Assembly (NCBI GenBank): GCA_022708025.1
Contig: JAKIZM010000004.1
Location: 1-64,000 of the forward strand
Length of the DNA: 64,000 nt
Reading direction: 5' to 3'
Origin: Bacteroidota bacterium
Lineage (GTDB): Bacteria > Bacteroidota > Ignavibacteria > Ignavibacteriales > Ignavibacteriaceae
Below are positions 1 to 64,000 of the stretch, piece by piece. The notes under the pieces were generated by a model, which was not told where the DNA came from, ran no database searches, and worked only from the letters and a program-made list of their open reading frames with translations. Position 1 is the first letter of the stretch, and each line of letters opens with the position of its first letter. A program made the position numbers and the translations under genes.

Positions 1-108
1 CTTCAAAATGTTATATGAACAATCCCATTTAGCTCAATAAAGACAGTCATAAGGAAGAATTTTTAAGAAATAATTATTTGTCCGTTAAATTATCTTTGTT
101 TTTGTCTC

Positions 109-858
109 CTATATCGGATTTGAGATTACAATTGATGAAAATTGATTTCCATTTTCTACATAGGCAATATGATTATTATCAATTATATTATATTCTCCCT
201 GACTTAGTTGTGAGTTTGTAAAATCTGCAATTTTCTGATAACCATTTCCATTCCGATCTGTTCTAAAAATAGTTCTTTGAGGATTACTGCTTTGATAATA
301 TATCCAGTTACCATCCGGTGAAAACTTGGGATAATAATTCCTGTTTTCCGGACCTGTTAACTGTAAAGAATTTGGTTCAGGTTGGATCCCACTGTTATAG
401 TATTCTACTTTTTTAGAAGAATTCATTAAATATTCTTTCATTCCCTCTGAAACACTGCCTTGAAACCAAAGTTCATATGGAACAACAGTCTTAACGTCAA
501 TCATTCTATTGTCCCACTTTTTTAAATCAAATCTGAATTTATGTCCAGCTTCAAATGGCGGCGTGATCCAATCATAACTTACGCCCATACGAATATCATT
601 TAGATCACTCTTAAAAGTTAACGTTGATGCATATCCTTTCTCAGTAAGATGGACAACTGCTTGGGCAACATACTCCATTAAAGGATATTTAAATCCGGGA
701 GTATCATCATATCTTATTTCCACATTTATTGAATCAAAGACAAAGACATCTCCGTAAACTGGCTCACTGATATTACTTTTTGTACAGCTTAATGGAAGGA
801 TAAAACCTACTATAAATAAAACAGGAATTAATCTGTGGATAATTTTAGAAGTTTTCAT
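109..858 (-). CDS. Putative lipoprotein with TolB-like beta-propeller repeat
   Basis: A protein of about 249 residues with an N-terminal hydrophobic signal (about residues 5-25) ending in LPLSC, a loose lipobox, so it is probably anchored in an envelope membrane. Near residues 175-190 it has YYPKFSPDGNWIYY, the classic PD40/TolB propeller blade motif, followed by an IFRTDRNG segment typical of the same repeat. Only one or two blades are visible, too few for a closed propeller. The start could be GTG at 870, ATG at 864 or ATG at 858; I prefer 858 because MKTSK begins a standard signal peptide and GAGGTG lies 11 bases upstream. The specific function is unknown. Confidence 0.7.
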   Translation of the reverse strand: MKTSKIIHRLIPVLFIVGFILPLSCTKSNISEPVYGDVFVFDSINVEIRYDDTPGFKYPLMEYVAQAVVHLTEKGYASTLTFKSDLNDIRMGVSYDWITPPFEAGHKFRFDLKKWDNRMIDVKTVVPYELWFQGSVSEGMKEYLMNSSKKVEYYNSGIQPEPNSLQLTGPENRNYYPKFSPDGNWIYYQSSNPQRTIFRTDRNGNGYQKIADFTNSQLSQGEYNIIDNNHIAYVENGNQFSSIVISNPI

Positions 859-944
859 ACACATTCTCACCTCATCGCTAAAACGTTTCTTACCACACTT
901 ACCGGAATTTATTTAATTTAACTTAGAATAAAGTTTTTCTAATG

Positions 945-2570
945 TCAACCAAATAACATCTTAACAATAAACAAGGCACCTAATGCACCAGCCACATCCG
1001 CCAACAAACCGGCTGCTAATGCGTGTCTGGTATTTTTAACATTTACAGCACCAAAATAAACTGCAAGCACATAAAAAGTAGTTTCTGAACTTCCAAAAAA
1101 AGTTGATACGAGAATTCCTATAAAAGAATCTGCTCCGTGGACTGACATTGTTTCAGCCATAACACCAAGAGAACCACTGCCTGAAAGCGGACGCATCAGT
1201 GCCATTGGCAAAGCTTCCGCCGGCATTCCAATCGGATCGGTAAAAATTCTTAGCACCGGAATCAACCAATTATCCATCGCTCCGCCTGCTCTGAAAATTG
1301 CAATAGCAACCAACATTGCAACTAAGTATGGAATAATTCTGACAGCAATGTTAAATCCTTCTTTAGCACCTTCTACAAATTGTTCATACACTCTTACTTT
1401 TTTAATAGCACCATAGCCAATAAAAACAAAAATTAAAAACGGAATTGCCAAGGTTGAAACCGTTGTTATTAAATCTTTGAAAAATGTTGGGGGCAGAAAA
1501 CTGAAAAGAGAACCAATTGATTTTGATAAACCGGTTGAAAATGTCAAAACAATAATAGCTATCAGTGAAATAACTGTAATTAGGAATTTAATATTACTCT
1601 TAAGCCAATCACCAAATCCGCCTTTTTTAATCGGAAATTTTTCAAATAACTTTGCTACTGTTACACCGGTTATTGTAGCACAAGTAGAGCCAAAAAGTGA
1701 AGTGGCGATAATAATTGTTGGATCTGAACTGCCTGCAGCAGCACGAACAGCAATTGCAGTTGCAGGTATTAATGTCATTCCCGCAGTGTTAATTGCAAGA
1801 AAAGTAACCATTGAATTAGTTGCTGTTCCTTTATTTGGATTGAGTTTATCAAGCTCCTCCATCGCTTTTAATCCAAACGGAGTCGCAGCATTTCCAAGTC
1901 CCAGCATATTTGCCGAAATATTCATTACCATAGAACCAATTGCAGGATGATCGGGTGGAATTTCTGGAAATAATCTTCTTGTTATTGGTTTTAAAACATT
2001 TGCAATAATTTTAATAAGTCCTGCATCTTCAGCAACCTTCATTACACCAAGCCAGAGAGCCATAATACCGATTAAACCCAATGCAATCTCAACTGCAGTC
2101 TGAGCGATCTTAATCGCATCGTTAGTTACTTTTTTCATCTCAAGGAAACTTATCTTCTCGAAATATACATTTGCTAAAAAAGTAACTGAATCAATTTGAG
2201 AAGTAATTACAGCATTGGCGAGCAAATCATCGTCTTTTCCCGAAGCTTTAGCAATTGTCTGTATAAATTTTGGTTCTGATTTGTCAACTGAAAGATATAA
2301 TTGAATTGATTTATCATTTGAAGTAAAACTGCCGGTTCCTTTAATTACAATTGCTGATTTCTCTTTGTCGTTTGAAAACTTATTATAATTTTCAGCTGAT
2401 ACTTTCAAATCCAGATTAAAATTGGTTTTGGTAGCTGTTCCGGTTTTTTGAACAATTGCTGTAAGCGGGACATTATTTTTATAAGTGTTGTTTGAAATGT
2501 CAGCAATATCTATGTATAGTGCGGAAGCTATTCCAAGGAATAGTAATGCAAGCCAAACATAATTTAACAA
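945..2570 (-). CDS. SpmA/SpmB-type nucleoside recognition (Gate) domain membrane protein
   Basis: A 541-residue multi-pass membrane protein that joins the two halves kept separate as SpmA and SpmB in Bacillus. The first Gate half covers about residues 150-310 (ANMLGLGNAATPFG, then FLAINTAGMTLIP). The second covers about 395-541 (MRPLSGSGSLGVMAE, FFGSSETTFYVLAVYFG). The family is linked to nucleoside or other solute transport, but the substrate in non-spore-formers is not known. Between the first transmembrane helix (MLNYVWLALLFLGIASAL) and the first Gate segment lies an extra polar region of about 110 residues that usual SpmA proteins lack, probably a periplasmic insert. It is followed downstream by the 152-residue gene of the same orientation, which lies upstream in transcription. 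Confidence 0.85.
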   Translation of the reverse strand: MLNYVWLALLFLGIASALYIDIADISNNTYKNNVPLTAIVQKTGTATKTNFNLDLKVSAENYNKFSNDKEKSAIVIKGTGSFTSNDKSIQLYLSVDKSEPKFIQTIAKASGKDDDLLANAVITSQIDSVTFLANVYFEKISFLEMKKVTNDAIKIAQTAVEIALGLIGIMALWLGVMKVAEDAGLIKIIANVLKPITRRLFPEIPPDHPAIGSMVMNISANMLGLGNAATPFGLKAMEELDKLNPNKGTATNSMVTFLAINTAGMTLIPATAIAVRAAAGSSDPTIIIATSLFGSTCATITGVTVAKLFEKFPIKKGGFGDWLKSNIKFLITVISLIAIIVLTFSTGLSKSIGSLFSFLPPTFFKDLITTVSTLAIPFLIFVFIGYGAIKKVRVYEQFVEGAKEGFNIAVRIIPYLVAMLVAIAIFRAGGAMDNWLIPVLRIFTDPIGMPAEALPMALMRPLSGSGSLGVMAETMSVHGADSFIGILVSTFFGSSETTFYVLAVYFGAVNVKNTRHALAAGLLADVAGALGALFIVKMLFG

Positions 2571-2614
2571 GTTAATTCTCCGGATTTATTGGAAGAATAT
2601 TATAAAGAAATGAT

Positions 2615-3073
2615 TTAATTTCCTTCTTCAATTAAAGCCTTAATCTCGTTTGAATCAAGAATAACAGGAATAAGATTTTCACCTACTTTATAATTTTCAG
2701 CTTTTTCTGAAGCAGAATATTTGGAGCGATAAAGTTCTTTAATCTGTTCAGCAAGTTTAGCATCATCAACTTCTTTTATCTCTCCATTAATTGTTATGTA
2801 TGATAGTTTATAAGTAAGTCCTGCTGTTTTAGTATTAACTTTTTCATCGGATAAAATTGTAAAACTTCCGAGCGAACCATATTTAATATGTACATAATTT
2901 TCATCTGTTGTATCAAGATAGGTATAAATATTTTTATCCAGATAAATAAAATTGCAGGCAAACTGCATCAGCTTTTCTATTGCAAGATGAATACACAAAA
3001 CACCGGAACGGGCTTTGTTAATCTGCTTTTCTATTTCTTTAATGTCTCTTACAAGTGTTAATTGTTTTTTCAT
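2615..3073 (-). CDS. Small protein, possible FMN-binding split-barrel (PNPOx-like) fold
   Basis: A 152-residue soluble protein with no signal peptide. Residues about 20-75 (GVLCIHLAIEKLMQ, then NFIYLDKNIYTYLD and IKYGSLGSFTIL) look like the strands of the pyridoxamine-phosphate-oxidase-like split barrel in small flavin or haem-binding proteins. This is a fold impression only; no cofactor residues can be confirmed. It sits 16 bases downstream of the AddA-like gene in the same direction and is probably cotranscribed with it. Confidence 0.6.
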   Translation of the reverse strand: MKKQLTLVRDIKEIEKQINKARSGVLCIHLAIEKLMQFACNFIYLDKNIYTYLDTTDENYVHIKYGSLGSFTILSDEKVNTKTAGLTYKLSYITINGEIKEVDDAKLAEQIKELYRSKYSASEKAENYKVGENLIPVILDSNEIKALIEEGN

Positions 3074-3089
3074 AGCGGTAAACCGATAT

Positions 3090-6000
3090 TTAGTTAATTA
3101 TACATCTGTTTGCAGAATCAGAGAATGAACAAAATCTGCAATGATGTATATTTTTATCAAACTTTTTATTTCTGATATTTAGAATAATTCCTGTTATTTC
3201 TTTTTCAAGGGATTCTAATTCTTTTTTTGAATATCTGATTGAAACTATATCATCAGGATGTTTTATAAATATCAAATTTCCCTCAAATATCCCAAAATCA
3301 CTAAATAATCTACTGGAAATATATAAATAAAATTTCAATTGCATTAAATAATATTCAGCATGTTTTTTTATTTCTTTCGATTCAATATTATCTGTTTTAT
3401 AATCGCAAATAATTATTTTGTCTTTATCAAATATTATCCGGTCAGTAATACCGTGCAAAAAATAATCATTTTCTTTAATATAAATCTCAAATTCATTTTT
3501 ATAAGAAGGCAGACTTAAATAATTTTTGGCAAAGTTTGATTCCTGCACCTTTTTAAGATCACTTTTTAATGTATCTGAATATTTTTCAAAATCTTTAACA
3601 ATTTTTTCACCTGCTAAATATTTATCAACCTCATCATATTTTATATTTTTTTCCATACAACTATGGAACAGTTTTCCGTATAAAGCAGGATCGATATTTA
3701 AGGAATTATCTTTATCCGGTTCTGTTAAATACTCACTGATTAAATCATCCAGATTATCAGATGTATCTTCATCAAATCCGCTTTCTATTGATAGCTCATT
3801 TTTTTGTGAATAACGTAAGGAATTAAGTTTTGAAAACCCTGCTTCGTAAGTTAAATAGTATTTTAACGGACATTGATTGTATATCGATACTTTAGAAGCT
3901 GATATAATTTCTAACTTTTCACTTGAGTAAAGTCCGTCGGTATAAATCTTAAGTTCCGAAATTTCTCTCTTCGCATCATCAACAAGTATTTCCTCATCTT
4001 CAATATCTTTTTGGAAATTAATCTCAAGATTAAACTTTTCGGTTTTAGTGATATATCTGTCTCCTTCTAATTCAAGAAAACCTAACTCTTCAAATATATC
4101 AACTTTCTCAGGACTAAAATCACTATTCAATCCTAAACCAAGCAGCGACAGAAAGGAATTTTTATTAGGCGTTTTATCTTTGTTTATTGTTCCTGATATA
4201 TATAACTGATCCATTGCTCTCGTTACTGCTACATACAGAAGTCTTTTTAATTCTGCATAATCTTTTTTCTCGGTCATAAAATTATAAAGACTAACTATCG
4301 GAGCAGAAAAATAATCATCAAAGTATTCATCATTTTCCGGAAGCTTCGTTAATAAACCAAATTCTTTATCAACAATTACTTCTCCTGTCTTTGCTATTGA
4401 TTTCTGACTTGTTTCTTCTGTCTTATATAAAAATACAATCGGGAATTCAAGACCCTTAGCCTGATGAATTGTCATCAATTTAACTGCATCAGTATCAACA
4501 ATACCTGATGCCTGTGCTTCATCAACAGATTCACTTATTGCATCTTTTAAATAATTAATAAAATCGTAAAGATTTCTGAATCCGGTAGCATTAAAATTTC
4601 TTGCAATGTTTATCAGCTTAAAAACGTTAGCTGTTTCCTGATTCCCATCTGTTCTTGATGAAAGTGTTGCTAAATAATCATTATCAGTAATAAGTTTTTC
4701 TATTAACAGAGAAATATTAAGTGAATTGCATAGTGCAAGATTTTCAGTTAATGTGTTAATAATAGTATCCGGTTGTTTTTCTTTGGAAAAATTATTTAGT
4801 TTTTCCCAAAAACTTCTTCCGCTTCGTAGGGATATTCTGTAAAGATCGCTGTCACTTACATTAAAAAATGGTGAGCGTAAAACTCCGACTAAGGCAACAT
4901 TATTATTTTTATCTGATAAGAACGATAAGTAATTAAATATATCATTAATTGATTGCCTCTGATAAAATCCCCTTCCGCCAACAATTGAATAAGGAATTTT
5001 ATTTTTGTTTAATTCCTTTTCCAGATTCTCAAAATGTTTTCGTTTACGGACAAGAATTGTGAAATTAGAATAATGATAACCTGATTGATTTTTAATTTGT
5101 TTTATTTTCCTGATTATCATTTGTTCTTCAGTAACTTCTGATTCAGAACCTTCAACATTAATCAGAAACCCAACCTTGCCATCTGTTTTTTCTTTTCGCG
5201 CACATATTAAATCGGCAGCAGGAACTTCACCAAATAATTCAACCGGATCTTTGAATATCCTTCGGAAAACATGATTACAAAAAACACATATTTCAGGATT
5301 CATTCTAAAGCTATCAGGCAGAATTAATAAATTATTCTTACTACTTGCTTTTTTAATGTCATCACGGGTGAGATTGAATATTTCAATTTCTGCATCTCTG
5401 AATTTGTAAATACTTTGCTTTTCATCGCCAACAATAAACAGATTACCTTTTCTTAAATAATCCAGCAGAGGTAGGAAAATCTGATATTGAATTTCATTTG
5501 TATCCTGAAATTCATCCACCATAATTAATTTATATTTTTCAGCCAGATCATTTTGAACTTCAGATTTTTCAAGGAGCTGTTTTACATAAAGCAATATATC
5601 TTCGTAATCGATATAACCTTCAGCTCTCTTTTTTAATTCATAAGTTCTTAAACTTCTTGCAAAAATTCTTAATAGTTTTTTACCGAAGATAGCCAAGTGA
5701 TTTTCAATTTCAGTTCCACCATCAGAAACGCAGAGTTTATAGACGTCTGAAAAAATATCTTCAACCACTCTCACTATTTCAGCAAATAATTCATTCTTTA
5801 CCTTACTGAGATATCCGCGTTTCCTTATTGTTAAATCGCTAGTAAAAACTAACGGTTTAATTTGCACCAAAGAACGAATAATTTCATTTGATAACTTACT
5901 TTGCTGTAAAACTAAAAGTAACGGAATAAGAGGTTTAGCATTTTCATTTTCAGGATCAGATGATAATACTGCGTTATTGATTTGTTGTAAATAATCTAAA

Positions 6001-6662
6001 AAGATTTCTTTAACATCGTTCCATATTTTATTGAAATATGTTTCAAATGTTTTATGAAAGTAGCTGCTGATTACCGTTTCATCTTGTGAATATATTTTAT
6101 CCTGTAAAACCTGAACATTCTTTCTGTTTTCAATCAGCTTAACAATCTGCTTTAACAGTTTGCTTTTTGAACCTAAAATCCTAATAAGGTCTTTTGTTTC
6201 ACTTGCAGTTGAGGGATCATCAAAGCAATTTTTAATACTTTCTTCAACAGAGAGCTCAATCAATTCCTGTGATAATTTTTCATCAATTGGAATGAATCTG
6301 GCATCCAAGTTCAATTCAACAGGATAATCTCTTAATATATTTATACAAAACGAATGAATAGTTGATATGTTTGCAGAAACAAGCTGTCTTCTGATTCTTT
6401 CTGCTCTTTCTTGTTCTTTTTTATCTGAACAGGTTTTAATGTATTCATCAATTAGCTTGGTTATTCTGTTATATAATTCGCTTGCTGCTTTTTCTGTAAA
6501 AGTAATTGCAGCAATTTCTGATATATCAAGCTTATCTTCTAAAAGTGCATTTAAATATCTTCTGGCAAGAACAAAAGTTTTTCCTGAACCTGCATTTGCG
6601 GTAAGAGCTAAATTCCCTTTCGTATCAAGTGCTAATTTTTGATTCGGTGTAAGTTTGTCCAT
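3090..6662 (-). CDS. addA: UvrD/Rep-family helicase-nuclease, AddA-like
   Basis: A 1190-residue ATP-dependent helicase-exonuclease for double-strand break processing before RecA loading. The N-terminus has a superfamily 1A Walker A motif (NAGSGKT, residues 23-29). VDEFQDTNEIQ (about 385) is the Walker B/motif II. QAKGLEFPIVFLY (about 715) is motif V, and LKRLLYVAVTRA is motif VI. The C-terminus is a PD-(D/E)XK nuclease: GKLFHSCME, GITDRIIFDKD and IIICDYKTDN supply the H, D and D-x-K residues. One Cys in YNQCPLKYYL and three in CRFCSFSDSANRC could bind an iron-sulfur cluster, a feature best known from AddB. The likely AddB partner is not adjacent; an AddB-like nuclease lies at 63119. The gene starts 4 bases after the upstream kinase stops. 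Confidence 0.88.
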   Translation of the reverse strand: MDKLTPNQKLALDTKGNLALTANAGSGKTFVLARRYLNALLEDKLDISEIAAITFTEKAASELYNRITKLIDEYIKTCSDKKEQERAERIRRQLVSANISTIHSFCINILRDYPVELNLDARFIPIDEKLSQELIELSVEESIKNCFDDPSTASETKDLIRILGSKSKLLKQIVKLIENRKNVQVLQDKIYSQDETVISSYFHKTFETYFNKIWNDVKEIFLDYLQQINNAVLSSDPENENAKPLIPLLLVLQQSKLSNEIIRSLVQIKPLVFTSDLTIRKRGYLSKVKNELFAEIVRVVEDIFSDVYKLCVSDGGTEIENHLAIFGKKLLRIFARSLRTYELKKRAEGYIDYEDILLYVKQLLEKSEVQNDLAEKYKLIMVDEFQDTNEIQYQIFLPLLDYLRKGNLFIVGDEKQSIYKFRDAEIEIFNLTRDDIKKASSKNNLLILPDSFRMNPEICVFCNHVFRRIFKDPVELFGEVPAADLICARKEKTDGKVGFLINVEGSESEVTEEQMIIRKIKQIKNQSGYHYSNFTILVRKRKHFENLEKELNKNKIPYSIVGGRGFYQRQSINDIFNYLSFLSDKNNNVALVGVLRSPFFNVSDSDLYRISLRSGRSFWEKLNNFSKEKQPDTIINTLTENLALCNSLNISLLIEKLITDNDYLATLSSRTDGNQETANVFKLINIARNFNATGFRNLYDFINYLKDAISESVDEAQASGIVDTDAVKLMTIHQAKGLEFPIVFLYKTEETSQKSIAKTGEVIVDKEFGLLTKLPENDEYFDDYFSAPIVSLYNFMTEKKDYAELKRLLYVAVTRAMDQLYISGTINKDKTPNKNSFLSLLGLGLNSDFSPEKVDIFEELGFLELEGDRYITKTEKFNLEINFQKDIEDEEILVDDAKREISELKIYTDGLYSSEKLEIISASKVSIYNQCPLKYYLTYEAGFSKLNSLRYSQKNELSIESGFDEDTSDNLDDLISEYLTEPDKDNSLNIDPALYGKLFHSCMEKNIKYDEVDKYLAGEKIVKDFEKYSDTLKSDLKKVQESNFAKNYLSLPSYKNEFEIYIKENDYFLHGITDRIIFDKDKIIICDYKTDNIESKEIKKHAEYYLMQLKFYLYISSRLFSDFGIFEGNLIFIKHPDDIVSIRYSKKELESLEKEITGIILNIRNKKFDKNIHHCRFCSFSDSANRCIIN

Positions 6663-6665
6663 TTA

Positions 6666-9600
6666 TCAAAGTGAATTTTTTATCGGAAAAATCAGTTCAA
6701 ATGTTGAACCTTCAGTACTACTTTCTTTGAGATTGATCTCTCCGTTAATATTACTCATAAATCTTTTTGCTAAACTTAATCCTAATCCCATTCCATGTTT
6801 TTTGGTTGTAAAGTTTTCTTCAAAGATTTTTTCTTTCTGCAATTCAGGAATCCCTTTACCATTATCCTTAATTGTTAAAAAATATTTATTCTCTCTTTGC
6901 AGAACTTCTAACAAGATTATTGCTGCTTCTGCCTGAATAGAATTCCTTATAAGATTTATAAACATTCTTCTTAACTGCCCAACATCAGCATCAATAATAG
7001 CGCTCTTTAAATCAGTGTTAATGGTAATTTTTGTTTTTTCGTGCACAAACATATTAACAGTATCGTTAAGAACACTCAAGAGATCAATTTCTTCAATTTT
7101 AAGACTCGGCATTTTAGCAAAGTGAGAAAATTCTGATGCGATATGATTAAGATTTTCTATCTGATTTAAAACAGTAGTAGATACTTTCTCAAACAGTTTA
7201 TCAAAGTCTTTGCTTTTATCTTTATACGAAATTATTAATTGCTGTAAAGCTAACTTCATAGGTGTAAGAGGATTTTTAATTTCGTGTGCAACCTGTTTTG
7301 CCATTTCTTTCCATGCAGCCTCTCTTTCCATTTCTGCAATCTCTGCCTGGTTCTTCTTAAGTTCAGAAGTCATTTGATTAAAACCATCGAGAAGATCTTT
7401 AAGTTCGCCTCTTTCATTATGTTCAATTGTAACATTAAGATCGCCTTTGGATACGGCATCGGTTGCTTTTGTTAACCTCTGAATTGGCTGTGAAATCTGA
7501 TTGGCAAAAATAGTGCTGATAATTATTATGATAATAACAGCAAAGGAATAAATTCCGAAAATCACCACATTAATTTCGTTTGTAGAAATTGTAACTCTGA
7601 TTTTATTAAATGCATCATTAACCGAAAGTATATAATCTTTATCTTTCAGATGAATAAATCTGAAATAAGAATCAAATTTATAATTATTGACTTTTTCAGA
7701 TGTAATGAATTCCTGATACTTTAAGTAATTCAAAAAGTAATATGCTTTTGGATTCAGTTTGCTGTGCATCAATCCGATTTTATTATAAATATCATTTGAG
7801 TTATATATCTGATCAGTTGAAGTATATAAAGCAAACGAAATTCCAAGCTCATTAAAAGCGTTTTGTGAAGCTGTTATTATATCTCTGTTATTAAATTTAT
7901 TTAATTGTGCACCAAGATTCTTTTCAACATAATCTGCTCTTTGACTAAGTTCATTCAGTATTTCTTCTTTACCTCTTTCAGTAACCAGATTTGTGTTATA
8001 AATTGCCAGCACAACAACAGGAATAATTGAGATGATAAGAAAAGAAAGTAAAAGCTTTGCCTTGAATGTTAAATTAATTCTGCGCACCCGTAAAATTACT
8101 ATAAGTAAAAACGCAATTATTATAAACAATGAATGGATTATAAATATCTTAAAAAACTTAAACAGGTCCCAGGAAAAAGCACTCTCCTGAATTGCCACAA
8201 CAGTCAGAAATTCAGAATCATCTTCTTCAGATTTTAGCAGATAAGCTTCATATTTTTCAGAATTAAAATTTATCTTCAGCCAGCTATCGTTAAACACGCT
8301 GTCAACTTCTGCGTTAAGTATTTGTTTTACCTGATCTCTTGAAGGATAGATATCACCATATACATTATTTAAAATTCCATCTTTAAACTGAAATATTTTA
8401 AGCTGTTTAACATCTACAACTTTATTAAACACAGAAAGATTTGATTCTAAAAAAGTCGGATAGTTTATTGCACCGATCGATTTAATATTGAAATCTACAA
8501 AGGCTGCAATATAGCCTCTTAAAATCCCACGCTCTTTTATCTCAATTACCGCATAATAATAATCAATAACATCTTTTTGTTTATCAAAAACCGGAACTAC
8601 AATAATTTCATCATCTTTACTAATATTATTAAATATTGAGTTATCCGGCTGAATGCCGATTAAATATTCACCAAGAATTTGTCTCTTACTGTTGTAAAAT
8701 TGAATTCCGGAATTGAGGGATTCTCTCTGCATCGGACTTTGAGCCCACAGCTTAAAGGCAATTGCGTTGTAATTAGCAAACCTTTCACCAAACTGACTTA
8801 AAATATTCTTATCATTTTTTATATTTCTGATAGTTTCATCAAGCATAAATGATAATAGATTAGAATCTGTTCTGTTAATTTCCCAGGAAGTAGTTTTTAA
8901 AGATTCTTTTTCCAGTTTTGTATTAAAGAGAATAAGCAAAGAAATTGAAATAACTGAACTTACAAGTAAAACAATCAGATAGTGATAGACAGAATTCTGT
9001 TCCCTGATAATTATCTGATAGTAAAGTAAAAGTAAAAACAACAATATCAGAAAAAGCATTAAAGGTGTAATTAGTGGATCATTGCTTACGAAGTAAGAAA
9101 TAAATGATATGAGATAAATAATCGCAACTAAGAAAAGATAATGTTTTATCGTTACTTTACTTGAGTTAATAAAGCTTAAAATAATATTTAACAATCCCAA
9201 TATCAGCAGTGCAGCAGCAAACGTGAAAAGAAGCATATTCAGGTTCATTGCAATAGAAGGAAAATCAGGAATCAGATTTGGTTCTTTAAAATATCTTATT
9301 GTTGAATCGAAAACTATGCTTCGTATTGTCGCACTTATCCCTCGGATTATTAAAAAAATAATTACCGATAACCCTATTGCTGCAACGATAAAATATTTGC
9401 GATGAACTTTTCTTTCAGAATTCAGCAGATAACTTCTTGTGTAACGGAAAAACTGAACAGATAATATCAACACAAAAAATATTGTTGTAAAAAACTCAAT
9501 CGGTGATTTTACAAATCCCCAGGCAAACGGAGATGAAAAATAAACAGGATTTGAAAGCGGACCTGAAATAAAATTAGATGGAAAATCAAAAATAAAAATC

Positions 9601-10493
9601 AGTGCTCTTAAGATCACTGAATAAATGACAAGCAGAATGAATTTAAAAAGATAAGATCGTATCTTTTTAAAATCTGACATCAATCCTAACCCTACAAAAA
9701 GAAGAGCAAATAATACAAGCAATGATTGAATTTTTGTTGAATCCTCTTTTATAACATTAATCGTATTATTCAAAGATGGTTTAACAAAGGAAACAATGCC
9801 AATTTTGTTTCCATTATTATTTAATAGTTCGAAGGAATATTTTCTTCCATCTTTTGATTTTTCTGAATACGCTGAATAATCTATTTCTGCATCAACTTCA
9901 TATTTGTTTAATATATCCTGTGTAAAGCTAATATTCTTAGAAAACTGATTATTAATCTTTACCTGTTCTTCAATCGGTGTGGATATTGCAATAAAAAAAT
10001 CATCTGATTGAATATGCGCAGTATCTATAATAGCAAGATTAGTAAGTATATCATTTGACAGGAAATAAATTTCTCCCAAAGGAAAGCTCAACGGAAATAG
10101 CGCATCTGGATTGAGCGCAATTCGATTATTCCAGGCAATTAATTTTCCGTTCGGAGCAAAAATCTCAATCGAAAAATCCTCAAACGATCTGTTATTTATA
10201 GATCTTAAAAGTTCTTTATACGTTTCATTTTCCGGCTCTAATGATGCGCGAAGATCCTTTTTAACAACATCCAGTTTTCGAAGCAGATTGTTCTGTTTAA
10301 TATTAAAGTCTTTTTTAATCGAACTTTCTAAAGCGGATATTTTTTCAACAACTAAATCAGACCAATTATCTTTTGTTTTATTGATATAGTATTCCGTAAC
10401 AATACCAGATACAATAAGCATCATTAAAATAAAAAAGACGATAGAGAAGTATTTTCTATCGCCTTTAAATTTTTCTGCAATTTTTTTTAACAT
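6666..10493 (-). CDS. Large NtrY-like sensor histidine kinase
   Basis: A 1275-residue membrane histidine kinase. It has one transmembrane helix near residue 20 followed by a periplasmic-type region, then a block of about eight helices at about 255-510. A second extracytoplasmic region follows, then helices at about 790, 825 and 1000. A HAMP domain (QPIQRLTKATDAVSKGDL) precedes the phosphoacceptor H-box VAHEIKNPLTPMKLALQQL, whose HEIKNPLTP form is typical of NtrY. The ATPase has an N box (LIRNSIQAEA), G1 (DNGKGIP) and G2 (GMGLGLSLAKRF). It is far longer than NtrY (about 700-770) because of the double sensor region. No response regulator is adjacent, so it is an orphan here. Its start is contiguous with the upstream DUF4783 gene. 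Confidence 0.9.
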   Translation of the reverse strand: MLKKIAEKFKGDRKYFSIVFFILMMLIVSGIVTEYYINKTKDNWSDLVVEKISALESSIKKDFNIKQNNLLRKLDVVKKDLRASLEPENETYKELLRSINNRSFEDFSIEIFAPNGKLIAWNNRIALNPDALFPLSFPLGEIYFLSNDILTNLAIIDTAHIQSDDFFIAISTPIEEQVKINNQFSKNISFTQDILNKYEVDAEIDYSAYSEKSKDGRKYSFELLNNNGNKIGIVSFVKPSLNNTINVIKEDSTKIQSLLVLFALLFVGLGLMSDFKKIRSYLFKFILLVIYSVILRALIFIFDFPSNFISGPLSNPVYFSSPFAWGFVKSPIEFFTTIFFVLILSVQFFRYTRSYLLNSERKVHRKYFIVAAIGLSVIIFLIIRGISATIRSIVFDSTIRYFKEPNLIPDFPSIAMNLNMLLFTFAAALLILGLLNIILSFINSSKVTIKHYLFLVAIIYLISFISYFVSNDPLITPLMLFLILLFLLLLYYQIIIREQNSVYHYLIVLLVSSVISISLLILFNTKLEKESLKTTSWEINRTDSNLLSFMLDETIRNIKNDKNILSQFGERFANYNAIAFKLWAQSPMQRESLNSGIQFYNSKRQILGEYLIGIQPDNSIFNNISKDDEIIVVPVFDKQKDVIDYYYAVIEIKERGILRGYIAAFVDFNIKSIGAINYPTFLESNLSVFNKVVDVKQLKIFQFKDGILNNVYGDIYPSRDQVKQILNAEVDSVFNDSWLKINFNSEKYEAYLLKSEEDDSEFLTVVAIQESAFSWDLFKFFKIFIIHSLFIIIAFLLIVILRVRRINLTFKAKLLLSFLIISIIPVVVLAIYNTNLVTERGKEEILNELSQRADYVEKNLGAQLNKFNNRDIITASQNAFNELGISFALYTSTDQIYNSNDIYNKIGLMHSKLNPKAYYFLNYLKYQEFITSEKVNNYKFDSYFRFIHLKDKDYILSVNDAFNKIRVTISTNEINVVIFGIYSFAVIIIIIISTIFANQISQPIQRLTKATDAVSKGDLNVTIEHNERGELKDLLDGFNQMTSELKKNQAEIAEMEREAAWKEMAKQVAHEIKNPLTPMKLALQQLIISYKDKSKDFDKLFEKVSTTVLNQIENLNHIASEFSHFAKMPSLKIEEIDLLSVLNDTVNMFVHEKTKITINTDLKSAIIDADVGQLRRMFINLIRNSIQAEAAIILLEVLQRENKYFLTIKDNGKGIPELQKEKIFEENFTTKKHGMGLGLSLAKRFMSNINGEINLKESSTEGSTFELIFPIKNSL

Positions 10494-10936
10494 CAGTTAA
10501 TGGTGAATTGAGTTATTATCCAATTTGGTCCGACTTTTTTGATAGAAATATAAACCTGAGCAGTGCTTCTTTGACCTTTATTATCGTAATTATACTTTCC
10601 GGTTGCATAGGAATTAAGTTTATCATTTTTTATATGCTCAAACTTAAACGAGGTTACTTTGTAAATTTTGAAAAAATCTTCAAGCACATAAAACGCCTGG
10701 TTACTACTGTAATATCCATTAATGCCGTTTGAAAAACTAAAATAGGTCTGCTGCCCAAAATACTTTGATATAATTTCTACATTACCCTCTTTTATACCAA
10801 GTTCAATTTCCTTAAATATTGATTCCTGTTGATTGCTTTCAACTGTTACCTTAGTCTGATTACTAAACTTGGATGATTGGGCAAATGTAAAGCTTAAAGA
10901 AAATGCAAAAAAGATTATATAAAATATTTTGTTCAT
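10493..10936 (-). CDS. DUF4783 family secreted protein
   Basis: A 147-residue exported protein with a signal peptide (MNKIFYIIFFAFSLSFTFAQ). The mature part matches my memory of DUF4783, a Bacteroidota family with an NTF2-like look: IELGIKEGNVEIISKYFG, then YYSSNQAFYVLEDFF and a C-terminal WIITQFTIN. Family function is unknown. Its last base is shared with the first base of the large histidine kinase, so the two are probably translated from one mRNA. It could be a periplasmic partner of the sensor, but this is inference from position only. Confidence 0.8.
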   Translation of the reverse strand: MNKIFYIIFFAFSLSFTFAQSSKFSNQTKVTVESNQQESIFKEIELGIKEGNVEIISKYFGQQTYFSFSNGINGYYSSNQAFYVLEDFFKIYKVTSFKFEHIKNDKLNSYATGKYNYDNKGQRSTAQVYISIKKVGPNWIITQFTIN

Positions 10937-10947
10937 ATTAATAAAAA

Positions 10948-10995
10948 TTTGTCGTGAGTCTGCATTTCAATATTTACTTACAAACCCACGACAAA
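10948..10995 (-). terminator. Possible intrinsic terminator after the FnIII lipoprotein gene
   Basis: A perfect 9-bp inverted repeat, TTTGTCGTG and CACGACAAA, flanks a 30-base loop. On the minus strand it follows the stop at 11012 and is followed by ATTTTTATT. The loop is long for an efficient terminator. Confidence 0.5.
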
Positions 10996-11011
10996 AGTAA
11001 TAAATTCTTTA

Positions 11012-11821
11012 TTATCTCGCTAACTTGGTTCTTCGTAATTCACGCTGACCATTACCTTTACCAACAGGTTTCAATTGATATTCACCGGGTACTTTCTGAA
11101 AAGCCCAATCAAAAACAACTCTGTCATTTGTAATATTTTTAACTCTGATCTTTGCAAAGTGATTGTTCCAGGTCCAGATTACATAAGTATGACCAATTTT
11201 TGCAATCTCTTCTTTATCAGGATTCCAGCCTGATACCGGAGCATAAGGAATATCATAAATATCATTGGTCAATCCCATATCCTGAATATCTGTATCGTCA
11301 TAAACTACTAAGTAAGGAGTTCCCTGATAAATTTCGAAAAAGAAATCGGTTGCATTATCATCATAAGGAACAACTGAATAATCGTTAAACGTAAAGCCTG
11401 CTTTATTTGGGAATCTCCTGTAATCAAATATTGACTGATTAAAGCCCTCAGGTCTTGGCGTAGAATAGATTACATCATAGCTTAATTCGCTTTCATTACC
11501 GTTATAGTCATAAGCTGCAACAGCATAATAATATTTTACACCATTTTCTGCATAAAGATCTGTAAAGTGTGTTCCTGAAGTTGAACCAATCAAAGTATAT
11601 CTGCCTTCATAAGTATAATTATAATAAACATTGTATCCGGCAACATCAGATTCACGGTTTTTATTCCAATAAATATCTACTCTGTTATCCCCATTCAAAA
11701 CCTTAATTCCGGTAGGTGGTGCCGGCGGAGTGTAATCGTTGTAATCGGTATCATTAATATTACAAGAAGTTATAATTAACATCATCGTTAATAAACTGGT
11801 TAATAAAGCTATCTTTTTCAT
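11012..11821 (-). CDS. Lipoprotein with fibronectin type III domain
   Basis: A protein of about 269 residues. ATG at 11821 is preferred over the upstream 11848 because AAGGTGAAC lies just upstream and MKKIALLTSLLTMMLIITSC forms a signal peptide with a lipobox cysteine. Residues about 35-125 form a fibronectin III module: PPAPPTGIKVLNGDNRVDIYW, then ESDVAGYNVYYN and YYYAVAAYDYNGNES. The C-terminal half (about 130-269) is not recognised. It is probably surface or outer-membrane attached. A terminator separates it from the pyr operon upstream, so it has its own promoter. Confidence 0.75.
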   Translation of the reverse strand: MKKIALLTSLLTMMLIITSCNINDTDYNDYTPPAPPTGIKVLNGDNRVDIYWNKNRESDVAGYNVYYNYTYEGRYTLIGSTSGTHFTDLYAENGVKYYYAVAAYDYNGNESELSYDVIYSTPRPEGFNQSIFDYRRFPNKAGFTFNDYSVVPYDDNATDFFFEIYQGTPYLVVYDDTDIQDMGLTNDIYDIPYAPVSGWNPDKEEIAKIGHTYVIWTWNNHFAKIRVKNITNDRVVFDWAFQKVPGEYQLKPVGKGNGQRELRRTKLAR

Positions 11822-11866
11822 TTTGTTCACCTTTACAATAAAATTCATTTCCTGCAGAGACTAGCC

Positions 11867-11897
11867 AAAAAAAATGCCACTTAAAAAATGGCATTTT
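11867..11897 (-). terminator. Intrinsic terminator of the pyrRBC operon
   Basis: On the minus strand AAAATGCCA and TGGCATTTT form a 9-bp stem with a 9-base loop, followed by a run of Ts. It lies about 80 bases past the pyrC stop and before the next gene starts. Confidence 0.85.
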
Positions 11898-11973
11898 GTC
11901 ACAAAAGATAAACTATCTTTGCAAGGGTTGTATAGATAAATGAACAACGACTGAATACAATGGCTCAGACCAT

Positions 11974-13266
11974 TTATATTCGCTCAAACTTCCCATCAAT
12001 AAACATTTGATTTTTATTAATTACTCCAACTGATTTACCTGTTAACAATCGTTTATCAAATGGTGTGTTTACTGATTTAGATTTAAATTTTGTTTTATCT
12101 ACTGTCCAGATAGCATCAGGATCAAGAATAGTGAGATTAACGGGTTCACCTTCTTTTACTTGCGGAATACTAATATTTAGTATTTTCCTCGGATTGATTG
12201 ATAGTTTTTCGATTAACTGTTCCAAGTTCAATATTTTTTTCTGAAATAATTCAGTAAAAGCCAAACCAACCTGTGTTTCCAATCCTATTATTCCATTTGG
12301 TGCATATTCAAATTCCATCTCCTTTTCTTCAAGAGAATGAGGAGCATGATCTGACGCAATACAATCTATCGTTCCATCTTTTAATCCGGCAAGAATCTCA
12401 TCAACATCTGCCCTTGTTCTGAGCGGCGGATTCATTTTAACATTTGGATCGTAAGTCTTAACTGCATCATCTGTCAATGTAAAATGATGCGGAGTTACTT
12501 CTGCTGTAACTTTAATTCCTTTTTTCTTTGCATCACGAACCATTTGAACAGATTTCTTTGAACTTATATGTGAAATATGAACTTTTGCATTAGCATACTC
12601 TGCCATTAAAATATCACGCATAACAATCAAGTCTTCAGCAATAGCAGGTATCGGCGGTAAACCAAGTAATGTTGAATTTATACTTTCGTTCATTGCACCG
12701 CCGGCAAGTGTTTCATCTTCACAATGTTCTATAATTGGAAGATCAAACATTCTTGCATATTCCAATGCCCTTTTAAGAATTGATGCCGTTTTAATTGCAA
12801 CTCCGTCATCAGAAAACCCAACAACTCCGGCATCTTTTAATTCAGCCATTGGTGAAAGTATCTCCCCTTTGCGCTCGACAGTTGCGGCACCAATTGGATA
12901 AACATCCACTAAATGTTTTGCTGATTGCTTTTTAATCAGTGTAACAACTTCTGCAGAATCAATTGCCGGTTCAGTATTCGGCATACATGCAATTCCGGTA
13001 AATCCTCCGTTTGCTGCCGCATTACATCCTGTAATAACTGTTTCTTCATCTTCTCTGCCTGGTTCACGTAAATGAACGTGCATATCAAACAAGCCCGGAA
13101 CTAGATATTTGCCTTTTAGTTCCAGAACTTTTGCATCTTTCAGTTCTGCTTCTGTAAGCTTTCCTATCTTTTTATATTTTCCATCTTCAATTAAAACATC
13201 TACATCCTTTTCATTCAACTTCTGATCAGGATTGAGAAGATTTACATTTTTTAATACTAATTTCAT
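11974..13266 (-). CDS. pyrC: Dihydroorotase
   Basis: A 430-residue class I dihydroorotase of the amidohydrolase superfamily that cyclises N-carbamoyl-aspartate to dihydroorotate in de novo pyrimidine synthesis. The metal-binding motif DMHVHLREPG is at residues 61-70, with H63 and H65 as ligands. Further metal and substrate residues appear in IIEHCED (about 180), KVHISHISSKKS (about 235) and ASDHAPHSLEEK (about 308), where the Asp is the catalytic base. The length fits the family. It is the last gene of pyrR-pyrB-pyrC, 21 bases after pyrB, and should be controlled by the PyrR leader upstream of pyrR. Confidence 0.95.
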   Translation of the reverse strand: MKLVLKNVNLLNPDQKLNEKDVDVLIEDGKYKKIGKLTEAELKDAKVLELKGKYLVPGLFDMHVHLREPGREDEETVITGCNAAANGGFTGIACMPNTEPAIDSAEVVTLIKKQSAKHLVDVYPIGAATVERKGEILSPMAELKDAGVVGFSDDGVAIKTASILKRALEYARMFDLPIIEHCEDETLAGGAMNESINSTLLGLPPIPAIAEDLIVMRDILMAEYANAKVHISHISSKKSVQMVRDAKKKGIKVTAEVTPHHFTLTDDAVKTYDPNVKMNPPLRTRADVDEILAGLKDGTIDCIASDHAPHSLEEKEMEFEYAPNGIIGLETQVGLAFTELFQKKILNLEQLIEKLSINPRKILNISIPQVKEGEPVNLTILDPDAIWTVDKTKFKSKSVNTPFDKRLLTGKSVGVINKNQMFIDGKFERI

Positions 13267-13287
13267 TTCAATAAACTTTCTAAATTT

Positions 13288-14208
13288 TTAATTGAGTGTT
13301 CCAAGTAAATAAAGCACAGCCATTCTAACAGCAACTCCATTTGTAACCTGCTGCAAAATAATCTGTGAACTTCCATCGGCAATTTCTGATGATATTTCAA
13401 CTCCACGATTTATAGGACCAGGATGAAGTATTAAAATATCTTTGCCGTTTTTTTCTAAACGATTTCTATCAATTCCAAAATACTGAGAATATTCCCTGAT
13501 AGATGGAAAATATTCTCTCGCTTTCCTTTCAAGTTGTATTCGTAACACATTTAATACATCGTTTTCTTGGATTGCTTCATCAATATTATGAATTACATCT
13601 ACACCAAGCTCATCAAGATATCTTGGAATCATTGTAGAAGGTCCGCAAACAGAAACTTTAGCTCCCATTGTTTTCAATCCATATATATTTGATAAGGCAA
13701 CGCGGCTATGTGCAACATCGCCAACGATACATACTTTTAATCCTTCAAGTTTTCCAAGTTTTTCACGAATCGAATACATATCAAGTAAAGCCTGAGTCGG
13801 GTGTTCGTGAATTCCATCTCCGGCATTTATAACATTCGCATCAGATATTTTTGTAAGCATAAGCGGAACACCTGCTGCAGCGTGTCTTACAACAATCATA
13901 TCTACTTTCATTGCTTCGATATTTTTTACAGTGTCTTTTAATGTTTCTCCTTTGCTGACACTACTACCGGAAACGGAAAAATTTATTGAATCCGCTGACA
14001 ATCTTTTTTCTGCTAACTCAAAAGATATTCTTGTGCGTGTAGAGTTTTCATAAAACAGATTTACTATTGATTTTCCTTGTAGAGTAGGAACTTTTTTTAT
14101 CGGTCTTTCCAGAACCTCTCTGAAAGTTGTTGCAGTATCTAAAATTAACTGTATATCTTCTTTAGGAACATCTTTCATTCCTAGTAAATGACGGTTTGAT
14201 AATGGCAT
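13288..14208 (-). CDS. pyrB: Aspartate carbamoyltransferase catalytic chain
   Basis: A 306-residue enzyme that makes N-carbamoyl-L-aspartate from carbamoyl phosphate and aspartate. The carbamoyl phosphate signature STRTR is at residues 56-60. The substrate loop is seen as SGSSVSKGETLKDT. Other conserved pieces are HPTQALLDMYSI and the C-terminal HPGPINRGVE. No pyrI regulatory chain gene is adjacent, as in Bacillus-type operons where PyrR controls transcription. It starts 5 bases after pyrR stops, so translation is probably coupled. Confidence 0.95.
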   Translation of the reverse strand: MPLSNRHLLGMKDVPKEDIQLILDTATTFREVLERPIKKVPTLQGKSIVNLFYENSTRTRISFELAEKRLSADSINFSVSGSSVSKGETLKDTVKNIEAMKVDMIVVRHAAAGVPLMLTKISDANVINAGDGIHEHPTQALLDMYSIREKLGKLEGLKVCIVGDVAHSRVALSNIYGLKTMGAKVSVCGPSTMIPRYLDELGVDVIHNIDEAIQENDVLNVLRIQLERKAREYFPSIREYSQYFGIDRNRLEKNGKDILILHPGPINRGVEISSEIADGSSQIILQQVTNGVAVRMAVLYLLGTLN

Positions 14209-14213
14209 ATTCT

Positions 14214-14759
14214 TTACTTCTTTTCTGATTCAACAATATAGATGGCATCCTCACCATCAAATTCTTTCATTTTAACTTTTATTTCTTCACTGTGAGATGT
14301 TGGAATGTTTTTACCAACATAATCTGCGCGGATCGGAAGTTCGCGATGTCCGCGATCGATCAAAATACAAAGCTGTATCGAGCTTGGTCTCCCCATATCC
14401 ATAATAGCATTTAACGCTGAGCGAACCGTTCTTCCTGTATAAAGGACATCATCAACAAGAATTATATCCTTTTCATTTATATCGAAAGTAATATTTGAAA
14501 CTGATACTTCCGGTTGTTTTAGTCTTGTTCTGAAATCATCACGATAAAGAGTAACATCCAAAACTCCGAACGGAAGATCACTATTATCTATCTGATGAAT
14601 TTTTACTTTAAGACGCTCAGCTAAAAACTCACCTCTTGTTCGCATTCCCATTAAAACAAGATTATGTGAGCCTTTGTTTTTTTCCAGAATTTCGTGTGCC
14701 ATTCTGGTAAGGATTCTGTCAAATCCTTCTTCATCCAATATTTTTGATTTTATGACCAT
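14214..14759 (-). CDS. pyrR: PyrR pyrimidine operon regulator / uracil phosphoribosyltransferase
   Basis: A protein of 181 residues from ATG at 14759. A TTG two codons further up (14765) is possible but puts the start inside the terminator U-tract. The PRPP-binding motif of phosphoribosyltransferases is [19 protein letters not shown]. The N-terminus [21 protein letters not shown] matches PyrR. In known PyrR proteins UMP binding promotes binding to the mRNA leader, giving termination or translation block, and the protein also has modest UPRT activity. It is first in pyrR-pyrB-pyrC, and a binding loop and terminator lie directly upstream. The AGAGG in the 3' arm of that hairpin is also the best ribosome-binding sequence. 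Confidence 0.93.
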
Positions 14760-14762
14760 ATA

Positions 14763-14798
14763 CAAAAAAGCCTCTTCGGAAAAAAATATCCTCAGAGG
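14763..14798 (-). terminator. Attenuator-type terminator hairpin in the pyr leader
   Basis: On the minus strand CCTCT pairs with AGAGG, then a GA/AG internal mismatch pair, then GGA with TCC around a T-rich loop, followed by CTTTTTT and the pyrR start codon. The 3' arm AGAGG doubles as the likely ribosome-binding site of pyrR. The hairpin could therefore act by termination, by hiding the start, or both. Confidence 0.72.
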
Positions 14799-14832
14799 TT
14801 TACCTTATTTTTATTTTATGTTTAATTTCTTT

Positions 14833-14856
14833 CATCCTTTTCCATCTCACGGGATA
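14833..14856 (-). promoter_or_regulatory. Probable PyrR-binding RNA loop
   Basis: Minus-strand RNA reads UAUCC, then CGUGAGAUGGAAAA, then GGAUG. This is a 5-bp stem (one U-G pair) around a purine-rich loop. It resembles the PyrR-binding consensus CC-x-GUGAG-x-x-G-x-AAAGG known from pyr leaders. It lies upstream of the terminator hairpin in the same leader, in the correct order for PyrR attenuation. GGAAAA in the loop could also pair with UUUUCC in the terminator as an antiterminator. The match is from memory of the consensus. Confidence 0.65.
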
Positions 14857-14971
14857 GATTTAAAGGTTAATTTTATTTGTTCCAAAATTAGAGGTAAAAG
14901 ATTTTAAAGTAAAGAATAATCTAACTGTAATTAAAATTATTTTTATATTTGCCGAGTAAATCTTCTTTTTT

Positions 14972-15046
<75 letters not shown>

Positions 15047-15066
15047 CAAATTAAATTGGTTACAAA

Positions 15067-15564
15067 ATGGCACAAAATCACTCTTTTGATATTGTTTCAG
15101 ATATCGATTTTCAGGAAGTAGATAATGCTGTCAATCAGGCATTAAAGGAAATCACTCAGCGTTACGACCTGAAAGATTCTAAAACTCAAATTGAATTGAA
15201 CAAAAAAGATAAGTTACTTTCAGTTAACACTAAAGATGACTATTCACGCAAAGCTTCAATTGATATTCTTGAATCTAAATTTATTCGAAGAGGCATTTCA
15301 ATTAAAGCTCTAAAGTTTAATGAACCTGAAGCAGCTGCGGGTGGAAGATTAAAACAAACAATTAATCTGCAAAGCGGAATCTCAAAAGACAACGCTAAGA
15401 TCATTACAAAAATGATTAAAGAATCAAAGCTAAAGGTTAATGCACAGATTCAGGATGAACAAATAAGAGTAACTGCACCAAAGATTGATGATTTGCAGGC
15501 AGTAATAAAATTAGTTAAAGAAGCTGAACTGGATTTTCCGACTCAGTTTGTAAATATGAAGTAA
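15067..15564 (+). CDS. yajQ: YajQ family nucleotide-binding protein
   Basis: A 165-residue YajQ/DUF520 protein with the family's usual length and N-terminus (HSFDIVSDIDFQEVDNAVNQ). The conserved core IRVTAPKIDDLQAVIKLVK and the C-terminal LDFPTQFVNMK are also present. Homologues bind nucleotides, and in Xanthomonas a YajQ protein binds cyclic di-GMP and acts with a transcription factor; its role here is not known. It begins about 20 bases after tRNA-Pro and may share its transcript. Confidence 0.93.
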   Translation: MAQNHSFDIVSDIDFQEVDNAVNQALKEITQRYDLKDSKTQIELNKKDKLLSVNTKDDYSRKASIDILESKFIRRGISIKALKFNEPEAAAGGRLKQTINLQSGISKDNAKIITKMIKESKLKVNAQIQDEQIRVTAPKIDDLQAVIKLVKEAELDFPTQFVNMK

Positions 15565-15597
15565 ACCAGTCTTCATCTAACTGAGTAACAAAAAGTT

Positions 15598-17262
15598 TCA
15601 GCTTGCATAAGCCAGTCTTAATTTTTCTTTATCAATTCCTTCTAAAAGAATAAAATCATTTTCACTTACTTTTTCTATATCACCAAAATATTTGTTGTCA
15701 ACACTGTCTTTTTGGTCAGCAACCTTTACAGATGCAAATGACAGAATTGATAAACTGCTTACAACAACATTTGTAGCATCGTTCTGATCAACTTTTCCAA
15801 TGATAACATAAGGACCCATTGACATTGTCTGCTCGGCATATTTTTCATATTCACGCGGAAAGATAACTGCTTCAAAAGTTCCTGTTCTGTCTTCGAGTGA
15901 AAGGAATTTCATTATCTCTCCTTTTCTTGTTTTAATTCGTTTGGAAGTCATATACCATCCGATAAGCTTAACATTTTTGCCACGATACTTTTCCAGATCC
16001 TTTGCTTTTACAATATCAGGTCTTTCAGTTTCACTTTTATAAAAATAAAGCGGATGACGGGTAACCATATAACCAAATGTTTCATACTCTGCTTTACATA
16101 TTTCTTCGACATTGAAGTTTATGTTTGTTCTCACTTCATTTTCCAGTAAAAATGTTTCGTATAAAAAGAGATCATTATAGCTCTCGTTCAAAATTTTTCT
16201 TTTGTGAATATAAATATCAAGCAGACGTAAGAGCTCCGGTCTTGTTTTTCTTAAACATCCCATTGCGCCGCATTTAATAAGTATTGATGTTTCCTCAAAT
16301 CCGAGTTTTGTGCGGATAAGAAAGTCTGCCAGCGAATGATATTCACCGTTCTCTTTTCTTTCATCAACGATTTTATAACAGCTATTTTCAGAAAGATTTT
16401 TTATTGCCATTAAACCGATTTGTATTTCATCTTTTCTGCCGGTGTATTCGTAATTACTTTTGTTGATAGATGGAAGCAGAACCTTTAATCCAAGCCGTTT
16501 ACATTCCCAGATGTAAACCGCTGCAGAATAAAACCCTCCGCCGTTACTTAATACATTTGCCATAAACTCAGCAGGATAGTGTGATTTCAGAAATGCAACC
16601 TGATAAGAAAGTAACGCAAACGATGCACTGTGAGCTTTACAAAATGCGTATCCTGCAAAAGATTCTATTTGTCTCCATAGTTCTTTTGCTTGTTTATCAG
16701 CAATACCTTTTTCTTTACAGGATAAGAAAAACTTTTCGGTTAACTTCTGCATTGTTGTGTGAGAACGAATCTTTCCGCTCATAGCTCGTCTGAGAAGATC
16801 TGATTCTTCTAAAGTTAAGCCTGCAATATGATGCGCAACTTTTATTACATCTTCCTGATATATCATAATTCCATAAGTTTCGCTAAGAACTTCCCGCATT
16901 TGCGGAATAAAATATTTTCTTTTTGATGGATCTTTATGACGGGCAATGAATTCCTGCATCATTCCGCTTTCTGCAACACCGGGACGAATGATTGAACTTG
17001 CCGCAGTTAACATTTCAAAATCGTGTACATCCAGTTTACGAAGCAATGATCTCATTCCAGGCGATTCAATATAAAAACATCCTATTGTTTGTCCTGTGCG
17101 AATAAGTTCATTCGTCTTCTCATCATTAAAAAGCATTTCAAAATCATAAATATCAAAATCAACAGCTTTTGTATTTCGTGCTATGGGCGGATGCAGTGAA
17201 AGTATCTTTATACTCTCCCGCCACTCTTTGGGCGGTTGATATGTTAATGCTTCGATTTCCAT
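15598..17262 (-). CDS. DnaE-like polymerase fragment lacking PHP and catalytic palm
   Basis: A 554-residue protein aligned only to the second half of bacterial replicative/error-prone DNA polymerase alpha subunits. Recognisable pieces are TGQTIGCFYIESPGMRSLL (about 56-74), YGIMIYQEDVIKVAHHIAG (about 129-147), the fingers region FAGYAFCKAHSASFALLSYQ (about 203-222) and the C-terminal OB fold (about 425-510, VKLIGWYMTSKRIKTRKGE). The PHP domain and the palm with its three catalytic Asp residues would lie before residue 30 and are absent. The 166 bases upstream hold no missing piece. The start ATG lacks a clear ribosome-binding site. It is either a 5'-truncated relic still open, or a non-catalytic paralogue. 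It converges with yajQ. Confidence 0.75.
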   Translation of the reverse strand: MEIEALTYQPPKEWRESIKILSLHPPIARNTKAVDFDIYDFEMLFNDEKTNELIRTGQTIGCFYIESPGMRSLLRKLDVHDFEMLTAASSIIRPGVAESGMMQEFIARHKDPSKRKYFIPQMREVLSETYGIMIYQEDVIKVAHHIAGLTLEESDLLRRAMSGKIRSHTTMQKLTEKFFLSCKEKGIADKQAKELWRQIESFAGYAFCKAHSASFALLSYQVAFLKSHYPAEFMANVLSNGGGFYSAAVYIWECKRLGLKVLLPSINKSNYEYTGRKDEIQIGLMAIKNLSENSCYKIVDERKENGEYHSLADFLIRTKLGFEETSILIKCGAMGCLRKTRPELLRLLDIYIHKRKILNESYNDLFLYETFLLENEVRTNINFNVEEICKAEYETFGYMVTRHPLYFYKSETERPDIVKAKDLEKYRGKNVKLIGWYMTSKRIKTRKGEIMKFLSLEDRTGTFEAVIFPREYEKYAEQTMSMGPYVIIGKVDQNDATNVVVSSLSILSFASVKVADQKDSVDNKYFGDIEKVSENDFILLEGIDKEKLRLAYAS

Positions 17263-17428
17263 TGCTTGAGGATGAATTTTTTACTCTTTAAATTCAATAT
17301 TAATAAAATAGTGAACATCTGAGCACTATATAAAATTTTTGCAGTAAAGAGTCAAGAGTATAATTAAGAATTGCTTTTAAATAATTTAAATGCCTTATTA
17401 GAAGTGTAAATTTTCTTACGAGGTTAAC

Positions 17429-17623
17429 ATGCAAACTGACGATACATTAAACTGGGTTTGCCAATATTGCGGCGTAGAAAATTCCGTGTGGGTGGATTTA
17501 ACCATTGAAGGTAAACAGGATTTTGTAGAAGACTGCAGAATCTGCTGCAGACCAAACCGTATAATTGTTACGGTTGATTATGATGAAGAAGTAACCATAG
17601 AGTCACGATTACTTGATGAATAA
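17429..17623 (+). CDS. CPXCG motif-containing cysteine-rich protein
   Basis: A 64-residue protein with two Cys-x2-Cys pairs, CQYCG near residue 14 and CRICCRPN near residue 37, spaced as in a small zinc ribbon. The rest (NSVWVDLTIEG, QDFVEDC, IIVTVDYDEEV) matches the widespread CPXCG family of unknown function. It is preceded by a good start context, CGAGGTTAAC before the ATG, and stands alone on the plus strand. Confidence 0.85.
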   Translation: MQTDDTLNWVCQYCGVENSVWVDLTIEGKQDFVEDCRICCRPNRIIVTVDYDEEVTIESRLLDE

Positions 17624-17690
17624 GGATATTGTTCCTTATTGTAATAGTTATAAATCGTTTAATTCTGTCTGGTAATTTTTTTAATCCCAC

Positions 17691-17891
17691 TCAGTATAAA
17701 AGCAAATAAACCATTGCGAGAAAAACTATTGCCCCGTAGATGATGGAAAGGTAAACAACAAGTTTACCTTTTAATTTGATGATCCTGTCAAGCTGCTCAG
17801 AATATTCATTCTCTTTAATTGATTCTGTCTCAGCCTTTTGATCAGGTGAAAGAGTGCCAAATTCAGATTTTGAATATCGGTCACTCATCAC
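17691..17891 (-). CDS. Small single-pass membrane protein
   Basis: A 66-residue protein with a charged, Glu/Lys-rich N-terminal half and one C-terminal transmembrane helix (LVVYLSIIYGAIVFLAMVYLLLY). It lies 42 bases downstream of ftsZ in the same direction, so it may be the last gene of the dcw transcript. I do not recognise the family. The first codon may be either of the two adjacent ATGs. Confidence 0.6.
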   Translation of the reverse strand: MMSDRYSKSEFGTLSPDQKAETESIKENEYSEQLDRIIKLKGKLVVYLSIIYGAIVFLAMVYLLLY

Positions 17892-17933
17892 TTCTTGCTG
17901 ATCTTAATATTGAAAAATATTTACGAAAACTAT

Positions 17934-19223
17934 TTAATCCATAATCATTCTTAAAAATGAAGAGCTATCATCGTCATCATCCTTAGAATCATTTTTCTTT
18001 TCATTCTTTTCTTTAGCCCAGGAATATCTTGAGTTCTCAACTGTAAATCCGCTTGGAGTATTTTTTTGTTCATCATCATCAAGCGAGGCTTTGGGACTAT
18101 TAACTCTTAAAATCGTAGGGACATCAAGATTATTCGTATCAACATTAGTATCCATATTGTTACTGGTAAACAGATCTACAAAGCCGCTTTGGATCTTACC
18201 TGAAATAAATGGTGATTGTTTCTTTGTATTTGAAGCTTTGCCATAACTTGCCGGTCTGGCACTATCAAAACCAGTTGCAATAACAGTGTATGAAATATAA
18301 TCGTTCATCTCTTCTTTTTTAACGATACCAAAAATCACATTAGCTTCTTCACCGGCAGCTTCATAAATAACATTATTACCTTCATTAACTTCCTGCATAG
18401 TCATATTGCTTGAGCCTGTAACATTAACGAGTACACTCTTTGCACCTTTAATATTTACTCCTTCAAGCAGCGGACTCGAGATAGCCTTTTGTGCTGCTTC
18501 AATTGCACGATTTTCACCGCTAGCAATTCCGCATCCCATCAAAGCTTCTCCGCTTGAATTCATAACTGCACGAACATCAGCAAAGTCAACATTAATCAAA
18601 CCTTCAATAGTAATTATATCTGCAATACCTCTTGTTGCCTCATACAGGACTTCATTCGGTTTATCAAATGCAGCAAACACATTTGAAGATTTATCAAGAA
18701 TGCTTAATAATCTCTCATTAGGAATTACAATCAGGCTATCAACATGCTGGCGCAATTCCTGAATTCCCTTTTCAGCATTTATCATTCTTGTTTTTCCTTC
18801 CCATCGGAAAGGTTTAGTAACAATACCAACTACAAGAGCGCCGATGCTTTTTGCAATAGAAGCAATTACCGGAGCAGCACCGGTTCCGGTTCCGCCGCCC
18901 ATGCCTGCAGTAACGAAGACCATATCACTTCCTGATAGCACATCTGCAATCTGGTCGCGATCTTCTTCCGCAGATTTTCTCCCGATATTAGGATCAGCGC
19001 CAGCACCTAAACCGCGGGTAATTGAATTGCCCACTTGTACTTTTGTATTTGCTGTGCTGCTTCTTAATACCTGAGCATCTGTATTTATAGCAATGTAGTC
19101 AACGCCATTTAATCCGCGTGTTATCATACTTTCGATGGCATTGCAGCCACCGCCGCCAACACCAACAACTTTTAAAACTGCTGACATCGGTCTCTCATTA
19201 TCGATGGTTGCGAATCGCGGCAT
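17934..19223 (-). CDS. ftsZ: Cell division protein FtsZ
   Basis: A 429-residue tubulin-like GTPase that polymerises into the division ring. The glycine-rich nucleotide loop VGVGGGGCNAI is at about 20-30, and the tubulin signature GGGTGTG is at residues 109-115. The catalytic T7 loop region (about 205-225, LINVDFADVRAVM) is intact. A polar linker leads to a C-terminal SSFLRMIMD, which retains the FLR core of the conserved peptide that binds FtsA. It is the end of the division block, 21 bases after ftsA. Confidence 0.97.
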   Translation of the reverse strand: MPRFATIDNERPMSAVLKVVGVGGGGCNAIESMITRGLNGVDYIAINTDAQVLRSSTANTKVQVGNSITRGLGAGADPNIGRKSAEEDRDQIADVLSGSDMVFVTAGMGGGTGTGAAPVIASIAKSIGALVVGIVTKPFRWEGKTRMINAEKGIQELRQHVDSLIVIPNERLLSILDKSSNVFAAFDKPNEVLYEATRGIADIITIEGLINVDFADVRAVMNSSGEALMGCGIASGENRAIEAAQKAISSPLLEGVNIKGAKSVLVNVTGSSNMTMQEVNEGNNVIYEAAGEEANVIFGIVKKEEMNDYISYTVIATGFDSARPASYGKASNTKKQSPFISGKIQSGFVDLFTSNNMDTNVDTNNLDVPTILRVNSPKASLDDDEQKNTPSGFTVENSRYSWAKEKNEKKNDSKDDDDDSSSFLRMIMD

Positions 19224-19243
19224 AAATCCTCCTATAGTTGATT

Positions 19244-20494
19244 TTATAATTCGTTAAAAAAATCTCTTACTTTTTTAATTGTTTTAATAAAGCGCCCTCG
19301 CGATTTATCTTTTTGTCTTTTAATCAAGCCTTTGTATTCACTTGATTTGCCACCGGGTATTCCTCTGATCAATCCGGCAACAGTTGCAAACTCAGGACTT
19401 TCAATTTCATTTGATAATCCAGCACCAAGTTCTTGCGGAACACCAATTCTGGTTGGCAGACCAAAAACTTCTTCTGCTAATTCTGTTACACCTCTTAATA
19501 ATGATCCGCCTCCGGTAAGTACAATTCCGGCTTTAATTTTTGATTTAAATCCGGCTGTACGTAATTCACTATCAACAAGTGTAAATAACTCTTTCATTCT
19601 TAAACTAATGATTTGTGTCAGTAAGCTGATAGGAATTTTGGTATTCCCTCTTGCACCAACACCTCTAATCAAAATATCTTCATCCCTGATAATTGCACTT
19701 TCACTTGCATAGCCATATTCTTTCTTTAATCTTTCGGCTTCATCAGTCATAACACCAAGTGACTCACGTATATCATTTGTAACCTGATTACCTGCAACGC
19801 CAATTACCCGTGTATGTTTAATCGCTTTTTTATGGTAGATAGCAATATCAGTTGTTCCTCCTCCTATATCAATCAAAGCTACTCCAAGATCTTTTTCACT
19901 ATCTTCCAGTACCGATGCACTTGAAGCAATTGGCTGCAAAATATAATCCTGAACCTGGAATCCGGCACGTTCAACAGATTTTCTAATATTTTCCATAGCC
20001 GGAATTGATGCAAGTACAACATGATTGCTTGCTTCCAATCTTGATCCTGACATACCAATCGGATCTTCAATCCCGCCCTGATGATCAATCGAAAACTCTT
20101 CAGGAATAATATGCAGAATCTGTCTGTCACTCGGGATACTTATCGTTCTTACATCTGCTTCTAATCTATCAAGATCTTCTTTTATAATTTCCTTTTCTTC
20201 ACGGTTTATCGTAACGTAATTTCTATGACGAATACTTGTAATATGTTCACCAGCAACACCGACATTAACGGTTGTAACTTCAAATCCTGCCCTGTTAGCG
20301 GCAATATCCATAGCTGTTTTAATTGCTTCTGCAGTTTTACCAATATTTGCCACTAATCCTTTATGCAGCCCTTCTGAAGGAGCAATACCAAATCCAAGTA
20401 CATCAATTCTGTTCTGTTCAGGAACTTTTTTTGCTATCACTGCACAGACTTTTGTTGTACCAAGATCTAATCCAACCAGAATATCTTTTTCCAT
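19244..20494 (-). CDS. ftsA: Cell division protein FtsA
   Basis: A 416-residue actin-like ATPase that tethers FtsZ to the membrane. Actin-fold phosphate loops are LVGLDLGTTKVCAVIAKK at the N-terminus and LIDIGGGTTDIAIY near residue 210; GIVLTGGGSLLRG is near 325. The C-terminal basic amphipathic helix (RFIKTIKKVRDFFNEL) is the expected membrane-targeting sequence. It overlaps the ftsQ stop by one base and precedes ftsZ, the standard order. Confidence 0.96.
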   Translation of the reverse strand: MEKDILVGLDLGTTKVCAVIAKKVPEQNRIDVLGFGIAPSEGLHKGLVANIGKTAEAIKTAMDIAANRAGFEVTTVNVGVAGEHITSIRHRNYVTINREEKEIIKEDLDRLEADVRTISIPSDRQILHIIPEEFSIDHQGGIEDPIGMSGSRLEASNHVVLASIPAMENIRKSVERAGFQVQDYILQPIASSASVLEDSEKDLGVALIDIGGGTTDIAIYHKKAIKHTRVIGVAGNQVTNDIRESLGVMTDEAERLKKEYGYASESAIIRDEDILIRGVGARGNTKIPISLLTQIISLRMKELFTLVDSELRTAGFKSKIKAGIVLTGGGSLLRGVTELAEEVFGLPTRIGVPQELGAGLSNEIESPEFATVAGLIRGIPGGKSSEYKGLIKRQKDKSRGRFIKTIKKVRDFFNEL

Positions 20495-21261
20495 TAAATC
20501 AAACCTGTATTTTCTCTGCTTCCAATGTAAGCTTCGTTATTAAATCTTAAATCTATATACTCTGTATTCTGATAAGCAGCCTTTAAGTTATTAATTCTGT
20601 CCCAGACCAGACTAAGATAAATCATCTTCTTCGATTCACTTCCTCTTCCAAAAACAACCGGATAATTTATTCCAGAAAACGTAAGCACAACATCACCGCC
20701 GTTTTTAAGATTTATTTCCGATATTCTTTTTGCTAATTCCGTATCTGTGATTCTGGCTGCATCAATTATTTTAAATGCTTCAATAATATCTTCAGTTTTA
20801 TATAATTTTTGCGGAACAGGCTTTTCTGTTAATCTGAAATTACTTATAACCGGTATATCAGAATAAGTAGTATGTTCCATTATTTTTAATAATTCAAAAT
20901 CACTTGTAACAAAAAACGGTTCTGCTTTTGTAAGCAGTATGGCATAAATATCTTTTTCTTTTATTTTTACATCAACATTACCGCGCCCATCTGACTTTAC
21001 TTCAGCCTTTGCCACATAAGGATGTTCTTCTATTCTTTTCTTAATAACATTAAGATTTATTTTATTATAAACAGATGAATGATCTAAGTCAGCAAAGCGC
21101 ATATATATTTCTTTGCTCAGTAAGTTATTTCCGAAAATATTTATCATTTTAATTTCCTCTTTTCCCTTTTTACCATAAGTAACAAGAGACAAATAAGTTG
21201 TTAAAACTACAATCGCCGATAAAAGAATAACACCAAATAATTTTCCAAAATCTTTTTTCAT
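20494..21261 (-). CDS. ftsQ: Cell division protein FtsQ/DivIB
   Basis: A 255-residue bitopic membrane protein with one N-terminal helix (LFGVILLSAIVVLTTYLSLV). A POTRA-type domain follows (about residues 35-105, IKMINIFGNNLLSKEIY, then VAKAEVKSDGRGNVDVKIKE). The rest is periplasmic. It links the early Z-ring to FtsL/FtsB and FtsW-FtsI. Its identity is supported by topology and by its place between murC and ftsA more than by strong motifs, as usual for this fast-evolving family. Confidence 0.9.
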   Translation of the reverse strand: MKKDFGKLFGVILLSAIVVLTTYLSLVTYGKKGKEEIKMINIFGNNLLSKEIYMRFADLDHSSVYNKINLNVIKKRIEEHPYVAKAEVKSDGRGNVDVKIKEKDIYAILLTKAEPFFVTSDFELLKIMEHTTYSDIPVISNFRLTEKPVPQKLYKTEDIIEAFKIIDAARITDTELAKRISEINLKNGGDVVLTFSGINYPVVFGRGSESKKMIYLSLVWDRINNLKAAYQNTEYIDLRFNNEAYIGSRENTGLI

Positions 21262-21266
21262 AATAC

Positions 21267-22634
21267 TTAATTAAGCATTGTTACAAACTGTTCACCATAT
21301 TTCCAGATATCACCGGCACCCATTGTAATTATTATATCACCATCTTTTTTGATTTTATTTAAAAATCCCGGCACTTCTTTTTTATCTGCAATATAATTAA
21401 CGTCTTTATGACCAAACTTCTTTGCTGTTGATGCTATTAAATCACCTGTAATTCCTTCTATTGGTAATTCTCTCGCCGGATAAATATCAGTGCAAACAAA
21501 AACATCTGAATTAAGAAACGCTTTGCCAAACTCCTGATAAAAATCCCTTGTGCGCGAATAAAGATGAGGTTGAAAAACAACTATCAACCTTCTGTTCCAT
21601 CCATCCCTTATTGCTTTTAACGTTGCTTCTGTTTCAGTTGGATGATGAGCATAATCATCAATAACCAAAATCTCCTTGTTATATTTAACTTCAAATCTTC
21701 TTAAAACACCAGAAAATGATTCTAAAGCTTTTTTGATAATCTTAAAATCAACGCTTAATTCATTTGCAATAACAACAGCCACAAGCGAATTTTTAATATT
21801 ATGTTTGCCCGGAATCTTTAATGTTATCTCACCAAGTATTTTTTCAAAATATTTCACTTTGAATGAGCTGGTAAAACCATTATGAGTAATATCAACAGCA
21901 GTAACATCTGCATCAGTGTTTATTCCATAAGTAATTATTTTTTTATTAATCTCCGGCATAATGTCGCGCAGAGCTGGTTCATCCAAACACAATGTAACAA
22001 ATCCATAAAACGGAACTTTATTTGCAAATTCTGTAAATGCTGTTTTTATATCATCCAGATCCTTGTAAGTATCAAGATGTTCACTTTCCAAAGTTGTAAG
22101 TGCTGCAATAGTTGGTGTAAGCTTCAAAAATGTTCTGTCAAATTCATCAGCTTCAACAACAATAAATTCTCCTTTACCCAATCTTGCATTAGTTCCTCCA
22201 AGACTACTTAGCTTTCCCCCAACAATGATTGTAGGATCAATTCCGCCTTCAGTTAATGTTAAACCAACCATTGAAGTTGTGGTAGTTTTGCCGTGCGTTC
22301 CTGCTATACCGATTCCATACTTCATTCTCATAGTTTCTGCAAGCATCTCAGATCTTTTTATTATAGGAATTTTTCTTGCAGCTGCTGCTTTAATTTCAGG
22401 ATTATCTAAAGAAACCGCAGAAGAATAAACTAACACATCAGCATCTTTGAGATTTTCTGCCGAATGTCCTTCATAAACTGTAATCCCGATTTTCTGTAAT
22501 CTGTCAGTAACTTCACTCAAAGATTTATCAGAACCTGAAACAATAAAGCCCTGACTAAACAGAATCTCAGCAATTCCGCTCATTCCTATTCCGCCTATCC
22601 CTACAAAGTGAACTTTTTTAATATTCTTAAACAT
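21267..22634 (-). CDS. murC: UDP-N-acetylmuramate-L-alanine ligase
   Basis: A 455-residue cytoplasmic Mur ligase that adds L-alanine to UDP-MurNAc. The N-terminal UDP-binding fold shows VGIGGIGMSGIA (residues 11-22). The ATP loop GTHGKTTT is at 112-119, and VIDDYAHHPTE (about 325) is the MurC-typical C-terminal motif. It lies 5 bases before ftsQ and directly after the small membrane gene. Confidence 0.97.
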   Translation of the reverse strand: MFKNIKKVHFVGIGGIGMSGIAEILFSQGFIVSGSDKSLSEVTDRLQKIGITVYEGHSAENLKDADVLVYSSAVSLDNPEIKAAAARKIPIIKRSEMLAETMRMKYGIGIAGTHGKTTTTSMVGLTLTEGGIDPTIIVGGKLSSLGGTNARLGKGEFIVVEADEFDRTFLKLTPTIAALTTLESEHLDTYKDLDDIKTAFTEFANKVPFYGFVTLCLDEPALRDIMPEINKKIITYGINTDADVTAVDITHNGFTSSFKVKYFEKILGEITLKIPGKHNIKNSLVAVVIANELSVDFKIIKKALESFSGVLRRFEVKYNKEILVIDDYAHHPTETEATLKAIRDGWNRRLIVVFQPHLYSRTRDFYQEFGKAFLNSDVFVCTDIYPARELPIEGITGDLIASTAKKFGHKDVNYIADKKEVPGFLNKIKKDGDIIITMGAGDIWKYGEQFVTMLN

Positions 22635-23114
22635 TTATTGCTTTTCAATTTCAGTCTTCAGTTGATGAAATCTTTTTACTAATTCATTTTCATTTTCATA
22701 ATCACTTGGTCTTACAATAATCGGCCTTATACGTGATTTGATTTTTATCCTGACAAATTTCAAAGGATTGGATTTATCATATCTTCTGTCTTTGCCAATC
22801 TTAACAATTGTAATATCATTTTTATTAATAAGTTTAGAACCAAACCGATCACTAAAAACCAATCCCTCATTACTAAATTCAATAAACCGGTTACGATACA
22901 GATTAAACGACAAAGCAATTATCGCAACAACAACTATAAAAGCAAGCAGATAAATTATCGGATCCCGCATAATCAAAGTATAAGAGCTTTCTACAAACTG
23001 TCCTCTTATCAATAAATAAACTATAAATACAACGAAATAAATAATTGTTGATTGATAGTAAAACGACATATTGTATTTAAACTTACTTTTATTTTTTAAT
23101 TGTTCATCCGTCAT
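22635..23114 (-). CDS. Two-helix membrane protein inserted between murG and murC
   Basis: A 159-residue protein with two transmembrane helices (about 21-37 and 51-71). A cytoplasmic beta-rich domain follows (RFIEFSNEGLVFSDRFGS, then VRIKIKSRIRPIIVRPSDYE) that resembles a bacterial PH-like fold. It overlaps the murG stop by 4 bases and ends one base before the murC start, so it is tightly coupled to the wall genes. The standard dcw gene order has nothing here. Its role is unknown; a membrane-associated accessory of the MurG step is only a positional guess. Confidence 0.75.
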   Translation of the reverse strand: MTDEQLKNKSKFKYNMSFYYQSTIIYFVVFIVYLLIRGQFVESSYTLIMRDPIIYLLAFIVVVAIIALSFNLYRNRFIEFSNEGLVFSDRFGSKLINKNDITIVKIGKDRRYDKSNPLKFVRIKIKSRIRPIIVRPSDYENENELVKRFHQLKTEIEKQ

Positions 23115-24211
23115 ACACTTAACGCATAATTGATTGCACTTTTTGCAATTGTGTTTGCAGCTTCAGGCTTTGAAAGCTTTTTCGCATTTTCACTTAAACT
23201 TTTTAACAGCTTTTCGTCACCGGCAATTTTTATAATCTCATCTTTCAGTATTTTTTTTACATCAGAATCCTGAATAAGCACAGCAGCATTATTATCTGAA
23301 AGAGATTTAGCATTATAATATTGGTGATTCTCCGCGACGTGGGGCGAAGGGATTAAAATTGAAGCAATTCCAAGCACTGTTAACTCTGCTATTGTTGTTG
23401 CACCAGCCCTGGCAACCAAAACATCACAAGCAGAGTATGCTTTATCCATGTCTTCAATAAAATCCAGTATTTTCACGGAACCAAAGTTAATGTTTTTATA
23501 GTTATGATAATAATTCTTTCCTGTCTGCCAGATTATCTGCAAAGATTTTTTTTCTAACTCTTCAACACAATCAGCTATTGTTTCGTTAATTGATGCAGCA
23601 CCTAAACTTCCGCCAAGCACAAGAATTGTTTTCTTGTTTTCATCCAATCCAAAATATTTTTTAGCTTCTTCTTTTGTAGTTGAACCAAGTTCCGTCCTAA
23701 CAGGATTGCCGGTTACCTTTATTATATCCGGTTTTCTTAAATATTTTTTTGAATCTTCGAACGCAACGTGCAATTCATCAGCATATCTTTCCAATAACCT
23801 TGTTGTAATTCCCGGATAACTGTTTGATTCCATTAAAATAATTTTTGCACCAAGAACTGATGCTCCCCAAATAGCCGGACCTGCAACATATCCACCTGAA
23901 CCAATTGCAACTCTTGGCTTAAATCTAAAAGAAATAATCAAAGACTGAATCAGTGAAACAAATAGTTTTATTGGAAACAATATATTTTCAAAATTAAATT
24001 TTCTTGCAAATCCTTTTATCCAGATTGATTTAAAACCATAACCAAGCTTTGGGACTACTTTTCCTTCAATTTTAGATTTTGAACCAACAAAAATTATTTC
24101 TGATTCCGGTTTAATTTTTTTAATCTCATTAGCAACAGCAATTGCGGGATATAAATGTCCGCCCGTACCTCCGCCGGCAAATAAAAATCTATATGGAGTT
24201 ATGCTTTTCAT
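23111..24211 (-). CDS. murG: UDP-N-acetylglucosamine transferase MurG
   Basis: A 366-residue GT28 glycosyltransferase that turns lipid I into lipid II at the inner face of the membrane. The N-terminal loop FAGGGTGGHLYPAIAVA (residues 12-28) and the C-terminal donor-site motif VARAGATTIAELTVLG (about 262-277) are diagnostic. It overlaps ftsW by 4 bases and the downstream membrane gene by 4 bases. Confidence 0.97.
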   Translation of the reverse strand: MKSITPYRFLFAGGGTGGHLYPAIAVANEIKKIKPESEIIFVGSKSKIEGKVVPKLGYGFKSIWIKGFARKFNFENILFPIKLFVSLIQSLIISFRFKPRVAIGSGGYVAGPAIWGASVLGAKIILMESNSYPGITTRLLERYADELHVAFEDSKKYLRKPDIIKVTGNPVRTELGSTTKEEAKKYFGLDENKKTILVLGGSLGAASINETIADCVEELEKKSLQIIWQTGKNYYHNYKNINFGSVKILDFIEDMDKAYSACDVLVARAGATTIAELTVLGIASILIPSPHVAENHQYYNAKSLSDNNAAVLIQDSDVKKILKDEIIKIAGDEKLLKSLSENAKKLSKPEAANTIAKSAINYALSV

Positions 24212-25368
24212 TTACTGAATTCCTCAACTGCTAATGCTGTTTTATTATATTGATTAACTTCACTTGATTTAAGTTTACTTTTTTCAAGCGAGTAATTATT
24301 GATAGCAATATTCATCAGGATACCGATTGAGATACACAGAAAAACAACTGATGTTCCTCCATAACTTATAAACGGCAATGAAAATCCTGTTGTTGGTAAT
24401 GAACCTGTTGCAACTGCTGTATTAGCAAGAGCATAAATAATTATTGAAAAAGAAATTCCAAATGCCAGCATCTGACCGAACCTGTCTTTTGTTTTTTTCG
24501 CAATCAAAATACCCGCAGCAAATAATGTCAGATATAGAAGCAAGACTACAAGTACACCAACAAATCCGGTTTCTTCACCAAGTATTGCTAAAATAAAATC
24601 ACCGTAAGATTCAGGTAAAAAGAGATTGCTCTGTCTGCTGCCGCCAATTCCTAAACCGAACAAACCACCGCTGCCAAGACTTATAATTCCCTGTTTAGTC
24701 TGATGAGATAATTCACCTTCTCCCATAAGAGCGTAAATAAAATTTAGTATTCTTTTTTTAGAATGTGGTAAAAACATTATCAAAGTAAGAGTACCGCTAA
24801 AAAAGATAAGAGATGAAATCAAAACATGTTTAAGCTTTGCACCTCCAACAAATATCATAGTTAACGATACAATTGCAATTAACGATGCAGTACTTACATT
24901 AGGCTGGAAAAATATAAGTACTGAAATGATTAATACCCAAACCAGCAAAGCCAAAAATCCGTTCTTTAAGTCTGAAATATATTCGCTCTTTTTTTCGAGT
25001 AAAAATGCCAAATGAATTATGAGTACTAGCTTTGCAATATCTGCCGGTTGAATAGTTGTAAATCCAAAGTTAAGCCAACGCCCTGCTCCTTTTACCTGAG
25101 GAGCTATTAAGAATGTAATAAAAAGAAGAAAAGTTGTTCCAATAATTGCTGGTTTACTTACTTTCTTATACCATTCATAAGGTATGAAACTAAATACAAT
25201 AAGCATAAGTAAACCAAATAAAATCTTATACAGATGCTGATTGAATAAGTAAAACGCGCTGTTAAATTTAGTTGCACTATAAGTACTGCTTGCACTCATT
25301 ACTATTATCAATCCAATTAGTATAAGGCTAAAAGTTGAAAAAAATACTATGACAGCTAATTTCTTCAT
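24208..25368 (-). CDS. ftsW: SEDS glycosyltransferase FtsW
   Basis: A 386-residue SEDS protein with about ten transmembrane helices that polymerises septal glycan together with FtsI. Typical motifs are KGAGRWLNFGFTTIQPAD (about 93-110), GSGGLFGLGIGGSRQ (about 232), PESYGDFILAILGEETG and LPFISYGGTSVVF near the C-terminus. It overlaps murD and murG by 4 bases each. Confidence 0.95.
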   Translation of the reverse strand: MKKLAVIVFFSTFSLILIGLIIVMSASSTYSATKFNSAFYLFNQHLYKILFGLLMLIVFSFIPYEWYKKVSKPAIIGTTFLLFITFLIAPQVKGAGRWLNFGFTTIQPADIAKLVLIIHLAFLLEKKSEYISDLKNGFLALLVWVLIISVLIFFQPNVSTASLIAIVSLTMIFVGGAKLKHVLISSLIFFSGTLTLIMFLPHSKKRILNFIYALMGEGELSHQTKQGIISLGSGGLFGLGIGGSRQSNLFLPESYGDFILAILGEETGFVGVLVVLLLYLTLFAAGILIAKKTKDRFGQMLAFGISFSIIIYALANTAVATGSLPTTGFSLPFISYGGTSVVFLCISIGILMNIAINNYSLEKSKLKSSEVNQYNKTALAVEEFSK

Positions 25369-26714
25369 TTACTGTTTACAATCTCTTTAAATACTTTTCC
25401 GCGATGTTCGTAATTATCAAACATATCAAAGCTTGCACAAGCAGGAGATAGCAATACTACATCTCCTTTACGTGCTTCACTTAGTGCTGCATTAATTACA
25501 TCATTAAAATCTTTTTTTATTTCTGTTTTTACTTTTCGATGAAAGTAATTAAAAACTTTTTCTGCTGATGAACCGATAGCGTAAATCTTTTTTACTTTCC
25601 TAATAACAAGATCTTCAATAACTGAATAATCGTTTCCTTTATCCTGTCCGCCAAGTATTAAGAAAATCGGATCATCAAAACTTTTTAACGCAACTTCAAC
25701 AGAATCTACATTAGTAGCTTTAGAATCATTTATAAATTTAATTCCGGATATTTCTCTAACTAACTCTAATCTGTGTTCAACGCCTTTAAACAATTTTAAT
25801 GCTTCTAAAATTTTTTCGTTATCAAGATCAAATATTTTGGCAGCGATAATAACTGCCATTGCATTTTGAATATTATGTTCGCCTTTGATGTTTATGTCTG
25901 ATATTTTGCAGCTAAACTCAGTTATATCATTTTTTACAAATCTGACTTCATCGTTTTCAAGATAGCATCCGTTATTAACTTTTTTATTTGTAGAAAAAAA
26001 GAAAATATTGCTTTTGGCTTTTTTGAAATATTGATTTAACAGATCGCTGTCTTTGCTTAAGATCAGAAAATCTTTTTCATTCTGATTTTCGAAAATTCTT
26101 AATTTAGAATGAGCATATTTCTCAACACTGTTTTCATATCTGTTTAAATGATCCGGAGTAATATTCAGTATCATTGCAACTTTTGGTTTGAAACTCTCTA
26201 TCAGATCAAGCTGGAAACTTGAGATCTCCAATGAAACAAATTCATTTTCCTTAACAGTGTTTGCAATTTCTGAAAATGCCAAACCGATATTACCGGCAGT
26301 ATAAGTTTTCTTTCCGCATTCGTTAAAAAGATATCCGCACAAGCTTGTTGTTGTTGTTTTTCCGTTTGTGCCGGTTATCCCTATAATATTTCCTTTACAG
26401 AATGATGAAGCAAATTCAAGTTCACTTATTATTTTTAAATTTTTTGTTTTAGCATTTTTAATAACCTCTGAATCAGATGGAACGCCCGGACTAACTATCA
26501 TCAAATCACAATTAAATACTTTTTCAGAGTGTTTCCCAATCTCAAAATCGATTTTTTCATTTCTCAGAATATCTATTGATGATTTTAATTTTTCCTCTGA
26601 ACCGGAATCACTGACAAACGGAATTGCACCATGTTGTTTTGCTAACCTGGCAGCACCGATTCCGCTTCTTACAGCACCAATAATTGTTATTTTTTTATTT
26701 CTGATATCTAACAT
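25365..26714 (-). CDS. murD: UDP-N-acetylmuramoyl-L-alanine:D-glutamate ligase
   Basis: A 449-residue Mur ligase that adds D-glutamate. The ATP loop GITGTNGKTTTTS is near residue 113. FINDSKATNVDSVEVALKSF (about 325) is the MurD signature of the C-terminal domain, and LILGGQDKGNDYS follows. It stands between mraY and ftsW, in the usual order. Confidence 0.97.
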   Translation of the reverse strand: MLDIRNKKITIIGAVRSGIGAARLAKQHGAIPFVSDSGSEEKLKSSIDILRNEKIDFEIGKHSEKVFNCDLMIVSPGVPSDSEVIKNAKTKNLKIISELEFASSFCKGNIIGITGTNGKTTTTSLCGYLFNECGKKTYTAGNIGLAFSEIANTVKENEFVSLEISSFQLDLIESFKPKVAMILNITPDHLNRYENSVEKYAHSKLRIFENQNEKDFLILSKDSDLLNQYFKKAKSNIFFFSTNKKVNNGCYLENDEVRFVKNDITEFSCKISDINIKGEHNIQNAMAVIIAAKIFDLDNEKILEALKLFKGVEHRLELVREISGIKFINDSKATNVDSVEVALKSFDDPIFLILGGQDKGNDYSVIEDLVIRKVKKIYAIGSSAEKVFNYFHRKVKTEIKKDFNDVINAALSEARKGDVVLLSPACASFDMFDNYEHRGKVFKEIVNSK

Positions 26715-26715
26715 C

Positions 26716-27825
26716 TTATCTGATCTTGAATGATGCTAAAGTTATTATCGCTAAAATTATTTCAATTATGTAAGCACGTACAACTATCTTTGGCTCAGCC
26801 CATCCAACCATCTCAAAGTGATGATGAATCGGAGCCATTTTAAATACTCTTTTCCCTTCTCCGTATTTTTTCTTTGTGTATTTGAAATAAAGTCTCTGAA
26901 TAATCACAGAAAGAGTTTCCATAAAAAATACTCCGCCGAGTATCGGAATAAATAATTCTTTCTTAATCAACACTGCTATAATTCCAAATGCACCACCTAA
27001 TGCAAGTGAACCTGTATCACCCATAAATACCTGAGCCGGATACGAATTAAACCAGAGAAATCCTAAACCGGCACCAACAAGTGCTGCAATAAAAATTGTT
27101 AATTCACCTGAACCCGGCAAATAGATAATATTTAAATAGTTTGCAAATATTGAGTTACCGCTGAAGTATGAAAGCAAAGCCAAGGCTATCATTACTATCA
27201 CAATTATTCCGACTGCAAGTCCGTCCAATCCATCAGTTAAGTTAACTGCATTAGAAGTTGCTGTTATTATAAATACAACAAGAGGTATATATAAATATGA
27301 AAAATCAAGATTAACATTTTTTAAAAATGGTACCGTTGTCAAAGTACTGAATCCCTCAAACTCAGGTGAAAAATAGATTACCGATCCAACAATCAAACCA
27401 ATTAACAATTGCCCTAATAACTTGTAACGGGCAATTAATCCGTTCGGAAATTTCTTAATTACTTTAAGATAATCATCCAAAAAGCCGACAAGACTCAACC
27501 AGATAGTTCCAGCAAGAATTAATATGATATATATACTTTTCAAATCGCCCCACAGTAAAACCGGAATAACAACAGATGAAATTATTATTACTCCGCCCAT
27601 AGTTGGTGTGCCAACTTTTGACCAATGGAAATTCGGACCGTCAGCTTTTTTTGCTTCACCAATCTGATGTGCCTGCAATTTTTTTATTATTCTCGGACCC
27701 AGATAAAATGCAAGTATCAATCCTGTAATTGCTGCCAGAGCAGAACGGAATGTTAAAAATCTGAAAATATCAAATCCCGGCGGATTGAAAGTTTTATTTA
27801 TATATTCAAATAAATAGTAAAGCAT
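26716..27825 (-). CDS. mraY: Phospho-N-acetylmuramoyl-pentapeptide transferase
   Basis: A 369-residue polytopic membrane enzyme that forms lipid I from UDP-MurNAc-pentapeptide and undecaprenyl phosphate. Diagnostic motifs are PTMGGVIIISSVV (about 74), NAVNLTDGLDGLAVG (about 192), the catalytic FMGDTGSLALGGAFG (about 268) and APIHHHFEMVGWAEPK (about 332). It overlaps murF by one base. Confidence 0.97.
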   Translation of the reverse strand: MLYYLFEYINKTFNPPGFDIFRFLTFRSALAAITGLILAFYLGPRIIKKLQAHQIGEAKKADGPNFHWSKVGTPTMGGVIIISSVVIPVLLWGDLKSIYIILILAGTIWLSLVGFLDDYLKVIKKFPNGLIARYKLLGQLLIGLIVGSVIYFSPEFEGFSTLTTVPFLKNVNLDFSYLYIPLVVFIITATSNAVNLTDGLDGLAVGIIVIVMIALALLSYFSGNSIFANYLNIIYLPGSGELTIFIAALVGAGLGFLWFNSYPAQVFMGDTGSLALGGAFGIIAVLIKKELFIPILGGVFFMETLSVIIQRLYFKYTKKKYGEGKRVFKMAPIHHHFEMVGWAEPKIVVRAYIIEIILAIITLASFKIR

Positions 27826-29213
27826 TAATTTTTTCTGGCTTCAATTACTGAAACAAATTCTTCCATTTTCATTCCGCGTGAACCTTTAACCAACATAGCG
27901 GAATTATTAATATCTAACTTTTTTAAAAAGCTTTTTAATGATTCACGATCAGTAAAATGCTGATGAATCTTTGTTTTACCATTCAGTCCTTTGTCCATCA
28001 GCTTCATCATTTTCCCAATCGAATAAACTTCATCAACTCCTGATTTATTAATTAAGTCTGCAAGCTCCAAATGTTTAACTTTTGACTCGCTGCCAAGTTC
28101 AAACATATCGCCAATAACCGCAATTTTCTTTTTTCGCGATTTAATCCTGTTGAGAACATCAAAAGAAGATTTCATTGAATCGGGATTTGCATTATATGTA
28201 TCGTTAATTAATGTAAAGTTTCTGCTGTTCTTTATTTCTAATCTTTTACTATAAGTTTTTATTTTCTTTATAGCTTTTCTTATCTGCAAATCATTTAATC
28301 CGAGTTCAGACGCAATTGCAAAAGCTGAAGTAAAATTTAATACATTTTTTTCGCCGCCAATTGGTAAAGTAGTATTAAATATTTTTTTCTTATGCTTAAT
28401 TTCAATACGCGGTTTTGCAAGTTTATCATATCCTAAAATCTTTGATTTGTAATCTGCTTTTTCAGTTAAAGCAAATGTTACTTTATTTTTTATCTTCTTT
28501 CCCGCTTTTTTCAACAGCTTATCATCATTATTAATAAATATTTTTCCACCGCGTTTAATTGTCTCATCAAATAATGCAGATTTTTCTTTTAATACACCTT
28601 TACGATTTTTTAGAAATTCTAAATGAGAATCACCTATGTTAGTTATAAGCGCAATATCAGGACTCAAAATGGATGCTGTATAATGTATTTCTCCAAAATG
28701 ATTTGTTCCCAATTCTGCAACAAGAATATTATGTTTTTCATTAGTGCTTAATATTGTAAGCGGCATACCAATGTGATTATTATTATTTGCAATTGTTTTG
28801 TTTACTTTGAATTTTTCAGAAAGCAGAACTGCAAGTATTTCCTTGGTTGTTGTTTTTCCTGCACTGCCTGTTATTCCGATTACTTTAGTCTTAAGTTTTG
28901 AACGCCAGATTTTTGCAACATCACCTAAAGCTTTTGTTGTATCTTTAACAGTAATAACCGGAATATCAATCTCATTCAGTTTTTTGAATTTATTTTCATC
29001 CACAATTACAGCAGCTGCACCTTTTTTTACAACATCATCAATAAAATCGTGTCCATCAAATCTTTCGCCTTTAATTGCAATGAATAATGTATTCTTCTTT
29101 ATGTTTCTTGAATCAATTGAAACATTATAAATAGATTTAAACACATCAGGATTATAGGTCACCGCAGTTGGAATGTTAAAAATATCTTCTATGTTCAAAT
29201 GTATTTTTTTCAT
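27825..29213 (-). CDS. murF: UDP-MurNAc-tripeptide:D-alanyl-D-alanine ligase
   Basis: A 462-residue Mur ligase adding the D-Ala-D-Ala dipeptide. The ATP loop is GITGSAGKTTTKE, near residue 114. TLINDTYNANPDSMKSSFDV and IAVIGDMFELGSES are MurF-typical motifs. It overlaps murE by one base and mraY by one base. Confidence 0.96.
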   Translation of the reverse strand: MKKIHLNIEDIFNIPTAVTYNPDVFKSIYNVSIDSRNIKKNTLFIAIKGERFDGHDFIDDVVKKGAAAVIVDENKFKKLNEIDIPVITVKDTTKALGDVAKIWRSKLKTKVIGITGSAGKTTTKEILAVLLSEKFKVNKTIANNNNHIGMPLTILSTNEKHNILVAELGTNHFGEIHYTASILSPDIALITNIGDSHLEFLKNRKGVLKEKSALFDETIKRGGKIFINNDDKLLKKAGKKIKNKVTFALTEKADYKSKILGYDKLAKPRIEIKHKKKIFNTTLPIGGEKNVLNFTSAFAIASELGLNDLQIRKAIKKIKTYSKRLEIKNSRNFTLINDTYNANPDSMKSSFDVLNRIKSRKKKIAVIGDMFELGSESKVKHLELADLINKSGVDEVYSIGKMMKLMDKGLNGKTKIHQHFTDRESLKSFLKKLDINNSAMLVKGSRGMKMEEFVSVIEARKN

Positions 29214-30679
29214 TACACTAAATACCTTAACGCAACTTCCTGATCAGAAAAATGATTTCTGATTCCGTTTATCTCCTGATAACTTTCATGTCCTTTGCCT
29301 GCAATCAGAATAACTGCATTTTCATCAGAACTCTGAATAGCTTTTTTTATTGCCTCTTCCCTGTTCTCTTCAAGCTCAAAATTATTTTTAGATATTCCTT
29401 TTTTAATATCATCAATAATTGTAAAAGGATTCTCTGTTCTCGGATTATCAGAAGTAATAAATACTCTGTCACTAAGCTCACTTGCAATTTTTCCCATAAC
29501 AGGTCGCTTTGTTTTATCTCTGTCTCCGCCGCATCCGAAAACAGTTACTACCTGTTTTTTATCTTTTACTATTTCTCTGATAGCCTGTAAAGCCTTTTCA
29601 AGGCTATCTGCAGTATGGGAATAATCAACAATAATTTTTTTCTTTCCTTTACCAAGAACTTCAAATCTTCCGGGAACCTGCGGAGTTGATTCTATTCCTT
29701 TAACTATTTTTTCTGTATTAAAGCCCAAGCAATGTGCAGCTGCAAATGCTGATGCAGCATTATAAGCATTAAATGTTCCTACTAATGAAGTATGAATTTT
29801 ATATTCCACTTTGTTATGCATTATTGTAAAATCGGTACCCATCAAATCGTAAACAATATTTTTTATTTGATAATCTGAACCTTCACTAACTCCATAGGTA
29901 AATACTTCAGCTTTGGAATCCTTAACAATCTCTTTTGAGTTCTTATCATCCGAATTAATAATTGCAAATGAGCTACTGCTTAAGTTGTCAAATAAAATCT
30001 TCTTTGCTTTAAGGTAATCAACAAATGATGTATGAAAATCCAGATGATCAGAAGTAATATTTGAAAATACTGCAACTCTGAAATTCAAACCATATACTCT
30101 GTTTAAAACCAGTGAATGTGATGAAACTTCCATAACAGCATACTCACAACCTGATTTGATCATTTCATAAAACATTTTGTTAAGATCATTTGACTCGGGT
30201 GTTGTTAATTTTGAGTCTATTTTTTCATCGCCGATATAATTTGCGATAGTGCCTATCAATCCGCTTTTATATCCATTACTCTGTAAGATATTTTTAATAA
30301 TAAATGCAGATGTGGTTTTACCGTTTGTACCGGTTATTCCAATTAATTTTAATGTGTCGGAAGGATTTTTATAAAATCCTTTTGATAATTCAGCTAAGGC
30401 TTTTCTGCTGTCTTTAACAAGTATCTTAGCTATATGAGAATGAACGATTAATTCATCGGGCAAAGCTTCATTATTTTCTACCACTACTGCAATTGCACCT
30501 TTGGTGATAGCTTCCAGCAGGTACCTGTGCCCGTCATTTTTAAATCCTTTTACAGCAACAAAAACAGAATTCTTGTGAACTTTTCTGGAATCATAAACAA
30601 TATCTGAAACATCTTTTCGCTGAATATTTCCAGTAACCTGAATTGCACTTACGCTATTTATCAACTGTGTTAATTCCAT
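29213..30679 (-). CDS. murE: UDP-MurNAc-L-Ala-D-Glu:meso-diaminopimelate ligase
   Basis: A 488-residue Mur ligase adding the third stem-peptide residue. The ATP loop is GITGTNGKTTSAF, near residue 114. The substrate motif TSDNPRTENP (about 410) has DNPR, which in known MurE enzymes marks the meso-diaminopimelate type rather than lysine. This organism therefore probably has DAP-type peptidoglycan. It overlaps ftsI by one base. Confidence 0.96.
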   Translation of the reverse strand: MELTQLINSVSAIQVTGNIQRKDVSDIVYDSRKVHKNSVFVAVKGFKNDGHRYLLEAITKGAIAVVVENNEALPDELIVHSHIAKILVKDSRKALAELSKGFYKNPSDTLKLIGITGTNGKTTSAFIIKNILQSNGYKSGLIGTIANYIGDEKIDSKLTTPESNDLNKMFYEMIKSGCEYAVMEVSSHSLVLNRVYGLNFRVAVFSNITSDHLDFHTSFVDYLKAKKILFDNLSSSSFAIINSDDKNSKEIVKDSKAEVFTYGVSEGSDYQIKNIVYDLMGTDFTIMHNKVEYKIHTSLVGTFNAYNAASAFAAAHCLGFNTEKIVKGIESTPQVPGRFEVLGKGKKKIIVDYSHTADSLEKALQAIREIVKDKKQVVTVFGCGGDRDKTKRPVMGKIASELSDRVFITSDNPRTENPFTIIDDIKKGISKNNFELEENREEAIKKAIQSSDENAVILIAGKGHESYQEINGIRNHFSDQEVALRYLV

Positions 30680-32667
30680 TAGTAAAGCGATGCCCCTTTA
30701 ACATAGTATTCAGCACATTCAAGAAAACAAATTTCATCTCCATTTAATTTCTTATTTGCAGCGATGCTTTGCGAAATGACTATCCCTGATCCTTTAATTT
30801 TGTATTTGATACCCAGCATCGTAAGCGCATTGATTGCATCCTTAACCTGGCAATTGATCAGATCAGGCATTTTATTATTTGAAGATAGTTTTACTTCTTT
30901 GATATTTTTTGATTTATCTTTTGATTCCTGTTTTCGTAAATCATCTGATTTTTCTTCAACAAATTTTGGCTTTAACATGGTATTTGGATTCAGATATTGC
31001 TGAAATCTGTCGTTATCCGTTTGAACTATTCTTTCAGCAACATTCTTCAATATTGGTGCAGCGACCAATCCACCATACTTCCCCTGATCGGGAGAATTAA
31101 TCAGTATCAAACAAACAACCTGTGGTTCTTCAACCGGGAAAAATCCAATAAACGAGGAGTTATAATGCTGCTTTGAGTAAGCTCCATCAACAAGTTTTTG
31201 TGAGGTACCTGTTTTGCCGCCGATTGTTATCATCTCAGATTTAGCAAGTTTACCGGTACCTTTATTAACAACACCGCCTAAAAGATTTTTTATAATTTCA
31301 GATGTCTTTCCCGAAATTACTTTTCTGACTTCCTTTGGTTTAAACTCTTTAATCAAATTGCCATCTGCAGAAATTTGTCTTTGAATTAATTGTGGTTCGT
31401 ATAAAGTGCCGCCATTTATAAGCGCACAATAAGCTGCTGCTATTTGAATTGGTGTAACAGAAACTTCATAACCAAATGAAAGATATGTTTTAGATACTTT
31501 GGACCATTCATTGGGTTTGCGGAGTTTACCCGGAGTTTCACCCGGTAAGGTAACAGAGGTTATATTTCCAAATCCAAAGCCACGTAAATATTTAAAGAAT
31601 TTTTCGTTATCTATTCTTTGTACGAGTTTTGCAAATCCGATATTACTGGATTGTTCAAATATCCCTGTTACATTTAGCTTATTATACGGATGAGTATCTC
31701 TGATATTTACATTATTGAATTTATATTTTCCGTTTTCAAGATTAAGAGTTTCATCGAGTTTGCAAAGATTCTGATCAATCAGTGAAGCAAGGGTGAAAGA
31801 TTTAAATGTTGAACCAGGTTCATAAGTATCTGTTATTGCTCTGTTTCTTCTCTGAAAATCATTTGCTTTCCAGTACTCATTCGGGTCATAATCTTCAATA
31901 TTTGTAAGTGCAAGTATTTCTCCGGTATTTGGATTCATCATTATTGCTGTTCCTGAAACAGCAGAATATTCTTTTATCCCTTTTCTTAGTTCATCTTCCA
32001 GTATCTGCTGATAATTCTTATCAATTGTAAGATAAAAATGATCGCCTGAAACAGCGGGTGTAACACTTTCATCAACAACAGTTACAATACGGCCTAATGC
32101 ATCTCTTTGAACTAATCTTGAACCATCTATTCCTTTAAGATCTTCCTTGAAAAATTCTGAAATACCCATTACGTATTTATCTTCATTACTAACATATCCA
32201 AGAATATGCGATGCAAGATTATTATAATGATAAACTCTTGAAGGCTCTTCACGGAAAAAGAATCCGTCTTTTTTTATCTTCTTCAAAGATTCTGCAAAAT
32301 CAGACTGAACTTTCTTTTCAATACAAACAGTTTTGTTATTGCCTTTTAACAAGTTAAGGAAGTAGTTGGTATTTTTATTAAATTTTCTTGCAAACAAACG
32401 GGCTATTTCATTTTTATCTTTTTGCTTCAACATTCGCTGATCAGCATAAAACGAAACATCAGTACGATTATATACCAGCAGAACATTATTTCGGTCATAT
32501 ATCAATCCGCTTTCAGACTGAATAGTTTCTAATTTGGTTTGCTGCTTTTGTGCATTATAAGAATACTCTTCAGATTTAAGGATTTGAATATTTACCAATC
32601 TCACCACCAAAGTGATAAAGATGATCAGTAAAATTAATATTACAAATAATGCACGATTATTGTTCAT
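30679..32667 (-). CDS. ftsI: Penicillin-binding protein FtsI with C-terminal PASTA domain
   Basis: A 662-residue class B transpeptidase for septal crosslinking. It has one N-terminal transmembrane helix (LFVILILLIIFITLVVRLV), a dimerisation region, and a transpeptidase domain. Active-site motifs are SxxK in EPGSTFKSFTLASL (about 285), SxN in QSSNIGFAKLV and KTG in GGKTGTSQKLV. The C-terminus (about 600-655, MPDLINCQVKDAINALTMLG) is a single PASTA module. The start overlaps the ftsL-like gene by 11 bases. Confidence 0.95.
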   Translation of the reverse strand: MNNNRALFVILILLIIFITLVVRLVNIQILKSEEYSYNAQKQQTKLETIQSESGLIYDRNNVLLVYNRTDVSFYADQRMLKQKDKNEIARLFARKFNKNTNYFLNLLKGNNKTVCIEKKVQSDFAESLKKIKKDGFFFREEPSRVYHYNNLASHILGYVSNEDKYVMGISEFFKEDLKGIDGSRLVQRDALGRIVTVVDESVTPAVSGDHFYLTIDKNYQQILEDELRKGIKEYSAVSGTAIMMNPNTGEILALTNIEDYDPNEYWKANDFQRRNRAITDTYEPGSTFKSFTLASLIDQNLCKLDETLNLENGKYKFNNVNIRDTHPYNKLNVTGIFEQSSNIGFAKLVQRIDNEKFFKYLRGFGFGNITSVTLPGETPGKLRKPNEWSKVSKTYLSFGYEVSVTPIQIAAAYCALINGGTLYEPQLIQRQISADGNLIKEFKPKEVRKVISGKTSEIIKNLLGGVVNKGTGKLAKSEMITIGGKTGTSQKLVDGAYSKQHYNSSFIGFFPVEEPQVVCLILINSPDQGKYGGLVAAPILKNVAERIVQTDNDRFQQYLNPNTMLKPKFVEEKSDDLRKQESKDKSKNIKEVKLSSNNKMPDLINCQVKDAINALTMLGIKYKIKGSGIVISQSIAANKKLNGDEICFLECAEYYVKGASLY

Positions 32668-32989
32668 ATTTTTGATTCAAAGTTTCCAGGTTTTCTTCAA
32701 GTTTTTTACTATCGAATTTTATAATCACAGGATCTTCAGCATTTCTGATCATTCCAAGCTCAGACTTTGCAGTATTAACAATTCTTTCTTCAGCAGTAAC
32801 TGTTTGATATTCGGCTGTAAGTTTTATCTTTTTCTGACTTTCAGTCTTAAAAATCTTCTCAGCTTTATCTTTAGAAAGCAGCTGCTGTTCATATTTGAGT
32901 TTTACACCAACATTTATCAGTGCAAAAACAGTTATAATTAAAAGCAGAATCAGGATAAGCAGTAATGTTGGTTTAGAACTTTTTTTCAT
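32657..32989 (-). CDS. ftsL: FtsL-like division protein
   Basis: A 110-residue bitopic protein with one transmembrane helix (TLLLILILLLIITVFALINV). A Lys/Glu/Gln-rich heptad segment follows (KYEQQLLSKDKAEKIFKTES) that is likely coiled coil. Size, topology and the place between rsmH and ftsI fit FtsL, which forms the FtsQLB complex; sequence conservation in this family is low. Confidence 0.8.
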   Translation of the reverse strand: MKKSSKPTLLLILILLLIITVFALINVGVKLKYEQQLLSKDKAEKIFKTESQKKIKLTAEYQTVTAEERIVNTAKSELGMIRNAEDPVIIKFDSKKLEENLETLNQKYEQ

Positions 32990-33909
32990 AATCTTTCCGC
33001 TGCTCTTAATTTTGCACTTCTAGCACGATAATTTTTTTTAATTTCAATCTCAGACGGCACAATTGGCTTTTTATTTACAAGTTTTAATCTGGCTTCTCTT
33101 TTAACCAGTCCAAGAGGATCTTCTTTTGGACTAAGACTTACTATCGTTTCATTTTTAAAAAAATCTTTAACAATTCTGTCTTCAAGAGAGTGATAACTTA
33201 TAACAACAATTCTTCCGCCTTTTTTTAAAACCTTAACTGAGTTTTCCAGAAATAATTTAAGATTATCGAGCTCATCGTTTACATATATTCTTAAAGCCTG
33301 AAATATCCTTGCTAATGTTTTTTTCAAAAAATTTTCAGGAACCAGATCACTTATTATCTCAGTAACTTCTTTAGTAGTTTCAATCCTTTTTAAAATTCTT
33401 TTCTGAACTATACTTCTTGCTATTTTTCTTGAGTTTTTTTCTTCACCGTATTTAAAAAAAATATCTGCAAGCTCTTCTTCTTTGTAACTGTTAACTACAT
33501 CTGCAGCAGTTATTTCTTTTGTTTTATCCATTCGTAAATCCAATGGTGCATCAGCACGGAAAGTAAAACCTGATTCAGGATTATCAAGTTGAAATGATGA
33601 AACACCCAGATCAGCAAGAACACCATTGAAATATTTTAATGATTCTATTTTTGCAATCACATCAACAAACGAATAATTATAATTGTATAAACTAACTCTG
33701 TTTTTTTTTGAAAATTTTTTCAGTGAATATTCAAACGCATCTGCATCTACATCTGCTGCTACAATTCTCCCATTTTTATTCAGCCGTTTGAGAATTTCAG
33801 TTGTATGCCCCCCAAAACCAAGTGTTGCATCAAAATAAACACCTGATTGATCAGTTATTAAAAGATCCAGGCTTTCATTAAGCATCACAGGAATATGATG
33901 CTCATTCAT
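32986..33909 (-). CDS. rsmH: 16S rRNA (cytosine1402-N4)-methyltransferase
   Basis: A 307-residue RsmH/MraW methyltransferase that modifies the ribosomal P site with SAM. It starts with the typical HIPVMLNESLDLL. The SAM motif is YFDATLGFGGHTTEIL (about 25-40); ADLGVSSFQLDNPESGF, LDLRMDK and ISYHSLEDRIVKDFF are family motifs. It overlaps mraZ and the ftsL-like gene by 4 bases each. Confidence 0.97.
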   Translation of the reverse strand: MNEHHIPVMLNESLDLLITDQSGVYFDATLGFGGHTTEILKRLNKNGRIVAADVDADAFEYSLKKFSKKNRVSLYNYNYSFVDVIAKIESLKYFNGVLADLGVSSFQLDNPESGFTFRADAPLDLRMDKTKEITAADVVNSYKEEELADIFFKYGEEKNSRKIARSIVQKRILKRIETTKEVTEIISDLVPENFLKKTLARIFQALRIYVNDELDNLKLFLENSVKVLKKGGRIVVISYHSLEDRIVKDFFKNETIVSLSPKEDPLGLVKREARLKLVNKKPIVPSEIEIKKNYRARSAKLRAAERL

Positions 33910-34346
33910 TTACTTGCCATAACTTTTGCTGCAATCTCTTCATAAGTTTGCGGCGATTGGCTCAGATAGTCTTCATAGACTTTCGGATTCCATACTTCAA
34001 TTTTTTTAAGGGCACCAAGTATTAAAACTTCTTTTTCAATCTTTGCATAATTTATAAGTGCTGATGGAATCATTATTCTTGATTGAACATCCATTACATC
34101 TTCCGAAGCAAACTGAACAAACATTCTGATAAATCTTGCATCATCAGGTTGAAATGAATTAAGATTAAGTAACGCCTGTTCAATCTTTATCCATTCATCT
34201 AGCGGATACAAATCGATACAATTTGACAGACCTCTGGTCATCACAAATGTTTCATTTGCTTCTGCAGATATGTGTTTTCTAAGTTTAGCCGGAATTGCAA
34301 TCCGACCCTTAGAATCCATAGAATATGTAAATTGACCTCTAAACAT
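33906..34346 (-). CDS. mraZ: Transcriptional regulator MraZ
   Basis: A 146-residue protein with two AbrB/SpoVT-like MraZ modules: FRGQFTYSMDSKGRIAIPAK at the N-terminus and SEDVMDVQSRIMIPSALI (about 75-92). MraZ proteins form rings that bind tandem TGGGN boxes and usually repress their own dcw operon. The ATG at 34346 is chosen because it gives the family's length and because AAAGG lies just upstream. An in-frame TTG at 34391 would add 15 residues but runs through the binding boxes, so it is rejected. Confidence 0.96.
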   Translation of the reverse strand: MFRGQFTYSMDSKGRIAIPAKLRKHISAEANETFVMTRGLSNCIDLYPLDEWIKIEQALLNLNSFQPDDARFIRMFVQFASEDVMDVQSRIMIPSALINYAKIEKEVLILGALKKIEVWNPKVYEDYLSQSPQTYEEIAAKVMASK

Positions 34347-34365
34347 AACCTTTCTAATTAATCTT

Positions 34366-34390
34366 CCACATTTTTCCCCACTACACCCCA
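34366..34390 (-). promoter_or_regulatory. MraZ operator: three direct repeats
   Basis: On the minus strand, read towards mraZ, the boxes are TGGGG, TGGGG and TGTGG, each separated by exactly 5 bases (34386-34390, 34376-34380, 34366-34370). This is the arrangement of known MraZ sites, TGGGN repeats on a 10-base period just upstream of mraZ. The third box deviates at one base. Confidence 0.88.
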
Positions 34391-34600
34391 AAATAATGGA
34401 AAAATTTACCGAAAGTCAAGAAAAAGAATAAAAATATTTTTGCCGTTTAATTTGTTTTTTGAACAAAATTGAAAATGAATTGAAATCCGGGTTGGCGCTG
34501 CATATTAAACACATTGAAAAAGTTAATAGTTGAAAAATTAAGTTATTAAATGTATTTAGTGTCAGTTTAATTTATGATTTAAATAATAGCGGAAAATATT

Positions 34601-35812
34601 TTGTTTGTACTAATTCAAAATACTTCTGAGCTTGATGATTATATAAAATCATTTCCCAGTTTTTACAATCCGGTTTTCATAGCATTACTCATTTTCATCC
34701 TCATACTAGCTATCATCTATATATCTTATAAGAACATATATATCCCGATGATTGCGAAACATAAGAAAGATCAAAAACAGTTTGAGATAACAACAGAAAA
34801 AATTCTTTCTATGTTTTCGGAACTTGATCCGAATCCGATTATAAGAATTAATCAGGATGGTTTAATAATTAATTTAAATGAATCTGCTAAAAAGAGATTT
34901 GATAATCTTAAGACAAATGAGAGCAACATTAATTCTATTATTTCCAAAAGCGATCTTCAGATTGAAGAGATAATAAAAAATGATAAATCTTTTATATTCC
35001 CATTGGAAATAGATGACAGATATTATGATATTAATTTTCACGGCATATCCTTTCTTGGAATGGCACAGCTTTATTTTTGGGATACAACCGCACAGAAAGA
35101 ATATGACAGACAAATGACTAACTATCAGAATCTTTTACGTAACTCATCAACACATTTACAAAAAGTAATAGAAGAAGAAAGAAACCGGCTCTCAAGAATA
35201 TTACACGATTCAATTGCTCAGAATATGTTGCTGGTAAAACTTAATGTCAGTAATTATAAAAAATTTATCAATTCCGGGCTAAACGAAGAAGAATACCTGA
35301 GAACAATTAAAATACTTGATTCAACATTAAAAGATATAAGAAATCTTGCCCATAATTTAAAACCTTTGAACATAGAAGAACTTGGTCTGGAAACAGTTGT
35401 AAGATCTATGTGTAATAATGTTGCACGCGAAGGAAATTATAAATATAAGTTGCGGTTCCCTGAACAACCATTGAACTTACCTAAAGATATTGAAACCTGT
35501 ATTTTCAGAGTTATTCAGGAATCACTTAATAATATGATAAGACATGCAAAAGCTTCATCATTTACAATTAATTTATTTTTTGAAGAGACAGCACTCGTTC
35601 TGTTTATTTCTGATGATGGAATAGGATTTAAACCCCAAAAGCTGTTAAATGAAAAATATATTTCTGATGGTCTTGGTGTAATGAATATGCAGGAAAGTGT
35701 TGAAAAACTTAAAGGCAGTTTCCAAATAGATTCTTCAAATAACAGCGGAACAATAATTATCGCTGCATTCCCAACCGAATTATTGACAACAAATGAAAAC
35801 ACAAACAATTAA
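34601..35812 (+). CDS. Membrane sensor histidine kinase, NarX/DesK type
   Basis: A 403-residue kinase with one N-terminal transmembrane helix (FIALLIFILILAIIYISY) and a PAS-like region (about 65-170). The HisKA_3 phosphoacceptor segment is EEERNRLSRILHDSIAQNM (about 193). The ATPase domain has NNMIRHAKA, ISDDGIGFKP and GLGVMNMQESVEKL. The start must be TTG at 34601, since the first ATG (residue 51) would delete the membrane helix; GCGGAAA lies upstream. Its partner is the response regulator that overlaps it by 20 bases. Confidence 0.9.
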   Translation: MFVLIQNTSELDDYIKSFPSFYNPVFIALLIFILILAIIYISYKNIYIPMIAKHKKDQKQFEITTEKILSMFSELDPNPIIRINQDGLIINLNESAKKRFDNLKTNESNINSIISKSDLQIEEIIKNDKSFIFPLEIDDRYYDINFHGISFLGMAQLYFWDTTAQKEYDRQMTNYQNLLRNSSTHLQKVIEEERNRLSRILHDSIAQNMLLVKLNVSNYKKFINSGLNEEEYLRTIKILDSTLKDIRNLAHNLKPLNIEELGLETVVRSMCNNVAREGNYKYKLRFPEQPLNLPKDIETCIFRVIQESLNNMIRHAKASSFTINLFFEETALVLFISDDGIGFKPQKLLNEKYISDGLGVMNMQESVEKLKGSFQIDSSNNSGTIIIAAFPTELLTTNENTNN

Positions 35813-36470
35813 GATATTGGTGGCTGATGATCATACTTTGTTCAGACAAGGTATAATCAAGCTTTTGGAAGAACATAAAGAATATGAAGTTATCGCTGAA
35901 GCTGAAAACGGAAAAGATCTTATAGAAAAATATTTTAATCATTGTCCTGATATTATTCTCACAGATATTGCAATGCCTGAACTTACCGGAATACAAGCCG
36001 TTGAAGAAATTCTTAAAAGGGATAGAAATAGTAAAGCGTTGTTTCTTTCTATGTATGATACTGAAGAATACGTTTACCAGGTACTTAAATCGGGCGGAAT
36101 GGGTTTAGTTAATAAAAATATACTTGATGAAGAATTAATTTATGCAATTTCAAAAATTTGTAACGGCGAAAAATATTTTGGCAAAAACTGGACTGAAGCA
36201 AACCTCAGTTTGCTGTTTCAGAATTTTGAAGAAAAATTCAGTGAAGAAACAAAACATTCAATTGATCTGAACTTCAGAGAAGAACAAATACTTCAGATGA
36301 TAATTGATGGTTATACCAGTAAAGAAATTGCAGATAAAATGTTCTTAAGTAAAAAAACAATAGATTATTACCGTTCTAACCTATTAAGAAAATTTGATAT
36401 TAAAACTCAAATCGAACTGGTTAAGTGCGGTATATGGTATTTTTCAAAAAGGGACAGTGAAGGAGTTTAA
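35793..36470 (+). CDS. LuxR/NarL-family response regulator
   Basis: A 225-residue regulator. The receiver domain (residues 6-120) has the acidic pair in LVADDHTLFRQGI, the phosphoacceptor Asp in IILTDIAMPELTG and a Lys in GLVNKNILDEE. The C-terminal LuxR helix-turn-helix is LNFREEQILQMIIDGYTSK, then EIADKMFLSKKTIDYY. It overlaps the kinase gene. It may act on the 16-bp palindromes at 36487 and 37737, the first of which starts 17 bases after its stop. Confidence 0.93.
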   Translation: MKTQTIKILVADDHTLFRQGIIKLLEEHKEYEVIAEAENGKDLIEKYFNHCPDIILTDIAMPELTGIQAVEEILKRDRNSKALFLSMYDTEEYVYQVLKSGGMGLVNKNILDEELIYAISKICNGEKYFGKNWTEANLSLLFQNFEEKFSEETKHSIDLNFREEQILQMIIDGYTSKEIADKMFLSKKTIDYYRSNLLRKFDIKTQIELVKCGIWYFSKRDSEGV

Positions 36471-36486
36471 TAATATTGTAAAATAA

Positions 36487-36502
36487 TTAGTACAAGTACT
36501 AA
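36487..36502. promoter_or_regulatory. 16-bp palindrome, copy 1
   Basis: TTAGTACAAGTACTAA is a perfect 7-2-7 inverted repeat, 68 bases upstream of the lipoprotein gene at 36571. A near-identical copy lies at 37737. It is a candidate operator for the adjacent LuxR-type regulator; 7-2-7 spacing is the geometry of NarL sites, although the half-site sequence differs. Confidence 0.55.
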
Positions 36503-36570
36503 ACATGTTTAGCAGATTTCTGCATATATTATATTTATTAAATTCTATATAACTTAACTAAGGTGATGTC

Positions 36571-37035
36571 ATGAATAAGAGATATTATTTAATCATTTCT
36601 CTTCTTATATCCCTTTTGCTTTTGAGTTGTACAAGTTCAGATAAAATTGGAAAATTATATACGACAGAAAATGCAAATCAGCTTTTCGGAGAGGTTAAAT
36701 ATTCAGTTGAAATGAATGTTAATCAACTTACAAATCTATTGAACCGGACTCACAAAACAATTATGTTCGGATTAATAAATCAGCAGCTTATTATTCTTGA
36801 TAATAATCGAAAACTGATGTATCCCGAAAAAGCTGATTATAAAGATTCAGACGTTTTTATAGTTTACAGTGTTAATATGCTAAGAGAGTTATTATTGGAT
36901 AACAAATCTGAAAAACAAGGCGATGAAAAAGATGAAAATATAAGTATCGAACAAAGACAGGAAGTGCTATCTATCTCAATTAATGAGAAGACTTTGGAAA
37001 CAGGAATAAAATGTCCTCCAATGTGTCCGGATTAA
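36571..37035 (+). CDS. Putative lipoprotein of unknown function
   Basis: A 154-residue protein with a clear lipoprotein signal, YYLIISLLISLLLLSCTSS (Cys about 20). The mature part is Asn/Lys-rich, with a possible helix-strand core (LFGEVKYSVEMNVNQLTNLL) and an acidic stretch near 115-125. It ends in KCPPMCPD. I do not recognise the family. It has AAGGTGA before the ATG and overlaps the next membrane gene. Copy 1 of the palindrome lies in its promoter region. Confidence 0.65.
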   Translation: MNKRYYLIISLLISLLLLSCTSSDKIGKLYTTENANQLFGEVKYSVEMNVNQLTNLLNRTHKTIMFGLINQQLIILDNNRKLMYPEKADYKDSDVFIVYSVNMLRELLLDNKSEKQGDEKDENISIEQRQEVLSISINEKTLETGIKCPPMCPD

Positions 37036-37619
37036 AAATGAAATTAGCTGTAATAATTAGTTATGTTTCACTTTTTGTCTGGATATTTCCAATATTCAGA
37101 CAATATAGAAGCAATCTCTTTTACTTCTTTTTATTTCTGGGGATTTCTGATCCCTTATCAGTTTTTGCTGTAAAAGTCCTGTCAATAAAAACTGAATGGC
37201 CTTCTGTTTTAATTGCGCCTATCTTATTTTATGCAATTAATATTGATAGAACAAAACCCTTCAAGATCAGTAAACTGGAGATTTTTGTTTTTGTACTTAC
37301 ATATTTCCTGATATTCTTTGTTGACAACTTTAATTTTATTCTTCTGATTATTCATACTCTAATTACAATCAGAGCGATTTATATAATTATTACAGACCTC
37401 CATTACAGACAAAAGATAAATATTGTTCGTCTTGTACTTGCTTTTTATATGATTACATCTGTTGCAAGTTTATTGATATACTTAAACGGAGATTACCATG
37501 CATTTCTATTATTTTTTACTAACCTGGCATTCCAGTTATTATTAGCTATTTTCTTTTCAATCTTCAGTGAAAACAACCCCAAAATGAATTACAAAGTTCT
37601 CCAGACAGCTGAAAAATAA
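37011..37619 (+). CDS. Polytopic membrane protein of unknown function
   Basis: A 202-residue, very hydrophobic protein with six or seven helices, for example LAVIISYVSLFVWIFPIF and LVLAFYMITSVASLLIYL. It has no recognisable catalytic motif. The ATG at 37011 has AGGA 6 bases upstream and overlaps the preceding lipoprotein gene. An alternative ATG at 37038, just after that gene's stop, lacks a ribosome-binding site. It may form a unit with the lipoprotein. Confidence 0.65.
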   Translation: MSSNVSGLKMKLAVIISYVSLFVWIFPIFRQYRSNLFYFFLFLGISDPLSVFAVKVLSIKTEWPSVLIAPILFYAINIDRTKPFKISKLEIFVFVLTYFLIFFVDNFNFILLIIHTLITIRAIYIIITDLHYRQKINIVRLVLAFYMITSVASLLIYLNGDYHAFLLFFTNLAFQLLLAIFFSIFSENNPKMNYKVLQTAEK

Positions 37620-37951
37620 AACATTATTTTTTATAAACTTTTTAAATCAAATAATACTCGAAAAGCAAATTCGTGAAATTGCCATTCAATTCTTAATATA
37701 AAACTCTTCATAATCGCACTTTCCACCTAAAAATCACTAGTACATGTACTAATGCTTTTATCTTGACAACATCTTAGTATTACACAGGTTCTTAAATAAA
37801 TTTGTTAATCTGTAAATGCAGATGTAATTACTATTGAGCAAGGATTGATGTAATCGTACAGGATTCGGGAATATCAGATTATTAAACAGTAAAAATAATC
37901 CAATAAAAAATCTTAGCTAAAGTAATTTATTTTTATCAAAGCGGAGTTAAA
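37620..37951. other. 332-bp intergenic region with operator-like palindrome
   Basis: No coding or RNA gene is seen. It contains palindrome copy 2 (37737-37752), a TTGACA at 37762 without a convincing -10 partner, and a small inverted repeat ATCTG/CAGAT at about 37811-37827. It probably carries the promoter and leader of the DUF3892 gene. Confidence 0.5.
37737..37752. promoter_or_regulatory. 16-bp palindrome, copy 2
   Basis: CTAGTACATGTACTAA differs from copy 1 (36487) at the first base and one central base. The AGTAC/GTACT inner arms and the 2-base spacer are the same. It lies about 200 bases upstream of the DUF3892 gene. Confidence 0.55.
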
Positions 37952-38299
37952 ATGTTTAAAGTTGAAAACAACTTACAAGCAGGATTCAAGATGTCTAAAT
38001 GGGCAGATTTTCTTATCTCGGCAATCAGATATGAAAATGAATTGTTTAAAAATTCTATTGCGTACTTAAAAGTACATCCGGACCTTGGAACAGAAATTGG
38101 CGCTGGCTATACCTGGACAAAAGAAGAAGTAATAAATGCTATGTATGATGGAAAAACTTTTTACACTATTATTAAAGAAAAGACAGGAGAATGGAAAAAA
38201 GGATCTATTGTTGCGTTGATAACCAGAAATGGTAAATCAATTATTACTGATTCTAACTCAACTGATTTTGACTATTTTGTTAATTTACGGGAATTATAA
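37952..38299 (+). CDS. DUF3892 domain-containing protein
   Basis: A 115-residue protein with ADFLISAIRYENE near residue 18, YTWTKEEVINAMYDGKTFYT in the middle and KKGSIVALITRNGKSIITDS towards the end. This is the layout of DUF3892, a small family of unknown function. GGAG lies 7 bases before the ATG at 37952; an internal ATG at 37991 (MSKWADFL) also has AGGA and would give the standard family length. It is monocistronic, flanked by a long leader and a hairpin-rich 3' region. Confidence 0.78.
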   Translation: MFKVENNLQAGFKMSKWADFLISAIRYENELFKNSIAYLKVHPDLGTEIGAGYTWTKEEVINAMYDGKTFYTIIKEKTGEWKKGSIVALITRNGKSIITDSNSTDFDYFVNLREL

Positions 38300-38300
38300 A

Positions 38301-38493
38301 CCCTCACACCCTCTTGGTGGAAGGGCGTGGTTTGATAATTAACCTGTACAAAATCCGGTAATATTTTATTACCGGAAGGATTTTCGATGCATATAAAAGT
38401 TAAAAAGTATATGCAAATATCTGGTTTGTAAGAGGCAAACAAACCGGATATATTTTATAACTAATCCAGTTGAATTACTCCACAATTCAACTG
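38301..38493 (+). other. Cluster of four inverted repeats (structured intergenic RNA or terminators)
   Basis: Four hairpins follow each other after the DUF3892 stop. (1) 38301-38333 is imperfect, with ACCCT opposite AGGG and AAACC opposite GGTTT. (2) 38354-38376 pairs TCCGGTAAT with ATTACCGGA. (3) 38417-38451 pairs ATATCTGGTTTGT with ACAAACCGGATAT (13 bp, one G-U) and is followed by ATTTT. (4) 38467-38493 pairs CAGTTGAATT with AATTCAACTG. Hairpin 3 could terminate transcription. The density is unlike the rest of the window and may mark a structured small RNA or a leader of the next gene. Confidence 0.5.
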
Positions 38494-38531
38494 AAAACTA
38501 TTTTATAATTTATATTTTATTGAAAGACATT

Positions 38532-38930
38532 ATGAAAATACACGAGAAATGCCGGTATTTATGTTCAGCTTCATTAATCATATTTATATTCGGTCTGATA
38601 AGAGGTATTGGTGGTTTAATCGATACGATAAATGAAACTGAAGTTCTGCTCGATATAAATTATGGTTTTACAATTCTTATACTGCTTATTATTACCTGTA
38701 TAACCTTGAGCGCTGCATCATTTATTATTGCAATTGCACTTTTTGAACAAGACAGAAATTATATCTTTTACGGGATGTTGCTTACATTGATTTTTATTGT
38801 TTACTCATTAGTTCAAGATTATTTTATTCTGCATAAATCAATAAGTAACGGTAGTATAATAAATTTAATTGCTGCCGGAATTGCAATATCACTATTGTTA
38901 TTAGGGAAAAGGCATCTTAATAAGCCGTAA
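38532..38930 (+). CDS. Four-helix membrane protein of unknown function
   Basis: A protein of about 132 residues from ATG 38532; a TTG at 38520 is also in frame. It has four transmembrane segments, including LIIFIFGLIRGIGGLI and ILLIITCITLSAASFIIAIA. It has no signature motif. It stands alone after the hairpin-rich stretch. The function is unknown. Confidence 0.6.
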   Translation: MKIHEKCRYLCSASLIIFIFGLIRGIGGLIDTINETEVLLDINYGFTILILLIITCITLSAASFIIAIALFEQDRNYIFYGMLLTLIFIVYSLVQDYFILHKSISNGSIINLIAAGIAISLLLLGKRHLNKP

Positions 38931-39006
38931 ACCGAGCATTTATTTGTTAATTGAATTTGACTATCCGAAAAATTAAGTTAGGAATAGTAATTCAAAACAC
39001 TAAAAA

Positions 39007-39498
39007 ATGTTTAGTAAATCTATTAGAATATTACTGTTACTAATATTATTCAGCTGCTTAATCCTGCAAAGCTGCTACACACAAGTTTCGCTGCCAAAAC
39101 ATTCCATTAAAAAAACAAAAACTGATGAAGATAGAAAAGTTAATTTTACTTATACAGTTGTTGATACATTTGATAACGATTGGCTGCCTGATAAAGGTTA
39201 TTATTATTTATTCAGATTTGATTCAAAGTATATTAATGAAGATAATATTGATCGCTTTCTTAATATGCTTTATGCAAAAGGATATGATATTGCCGGAGCT
39301 TGGTACAGACCTGAGATTAGGGATTGCACAAGTCCATTTTATTTTAATGATTCTCTTGAAAAAACATTAGCGCCTGTGTTAGTTTTACTATTATCTGATT
39401 TCGATGATTCAATTATTCAATATAATTTTTATGCAGTAATGAATAAGCCATATATCCCCTGTCCCTTTGGAGTTTGGGAATTTTATGAATTGCAGTAA
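39007..39498 (+). CDS. Putative lipoprotein of unknown function
   Basis: A 163-residue protein with a strong lipoprotein signal (ILLLLILFSCLILQSC, Cys about 22). The mature part contains YYLFRFDSKYINEDNIDRFL and a C-terminal PYIPCPFGVWEFYELQ. No family is recognised. No good ribosome-binding site precedes the ATG. It converges with the TonB-PpiC fusion gene. Confidence 0.6.
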   Translation: MFSKSIRILLLLILFSCLILQSCYTQVSLPKHSIKKTKTDEDRKVNFTYTVVDTFDNDWLPDKGYYYLFRFDSKYINEDNIDRFLNMLYAKGYDIAGAWYRPEIRDCTSPFYFNDSLEKTLAPVLVLLLSDFDDSIIQYNFYAVMNKPYIPCPFGVWEFYELQ

Positions 39499-39545
39499 TC
39501 ATCTTTGATAACATATCTTAAAATAATAATTAAACAGAGAGCTGA

Positions 39546-40169
39546 TTAATTATTCTGCTCCAGTCTTTTATAAATTATGTAATGCTCACCATAAGCAATC
39601 GGTTTAGTAAACTCTCCTTCTGATAGTGAAGCTATCTGAGTTTTAATATTTTCGTTGAAGTAATTGATATTAACTCTTCCAAGCATTCCATTTCTTTCTT
39701 TTGATTTACTGCAGGAACAATTGATACAAAGCCTGGTAAAATCCGCACCGGCAAGCAAAGCTTTATAAACCGAGTCTGCTCTATCGTAATTCTGAACTTC
39801 AATCTCTGCAAGCGAATAGAACTGAGGTTTTTCAATTACTACTTTAACTCTTCTTTTAATTGTAAGTTCAACGGGTCGTCCCTGATAGATTGCCGGAGAG
39901 TATTTCCATTTCAATAATGAAAGCCTGGCAAGCGAATCCCATTCTGCATCATCACTCGTAGTTAATATCTTAGCATCTTCTACATCACCGCAGCAATTTA
40001 CACGCATTTCACAAGTGAATTCGTAGCTGTCTAAAAAATATAATAATTGAAGCGGAGGTAATTCAGATTGCTTAATAAGTGATGGCGGCATGAAATCTGA
40101 TTCTTCGGGTTGAAAAACTTTACAGCCCGAGATGATTAAAAAAAGACAAATAAAAATTATCTTTTTCAT
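39546..40169 (-). CDS. Lipoprotein fusing a TonB C-terminal-like domain to a PpiC prolyl isomerase domain
   Basis: A protein of about 207 residues from ATG 40169, where MKKIIFICLFLIISGCK gives a lipoprotein signal; upstream in-frame codons to 40244 add a non-signal sequence. Residues about 45-120 resemble TonB C-terminal domains: CEMRVNCCGDVEDAKIL, then LSLLKWKYSPAIYQGRPVEL. Residues about 130-205 resemble a parvulin/PpiC domain: ALLAGADFTRLC, GMLGRV, then SLSEGEFTKPIAYGEHYIIY. An unusual Cys-x-Cys (INCSCSK) sits where the isomerase domain begins. It is probably periplasmic. Confidence 0.72.
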   Translation of the reverse strand: MKKIIFICLFLIISGCKVFQPEESDFMPPSLIKQSELPPLQLLYFLDSYEFTCEMRVNCCGDVEDAKILTTSDDAEWDSLARLSLLKWKYSPAIYQGRPVELTIKRRVKVVIEKPQFYSLAEIEVQNYDRADSVYKALLAGADFTRLCINCSCSKSKERNGMLGRVNINYFNENIKTQIASLSEGEFTKPIAYGEHYIIYKRLEQNN

Positions 40170-40426
40170 TTTGTACCTCTCTAAGCTTAATGATTTTCCC
40201 GTTATATTCTTAGCGAATACTAAGTGGTTTAAACAAACCATCAATCTTTCTTACTGTAATTAGCAATTAATTACTGACAATGTCAATAGCTGATAGAATT
40301 CATTTGGGAGGCTAGAAGATTATTTATCTGTTATGTTTCTGAATGATCCTTGGGTCAGATTGATGTTTACTAAGAAAATTTTATAACCTAAAAATAAGTA
40401 TTAGACTTTTAATACTTGCATAAATG

Positions 40427-43195
40427 TTAACCTAGCAAGCGCAATATTTCATTCGGTTCGCTTGCAACTCCCCAATTCCATTTTCCGAAACCACCATATT
40501 CATTAACTGCCTGAATCCATTCTTTTAAGTATTCCCATTTAACCTGATCCTGCTGAGTTGGAATTCCTTTTACTTCAATAATCAGATATGTATCATCTGA
40601 TAATCTTACTAAAAAATCAGGACGATATTTATGAACTATACCCTGAAACATATAAGGAATTTCAAAATTAAGATGATCATTCTTTGCCCATGCTTTAACA
40701 TTCGGATGCCGGTTCAGATTGAATGCTGCATTATATTCCCAGGTACTGTCATAAACACAAAAATTAATATGATTCTTATCATAATTGTCACAAGGCTTGC
40801 TTGTGTACCAAGTTCTCATATCGCCTGTTGAGCGGATTGGTTTATCAGTATCAAATACTGGTGTTAGTGATTGAGTATTTACACATCTTATTTCATTGAA
40901 TATATGATTTACTATAGTATTCATATTTAGTGTAATTAATATTCTTCTCTTAATATCGTCCTGAAAAAATAAAGGAGGATTCATTCTTATTATATCTGAA
41001 TAAATAAACTGATCAACAATTTTAATTAACTGTGCAAGCAATATGCTTTTATCACCTTTCCAATCCGGTGCCATCTGATCGTAAACATCCCTGGCTGTTG
41101 TGAAAATAATTTTCTGATAACGATATTTTTCACCAAGGTTTTGCAAATCTATTTCAGATATTTTAGTTACATCAGGTCTTCCATCGACAACTGGGGCAAT
41201 TTCAGCCAGCGTAGGGGTTTCGTAAGCATTTAATGTTAATGCCCTGACTTTATTAATATCAATTTTTAATTGCGGTAAATAAACGTGATCAATTCTTAAA
41301 ATATTAGGCCAGCTAATTTCAAATTGCTCTTTTTCTTTTGAAGGTTCAACTATTGTTTTAGGGAGTTGTGGTGGCGGAGGTGGTCCATCAATAGATTCAT
41401 GCGGTAAAAATGTAAAAGGTACACCAAATATGTTTACATATTCCGGTTCAAACATACCATCTTTGTTAACCTCATAAGATGTCCTTCTTAATCCTCTGCC
41501 GACAACCTGTTCACAAAGTAACTGACTTGTAAAAGCTCTTAATCCCATTATGTGTGTTACGGTTTTTGCATCCCAACCTTCCGAGAGCATACCTACACTG
41601 ATTACATTTCTGATCTGTTCACCCGGTTTTCCAATCTTCCCGACTGTATCAACTATCTGCCGCAATAACTCAGCCTGCTTTTGCTTCGATAATTTAACTG
41701 TCGGAACATCATCGTTATCTTCATCTTCTGTCTGAGTTTCGATTATTTCTTCTGCTTCTTCTTTAGCCTCAGCTTCGCTTAATACTTTTGAATCAATATG
41801 AAGTGTTTTATCAGGCTCACATAATTCTTCGATAAGAATGTTTTGTCTGTCAAATGTGAATTTAATTCTGGCTGCTGTAAAAGTAGTATTGGCTACGGTG
41901 ATCATTACAGGTGGAACGACCTGCTTGCTCTCTTTCCATTTGTTGAATGTATCCTGCCAATCCTTTCCTAACAAATAATATGCATTCCGCACTAAATCGT
42001 GCAGAGGTTCGTGTTCAAGTGCTTTACGGCTGAGATCATCTCTTACATATTCGTAAATGTGATAAAGTTTGGATTTATAGGTTTTAACATCAGGAAGTGC
42101 ATCGTCTCTAACAACGACTCTTGGGGTTTTAACCAAACCGGATTCAATAGCATCATTTAAACCGAAATCACTTACAATCCAGCCAAACAGAGCCTCGTCT
42201 GAACTTCTTTTACCGGTTGGAACAAATGGTGTTGCAGTAAAATCATAACTGAACAGAATTCCTCTTGCTCTGTTTATTCTGTCAAGTCCGCCAATCCACT
42301 TTGTAGCTTCCTCTATATCTTCCTTCTTTAATCCCTTTATTTTTGATTCTGCAGGAACTCTCCAGGCATGATGTGCTTCATCATTTATTACAATAATATT
42401 TTTTGCTTGTGCCATTTCTTCAAGAACTTCTCTTACATAAGCTTCATCGCTTTTAGCACCCCGCTTATCTACTGTTTTTTTCTTCGAAAGTTTTTCCTCT
42501 GTTTCCCAGTTAAGTGCGTGCCAGTTCTTAATAATCACTTTTCCTTTGCGTAGTTTTTCTATAAGTCCCGATGGAACAATATTAAACTCATCATAAAAAT
42601 TATTCTCACCGAAAGGCTGCAAAACCTGCAGTCTGCTTTTTACAGTTAAACCTGGTGCAACCACAAAAATATTTTTTGAAAAGCGTGGATCTTGCGAATA
42701 GGTTACTTTGTTTAACACCTGCCAGGCTATCAGCATTGCCATAACCACTGTTTTACCTGAACCTGTTGCCATCTTTGAACAGAGACGAATAAATTCTCCA
42801 CCGTCATTTGGGATTTCTATTCCAACCTTTTCAGATTCAGGTGCTTCGTTTAACCAGATAAGAGTTTCAATTGCCTCAAGCTGACAAAAGAAAAATCTGT
42901 ACTGTCTTGATTCGCTGTCATTCCAGTGTTCAAGCAGTCTTTTTGTAATACCGCTTACTCCGGGATAATCTGCTTCTTTCCATTTTTTAATTCGCGGACG
43001 AATAGTATTTACTAAACCAATTTCATTAAAAATCCCCGGGTCATCGAACGCTCTGGAAGTTTCTGAGGCGACAACATAACCGGCAGGTCTTCTTCCATCT
43101 GCAAGAGAAAATGATCTGGTTTCCCGGTCATACTTCCAGTAATGTGAAGGTTCAGAATAAGGAGAATTGATTATTAACTTGTCAATCTTGTTCAT
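40427..43195 (-). CDS. Type III-like restriction endonuclease subunit (Res)
   Basis: A 922-residue superfamily 2 helicase-nuclease. Walker A is MATGSGKTVVMAMLI (about 141). The DEAH box is VINDEAHHAWR (about 270), and motif VI is QVVGRGLRRTSYE (about 565). The C-terminal PD-(D/E)XK nuclease has PDFLVRLSDDTYLIIEVKG (about 868-886), with PD, E-x-K in place. It pairs with the Mod subunit at 46396-49029 to form a restriction-modification system that translocates or loops DNA and cuts unmethylated invaders. It is separated from mod by four accessory genes, and from the nearest of these by 151 bases with a terminator-like hairpin, so it may have its own promoter. Confidence 0.88.
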   Translation of the reverse strand: MNKIDKLIINSPYSEPSHYWKYDRETRSFSLADGRRPAGYVVASETSRAFDDPGIFNEIGLVNTIRPRIKKWKEADYPGVSGITKRLLEHWNDSESRQYRFFFCQLEAIETLIWLNEAPESEKVGIEIPNDGGEFIRLCSKMATGSGKTVVMAMLIAWQVLNKVTYSQDPRFSKNIFVVAPGLTVKSRLQVLQPFGENNFYDEFNIVPSGLIEKLRKGKVIIKNWHALNWETEEKLSKKKTVDKRGAKSDEAYVREVLEEMAQAKNIIVINDEAHHAWRVPAESKIKGLKKEDIEEATKWIGGLDRINRARGILFSYDFTATPFVPTGKRSSDEALFGWIVSDFGLNDAIESGLVKTPRVVVRDDALPDVKTYKSKLYHIYEYVRDDLSRKALEHEPLHDLVRNAYYLLGKDWQDTFNKWKESKQVVPPVMITVANTTFTAARIKFTFDRQNILIEELCEPDKTLHIDSKVLSEAEAKEEAEEIIETQTEDEDNDDVPTVKLSKQKQAELLRQIVDTVGKIGKPGEQIRNVISVGMLSEGWDAKTVTHIMGLRAFTSQLLCEQVVGRGLRRTSYEVNKDGMFEPEYVNIFGVPFTFLPHESIDGPPPPPQLPKTIVEPSKEKEQFEISWPNILRIDHVYLPQLKIDINKVRALTLNAYETPTLAEIAPVVDGRPDVTKISEIDLQNLGEKYRYQKIIFTTARDVYDQMAPDWKGDKSILLAQLIKIVDQFIYSDIIRMNPPLFFQDDIKRRILITLNMNTIVNHIFNEIRCVNTQSLTPVFDTDKPIRSTGDMRTWYTSKPCDNYDKNHINFCVYDSTWEYNAAFNLNRHPNVKAWAKNDHLNFEIPYMFQGIVHKYRPDFLVRLSDDTYLIIEVKGIPTQQDQVKWEYLKEWIQAVNEYGGFGKWNWGVASEPNEILRLLG

Positions 43196-43327
43196 CTTCT
43201 CTGTTCATTAATTTATAAATTACCTAAAAATAGCCGAAAAAAGTAACTTATAGTAAGATATTTGCCTTTGTCAAATTTATACGTTAAGTTTGTATCAGCT
43301 CATCTGCCACGTGTAGAAAGAGTAAAG

Positions 43328-43347
43328 AATCCCGCGCAAGCGGGGTT
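43328..43347 (-). terminator. Hairpin downstream of the accessory cassette
   Basis: AATCCCGC and GCGGGGTT form an 8-bp stem (one T-G) around GCAA, directly after the stop of the gene at 43347. On the minus strand it is followed by CTTTACTCTTT, a weak U-tract. It may separate the cassette from res. Confidence 0.5.
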
Positions 43348-43829
43348 CAGCTTTTTAAACTACTTTCGTACTCTCGTTGCAATTTTCTTTTTCTGTGATT
43401 CTCTGTAACTGTATATGCTGTCCACAATAATAAATAATTATTTCTCTCAGCGAGTATTATTAAGTATTCTGCATCTTCCATCCATAAACATAGCCTCGTT
43501 TCACCACTTCTTATATTATGCCAGACTTTAATTTTTTCATCCGGTACTTTTTCTATTACAGATTTTGGCCATCGGATTCTTTCACACCTTCTAATATCTG
43601 GTGTACGTGTCTCTTCATTTTCTCCTTCGCTGATTAAGTGCCAGAAAGTAGCTTCTTTATCATCTATTTGCGGATGTTTCTTAATTGCTATTTTAATACC
43701 TCGATAATTACATTGAGTATCAATAAAATCAGTTTTAAAAATCTCATATAAAATTGTTAAGTAATTATTCCAATCACCATTTGATTCTTCTAACAGAACC
43801 AAAGGAGGAAGCCAATTTGGTAATGGCAT
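43347..43829 (-). CDS. Accessory protein of the R-M island, possible BECR-fold nuclease
   Basis: A 160-residue protein from ATG 43829. That start overlaps the DUF3800 stop as TAATG and has GGAGGAAC 7 bases upstream, so translation is coupled. The N-terminus LPNWLPPLVLLEESNGDW is Pro/Trp-rich. The C-terminus RLCLWMEDAEYLIILAERNN, then LLWTAYTVTENHRKRKLQREY, resembles the last strands of RelE/Barnase-EndoU-ColicinE5 (BECR) nucleases, with a Thr/Tyr and basic residues in place. I infer an RNase-like toxin or effector only at low confidence. Cys-Arg rich CERIRWPKSVIE is a further landmark. Confidence 0.6.
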   Translation of the reverse strand: MPLPNWLPPLVLLEESNGDWNNYLTILYEIFKTDFIDTQCNYRGIKIAIKKHPQIDDKEATFWHLISEGENEETRTPDIRRCERIRWPKSVIEKVPDEKIKVWHNIRSGETRLCLWMEDAEYLIILAERNNYLLLWTAYTVTENHRKRKLQREYESSLKS

Positions 43830-44536
43830 TATAAGTTCCTCCTGGGCTGCCATATCAGAATATTAAATTTATTTTCTTTTAAATATGTTGTAAGAGTTAA
43901 GCTGTAATTACTTCTTTTTTTTATTCTTTCAATTACCTTAAGCTTTCCTGTATTCGTATTAAGTCCCCTGTTAATGTATGAAACAGCACCTATTAACAAA
44001 TCAGTTATCTGCAGCAATTCTATTTCGTGAGATCTTACAGTTTGAACAATTTCAATAATTTCTCTGTTAAAATCATATTTTTCGTTGCAAAGCACTTTGT
44101 GCAGCTTTTTAATTTTTTCAGAACTCCTCGTATCCTTTATATCAATAAATATTCTGTTTTTCGTGTGTGGATCAATTAATACTTTAAGCATACTGAAATA
44201 CATTTTGTAATACCAGGTATCATGATCCTGTTCCAACTCCTTGTGTTTTAAAATAGTTTTATCCGGCACAACAAGAGCTCTGAAATGAAGATCATCATCA
44301 TCAAAGAAGTAATCTACAAGCTCGAGATAAAATTCAACTTTTGATTCGGAAACTTTTGTCCATTTGATTTCAAAATCTTTCTTTAACTCGTGTTTAACTT
44401 TTATCTCTCTTATTCGTTCAAATATTTCATCTTTTTTGTCATACGGACACCACACTGCCCCCAGCACCATAACTTTTTGCTGATCATTTTCAAGATGGCA
44501 ACTTTCATCACAGTATATGTTTATTGTTGGGGGCAT
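43829..44536 (-). CDS. DUF3800 domain-containing protein
   Basis: A 235-residue protein. The family signature INIYCDESCH is at residues 5-14, with the Asp of a putative RNase H-like active site. FIDIKDTRSSEKIKKLH lies near 145, and the C-terminal HEIELLQITDLLIGAVSYI near 188 is the conserved second half. DUF3800 proteins are often found next to restriction or phage genes; the enzymatic role is not established. It starts 6 bases after the DUF4276 stop and overlaps the next gene. A decayed second copy of its 5' end lies at 46323. Confidence 0.85.
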   Translation of the reverse strand: MPPTINIYCDESCHLENDQQKVMVLGAVWCPYDKKDEIFERIREIKVKHELKKDFEIKWTKVSESKVEFYLELVDYFFDDDDLHFRALVVPDKTILKHKELEQDHDTWYYKMYFSMLKVLIDPHTKNRIFIDIKDTRSSEKIKKLHKVLCNEKYDFNREIIEIVQTVRSHEIELLQITDLLIGAVSYINRGLNTNTGKLKVIERIKKRSNYSLTLTTYLKENKFNILIWQPRRNL

Positions 44537-44542
44537 TCTTAA

Positions 44543-45202
44543 TCAACTCTCAAGTTTTGTTAACCAGGAATTAAAATGCTCACATTTCGTTCGTAAGTCG
44601 TCAATGTTAGTTTGAGATAATATTAACTGGCTATGAAATGTCTTTTGATATTCGGGAAATATACTTTTTAATCTTTTTGATGGTGCAGAATTTGGTTTCT
44701 CATTTATTTCTTCGGGAGAAGCAAATTCATTGTTTACCTCAGATACTTGCTGAATTTCTCTGTTCTTATTTACAAATGCAATTGGCAGCTTATCTTCACT
44801 TGCAAACACTAAAGCTTCAAATTCGTGTAACTGCAGGTAAGGCAAAAATTTTGTTTGGTTGATATCTGTACTAAACTGATTTTCCATAAATTCAATTCGC
44901 TGAAAGCAGGTTCCATCTGGTCTTGAATTATAACCTGGGAAATCTGAAGGCAGTGCATAATAATCAATCATTGTGGTAACAATGTCAGCAGAAGTATCAT
45001 AAAACAACGGTCTTAAATCTTTTTTAACTTGTTCGTATGAATTAACTCCTCCTTTATGATCTGGTCCTCTAACTTCCCGTTTGGTTTTTATGATTGTAGG
45101 AATTAAAAAAATTTGTTTTGTGGACAAATATGGACCTAAAACTCTTTTAACAAATCCCTCTTCTGTTTGTCCTTCCACAAGAACCAAAACTTTTTTAGGC
45201 AT
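44543..45202 (-). CDS. DUF4276 family (TOPRIM-like) protein
   Basis: A 219-residue protein. It opens with KVLVLVEGQTEEGFVKRVL (the Glu of a TOPRIM-like site), has IVTTMIDYYALPSDFPG near 97 (Asp in TMIDYY) and PYLQLHEFEALVFASEDKLP near 143. This is the DUF4276 pattern, a family known as the usual partner of AAA_21/OLD-like ATPases. The pair is thought to act like a split OLD nuclease, as in RloA/RloB-type or PARIS-like systems. It lies end to end with the ATPase gene (45203). Confidence 0.85.
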   Translation of the reverse strand: MPKKVLVLVEGQTEEGFVKRVLGPYLSTKQIFLIPTIIKTKREVRGPDHKGGVNSYEQVKKDLRPLFYDTSADIVTTMIDYYALPSDFPGYNSRPDGTCFQRIEFMENQFSTDINQTKFLPYLQLHEFEALVFASEDKLPIAFVNKNREIQQVSEVNNEFASPEEINEKPNSAPSKRLKSIFPEYQKTFHSQLILSQTNIDDLRTKCEHFNSWLTKLES

Positions 45203-46294
45203 TTATGGTCTGCCTCCAAGAACATTCTTTTCCCAGAGCTCACCTATTGCATATTCATTTAACCATTCTGTCAATGTACTTTTATCCAGCCTTTTAAAAA
45301 GAGATTCACCGTTGTTTCTATCAACTACGATAATATCTTCAGGCTCAAAGTAATTGAGAAACGTTACTGATTGTGTTGAGCAAATTACCTGTTTGTTATT
45401 TGCAGCAACAGATTTAATTAAAGAAGTGAGCAATTCTATAGCTGCTGGATGCAGACCCAATTCCGGTTCATCAATTATTATTGTGCCGGGCAAATTTGGT
45501 TGTAATAAAAGAGTTATCAAACAAATCATTCTAAGGGTACCGTCTGAAAGATGATTTGCATTGAAATATTCATCTGAACCTACATGTTTCCATTCAAGCC
45601 GTATTTTTTCTTTGTTTAATTCTAAAGGTTGCAGTTGAAACTTGTCAAAGAATGGAGCAACTAGTCTGATTGTATTTTCAATTCTTAAAAAGTAATCATT
45701 ATGTTTTTCTTGTAATAAATAGAGAAATGCAGCAAGGTTTGAAGCATCCCTTCTTAAACTCCTGTTATCATTTATATCACCTTCCTGTTTCACTTTTGCT
45801 GTAGTACTTGTATCGTGAAAATGATAAACTCGCCAACGAGTCATTGAATTAAGGATATGATAAACAACACCTTCTTTTTGATCCATTTTATATTGTTTGA
45901 TCAAATTTGTTTCGCGATTTCCATCAGAGATATCTCTTTTTGAAACTCCATCGTGTACGGGATTTTGATAAATTGTTTGTTCCAATGCGAAATAAAAATT
46001 ATTATCATTGGTAGCAACTAATTCAAACTGATAAGCATTCCATCCAAAAGATAAAAAGCCCGAAAAAGATTCTGTAAACTTTCTTCCAAAGTACAGAAAA
46101 CTATCGGCCCCACCGTTTTGGGTAACATAATTTTGAAGATTTTGAGATACAATGTTATTTAAAAGATTAAAAAATTGTATAAAATTAGATTTACCCGCAC
46201 CGTTTGGACCAATCAAAACATTAATTCTTTTTAGAAGCAACTCTAATTCTTTGATTGATTTAAATCTATTAATATTTATTTGACTGACTATCAT
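45203..46294 (-). CDS. AAA_21/OLD-like ATPase
   Basis: A 363-residue ABC/SMC-type ATPase. The N-terminus ININRFKSIKELELLLKRIN precedes Walker A IGPNGAGKSNFIQFFNLL (about 32-49). The signature loop is HLSDGTLRMICLITLLL (about 250), Walker B GTIIIDEPELGLHPAAIELL (about 272-291), and the switch region CSTQSVTFLNYF (about 310). It lacks a fused TOPRIM domain, which its DUF4276 neighbour probably supplies. The start lacks a good ribosome-binding site and lies 28 bases after the DUF3800 remnant. Confidence 0.88.
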   Translation of the reverse strand: MIVSQININRFKSIKELELLLKRINVLIGPNGAGKSNFIQFFNLLNNIVSQNLQNYVTQNGGADSFLYFGRKFTESFSGFLSFGWNAYQFELVATNDNNFYFALEQTIYQNPVHDGVSKRDISDGNRETNLIKQYKMDQKEGVVYHILNSMTRWRVYHFHDTSTTAKVKQEGDINDNRSLRRDASNLAAFLYLLQEKHNDYFLRIENTIRLVAPFFDKFQLQPLELNKEKIRLEWKHVGSDEYFNANHLSDGTLRMICLITLLLQPNLPGTIIIDEPELGLHPAAIELLTSLIKSVAANNKQVICSTQSVTFLNYFEPEDIIVVDRNNGESLFKRLDKSTLTEWLNEYAIGELWEKNVLGGRP

Positions 46295-46322
46295 TTTTAA
46301 TTAATAATTTTCTTTTTCAAAG

Positions 46323-46424
46323 TTAATTAAATTCTAATCCTATTTCACTGAGTACAATTACTTTTTGCCGGCCATTTTCAAGATGGCAGCTTTCATCACA
46401 ATATATATTTATTGCTTGTGCCAT
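46323..46424 (-). pseudogene. Remnant 5' end of a second DUF3800 gene
   Basis: A 33-codon open frame overlapping the mod stop in another frame. It reads MAQAINIYCDESCHLENG, then RQKVIVL, and then unrelated residues and a stop. The intact DUF3800 gene at 44536 begins with the same INIYCDESCHLEN. By hand the first 25 codons align with 61 of 75 identical bases, with several synonymous changes, so this is a diverged relic and not a recent copy. The start-over-stop overlap with mod suggests DUF3800 once directly followed mod. Confidence 0.8.
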
Positions 46425-49029
46425 CCCACAACTCCACAATTTTTAATGATTCAATTCCCCTGTCATCCACAATTTTTACTGCGATGCGTTTGTGTTCGCC
46501 TGCCTCGAAGGGAAGTGATATTGTTTCTCTGTATTGTTCGATCAACTCTTCGTCAATTTCTGCTTTCAGGTTTTTTGCAAGCCGCGTCCAGCCGTCCTTC
46601 TCTCCGGACATCGGAAAGAATACCTGTCTTGGAAAAAGACTTCTTCCGTCGTAGTCTGTATCCAACAGCCACATTGCGATTTTATCTTTCCCGCCTGACT
46701 CAATGTTGCCCGTCTTTGTATTGTAATAATCAAAGCCGAGAACTTCAACAGTATAAAGTGTTACTTCTCCTTCGTATTTTTTCTTTGCTTTTGATGTACC
46801 CGAAGAAGGGACTTTTTCTTTTGTCTTTTTAACTACTACATCCGGTGAACCGATAAGCCAGAAACTTTCATTGCTGCTTCGTTTCTTTTTCAGGTCGTCA
46901 GTTAGCAGATCAGAGTTCATCTGAACTTTAAGTAAGGTTACTCCGGGCCATTTTGTTTCATCAATATCCTTTGCAGCTTCGGGATCAAATTGAAAAGCGG
47001 CAAATACTATCATCTTTGGTTTCGGTACGAGTGTCTGTGCTTCTTCTATTGCAAGTGCAACCTGTCTCTGTTCAAGTGGTGAATGTTCAGGTCCGAATGA
47101 GATTACTGTCCGCAGTGTTTCTAAAGTCCCTCCTTTGGAGGGATTTAGGGAGGCTGTTTCTGCATCTGCGTGAAGCCATTTTGTTCCTGAAAAAGGCTCA
47201 ACTCTTGTAAAGGCAATCTGCTGTTTGCTTTTTCCCCTTATTCCGGTGCGGAAGAGTTCTTCCCTCCATTCAGCCTGTCTTAAAGTTTCACCTGATCTTA
47301 CAATTGAATTATCCGCTCCTACTTCCTGACCGAAACCGGCTTCCACTTCGTCAATAGAACGGACAGCAAGAGATGGGACTGCTTCTACTGTAAACGGTCC
47401 TGTTACCCTGTGTTTTGATCTGTCAATAAACGGTTTATCATAAAGTGTTTCTGTTGCAGGCGGCTCGTTGTTTGCAATTGAACCAAGGGTAATATGAGGA
47501 ACCGTTTCATATTTAAATCCGCTGCCAACACCTTCTGCAGGATGTGCGAGCTCATAGTAATCGAAAAGTGAAGTCATTAGTCTTTGTTTAGCAAGAGTAA
47601 TTGCAACACGCGAAGTATCGCAGGTAATCCATCTTCTTCCCCATAGTTCTGCAACATAAGCAGTTGTGCCACTTCCACAGGTAGGGTCAAAAACAAGATC
47701 ACCTGGATCAGTCGTCAATAGAGTACATCTTTGAATAACTGTATCCAAAGTCTGAACGATATATGCAATATCTTTTGGGCCTGACATATCCGCCCATAAA
47801 GATGTTAATGGTGTTACTGGATAATCCTGATGATATAGTTTATAATAAAGATTTTCACCAGCAGCAAAAATTCTTTTCTCCTTTATTAACTTTCTCATCC
47901 CGTCTTCGGGTGTAACCCAACAACCATTTTTGGGTGGGTAATATGTTTTACCATTAAAACTAATTGCATAATCCATACTTGCAGAATAACCCGAAGGCCT
48001 TGGAAGGACAGCTCTAAATATTTTAGCACCATCTGGAAGCAATTTGTGATTATGATGCTCATCATCATTTAACTTTCTAATTTCACCACTAGGTAATTCA
48101 ACCCAAGTCCAATTTGGTAGTCCTTGAATATCCTGATACTGAAACAGTTTTCTATACTTTAATTGAGATAAATTCTTTGAATAAAATAAGATATAATCAT
48201 TCATTCTCTCCAAATACTTTGCCCCAAATGGCATCGTTTTTTTCCTGAACGGTATTATGGCAACAAAGTTTTTTGGTTCAAAAATCTCATCCATAAGTTC
48301 TTTGACATGATGAACATTCTCATCGCTAATTTGCACAAAGCAACTTCCGCTTTCGTGGAGTAATTCTCTTGCAAGCAACAACCTGTCGCGCAAATAAGTT
48401 AAATAAGAGTGTATGCCAAGCTCCCAGGTATCACGGAAAGCTTTTATAGTTTCCGGTTCAGCGGTCAGGTCTTCATCTTTTCCGTCTTTAACATCTCGTT
48501 TATTTACAAACGGCTGAAAGTTGCTTCCGTATTTAATTCCGTACGGCGGGTCAATGTAAATCATCTGCACCTGTCCGGCTAAACCTTCCTTTTCAATCAA
48601 TGAGTTCATTACAAGCAGGCTGTCTCCAGAAATAAGACGATTGCTCCAGTTATGTCTGTGTTTATAAAACTCAACTGCTTCTCTTAACGGAGGATTTTCT
48701 TCCTGTGAGGTAAACAAAGACATCTGCTCATAGTTGCTGCCATTCTTTTTTCTAACCCCTTCAATAATAGAACGGGGATCAATTCTCTCGTGAACGTGCA
48801 GCGAAACGGTATCAACATCAAATGAAAGACGCTCAGCTTTGCCAGCCCACTGCAACTGCGGATCTAAGTGAGGATCGTACTGATATGTTTTCTTTCCTGA
48901 GTCTTTATCTGTATCAGGTGTAACCAAACCAACAGGCGGATTGTTTGAGCGGTCTTTATCTTTGTGTTCGTACTGCTCGATTGGTTTTTTGTTGACGGAA
49001 GTTTTGGTTTTCTTTTTACCTTTTGCCAT
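46396..49029 (-). CDS. Type III-like DNA methyltransferase subunit (Mod)
   Basis: An 877-residue N6-adenine/N4-cytosine methyltransferase. DPPY (residues 160-163, in MIYIDPPYGIKYG) precedes the SAM motif VFDPTCGSGTTAYVAELWG (about 440), which is the beta-class order used by type III Mod enzymes. The remaining 350 residues are a C-terminal extension longer than in classical Mod. A palindromic repeat is embedded in frame at 47121. ATG 49029 is preferred to an in-frame TTG at 49035 because AAAAGG lies 9 bases upstream. Base composition looks richer in G+C than the surrounding genes, which fits horizontal acquisition. Confidence 0.88.
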   Translation of the reverse strand: MAKGKKKTKTSVNKKPIEQYEHKDKDRSNNPPVGLVTPDTDKDSGKKTYQYDPHLDPQLQWAGKAERLSFDVDTVSLHVHERIDPRSIIEGVRKKNGSNYEQMSLFTSQEENPPLREAVEFYKHRHNWSNRLISGDSLLVMNSLIEKEGLAGQVQMIYIDPPYGIKYGSNFQPFVNKRDVKDGKDEDLTAEPETIKAFRDTWELGIHSYLTYLRDRLLLARELLHESGSCFVQISDENVHHVKELMDEIFEPKNFVAIIPFRKKTMPFGAKYLERMNDYILFYSKNLSQLKYRKLFQYQDIQGLPNWTWVELPSGEIRKLNDDEHHNHKLLPDGAKIFRAVLPRPSGYSASMDYAISFNGKTYYPPKNGCWVTPEDGMRKLIKEKRIFAAGENLYYKLYHQDYPVTPLTSLWADMSGPKDIAYIVQTLDTVIQRCTLLTTDPGDLVFDPTCGSGTTAYVAELWGRRWITCDTSRVAITLAKQRLMTSLFDYYELAHPAEGVGSGFKYETVPHITLGSIANNEPPATETLYDKPFIDRSKHRVTGPFTVEAVPSLAVRSIDEVEAGFGQEVGADNSIVRSGETLRQAEWREELFRTGIRGKSKQQIAFTRVEPFSGTKWLHADAETASLNPSKGGTLETLRTVISFGPEHSPLEQRQVALAIEEAQTLVPKPKMIVFAAFQFDPEAAKDIDETKWPGVTLLKVQMNSDLLTDDLKKKRSSNESFWLIGSPDVVVKKTKEKVPSSGTSKAKKKYEGEVTLYTVEVLGFDYYNTKTGNIESGGKDKIAMWLLDTDYDGRSLFPRQVFFPMSGEKDGWTRLAKNLKAEIDEELIEQYRETISLPFEAGEHKRIAVKIVDDRGIESLKIVELWDGTSNKYIL
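47121..47154. repeat. REP-like palindromic element inside mod
   Basis: A 7-bp stem TCCCTCC/GGAGGGA with loop TTT is followed by TTTAGGGAGG. On the minus strand it is read through in frame as ASLNPSKGGTLE. It looks like a dispersed short palindrome that I associate with Bacteroidota genomes; no other copy was seen in this window. Confidence 0.6.
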
Positions 49030-49293
49030 TAGCAAAACCTTTTAGAGTTTAATTGATTTATTCTGCCCACCAACTCTGTATTTGGTAAGAATTTTTTGCT
49101 GGACTTGTTCATTCTGTCAGCAACTTTCAAATCATTAAGTGTAAAATAAATAATACTCTTAAATAAGTGAAGTTTTTTTGTGATGAATATTTAATTTTAA
49201 AATTTAAGGAGAACAAGAATTACTGACTTTTGTTTAAGTCTTTTTATAAAACTCATAAAAAGATTTTCGAAGTGTTAAAGATAAGGATTTTAG

Positions 49294-49366
49294 AGCCAAC
49301 TGCCGGATTCGAACCGGCGACCTAATCATTACGAATGATTTGCTCTACCAGCTGAGCTAAGTTGGC
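49294..49366 (-). tRNA. tRNA-Thr (CGT anticodon)
   Basis: A 73-base cloverleaf. Acceptor arms are GCCAACT and AGTTGGC. The D arm contains AGCTCAGCTGGTAGAGC. The anticodon stem AATCA/TGATT encloses TTCGTAA, giving anticodon CGT (codon ACG). The T arm has GGTTCGAATCC. CCA is not encoded. It sits on the far side of the restriction island; no duplicated tRNA 3' end was found. Confidence 0.95.
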
Positions 49367-49425
49367 ATATTTCTACAAAGAACAAGGCGAAGAATAAATC
49401 TTCGCCTGCAATCATAATTTAAATA

Positions 49426-49521
49426 CTATCTTGCTCTTTTCTTATGTCTGTTCTTGCGTAGTCTTTTTTTCCTTTTGTGTGTTGACATTTTATGGCGTTT
49501 TCTTTTTTTACCACAAGGCAT
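49426..49521 (-). CDS. AURKAIP1/COX24-domain small basic protein (bS22-like)
   Basis: A 31-residue protein that is over half Lys/Arg: it begins MPCGKKRKRHKMSTHKRKKR and ends in RHKKRAR. This is the AURKAIP1/COX24 pattern shared by mitochondrial mS38, mycobacterial bS22 and small proteins in Bacteroidota, where it is a component of the small ribosomal subunit near the decoding region. AAAAGGAG lies about 11 bases before the ATG. It is between tRNA-Thr and the zinc-ribbon/TPR gene, and is easily missed because of its size. Confidence 0.88.
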   Translation of the reverse strand: MPCGKKRKRHKMSTHKRKKRLRKNRHKKRAR

Positions 49522-49548
49522 ATTTTTCTTCTCCTTTTAAGATATTTA

Positions 49549-50259
49549 TCAATGATTTTTCAATAACTGTTCTGCTTTTTGCCCGATCTCATTTGTCGGA
49601 TTGAGATCATAAGCTTTTTGCAACCACTCTTTTGATTTTGCAAGATTACCAGCAGATAAATTTACAACTCCTAAATTTAAATGCGCTATCTGATGGTTGG
49701 GCACATATTTTAATGCAGTTTCCATTTCCTTAATTGCATTGGGATAATCTCTTAAGTTAAAATAACAAACTCCCATATCTACTCTTGCATCTGCATCAGC
49801 CGGATTTTTTTCAAGATATGTTTTATAGTTCTGAATTGCAGCCTCAAACAAACCTGAATCATTCTTTAAATGTGCAAGTTCAAGAAGACTTTGTTGGTCT
49901 TCAGGATTTTGTTTTACTTTTTCTTCAAGTTCATTTATCGTCTGTAAACTATTCAGATTCACACCAGAATTTGTTTCTGACTGTTGCTCATTCTGATTTA
50001 CAGAATTTACAACTCTGCTTGAAGAACTCAGCATTCCTGAGGATAAAAGTATTATTACAATTGCAGCAATACCACCAGCTAAAATGCCATAAATAATTAT
50101 GGGGTTTAATGTTTTACCATCCGCATCAGAAATATTTTGTTTAGTAACAGATACAGATTTGGAATTTTTGTTATTACTTATTTTAGCTCCACACTCAGGA
50201 CAAAACTTATGATGTGCTTCTAATTTACTTCCGCACTGATTACAAAACTTAGCCATCAA
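49549..50259 (-). CDS. Zinc-ribbon and TPR membrane protein
   Basis: A 236-residue protein. An N-terminal double zinc ribbon has FCNQCGSK and FCPECGAK (about residues 5-26). One transmembrane helix follows (IIYGILAGGIAAIVIILLSS, about 53-73). The C-terminal half (about 115-235) has three or more TPR repeats: ADARVDMGVCYFNLRDYPNA, then IAHLNLGVVNLSAGN. It is probably a scaffold for protein contacts at the membrane. It begins 3 bases after the HU gene stops, and the bS22-like gene lies downstream, in one probable operon. Confidence 0.82.
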   Translation of the reverse strand: MMAKFCNQCGSKLEAHHKFCPECGAKISNNKNSKSVSVTKQNISDADGKTLNPIIIYGILAGGIAAIVIILLSSGMLSSSSRVVNSVNQNEQQSETNSGVNLNSLQTINELEEKVKQNPEDQQSLLELAHLKNDSGLFEAAIQNYKTYLEKNPADADARVDMGVCYFNLRDYPNAIKEMETALKYVPNHQIAHLNLGVVNLSAGNLAKSKEWLQKAYDLNPTNEIGQKAEQLLKNH

Positions 50260-50261
50260 AC

Positions 50262-50561
50262 CTATCTCTTCAATTTTCCGGCAAGACCGGCTTTAACAAT
50301 TTCTTTAAACTCTTTGGAAAACTTAAAAGTTGGAACAAAATGCTCGTCAACAAAAACCTTTTCACCGGTTTTTGGATTTCTGGCAGTTCGTGCATTTTTC
50401 TTTTTTACTTTATAGCTACCAAAGCCACGAATTTCAATTCCCTTCCCCTGTTTCAATGCCTCAATCACAGTTGTAAAGAATCCTTCAATAATTGCCTCAG
50501 TTTCAAGCTTGGTAAGCCCTGTACCGGCGGCAACTTTATCTACAATATCAGCTTTTGTCAT
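50262..50561 (-). CDS. HU/IHF-family DNA-binding protein
   Basis: A protein of about 99 residues from ATG 50561 (TKADIVDKVAAGTGLTKLET). In-frame codons up to 50630 add 23 residues not seen in the family. The DNA-binding arm is IEIRGFGSYKVKKKNARTAR, then NPKTGEKVFV; the conserved FVPTFKFSKEFKEIV closes the fold. It bends and compacts DNA as a dimer. Whether it is HU or IHF-like cannot be told from sequence alone. Confidence 0.92.
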   Translation of the reverse strand: MTKADIVDKVAAGTGLTKLETEAIIEGFFTTVIEALKQGKGIEIRGFGSYKVKKKNARTARNPKTGEKVFVDEHFVPTFKFSKEFKEIVKAGLAGKLKR

Positions 50562-50809
50562 TTCAAACCTATTTTTCTGACAGTAAATTTTTTGGAGGCA
50601 AAAAATATTAAAGATTTGGGCTAAATCCAACTTAAATGCTTATTTTATAATATATTAGAAAGTGCATCATTTTTGCTTTTACCAAATATTTTTTCTCACA
50701 TTGAAAGAATATTTAATTCAGATCTTTGTTATTTTTGAGGAAAATGAAATAAAAGTCTGCTAATTATGGCAAGATGATTGTTAGTATTGTTGCCTGATAG
50801 GAAATAAAA

Positions 50810-51157
50810 ATGCAATTAATCGATATCATTCAGCTTATATTTCTGGGGTTCATATTTATAAGCCTGATAATTATTATTACTACATATTTTGCTTACAGAA
50901 AACGGAAGCAATCTGTCCGGAATCAGAAAAATAAATCTGCAGAAAAAATAATTAAACCTGAACCTGATTCTGTATCTAATCAAAAAACGACAGAAGAAAA
51001 AGATGCTCTCAAAACAGTTAGCATATTAACCCAAACTCCCGCTATTACTAAAAAGAAAAAAAATAAGTTTGAAGTATTTAAACCTGCAAGTGATGGTGGT
51101 TCAATTAAGAAATCCAAAACTCCTGATACAAAACAACCTCCCAAAACAAAATTATAA
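50810..51157 (+). CDS. Small single-pass membrane protein
   Basis: A 115-residue protein with one N-terminal helix (LIFLGFIFISLIIIITTYFAY) and a Lys/Pro/Thr-rich cytoplasmic tail of low complexity. GATAGGAAATAAAA precedes the ATG. No family is recognised. It is followed 120 bases later by copZ but need not be functionally linked to it. Confidence 0.6.
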   Translation: MQLIDIIQLIFLGFIFISLIIIITTYFAYRKRKQSVRNQKNKSAEKIIKPEPDSVSNQKTTEEKDALKTVSILTQTPAITKKKKNKFEVFKPASDGGSIKKSKTPDTKQPPKTKL

Positions 51158-51277
51158 CTAATCAAATTGACATACTTCTCAGGTCGTGTAAATCACAGCT
51201 CTGACTTCTAACCTCATTCAAAAAATTATTCTTTAGTATATTTGAATCGAAATTAAATATAATTAAAAGGAATAAAG

Positions 51278-51475
51278 ATGGAAGTAAAATTTAAAATTGA
51301 TGGTATGAACTGCAACCATTGTGTAATGGCTGTAAAGAAAGAAATTCAAAAACTTGATGTCGATAGCCTTGATGTAAAAATTGGTGAAGCTACTGTTAAG
51401 TTTGATGAAAAGAAAGTAAGTGAATCTCAGATTAAGGATGCTATAGCTGAAGCTGGTTATGCAGTAATTCAATAA
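51278..51475 (+). CDS. copZ: Copper chaperone (heavy-metal-associated domain)
   Basis: A 65-residue ferredoxin-like HMA protein. The metal-binding loop is DGMNCNHCVMAVKKE (Cys residues at about 11 and 14). It would carry Cu(I) to the ATPase encoded 6 bases downstream. The ATG follows AAAAGGAATAAAG. Cotranscription with copA is nearly certain. Confidence 0.9.
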   Translation: MEVKFKIDGMNCNHCVMAVKKEIQKLDVDSLDVKIGEATVKFDEKKVSESQIKDAIAEAGYAVIQ

Positions 51476-51481
51476 TTAAAA

Positions 51482-53710
51482 ATGATTGAAACGAAAAAAA
51501 TATCACTTCCTGTTGAAGGGATGACCTGTGCAAGCTGTGTTGCAAGGGTTGAGAAAACTGTTGCCAAAGTTGAAGGGATAAAAAATGTTAGTGTAAATCT
51601 GGCTACAGAAAAAGTTTCCTTCGATTATGATCCAAAGTTGGTTGATCTTAAAGATGTTGCTGCCAGAATTGAAGATGCCGGTTATAAACTTGATCTTATA
51701 GATACAACAAAGGAAGAAACTTCAGATACTGAGTTAAAAACATCAAACTCTGACTATCAGCAGGAATTAAAAAAGGATCTTATTTTTTCAATCATAATGA
51801 CGATTCCTATTGTAATTATTAATATGGGGATTATGTGGGAAAATTTTTTCCTGAATAATCATTTTACTGCTGAACAGATTAACAAAATCCTTCTCATTCT
51901 TACAACGCCGGTTATATTTATTTCAGGTAAAAGATTTTTTTCGATATTCTTGAAAAATCTAAAACACTTTACTGCCGATATGAATTCACTTGTGGCAGTT
52001 GGAACAGGTTCTGCATACATATATAGTATGCTTATAACTTTGTTTCCGGAACTTTTTTCTCATCATCAAAATGTCAGTCATGTTTACTTTGATACAACCG
52101 TTGTAATAATAACATTGATATTGCTGGGCAGATATCTTGAAGCAAGAGCAAAATCTAAAACAGGCACCGCGATTAAAAAGCTGATGGAGTTACAGCCAAA
52201 AACAGCGCTTGTAAAAGAGAATAATCTTGAAATAGAGAAGCCTTTAAGTGAATTGAAAATTGGTGATATAATAATTATTAAACCGGGCGCAAAAATTCCT
52301 TCTGATGGTTTAATTATTTCCGGAACATCTGCAATTGATGAATCAATGATAACCGGTGAGAGTTTACCGGTTGAAAAAATAATTGGTTCAAAAGTTATCG
52401 GCGGCACCATAAACACCAACGGATATTTTGAATTTGAAATTACCGATATCGGTAAAGATTCAGTGCTTGGTCATATTATTAAACTTGTTGAAGATGCACA
52501 GGGTTCAAAAGCACCAATACAAAATATTGCCGATAAAGTTGCTGCGGTGTTTGTTCCAAGCGTGATATTAATAGCAATTGTAACCTTTATTTACTGGCTG
52601 ATTTTTGCTCAAGCTGATTTGAGTATTGCATTAATAAACTTTGTTGCTGTTCTAATAATCGCCTGTCCCTGTGCACTTGGTTTAGCAACTCCAACTGCTT
52701 TAATAGTAGCAATGGGCAAAGCAGCCCAAAATGGAATTTTATTCAAAGACGGTGAAAGCCTTGAAGAACTTCACAGAGCAGATACAATTGTGTTTGATAA
52801 AACCGGAACTTTAACCGAAGGAAAGCTTTCAATAAAAGATATTTTCTTTGATAGCATTTCTGAAAAAGAATTCCTTTCATTTTTGGCATCACTGGAAAAA
52901 AGATCCGATCATCCGCTTGCAAAAGCAGTTATAGATTATGCTTCTGATAAAGATGTTAATTATTATGAAACTGAAGGGTTTGAAAATAGATCAGGTAAAG
53001 GATTGATGGCTAAAATTAATGGCAAGCTTGTTATTGCGGGCAATAGCCAATTGATGCAGGAAAATAAAATCCCGCTTGAACGATTCTCAAAAGAATTATC
53101 AAACGAAAGCATTAAAAATACTTCAATAATCTTTTTAGCCGTTGAAAAGGAATTAAAAGGATTCGTTACAGTTGTTGATTCAATCAAACCAACATCAAAA
53201 GAAGTAATTGATGGCTTGAAAAAGATAAATGTAACACCTGTTCTTTCTTCCGGCGATAATGAAAGCACAACAAAAAAGATTGCCGGGTTGGCTGGAATTG
53301 AAAAATATTTTGCTGAAGTTACACCTGAAAACAAATTAGTTAAGATTAAAGAATTGCAATCTGAAAATAAAAAAGTAGTTATGGTCGGCGATGGTATTAA
53401 CGATGCGCCTGCTTTGGCACAAAGTGATATCGGAATTGCAATTGGCACCGGAACTGATGTTGCAATTGAAAGTGCAGGAGTTGTTTTATTAAGCGGCGAT
53501 CTTAAAGGCGTTTTGAAAGCAATAAGACTTTCAAACAAAACTATTAGCGTAATTAAGCAAAATCTTTTCTGGGCTTTTATTTATAATGTAATCGGTATTC
53601 CGCTTGCAGCCTTAGGAATGCTTAATCCAATGTTTGCTGCATTGGCAATGTCTTTAAGCTCAGTTTCTGTTATAAGTAATTCACTTAGACTTAAGAGCAG
53701 TAAAATTTAA
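51482..53710 (+). CDS. copA: Cu(I)-exporting P1B-type ATPase
   Basis: A 742-residue P-type ATPase with one N-terminal HMA domain (EGMTCASCVARVEK). Eight transmembrane helices are expected. The transport motif is IIACPCALGLATPTAL (CPC, typical of Cu/Ag pumps), the phosphorylation site is FDKTGTLTEG, the HP motif is SDHPLAKAV, and the hinge is VGDGINDAPALAQSD. The A domain has MITGESLPVEK. It exports Cu(I) from the cytoplasm with CopZ as donor. Confidence 0.95.
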   Translation: MIETKKISLPVEGMTCASCVARVEKTVAKVEGIKNVSVNLATEKVSFDYDPKLVDLKDVAARIEDAGYKLDLIDTTKEETSDTELKTSNSDYQQELKKDLIFSIIMTIPIVIINMGIMWENFFLNNHFTAEQINKILLILTTPVIFISGKRFFSIFLKNLKHFTADMNSLVAVGTGSAYIYSMLITLFPELFSHHQNVSHVYFDTTVVIITLILLGRYLEARAKSKTGTAIKKLMELQPKTALVKENNLEIEKPLSELKIGDIIIIKPGAKIPSDGLIISGTSAIDESMITGESLPVEKIIGSKVIGGTINTNGYFEFEITDIGKDSVLGHIIKLVEDAQGSKAPIQNIADKVAAVFVPSVILIAIVTFIYWLIFAQADLSIALINFVAVLIIACPCALGLATPTALIVAMGKAAQNGILFKDGESLEELHRADTIVFDKTGTLTEGKLSIKDIFFDSISEKEFLSFLASLEKRSDHPLAKAVIDYASDKDVNYYETEGFENRSGKGLMAKINGKLVIAGNSQLMQENKIPLERFSKELSNESIKNTSIIFLAVEKELKGFVTVVDSIKPTSKEVIDGLKKINVTPVLSSGDNESTTKKIAGLAGIEKYFAEVTPENKLVKIKELQSENKKVVMVGDGINDAPALAQSDIGIAIGTGTDVAIESAGVVLLSGDLKGVLKAIRLSNKTISVIKQNLFWAFIYNVIGIPLAALGMLNPMFAALAMSLSSVSVISNSLRLKSSKI

Positions 53711-53759
53711 TACCGGAAGAGATATTTAAAAATAATTCAAACTTTTCTCCCCCGGTATT
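53709..53759. terminator. Possible bidirectional terminator between copA and the IMPDH-family gene
   Basis: AATACCGG and CCGGTATT form an 8-bp perfect stem around a 35-base loop between two convergent genes. The T/A tracts at both sides are short, so efficiency is uncertain. Confidence 0.5.
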
Positions 53760-53767
53760 TTAAATAA

Positions 53768-54781
53768 TTACATTCGAGGCAGTCTTTCCAGATATGAACT
53801 GTTACTTAACACTGCAAATGTTTCTGTTTTTCTTAGTTCATCCAGATTAAGACAATTCATATAACTCATAGAACTTTTTAGTCCGTCAGAAATTCCATCA
53901 ATCACATTTTTAACTGCACCTTTATATGCAACCATTGTTTCTTCACCTTCAATAAACTCGTTTCTCATTTTTACGCCAAAAGATGCGGAGCCGCGATATT
54001 TCTTCCAGAGCTGACCATTATATTTTATTACTTCGCCCGGAGTTTCTCTGGTTCCCGAAAGCATTCTTCCAAGCATTACAATATCTGCACCGAGTGCAAT
54101 TGCTTTAGCAACATCGCCCGGACTTTTTACTCCGCCATCGGCAATAATTTTAATCTTCAGTTTTTTCTGAGCTCTTGAAAAAACAATATCCAGCAATGAT
54201 GAAACCTGCCCGATTCCGATTCCTGTTTGAATAGATGTTGTGCAAACACTTCCGCTGCCAATACCAACTCTTACAGCATCAGCGCCTGCATTTTCCAATT
54301 GATGCAAACTGTCTCCGTGAGCAATATTTCCCACTATGACTTTTACATCAAATTTCTTTTTAATCAATTCTGTTTTTTTAAGCACTTCTTTATTATTAGC
54401 ATTAGCTGTATCAATACAAAAGATATATTTCTTCTCAGCAATTTTTTCTATTGTTTTCAAATCAGTATTAAGTGCAATCGAAACAGCTTTAATACCTTTT
54501 CCATTTCTTGCGTTCAATACAGCATCTAATGATGAATCAAATCTGTTTATAATACCAAGACTTCCAAGCCTTGATAATTCTTTTGCCATTTCAATTCCTG
54601 TTACTGAATCCATTGGACTGGAAATCACTGGAACAGTAAGCCTGAGTCCAAGAAAATTACAATTAGTAGAAGCTTCTGTTCGTGATTTTATTCTTGAAAC
54701 TTGTGTGGGTATAAGGCTAATATCATCATAAGTTAGCGATTGGCTATAAGAGTTCAGTTCAGTTTTTGTGTAGACTTTCAT
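53768..54781 (-). CDS. IMP dehydrogenase / GMP reductase family protein
   Basis: A 337-residue TIM-barrel oxidoreductase. The substrate region is [19 protein letters not shown] and [15 protein letters not shown]. The catalytic loop is [19 protein letters not shown], with the active Cys, and [20 protein letters not shown] closes the phosphate site. No CBS pair is inserted. The length fits GMP reductase (about 345), but a CBS-less IMP dehydrogenase cannot be excluded. It acts in guanine nucleotide balance. Confidence 0.85.
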
Positions 54782-54798
54782 TGTTTTCCCAAATTAGT

Positions 54799-56640
54799 TT
54801 AGATTAAATTTTCTATTTCGTCAATTATCTGATTCATTTTTTTTGTAACTGCTAAAATCGGTTCCGGTGAGTTCATATCAACACCTGCATTTTTTAATAT
54901 GTCTATCGGATAGTCTGAACTGCCTGCTTTCAGAAAATCCAAATATTTTTTAACTGCTGTTTTACCTTCGGATTTTACTTTTTCTGCTAAAGCTTCAGAA
55001 GCTGCAAATCCTGTTGCATACTGATAAACATAAAAATTATAATAAAAATGCGGAACTCTCGCCCAGGTATAAGATTCTTCTTCATCAACAACCATTTCAT
55101 CTCCCCAATATTTCTGATAAATATCCCGATAAAGTTTGCAAAGAGTATCAGGTGTTAAGACTTCTCCGTTTTCAACTTTGGAATGAGTCAGCATTTCAAA
55201 CTCTGCAAACATAACCTGTCTATAAACAGTTGCTGAAATATTGTTAAGATACTTTTCAAGCAAGAATAGTTTTTCGTCTTTTGTTTCAGAAATATTTATT
55301 AGATGATCTAGTAAAAGATTTTCATTAAATGTTGAAGCAACTTCTGCAAGAAAGATAGAATAGTTTGCATAATGATAAGGCTGAGTTAAACCAGTATAAT
55401 ATGAATGCATATTGTGTCCCATTTCGTGAGCAAGAGTAAAGACATCATTTAATAAGTCAGCCCAGTTTAACAGCACATAAGGATGAACTCCAAAAGTTGT
55501 TCCCGATGAATATGCTCCGCTTCTTTTTGCTTTTGTTTCATAAACATCAATCCAGCGGTTATTAAATGCTTTGTTTAAAGAGTCCAGATAATCATTTCCC
55601 ATTATTTTTAATGAATCCAGAACCAGCTTAACAGCCTGATCATACGGATATTTTTTTTCTAATTTCGGATCAAAAACAGTTACATAAACATCATAAGGAT
55701 GAAGCTCATCAAGCTTTAATAATTTTTTCTTGAGTGAAGCCCAGCGATACATTGGTTCCATATTTTCGTTGACAGTTTTTACAAGATTATCATATACCGA
55801 AAGCGGAATATTATTTTTGAATAGAGCTGACTCTCTTGCTGACTGAAATTTTCTCGTTCGTGCATAAAAAATATTTGTTTTAATGTTTCCATTAAATAAT
55901 GCACTTAAGGAATTTGCACTATCCATATAAACAGACAAATAAGCCTTAAATGCATTTTCACGATAAGTTCTGTCTTTTGAATATAGTGCTGCATAATACC
56001 GAGAATGAGAAATCTCAATCGAATTTCCATCTTCATCAATTACATGTGGAAACTTTAAATCTGCATTTGTAAATAAAGAATAAGTATTATATGGTATCTG
56101 TGTTATTTCTTCCGCCATTGCAAGAAGTTCTTCCTGCTTTTTATCTAAAGTATGTTTTCTGAATCTTAACAAATCATTGAACAAATGTTTATAAATCTTA
56201 AACTCAGCAATATTATTCAGCATTTCAGTAATCCGGGTTTCATCAATTTTTAATATTTCCGGTTTTATAAATGAACTTGCAGCAAGTATCTGAGCATTAA
56301 GACTTTTTACTCGTCCATCCATTCCCTGATATTTCGTATCACGCATATCGCTGTCTTTCGCAAGCATAGAATAGAGATATAAACGCTCCAGCTTAATACC
56401 TATCTCTTCATTAAATTTTAAACAAGCTAAAAGATCAGATGAATTTTCAAGTCGTCCCTCAAAAGTTTTGTATCTGACAATATTATCGCTTACCCATTTA
56501 AAATCTTTTTCCCAATGAAGATCATCCGGATAAATATCGGTAAGATCCCACTTAAATTTTTCATCTATTTGATCACGGGTTGGAATTTCGATAATTAAAT
56601 TCTCTGAAGCATAATACTTATTTATTGTTTGGCTTTTCAT
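54799..56640 (-). CDS. pepF: Oligoendopeptidase F
   Basis: A 613-residue M3 metallopeptidase. The zinc motif HEMGHNMHSYY (about residue 410) has HExxH; the third ligand Glu is expected in FLAEVASTFNENLL. N-terminal IPTRDQIDEKFKWDLTDIYP is typical of PepF. It is cytoplasmic, with no signal peptide, and degrades oligopeptides of about 7-20 residues. It lies 17 bases upstream of the IMPDH-family gene. Confidence 0.93.
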   Translation of the reverse strand: MKSQTINKYYASENLIIEIPTRDQIDEKFKWDLTDIYPDDLHWEKDFKWVSDNIVRYKTFEGRLENSSDLLACLKFNEEIGIKLERLYLYSMLAKDSDMRDTKYQGMDGRVKSLNAQILAASSFIKPEILKIDETRITEMLNNIAEFKIYKHLFNDLLRFRKHTLDKKQEELLAMAEEITQIPYNTYSLFTNADLKFPHVIDEDGNSIEISHSRYYAALYSKDRTYRENAFKAYLSVYMDSANSLSALFNGNIKTNIFYARTRKFQSARESALFKNNIPLSVYDNLVKTVNENMEPMYRWASLKKKLLKLDELHPYDVYVTVFDPKLEKKYPYDQAVKLVLDSLKIMGNDYLDSLNKAFNNRWIDVYETKAKRSGAYSSGTTFGVHPYVLLNWADLLNDVFTLAHEMGHNMHSYYTGLTQPYHYANYSIFLAEVASTFNENLLLDHLINISETKDEKLFLLEKYLNNISATVYRQVMFAEFEMLTHSKVENGEVLTPDTLCKLYRDIYQKYWGDEMVVDEEESYTWARVPHFYYNFYVYQYATGFAASEALAEKVKSEGKTAVKKYLDFLKAGSSDYPIDILKNAGVDMNSPEPILAVTKKMNQIIDEIENLI

Positions 56641-56696
56641 AAATACCCCAAATGTGGAAATGAATATTTTTATTATTTATATAAATTTATTGTGCA

Positions 56697-57770
56697 TCAT
56701 TTAGTTAAAATCATTTTTCTGGAAGTTACCTGACCGGCAATTCTTAACTCATAAAAATATACACCCGATGCTAAACCATTTGTGGAATTAAACACTACTT
56801 CGTGCATGCCCGCAGGTTTAATTTCACTGACCAATGTTTTTATTTCATTACCAAGAATATCAAAGACTTTTAACGTAACATATTCAGAGTTTATCAATGA
56901 ATATTTAATAGTTGTTGATGGGTTAAACGGATTCGGATAATTCTGATATAACTCAAACATCATTGGTTGAACAGGTATTTCATCAACAGAATTTATCTGA
57001 TCTTTGATATTGGTTTCTAATCCTGGTATTGTAAAAGCCGGACCATTAAGCCAGGTTAAATTTATATGGGTTGATGGAATATAACTTTTTACTTTCCAAT
57101 TTGATGGTGCCAGCCAGATAGTTTCTTCGATACCAAATAATTTAATTACTATCGGTATAAGCTGTGTATAACTTAGTCGTCTTTCAAGTAAGAACTTTTT
57201 ACAGGTAAATCTTCCGAGTTCGGTATCTATTGTTTCATCACTTAACCGTTTACCAATTAATTGAAACCTGATCGGAAAATTAATTGAATTAATAGTTATG
57301 AGAGTATCTTTACTGAAGATTGTGTATTCCTGATTTACAGAGCTTGAAAATCTATAGTAAGAATACCAACCTTTTAATGAATTAAAAAAACTAAAGAAGT
57401 TTAATCCTAATGTTGAATCCAGATTACTAAGCAGCCCGGACAAAAAGAATGGATTAAAATATTCATATCCATTTGCACCGCTGAAACTATAGAAAAGCGA
57501 GTCCATAAACGGCTGCAAATTTATTGTGTTCAATACTCCGGTTTTGGTCAGGACTATTTTTGCATCCCTTCCATTAAAAGGTGATTCAACAAAAAAAGAA
57601 TCAATACCATAAAATTTTAATGAGTCAACACGATTGTTCAATGAATCAAGTGGTATCAATTCATAATTCCATTTATATCCTGTTTGAGCAGGAAAATAAT
57701 CTGATGCTGTCTGTCCGATTGTAAAAGTAAGATTGCCGGAAAGAAATAAAATAAAAAACAGTTTTTTCAT
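56697..57770 (-). CDS. Secreted protein with type IX (Por) sorting domain
   Basis: A 357-residue protein with a signal peptide (LFFILFLSGNLTFTIGQ). The mature N-terminal 250 residues (YFPAQTGYKWNYELI) are not recognised. The last 80 residues are a T9SS type A sorting domain: LYQNYPNPFNPSTTIKYSLI, then LKVFDILGNEIKTLV, GVYFYEL and the final basic RKMILTK. It should be exported by Sec and then secreted or surface-anchored by the type IX system. Confidence 0.85.
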   Translation of the reverse strand: MKKLFFILFLSGNLTFTIGQTASDYFPAQTGYKWNYELIPLDSLNNRVDSLKFYGIDSFFVESPFNGRDAKIVLTKTGVLNTINLQPFMDSLFYSFSGANGYEYFNPFFLSGLLSNLDSTLGLNFFSFFNSLKGWYSYYRFSSSVNQEYTIFSKDTLITINSINFPIRFQLIGKRLSDETIDTELGRFTCKKFLLERRLSYTQLIPIVIKLFGIEETIWLAPSNWKVKSYIPSTHINLTWLNGPAFTIPGLETNIKDQINSVDEIPVQPMMFELYQNYPNPFNPSTTIKYSLINSEYVTLKVFDILGNEIKTLVSEIKPAGMHEVVFNSTNGLASGVYFYELRIAGQVTSRKMILTK

Positions 57771-57889
57771 TATTAATATCCTATTTTTAGCAGTGGCAAA
57801 TATAAAGAAAAGTAGCTTTTTTATGCATAAATATTTTTATAATAAATGGTCTGATACATATCCCAAACATTCAGATTATAAATCAAGGA

Positions 57890-58312
57890 TCATTCATTGT
57901 AATACGAAAGTGAGAATTTCATCTTACCGGAAAAATTTTTGAAACTTATTTCAACCCTGCCTGGAATACCATTGGTCATTTTCCTAAATTCATTCTTCAC
58001 TTCAGATTCAGCAGAAAAATTATACAATAAAATACCTTGTTTATCCTTGATCTTAAAGTATATGGATCCATCGTTAAATTCACTAACTGTAAGCAAGGTT
58101 CTGGTTGAGTTTAAATTAAAATTTGTTATTGCAGAAATATCAGAGGTTAAATCTTCAGCGTGAATAATCAAACTATAATAGTTTGCTCTGTTATCCTGAA
58201 TCGGTTCATTAATATTACCGGTATCGTTTCCGGGAGCCAGAATTTCTTCACGGCAATTAGTCAAAAGAATTAGATACAAAATCTGAATCAGTAGTAATAT
58301 GAATCTATGCAT
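57890..58312 (-). CDS. Putative lipoprotein of unknown function
   Basis: A 140-residue protein with an N-terminal hydrophobic segment ending in LLTNCREE, a probable lipoprotein Cys. The rest is predicted beta-rich (FNLNSTRTLLTVSEF and GSIYFKIKDKQGILLYN). No family is recognised. It is separated by about 120 bases from the sorting-domain gene. Confidence 0.6.
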   Translation of the reverse strand: MHRFILLLIQILYLILLTNCREEILAPGNDTGNINEPIQDNRANYYSLIIHAEDLTSDISAITNFNLNSTRTLLTVSEFNDGSIYFKIKDKQGILLYNFSAESEVKNEFRKMTNGIPGRVEISFKNFSGKMKFSLSYYNE

Positions 58313-58501
58313 TTACAACTTTCAGAAATAATAAATCTTGTTTTGAGCTTAAGCTATTCTATTAAAATTAAAATTGCAACATATTTAAACAGCTATTAAC
58401 CAAACTGCGATAAATACACTATTTAAGGAAACGGATATTTTTAATCTTTCTATATAAATATCAACATATTTATATTTGTTATTACAAGCTACAATTAAAT
58501 T

Positions 58502-59938
58502 ATGAATCCAAAATACGAAGCAATTATCGGGTTAGAAGTTCATGCTCAGCTTTTAACAGATACAAAAATATTTTGCGGCTGCTCCACAAAATTTGGTAAC
58601 GAGCCGAACAGCAACACTTGTCCGGTATGTCTTGGTCATCCGGGTGTTTTACCAGTTTTAAATAAAAAAGTTGTTGAGTTTACAGTTTTAATGGGACTTG
58701 CTACTAACTGCACAATTAACAGGCATTCAATTTTTGCACGGAAAAATTATTTCTATCCTGATCTTCCCAAAGGATACCAAATCTCGCAATATGAAGAACC
58801 AACTTGTGAAAACGGATTTGTTGAAATACATCCAAAAAATTCTGAATCTAAAAAAATCGGAATAACAAGAATTCACATGGAAGAAGATGCGGGTAAATCT
58901 ATTCACGATCAGAATACTTCAACATTAATTGATGTAAACAGATGCGGAGTTCCGTTAATTGAAATTGTAAGTGAACCTGATATCAGAACTCCGGAAGAAG
59001 CTTATTTATATCTAACAAAGATTAAACAATTAGTTCAGTATCTTGATATTTGTGATGGAAATATGGAAGAGGGTTCGCTTAGATGTGATGCAAATATTTC
59101 TGTTCGTTTAAAAGGTGATGATAAATTCGGAGTTAAAACAGAAATAAAAAATATGAACTCCTTTAGAAATGTAGAACGGGCTATTGAATATGAAGTTAAC
59201 AGACAAATAGAATTAATAGAAGATGGTGAAAAAATTATACAGCAGACATTGCTTTGGGATGCTGATGCAAATGAAGCTTATCCAATGAGAAGCAAAGAAG
59301 AAGCACACGATTACAGATATTTTCCTGACCCTGATTTACTGCCTGTTGAAGTTAATGATAAATGGTTAAAAGAACTTAAGTCATCACTCATTGAATTACC
59401 CGATGAAAAGCTTAATCGTTTTATTAAGAATTTTGAATTACCGTTATATGATTCAGAAATAATTACGAACAGCAGAGAGTTCGCTGACTATTATGAAAGA
59501 ATTATCGCAGTAACAAATGAATACAAACTAGCAAGCAATTGGCTTATTGGAGATGTTCTTTCAGTTTTGAACGATAAAAAACTGAGTATTACAGAATTTT
59601 CAATTTTACCGGAGAATCTGGGAAAACTAATAAATCTCATAAAAGAAGGAACAATCAGCAGCAAAATTGCCAAAGAGGTTTTTGCTGAAATGCTTAATAA
59701 TAATTCTGATCCTGAAACAATCGTAAAAGAAAAAAACCTTGTGCAAATTTCCAATCCTGAGGAATTATTATTGATTATTAAACAGATAACAGAAAAAAAT
59801 CCTGAACAAGTATCAGATTATAAATCAGGGAAAGAAAAAGTATTTGGATTTTTTGTAGGACAGATAATGAAAGAAACAAAAGGTAAGGCAAATCCAAAAC
59901 TTGTAAATGAACTATTGAAACAAATATTATCCAATTAA
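58502..59938 (+). CDS. gatB: Aspartyl/glutamyl-tRNA(Asn/Gln) amidotransferase subunit B
   Basis: A 478-residue subunit of GatCAB, which converts misacylated Glu-tRNA(Gln) or Asp-tRNA(Asn) to the correct amide. Family motifs are YEAIIGLEVHAQLLTDTKIF, CPVCLGHPGVLPVLNK, GRITR-like KIGITRIHMEEDAGKSIHD, and EGSLRCDANISVR. The C-terminal third is the helical tail domain that binds tRNA. gatA and gatC are not in this window. Confidence 0.96.
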   Translation: MNPKYEAIIGLEVHAQLLTDTKIFCGCSTKFGNEPNSNTCPVCLGHPGVLPVLNKKVVEFTVLMGLATNCTINRHSIFARKNYFYPDLPKGYQISQYEEPTCENGFVEIHPKNSESKKIGITRIHMEEDAGKSIHDQNTSTLIDVNRCGVPLIEIVSEPDIRTPEEAYLYLTKIKQLVQYLDICDGNMEEGSLRCDANISVRLKGDDKFGVKTEIKNMNSFRNVERAIEYEVNRQIELIEDGEKIIQQTLLWDADANEAYPMRSKEEAHDYRYFPDPDLLPVEVNDKWLKELKSSLIELPDEKLNRFIKNFELPLYDSEIITNSREFADYYERIIAVTNEYKLASNWLIGDVLSVLNDKKLSITEFSILPENLGKLINLIKEGTISSKIAKEVFAEMLNNNSDPETIVKEKNLVQISNPEELLLIIKQITEKNPEQVSDYKSGKEKVFGFFVGQIMKETKGKANPKLVNELLKQILSN

Positions 59939-60025
59939 AATTGTATTTTTGAAATCAGGATTGTGTTTTAATTTTAAGCACACAGCATTTAATTTACTTT
60001 TGAATAATCTTTTTAGGAGAATAAA

Positions 60026-60970
60026 TTGTCTTTTTTAGAAAAATTGAAGAAACTGTTCAGAAAAAAAGAAAGACCAAAACCCACTACCCTTTCAGGAAAA
60101 ATTGCAGAGTTTTTTCGCCAACTTGCTTTTGCCGGTATTGCTGCATTATTTATTATAACATTTATAATTCAAAATACCAGAATACCAACCGGCTCAATGG
60201 AAGATACTATTCTTGTTGGTGATTTTGTTCTTGTTAATAAATTTATTTACGGATCAAGCTCACCACAATATATCTGGTTTACTGAGATTAAATTACCTTA
60301 TTTTACATTGCCTGCGCTTAGAGAGCCGCAGCAGAAAGATATAGTTGTATTTGAGTATCCGGGAGACCGCGATCAGCTTGAACCAACTCAGAAAAATGTT
60401 AACTATGTTAAAAGATGTATTGGAACGCCGGGCGATACTGTTGAAATAAAAGACAAAGTTGTTTTTGTAAATGGTAAAGAATTCTGGAGACCGCCTTATA
60501 TAAAATATTATCGGGGACAGTATGGTAATTATCTTAAACCAATTCCAAAAGGTTTTGCTGAACCCAGAATTTTTCCTAAAGGAATGCCCTGGAACGAAGA
60601 TAATTATGGACCTTTAGTTGTACCTAAAAAAGGAATGACTATTCCATTGAATATTTATAATGTTGAACAATGGCGAACAACAATAGACAGAGAGTATGGA
60701 AAAAGAGTTGTGGAGATTAAGGGAAATTCTGTTGTAATTGATAATGTTCCGGTTTCCTCTTATACATTCAAGAAAGATTATTATTTTATGATGGGTGATA
60801 ACAGAGATGATAGTTTGGATAGCAGATTCTGGGGATTTGTTACACGAGATGCGGTAGTAGGCGAAGCTTTTATTACTCTTTTTTCATGGGATAGAGATAT
60901 TCCGTTTTCACAACCAATAAAATTACTTGGTTCGATAAGACCGGATAGAATTCTAAAACTGCTGCATTAA
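60026..60970 (+). CDS. lepB: Signal peptidase I
   Basis: A 314-residue S26 peptidase with one N-terminal transmembrane helix (AFAGIAALFIITFIIQ). The catalytic Ser is in IPTGSMEDTILVGD (about residue 57), and the Lys is in NYVKRCIGTPGDTVE (about 130). GDNRDDSLDSRFWG (about 255) is the conserved box. A large insert (about 150-235) lies between. It removes Sec and Tat signal peptides. Initiation is at TTG 60026, supported by AGGAG 6 bases upstream. Confidence 0.94.
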   Translation: MSFLEKLKKLFRKKERPKPTTLSGKIAEFFRQLAFAGIAALFIITFIIQNTRIPTGSMEDTILVGDFVLVNKFIYGSSSPQYIWFTEIKLPYFTLPALREPQQKDIVVFEYPGDRDQLEPTQKNVNYVKRCIGTPGDTVEIKDKVVFVNGKEFWRPPYIKYYRGQYGNYLKPIPKGFAEPRIFPKGMPWNEDNYGPLVVPKKGMTIPLNIYNVEQWRTTIDREYGKRVVEIKGNSVVIDNVPVSSYTFKKDYYFMMGDNRDDSLDSRFWGFVTRDAVVGEAFITLFSWDRDIPFSQPIKLLGSIRPDRILKLLH

Positions 60971-60993
60971 AAAAGGAAAATATTTAATAAAAT

Positions 60994-61027
60994 AAATCCT
61001 GCTACTTTTTTAAGAGCAGGATTTTTT
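60994..61027 (+). terminator. Intrinsic terminator of lepB
   Basis: AAATCCTGCT and AGCAGGATTT form a 10-bp stem followed by TTTTTT on the plus strand, 24 bases after the lepB stop. Confidence 0.88.
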
Positions 61028-61045
61028 ATTTTAAAATTGTCATAT

Positions 61046-61071
61046 AAAAAAGGCGATCCGAAGATCGCCTT
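61046..61071 (-). terminator. Intrinsic terminator of the M1 peptidase gene
   Basis: On the minus strand AAGGCGATC and GATCGCCTT pair around a TTCG tetraloop and are followed by TTTTTT. Its stable tetraloop and U-tract make it a strong signal, close beside the lepB terminator. Confidence 0.88.
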
Positions 61072-61089
61072 GATAATTAAATTCCAATA

Positions 61090-63048
61090 TTATCTCATTA
61101 ATATCATTTTTCTTGTTTCCTTAAAATTTCCGGCATTAAGAGAGTAAATGTAAACTCCGCTTGGCAGATTGCTTGCATCAAAAGTAACTTCGTATTGTCC
61201 GGCTTCCATCTGATTATTAACCAATGTTGCAATTTCTTTTCCTATAACATCATAAACCTTTAATGTTGTAAATTCATTTGAAGCAAGATTGAATTTTATT
61301 TTAGTATTTGGATTAAACGGATTGGGATAATTCTGCTCCAGTGAAAATGTTTGTGGCTGTATCTCTTCTTCGACACCAACAACTACTGAGTTGATAGTTT
61401 TTAAAATCCAATTATCAGGATCAACTGTTATTGATATTGGTTCACTTGCAACTGTTACATTAAAGTTTTGGACCTGTGCATTATTAAAAACAGTAATTAT
61501 TGTATCGCCGGATAAAAAATTCACTTTTATCTGTATTGGCATTGTAAAGAATGAAGGATTAGAGTTTGTATTTTGTGTAATCTTCAACGCAAGATCAAAT
61601 CGATTTCCGCCTAAACTATTTTTACTCCAGACAACTGAATACTTTGGATAATTTTCACCATATATCCATTCCTGGAAGAAGTAATTTAGGTCCATTCCTG
61701 CAACATTTTCTGCAACTGCCTGAAAATCTTCTGTTGTTGCATTACCATAAGCAACGCTCGGATCATAAGTATAAGTTCTTAATATGTCAAAAAATGTTGA
61801 ATCACCAACAATACCTCTTAACATATGTAGCACTACACAGCCTTTTGAATAAGTTCTGTATGAATCAAAAATTTCCCATTCAGAAGAAATGTCTTGTACA
61901 TAAATAGTTCCGACTGCATATTTTGCATAATTCATTTCATTATTTATATAATTATTATATGCACCTTTTCCATTCCAGGCTTCGTAAACAAGTCCTTCAC
62001 CCATTGTTGCAAAGCCTTCATTAAGCCATATATGATGCCAATCTTTACAAGTAATATTATCACCATACCACATATGTGCTAATTCATGCGCAATCAGTCC
62101 ATCACCAAATCCTACCATTGAGGAAATCGTCTGATGTTCCATTCCTCCGCCCCAGCCAAATTGTGCGTGTCCGTATTTTTCATTAATAAATGGATACTCA
62201 CCAAATCTTTCAGCAAATATTTCAATCATTCCCGGAGTTTTATTTAACTGCGGAATATTTGAGTTTAAGCTCGATGGATATAAATAATGAGTTACCGGCA
62301 TTGAATCATTTGGACTGTAATGATAATAGTTTGTATAAAGCGCATAATTAGTTATTGCTAACGATACTAAATAAGGAGCAATCGGATAACTGACTTTCCA
62401 TTTATAAGTATGAGTTCCGTTTCCATTATTTACAACTTCCATCAAATTACCGTTTGAAACCGGAGTTAAAGATGTGCTTACTGTCAGCCAGATATCAGCC
62501 GAATCAGCCTTATCTCCCGGTGTATCTTTAACAGGCCACCAATCTTTTGCTCCGTATGGTTCACTTAAAGACCAGATTAATGGATTACCGCTTTGCGAAC
62601 TAAACATAAAACTACCAAAACCACCTGAAGCCGGAGTTCCGTGATAATAAACTACCGTTGTAAATTCATCATCAGTATTTAATGTTGTACCTGTCTGGAT
62701 ATTAACCGTGTTCACTCCTCTTGAAAAAGTAACATTATTTCCATTAAAGAAAACAGAATCCACAATCATTGAACTGATAAAATCGTAATATATTTCTGTT
62801 ACACCGGATTGAACTGCTTTTGCGTTACAGGTTATATTTCCGGAAATCGTTTTTGCTGTATGATTTATTGTAAGATCAAGCTTATAATATTTTACATCAT
62901 ACTTGGGATCACCAGGATAATTTATCTCTGTTAATTTTTTTAAACGGTTGAATTGTGCTGTCTTGCCTAGAATACAACTTTCTTTACCACTTTGTGAAAA
63001 AGTAAATGGTGTCACTAACATCATAAGAACAGCAATTAAATTTTTCAT
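61090..63048 (-). CDS. M1-family metallopeptidase with type IX sorting domain
   Basis: A 652-residue secreted aminopeptidase-like enzyme. It has a signal peptide (MKNLIAVLMMLVTPFTFSQ) and an N-terminal beta domain. The exopeptidase-type loop is GGGMEHQT (a variant of GxMEN). Zinc site HELAHMWYG with the third ligand in WLNEGFATMGEG lies near 325-350. A C-terminal sorting domain follows (FSLEQNYPNPFNPNTKI, GVYIYSL, RKMILMR). It is probably released at the cell surface by the type IX system to digest peptides. Confidence 0.93.
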   Translation of the reverse strand: MKNLIAVLMMLVTPFTFSQSGKESCILGKTAQFNRLKKLTEINYPGDPKYDVKYYKLDLTINHTAKTISGNITCNAKAVQSGVTEIYYDFISSMIVDSVFFNGNNVTFSRGVNTVNIQTGTTLNTDDEFTTVVYYHGTPASGGFGSFMFSSQSGNPLIWSLSEPYGAKDWWPVKDTPGDKADSADIWLTVSTSLTPVSNGNLMEVVNNGNGTHTYKWKVSYPIAPYLVSLAITNYALYTNYYHYSPNDSMPVTHYLYPSSLNSNIPQLNKTPGMIEIFAERFGEYPFINEKYGHAQFGWGGGMEHQTISSMVGFGDGLIAHELAHMWYGDNITCKDWHHIWLNEGFATMGEGLVYEAWNGKGAYNNYINNEMNYAKYAVGTIYVQDISSEWEIFDSYRTYSKGCVVLHMLRGIVGDSTFFDILRTYTYDPSVAYGNATTEDFQAVAENVAGMDLNYFFQEWIYGENYPKYSVVWSKNSLGGNRFDLALKITQNTNSNPSFFTMPIQIKVNFLSGDTIITVFNNAQVQNFNVTVASEPISITVDPDNWILKTINSVVVGVEEEIQPQTFSLEQNYPNPFNPNTKIKFNLASNEFTTLKVYDVIGKEIATLVNNQMEAGQYEVTFDASNLPSGVYIYSLNAGNFKETRKMILMR

Positions 63049-63118
63049 AATAGCTCCTGAATATTTTTTTTATCATTTATTAAAATAATCAGATATGATT
63101 ATAAATCAATAATTTTTT

Positions 63119-64000
63119 TTAATTCGCTTCCTGAATTCTGCAGATGGATATGAAGTCACAATATTTGCAGGCTTTACTTTCTCTGTTTTCCAAGGTTGAG
63201 AGATTGAACATCCCTTTCGATATTTTATCAACATATTGCGGAATTACTTCGTTACATATTTTTATTAATTCTTCGTTTGATTTGATAAGATCTTCTTCAT
63301 CGGGTTTTCGTTTATCGCTGATGTGAATAAGCTTCTCGCCAAATTCATCTTTTTTTAGTTTTAAGGAATAAATAACTGCTTCAGCAGGAATCAGTTCTTT
63401 ATTCAGTTGTGCATTGATTAAAGTTCTTGAGGCAAAAAGATATATCGGTAACTGAAGAGATATACCTGATTCAAGGTCTTGTTTTGAAGGTTTTCTGCCG
63501 CTGAGTTTATAGTCAATCACTTTATACTTTTGATTCTCTGCATCAATATCAATTCTATCAATTTTACCTCTTAATTTTATTCCTTTAACATCAACTTCAA
63601 ATTCAGGTTTTAATTTATTAAAACTGCCGAAAGCAATTTCAAAATACTGTGGTAAAAAATTCCCTTTGTTATCTCGTTCAGTTTCTAAAAATCTGTAGAG
63701 TATCGAATTCTTTTTGTTACCTGTGATTCCGAATATTTTTTCTCTTTCAAAAAATGCAGGTGTTGATTGCAGATTTAATCTATCAATCTTTTTCGCCGCA
63801 ATATCAAAAATAATTCTTTCAGCTTTTGCGAAAGTTTTATCATCACAGTCTTTAAGCAGAATATTTTTCTCTTTAATCGCTTTATAGAATTCATACAGGA
63901 TTGAATGAATCAGGCTGCCAAGTTCAAAAGCTTCTATTTCTTCACTTGGTTCTTCAATGGTTTCAAGTAAAAGGATCCGTTTAAGAAAATACTGAAACGG
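63119..64000 (-). CDS. AddB-like PD-(D/E)XK nuclease, partial at window end
   Basis: The reading frame is open from the stop at 63119 to the last base, so only the C-terminal 293 residues are seen. The nuclease domain has ELGSLIHSILYEFYK, GKIDRIDIDAEN and KVIDYKLSGRK, giving the H, D and D-x-K residues. CKYCDFISIC near the end gives three of four Cys for an iron-sulfur clasp as in AddB. The upstream FQYFLKRIL is typical of the same domain. It could be AddB partnering the AddA-like gene at 3090. The upstream part lies outside the window. Confidence 0.8.
   Translation of the reverse strand, partial: PFQYFLKRILLLETIEEPSEEIEAFELGSLIHSILYEFYKAIKEKNILLKDCDDKTFAKAERIIFDIAAKKIDRLNLQSTPAFFEREKIFGITGNKKNSILYRFLETERDNKGNFLPQYFEIAFGSFNKLKPEFEVDVKGIKLRGKIDRIDIDAENQKYKVIDYKLSGRKPSKQDLESGISLQLPIYLFASRTLINAQLNKELIPAEAVIYSLKLKKDEFGEKLIHISDKRKPDEEDLIKSNEELIKICNEVIPQYVDKISKGMFNLSTLENRESKACKYCDFISICRIQEAN

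Follow-up and report, generated by a model that had tools for sequence, protein, structure and literature searches.

Sequence comparison points to a PyrR-dependent transcription attenuator ahead of the pyrimidine operon of an Ignavibacteriaceae genome, in which a ribosome, rather than an RNA helix, would serve as the antiterminator; we put the probability of this reading at roughly 0.6. The feature was studied in a 64,000-nucleotide stretch of DNA (hereafter, the window), in which it occupies about 14757-14890 of the minus strand, ahead of pyrR-pyrB-pyrC. Its parts follow one another as a likely promoter box TAATTTTG, a hairpin ACCUUUAAAUCUAUCCCGUGAGAUGGAAAAGGA, a leader open reading frame (ORF) AUGAAAGAAAUUAAACAUAAAAUAAAAAUAAGGUAA, a second hairpin CCUCUGAGGAUAUUUUUUUCCGAAGAGG, a U6 tract and the pyrR AUG. 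When UMP is plentiful, PyrR-UMP on the hairpin at 14835-14867 would mask the start region of the 11-codon leader ORF, with the result that no ribosome enters, the hairpin at 14771-14798 forms, and transcription halts at the U-tract ahead of pyrR. When UMP is scarce, PyrR would be off and a ribosome would translate the leader, stopping at the UAA at the base of the 5' arm of the terminator, where its footprint would cover that arm and keep the terminator open; RNA polymerase would then continue into pyrR-pyrB-pyrC, and the Shine-Dalgarno (SD) sequence carried by the terminator's 3' arm would become available to pyrR. Alignment and counting among relatives bring out the candidate PyrR element, the leader ORF, the terminator position and the SD-like arm, from which we infer the events themselves, i.e., PyrR binding, UMP sensing, and the blocking and unblocking of the ribosome. 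If true, the same RNA-binding protein and hairpin would have been linked to two different means of antitermination, a helix of RNA in Firmicutes and a ribosome in the act of translation outside that phylum.

The pyr operon and the predicted PyrR-binding hairpin

The pyrR gene (14214-14759, minus strand) encodes 181 amino acids from an ATG at 14757-14759, although an in-frame TTG at 14765 is a possible alternative start. The protein scored 243.8 bits against the PyrR profile NF003549, over the curated cut-off of 138, and aligned nearly end to end, as a close match, with the solved PyrR proteins in the PDB; its nearest named relatives are from MAGs of Melioribacteraceae, a family within Ignavibacteriales. 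It is followed on the same strand by pyrB, for the catalytic subunit of aspartate carbamoyltransferase (13288-14208; NF002032, 407.7 bits, cut-off 263), and pyrC, for dihydroorotase (11974-13266; TIGR00857, 411 bits, cut-off 279).

The hairpin ACCUUUAAAUCUAUCCCGUGAGAUGGAAAAGGA (14835-14867, minus strand) consists of an upper helix, UCUAUC/GAUGGA, and a lower helix, CCUUU/AAAGG, the 5' arm of the latter being at 14862-14866; CGUGAG and GGAAAAGG are found at 14836-14851 of the same strand. At a relaxed threshold, the Rfam PyrR model RF00515 aligned with it over the whole model (1-115), with UCCCGUGAGAU as the loop. The score of 42.6 bits is below the gathering cut-off of 54 bits, and the Rfam search of the window at gathering thresholds returned two tRNAs and nothing else. 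Nonetheless, the match had an E-value of 7.2e-5 when 261 bases were searched and 2.3e-4 for the whole genome, where it was the sole match at E<=0.001. The loop is of the conserved RF00515 type, the pyr genes follow the element directly, and the genome encodes PyrR. A class-specific model, named R1, was built from a gap-free alignment of thirty 33-nt hairpin copies; on the genome of the window it gave 52.1 bits (E 1.2e-8), a score to be read with the fact that the window sequence was part of the training set. R1 gave one match in this genome at E<=10, and thus no second element was found there.

Covariation was measured in the thirty copies. The lower helix is nearly invariant, while all six upper pairs show two-sided changes in some sequence; overall, 97.8% of the cells pair, 17 two-sided cells were observed against 4.0 in shuffled alignments, and the covariation score was unmatched by any of 500 shuffles. 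The fold of the entire 136-nt leader was unexceptional (z -1.47). A plus-strand match to mir-4889 (20.2 of 90 bits) was dismissed as chance. We consider the presence of a PyrR element near certain, and binding of PyrR to the hairpin is predicted from its likeness to RF00515.

A sequence-only reading of this DNA had already proposed a PyrR-type element and a terminator ahead of pyrR-pyrB-pyrC, and the two model matches (RF00515, 42.6 bits; R1, E 1.2e-8) uphold it, the genome being of the Ignavibacteria type. Its CGUGAG loop also stood, whereas its UAUCC/GGAUG stem must give way to the two helices described above. The feature is indeed present at 14763-14856, where it had been placed, but that extent was too short, since the 5' arm of the lower helix falls outside.

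Distribution of the element in relatives

RF00515 matches were found in 11 of 21 genomes, that of the window included, none being over the cut-off. In a sample of 197 genomes of the class, 63 had a match at E<=0.01 and 5 were over the cut-off, while PyrR itself was found in 106. Within the family, R1 matched 63 of 80 genomes, and within the class 164 of 391. For the analysis of leaders, the DNA upstream of 107 class-sample pyrR loci was combined with that of 7 closer relatives, making 114; a motif search allowing up to two differences located the hairpin in 93 of them, and in 86 of the 107 class-sample pyrR genes. After removal of the 21 leaders without the element, and of 3 that had the element but no recognised PyrR motif, 90 remained. 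The sequence-only reading had named lack of conservation in relatives, or of a match to PyrR elements, as what would speak against it; the element is in fact conserved (86/107), and the RF00515 match is present, though below gathering.

In a wider sample of the phylum, PyrR was found in 149 of 247 genomes and R1 matches in 36, of which 34 belong to the class; the matches in the two genomes outside the class (G325 and G378) lie away from pyrR. Since R1 is tuned to the class, these counts do not prove that the element is absent elsewhere in the phylum. A number of individual matches were rejected. Those of RF00515 at G053, G099, G142, G147, G178 and G191:C43 are U-tract terminators that end unrelated genes; R1 gave them 12.8 bits or less, and five of the genomes have no PyrR, G191:C43 being a second match. 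Weak RF00515 places of a similar kind were also seen in G127 and G201. The R1 matches off pyrR in G102, G378 and G325 are inside or beside unrelated genes. The leaders without a recognisable hairpin (21/114) are L064, L080, L082, L102, L105 and L115 of family f18, L110 of family f11, and L131-L137 and L145-L151 of families f4 and f22; in these four families, the element appears to be lacking while PyrR is retained.

It could be argued that the element of the window is decayed or coincidental, PyrR acting here only as a uracil phosphoribosyltransferase and the leader being unregulated. The sub-threshold RF00515 score would agree with this, as would the 21 of 114 pyrR leaders without the element and, likewise, those genomes from other classes in the phylum sample that have PyrR but no element. 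However, the hairpin is very strongly conserved and covarying, and the frame of the leader ORF is preserved in relatives, which makes decay a highly improbable explanation.

A leader ORF between the hairpin and the terminator

The leader ORF AUGAAAGAAAUUAAACAUAAAAUAAAAAUAAGGUAA (14800-14835, minus strand; 11 codons) abuts the AAGG arm, beginning exactly at the 3' arm of the PyrR hairpin, and ends at the base of the terminator, its UAA being 1 nt before the 5' arm. A single ORF of 11 amino acids in the window proves nothing by itself; the evidence was sought in relatives. Among leaders with a hairpin and a U-tract, an ATG is found at -1 to +12 after the AAGG in 59 of 69, whereas 500 shuffles of the spacer placed one there in 14.0 leaders on average and 25 at most. 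When a stricter terminator finder was used on the 90 leaders with the element and the PyrR motif, the ATG was in place in 68. Frame tests were restricted to leaders in which ATG and hairpin were both present (59 by the looser finder, 57 by the stricter one), and a frame was scored as open if its first stop came no earlier than 8 nt ahead of the terminator arm. In the first set, the ATG frame was open in 51 of 57, as against 22 and 27 for the other two frames and 28.5 for shuffled spacers; counted by genus, 28 were for the ATG frame and 4 against, with 7 ties.

Since the idea of a leader ORF arose from this first set, members of the family that had not been used before were tested. In these held-out leaders, the ATG was present in 37 of 47, and its frame was open in 35 of 36, compared to 13 and 16 for the other frames and 17.3 for shuffles. 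Twenty further leaders of the order behaved similarly (ATG in 18; frame open in 15 of 18, against 6 and 8). Eleven other loci showed no contrast between the frames (5, 3 and 6 of 6 open).

The comparison was then extended to 80 named loci near relatives of PyrR, 68 of which had R1 upstream of pyrR (E<=1) and 12 did not. By their record titles, the 68 were assigned to Firmicutes (36), to Ignavibacteria-like organisms (8) and to others (24); altogether, 91 R1 matches occurred in the named loci, and the 23 downstream of pyrR, all of them in Firmicutes, were excluded. The Firmicutes had the ATG in 14 of 36, and their frames were unbiased (11, 14 and 10 of 14 open). The others, comprising Omnitrophota, Nitrospinota, Zixibacteria, Cloacimonadota and more, had it in 18 of 24, with 16, 8 and 8 of 18 frames open, and the Ignavibacteria-like loci, which include genomes counted before, in 6 of 8, with 4, 1 and 1 of 5 open. 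Retrieval does not explain the difference, since the same procedure of retrieval and scanning was applied to the Firmicutes loci.

It is to be noted that the ATG was not in place in 22 of 90 and 10 of 47 element-bearing leaders, some of which have TTG or GTG instead. A point against the leader-ORF model is that in the genus of the window the ATG adjoins the AAGG, which leaves poor SD spacing. The peptide sequence is not conserved, and hence what can matter is translation as such, not its product. Overall, an ORF that starts at the PyrR hairpin and reaches the terminator recurs in the comparisons, and the leader ORF is, on these sequence counts, very probably a real feature. The sequence-only reading overlooked it; its recognition of a PyrR attenuator survives, but not its manner of switching.

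The position of the leader stop was examined as well. In the genus of the window, it lies at the base of the terminator or a few nucleotides away, with a reach of -6 to 0 in 6 of 6 species. In other leaders it overlaps or approaches pyrR: 24 of 57 have it between -6 and +20 relative to the start of that gene, and eight of the 24 have it at +4, as AUGA.

The terminator and the start of pyrR

The terminator hairpin CCUCUGAGGAUAUUUUUUUCCGAAGAGG (14771-14798, minus strand), of the form CCUCU(GA)GGA...UCC(GA)AGAGG, folds at about -12 kcal/mol ahead of its U6 tract (14764-14769, minus strand), which is also the spacer between the SD and the pyrR start. A strict terminator scan of the window found nothing, as is to be expected of a hairpin that holds a 2x2 internal loop. 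This loop, placed symmetrically between a 5-bp and a 3-bp helix, is a feature of the terminators of the order. Out of 83 order leaders (36 in the first set and 47 held out), 79 gave a hairpin, and 68 had both helices in register; both internal-loop positions were unpaired in 58 of these 68, and in 44 the 3' side reads AA. Covariation is seen in the fifth pair and in the upper pairs, the set spanning 32 genera. A search with the terminator pattern found one copy in the window and a single copy in 15 of 31 genomes, each at the pyrR leader except that of G018. Examples of a conserved purine-rich 2x2 loop among the relatives are L040, L071, L104 and L114.

The AGAGG in the 3' arm is 11 nt from the pyrR ATG, and this arm probably doubles as the pyrR Shine-Dalgarno sequence; the AA on the 3' side of the internal loop may extend it. 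In 41 leaders, no more than 8 nt separate the end of the U-tract from the pyrR start, and in 36 the distance is greater. Of the 41 abutting terminators, 34 carry an SD-like sequence (GGAG, GAGG or AGGA) toward the end of the hairpin, against 12 of the 36 others (Fisher p 1.8e-5), and the ribosome-binding site that the sequence-only reading had assigned to this arm is accordingly plausible.

The same SD-like arms could also serve a mainly translational control, in which the hairpin masks the pyrR SD, PyrR stops translation of the leader, coupling is lost, and termination is minor. The leader stops at or near pyrR in 24 of 57 leaders, with the eight AUGA overlaps, fit such coupling, and so does family f7, where the leader ORF runs up to pyrR. 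However, a U-tract hairpin is retained ahead of pyrR in 67 of 90 leaders, and the leader stop of the window, 40 nt upstream of pyrR, is too far for simple coupling; we therefore regard this account as quite unlikely for the window. The family f7 leaders, seen in genus g37 (L052, L058, L068, L070 and L079), have a leader ORF of 32-38 amino acids up to the pyrR start and no convincing U-tract terminator, which suggests that they are a purely translational version. In a separate observation, genus g40 of family f10 (L084, L094, L109, L124 and L128) has no clear U-tract terminator between the element and pyrR; segments such as CACCUCAC and a downstream UAAAGGC in these leaders show complementarity, by eye, to the PyrR hairpin in its loop and 5' arm, as though an alternative fold precluded it.

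Search for an RNA antiterminator

In a switch of the Bacillus type, the 3' half of the hairpin and the spacer would pair with the 5' arm of the terminator when PyrR is absent, and the ORF would be incidental. The binding hairpin and the terminator are the same as in RF00515, which favors such a switch. For each leader, the duplex between the 3' half of the hairpin and the terminator 5' arm of that leader was compared with duplexes in which the arms were swapped within the same group. In Firmicutes (n=34), own duplexes averaged -14.43 and swapped ones -12.65, and none of 2000 permutations was as good (p < 0.0005). The class (n=65) showed no specificity for its own arms (-9.17 against -9.09; p 0.36), and in the other phyla (n=23) the own arm was no better than the swapped (p 0.85). 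In energy, too, the duplex is weak, with -6.9 kcal/mol in the window and a median of about -7 in the order, compared to -14.6 in Firmicutes.

The permutation test is blind to pairing that is identical in all leaders. Against shuffled arms, p<=0.05 was reached by 8 of 34 leaders of the order, 7 of 46 held-out leaders and 8 of 34 Firmicutes, which is a mild excess of complementarity in the order. This excess, taken with the blind spot, leaves room for a weak RNA antiterminator in the order, one far weaker in energy than that of Firmicutes. Pairing of GGAAAA with UUUUCC of the terminator, put forward in the sequence-only reading as the antiterminator, is not supported, as UUUUCC occurs in the terminator of just 1 of 6 species of the genus. 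Moreover, a Bacillus-type switch would not keep the ORF frame open in three sets of relatives. We thus consider it unlikely, and return to the ribosome as the preferred antiterminator.

Comparison with known PyrR systems

In B. subtilis, PyrR-UMP is described as stabilizing an anti-antiterminator, whereupon the terminator forms, and the conserved loop of the PyrR-binding hairpin is given as of the ARUCCAGAGAGGYU type (PMC7430163); another report lists 211 RF00515 sites in 255 genomes (PMC3766115). The element of the window shares with the B. subtilis attenuators the CCUUU/AAAGG lower helix, the internal loop, the UCC-GNGAG loop of the binding hairpin, the terminator downstream, and the placement ahead of pyrR and pyr genes. 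It differs in its score below gathering, in being the one element of its genome, in that no specific RNA antiterminator was found, in the leader ORF starting from the 3' arm of the hairpin, and in the U-tract that adjoins pyrR.

A parallel may exist in Thermus, where, as reportedly described by Van de Casteele et al. in 1997, the site for PyrR overlaps that at which ribosomes enter a short leader ORF, and translation of the leader is said to prevent the terminator. As far as this description goes, the logic of PyrR site, leader ORF and terminator is the same as proposed for the window, although the phylum is different and the terminator of the window has two further features, the likely SD of pyrR and a conserved internal loop. 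The leader looks like the Thermus scheme in mechanism, and like a sub-threshold relative of RF00515 in sequence. Mycobacteria use PyrR for translational repression, hiding the ribosome-binding site of pyrR itself; the hiding of a ribosome-binding site by PyrR is shared, but the site proposed to be hidden here is that of the leader ORF, with the terminator in between. A literature search that covered titles and abstract openings, and few subscription papers, returned no PyrR with a leader peptide and no PyrR attenuation in Ignavibacteria, which is weak evidence of absence. The regulator is thus an ordinary one in an ordinary place, and it is the switching device that is unlike the textbook one.

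The leader-peptide reading predicts many unannotated leader peptides ahead of pyrR; it also predicts that, unlike in Bacillus, PyrR would exert no control of termination in a ribosome-free reaction. A broader and rather doubtful proposal is that PyrR attenuators outside Firmicutes generally gate ribosome entry on a leader ORF, and that the terminator in Ignavibacteriales has turned into another structured element, carrying the SD of pyrR on its 3' side and a conserved, purine-rich 2x2 internal loop that some factor or the ribosome might recognize.

The probable promoter and its surroundings

A probable -7 promoter box, TAATTTTG (14883-14890, minus strand), is located 24 nt upstream of the CCUUUAA, and the transcript start is expected at about 14876. 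TAnnTTTG is the -7 promoter consensus in Bacteroidota. It was found at -35 to -10 in 16 of 36 leaders of the order, as against 1.0 in shuffles, and in 35 of 66 held-out leaders (2.3 in shuffles); with both sets pooled, 51 of 102 order leaders carry the box, where about 3 are expected from shuffles. Promoters of the sigma-70 type were present in chance number only, and the TAnnTTTG box is the better fit. Divergently from the pyr operon lie, on the plus strand, a tRNA-Pro(CGG) gene (14972-15047) and then a gene of the YajQ family (15067-15564).
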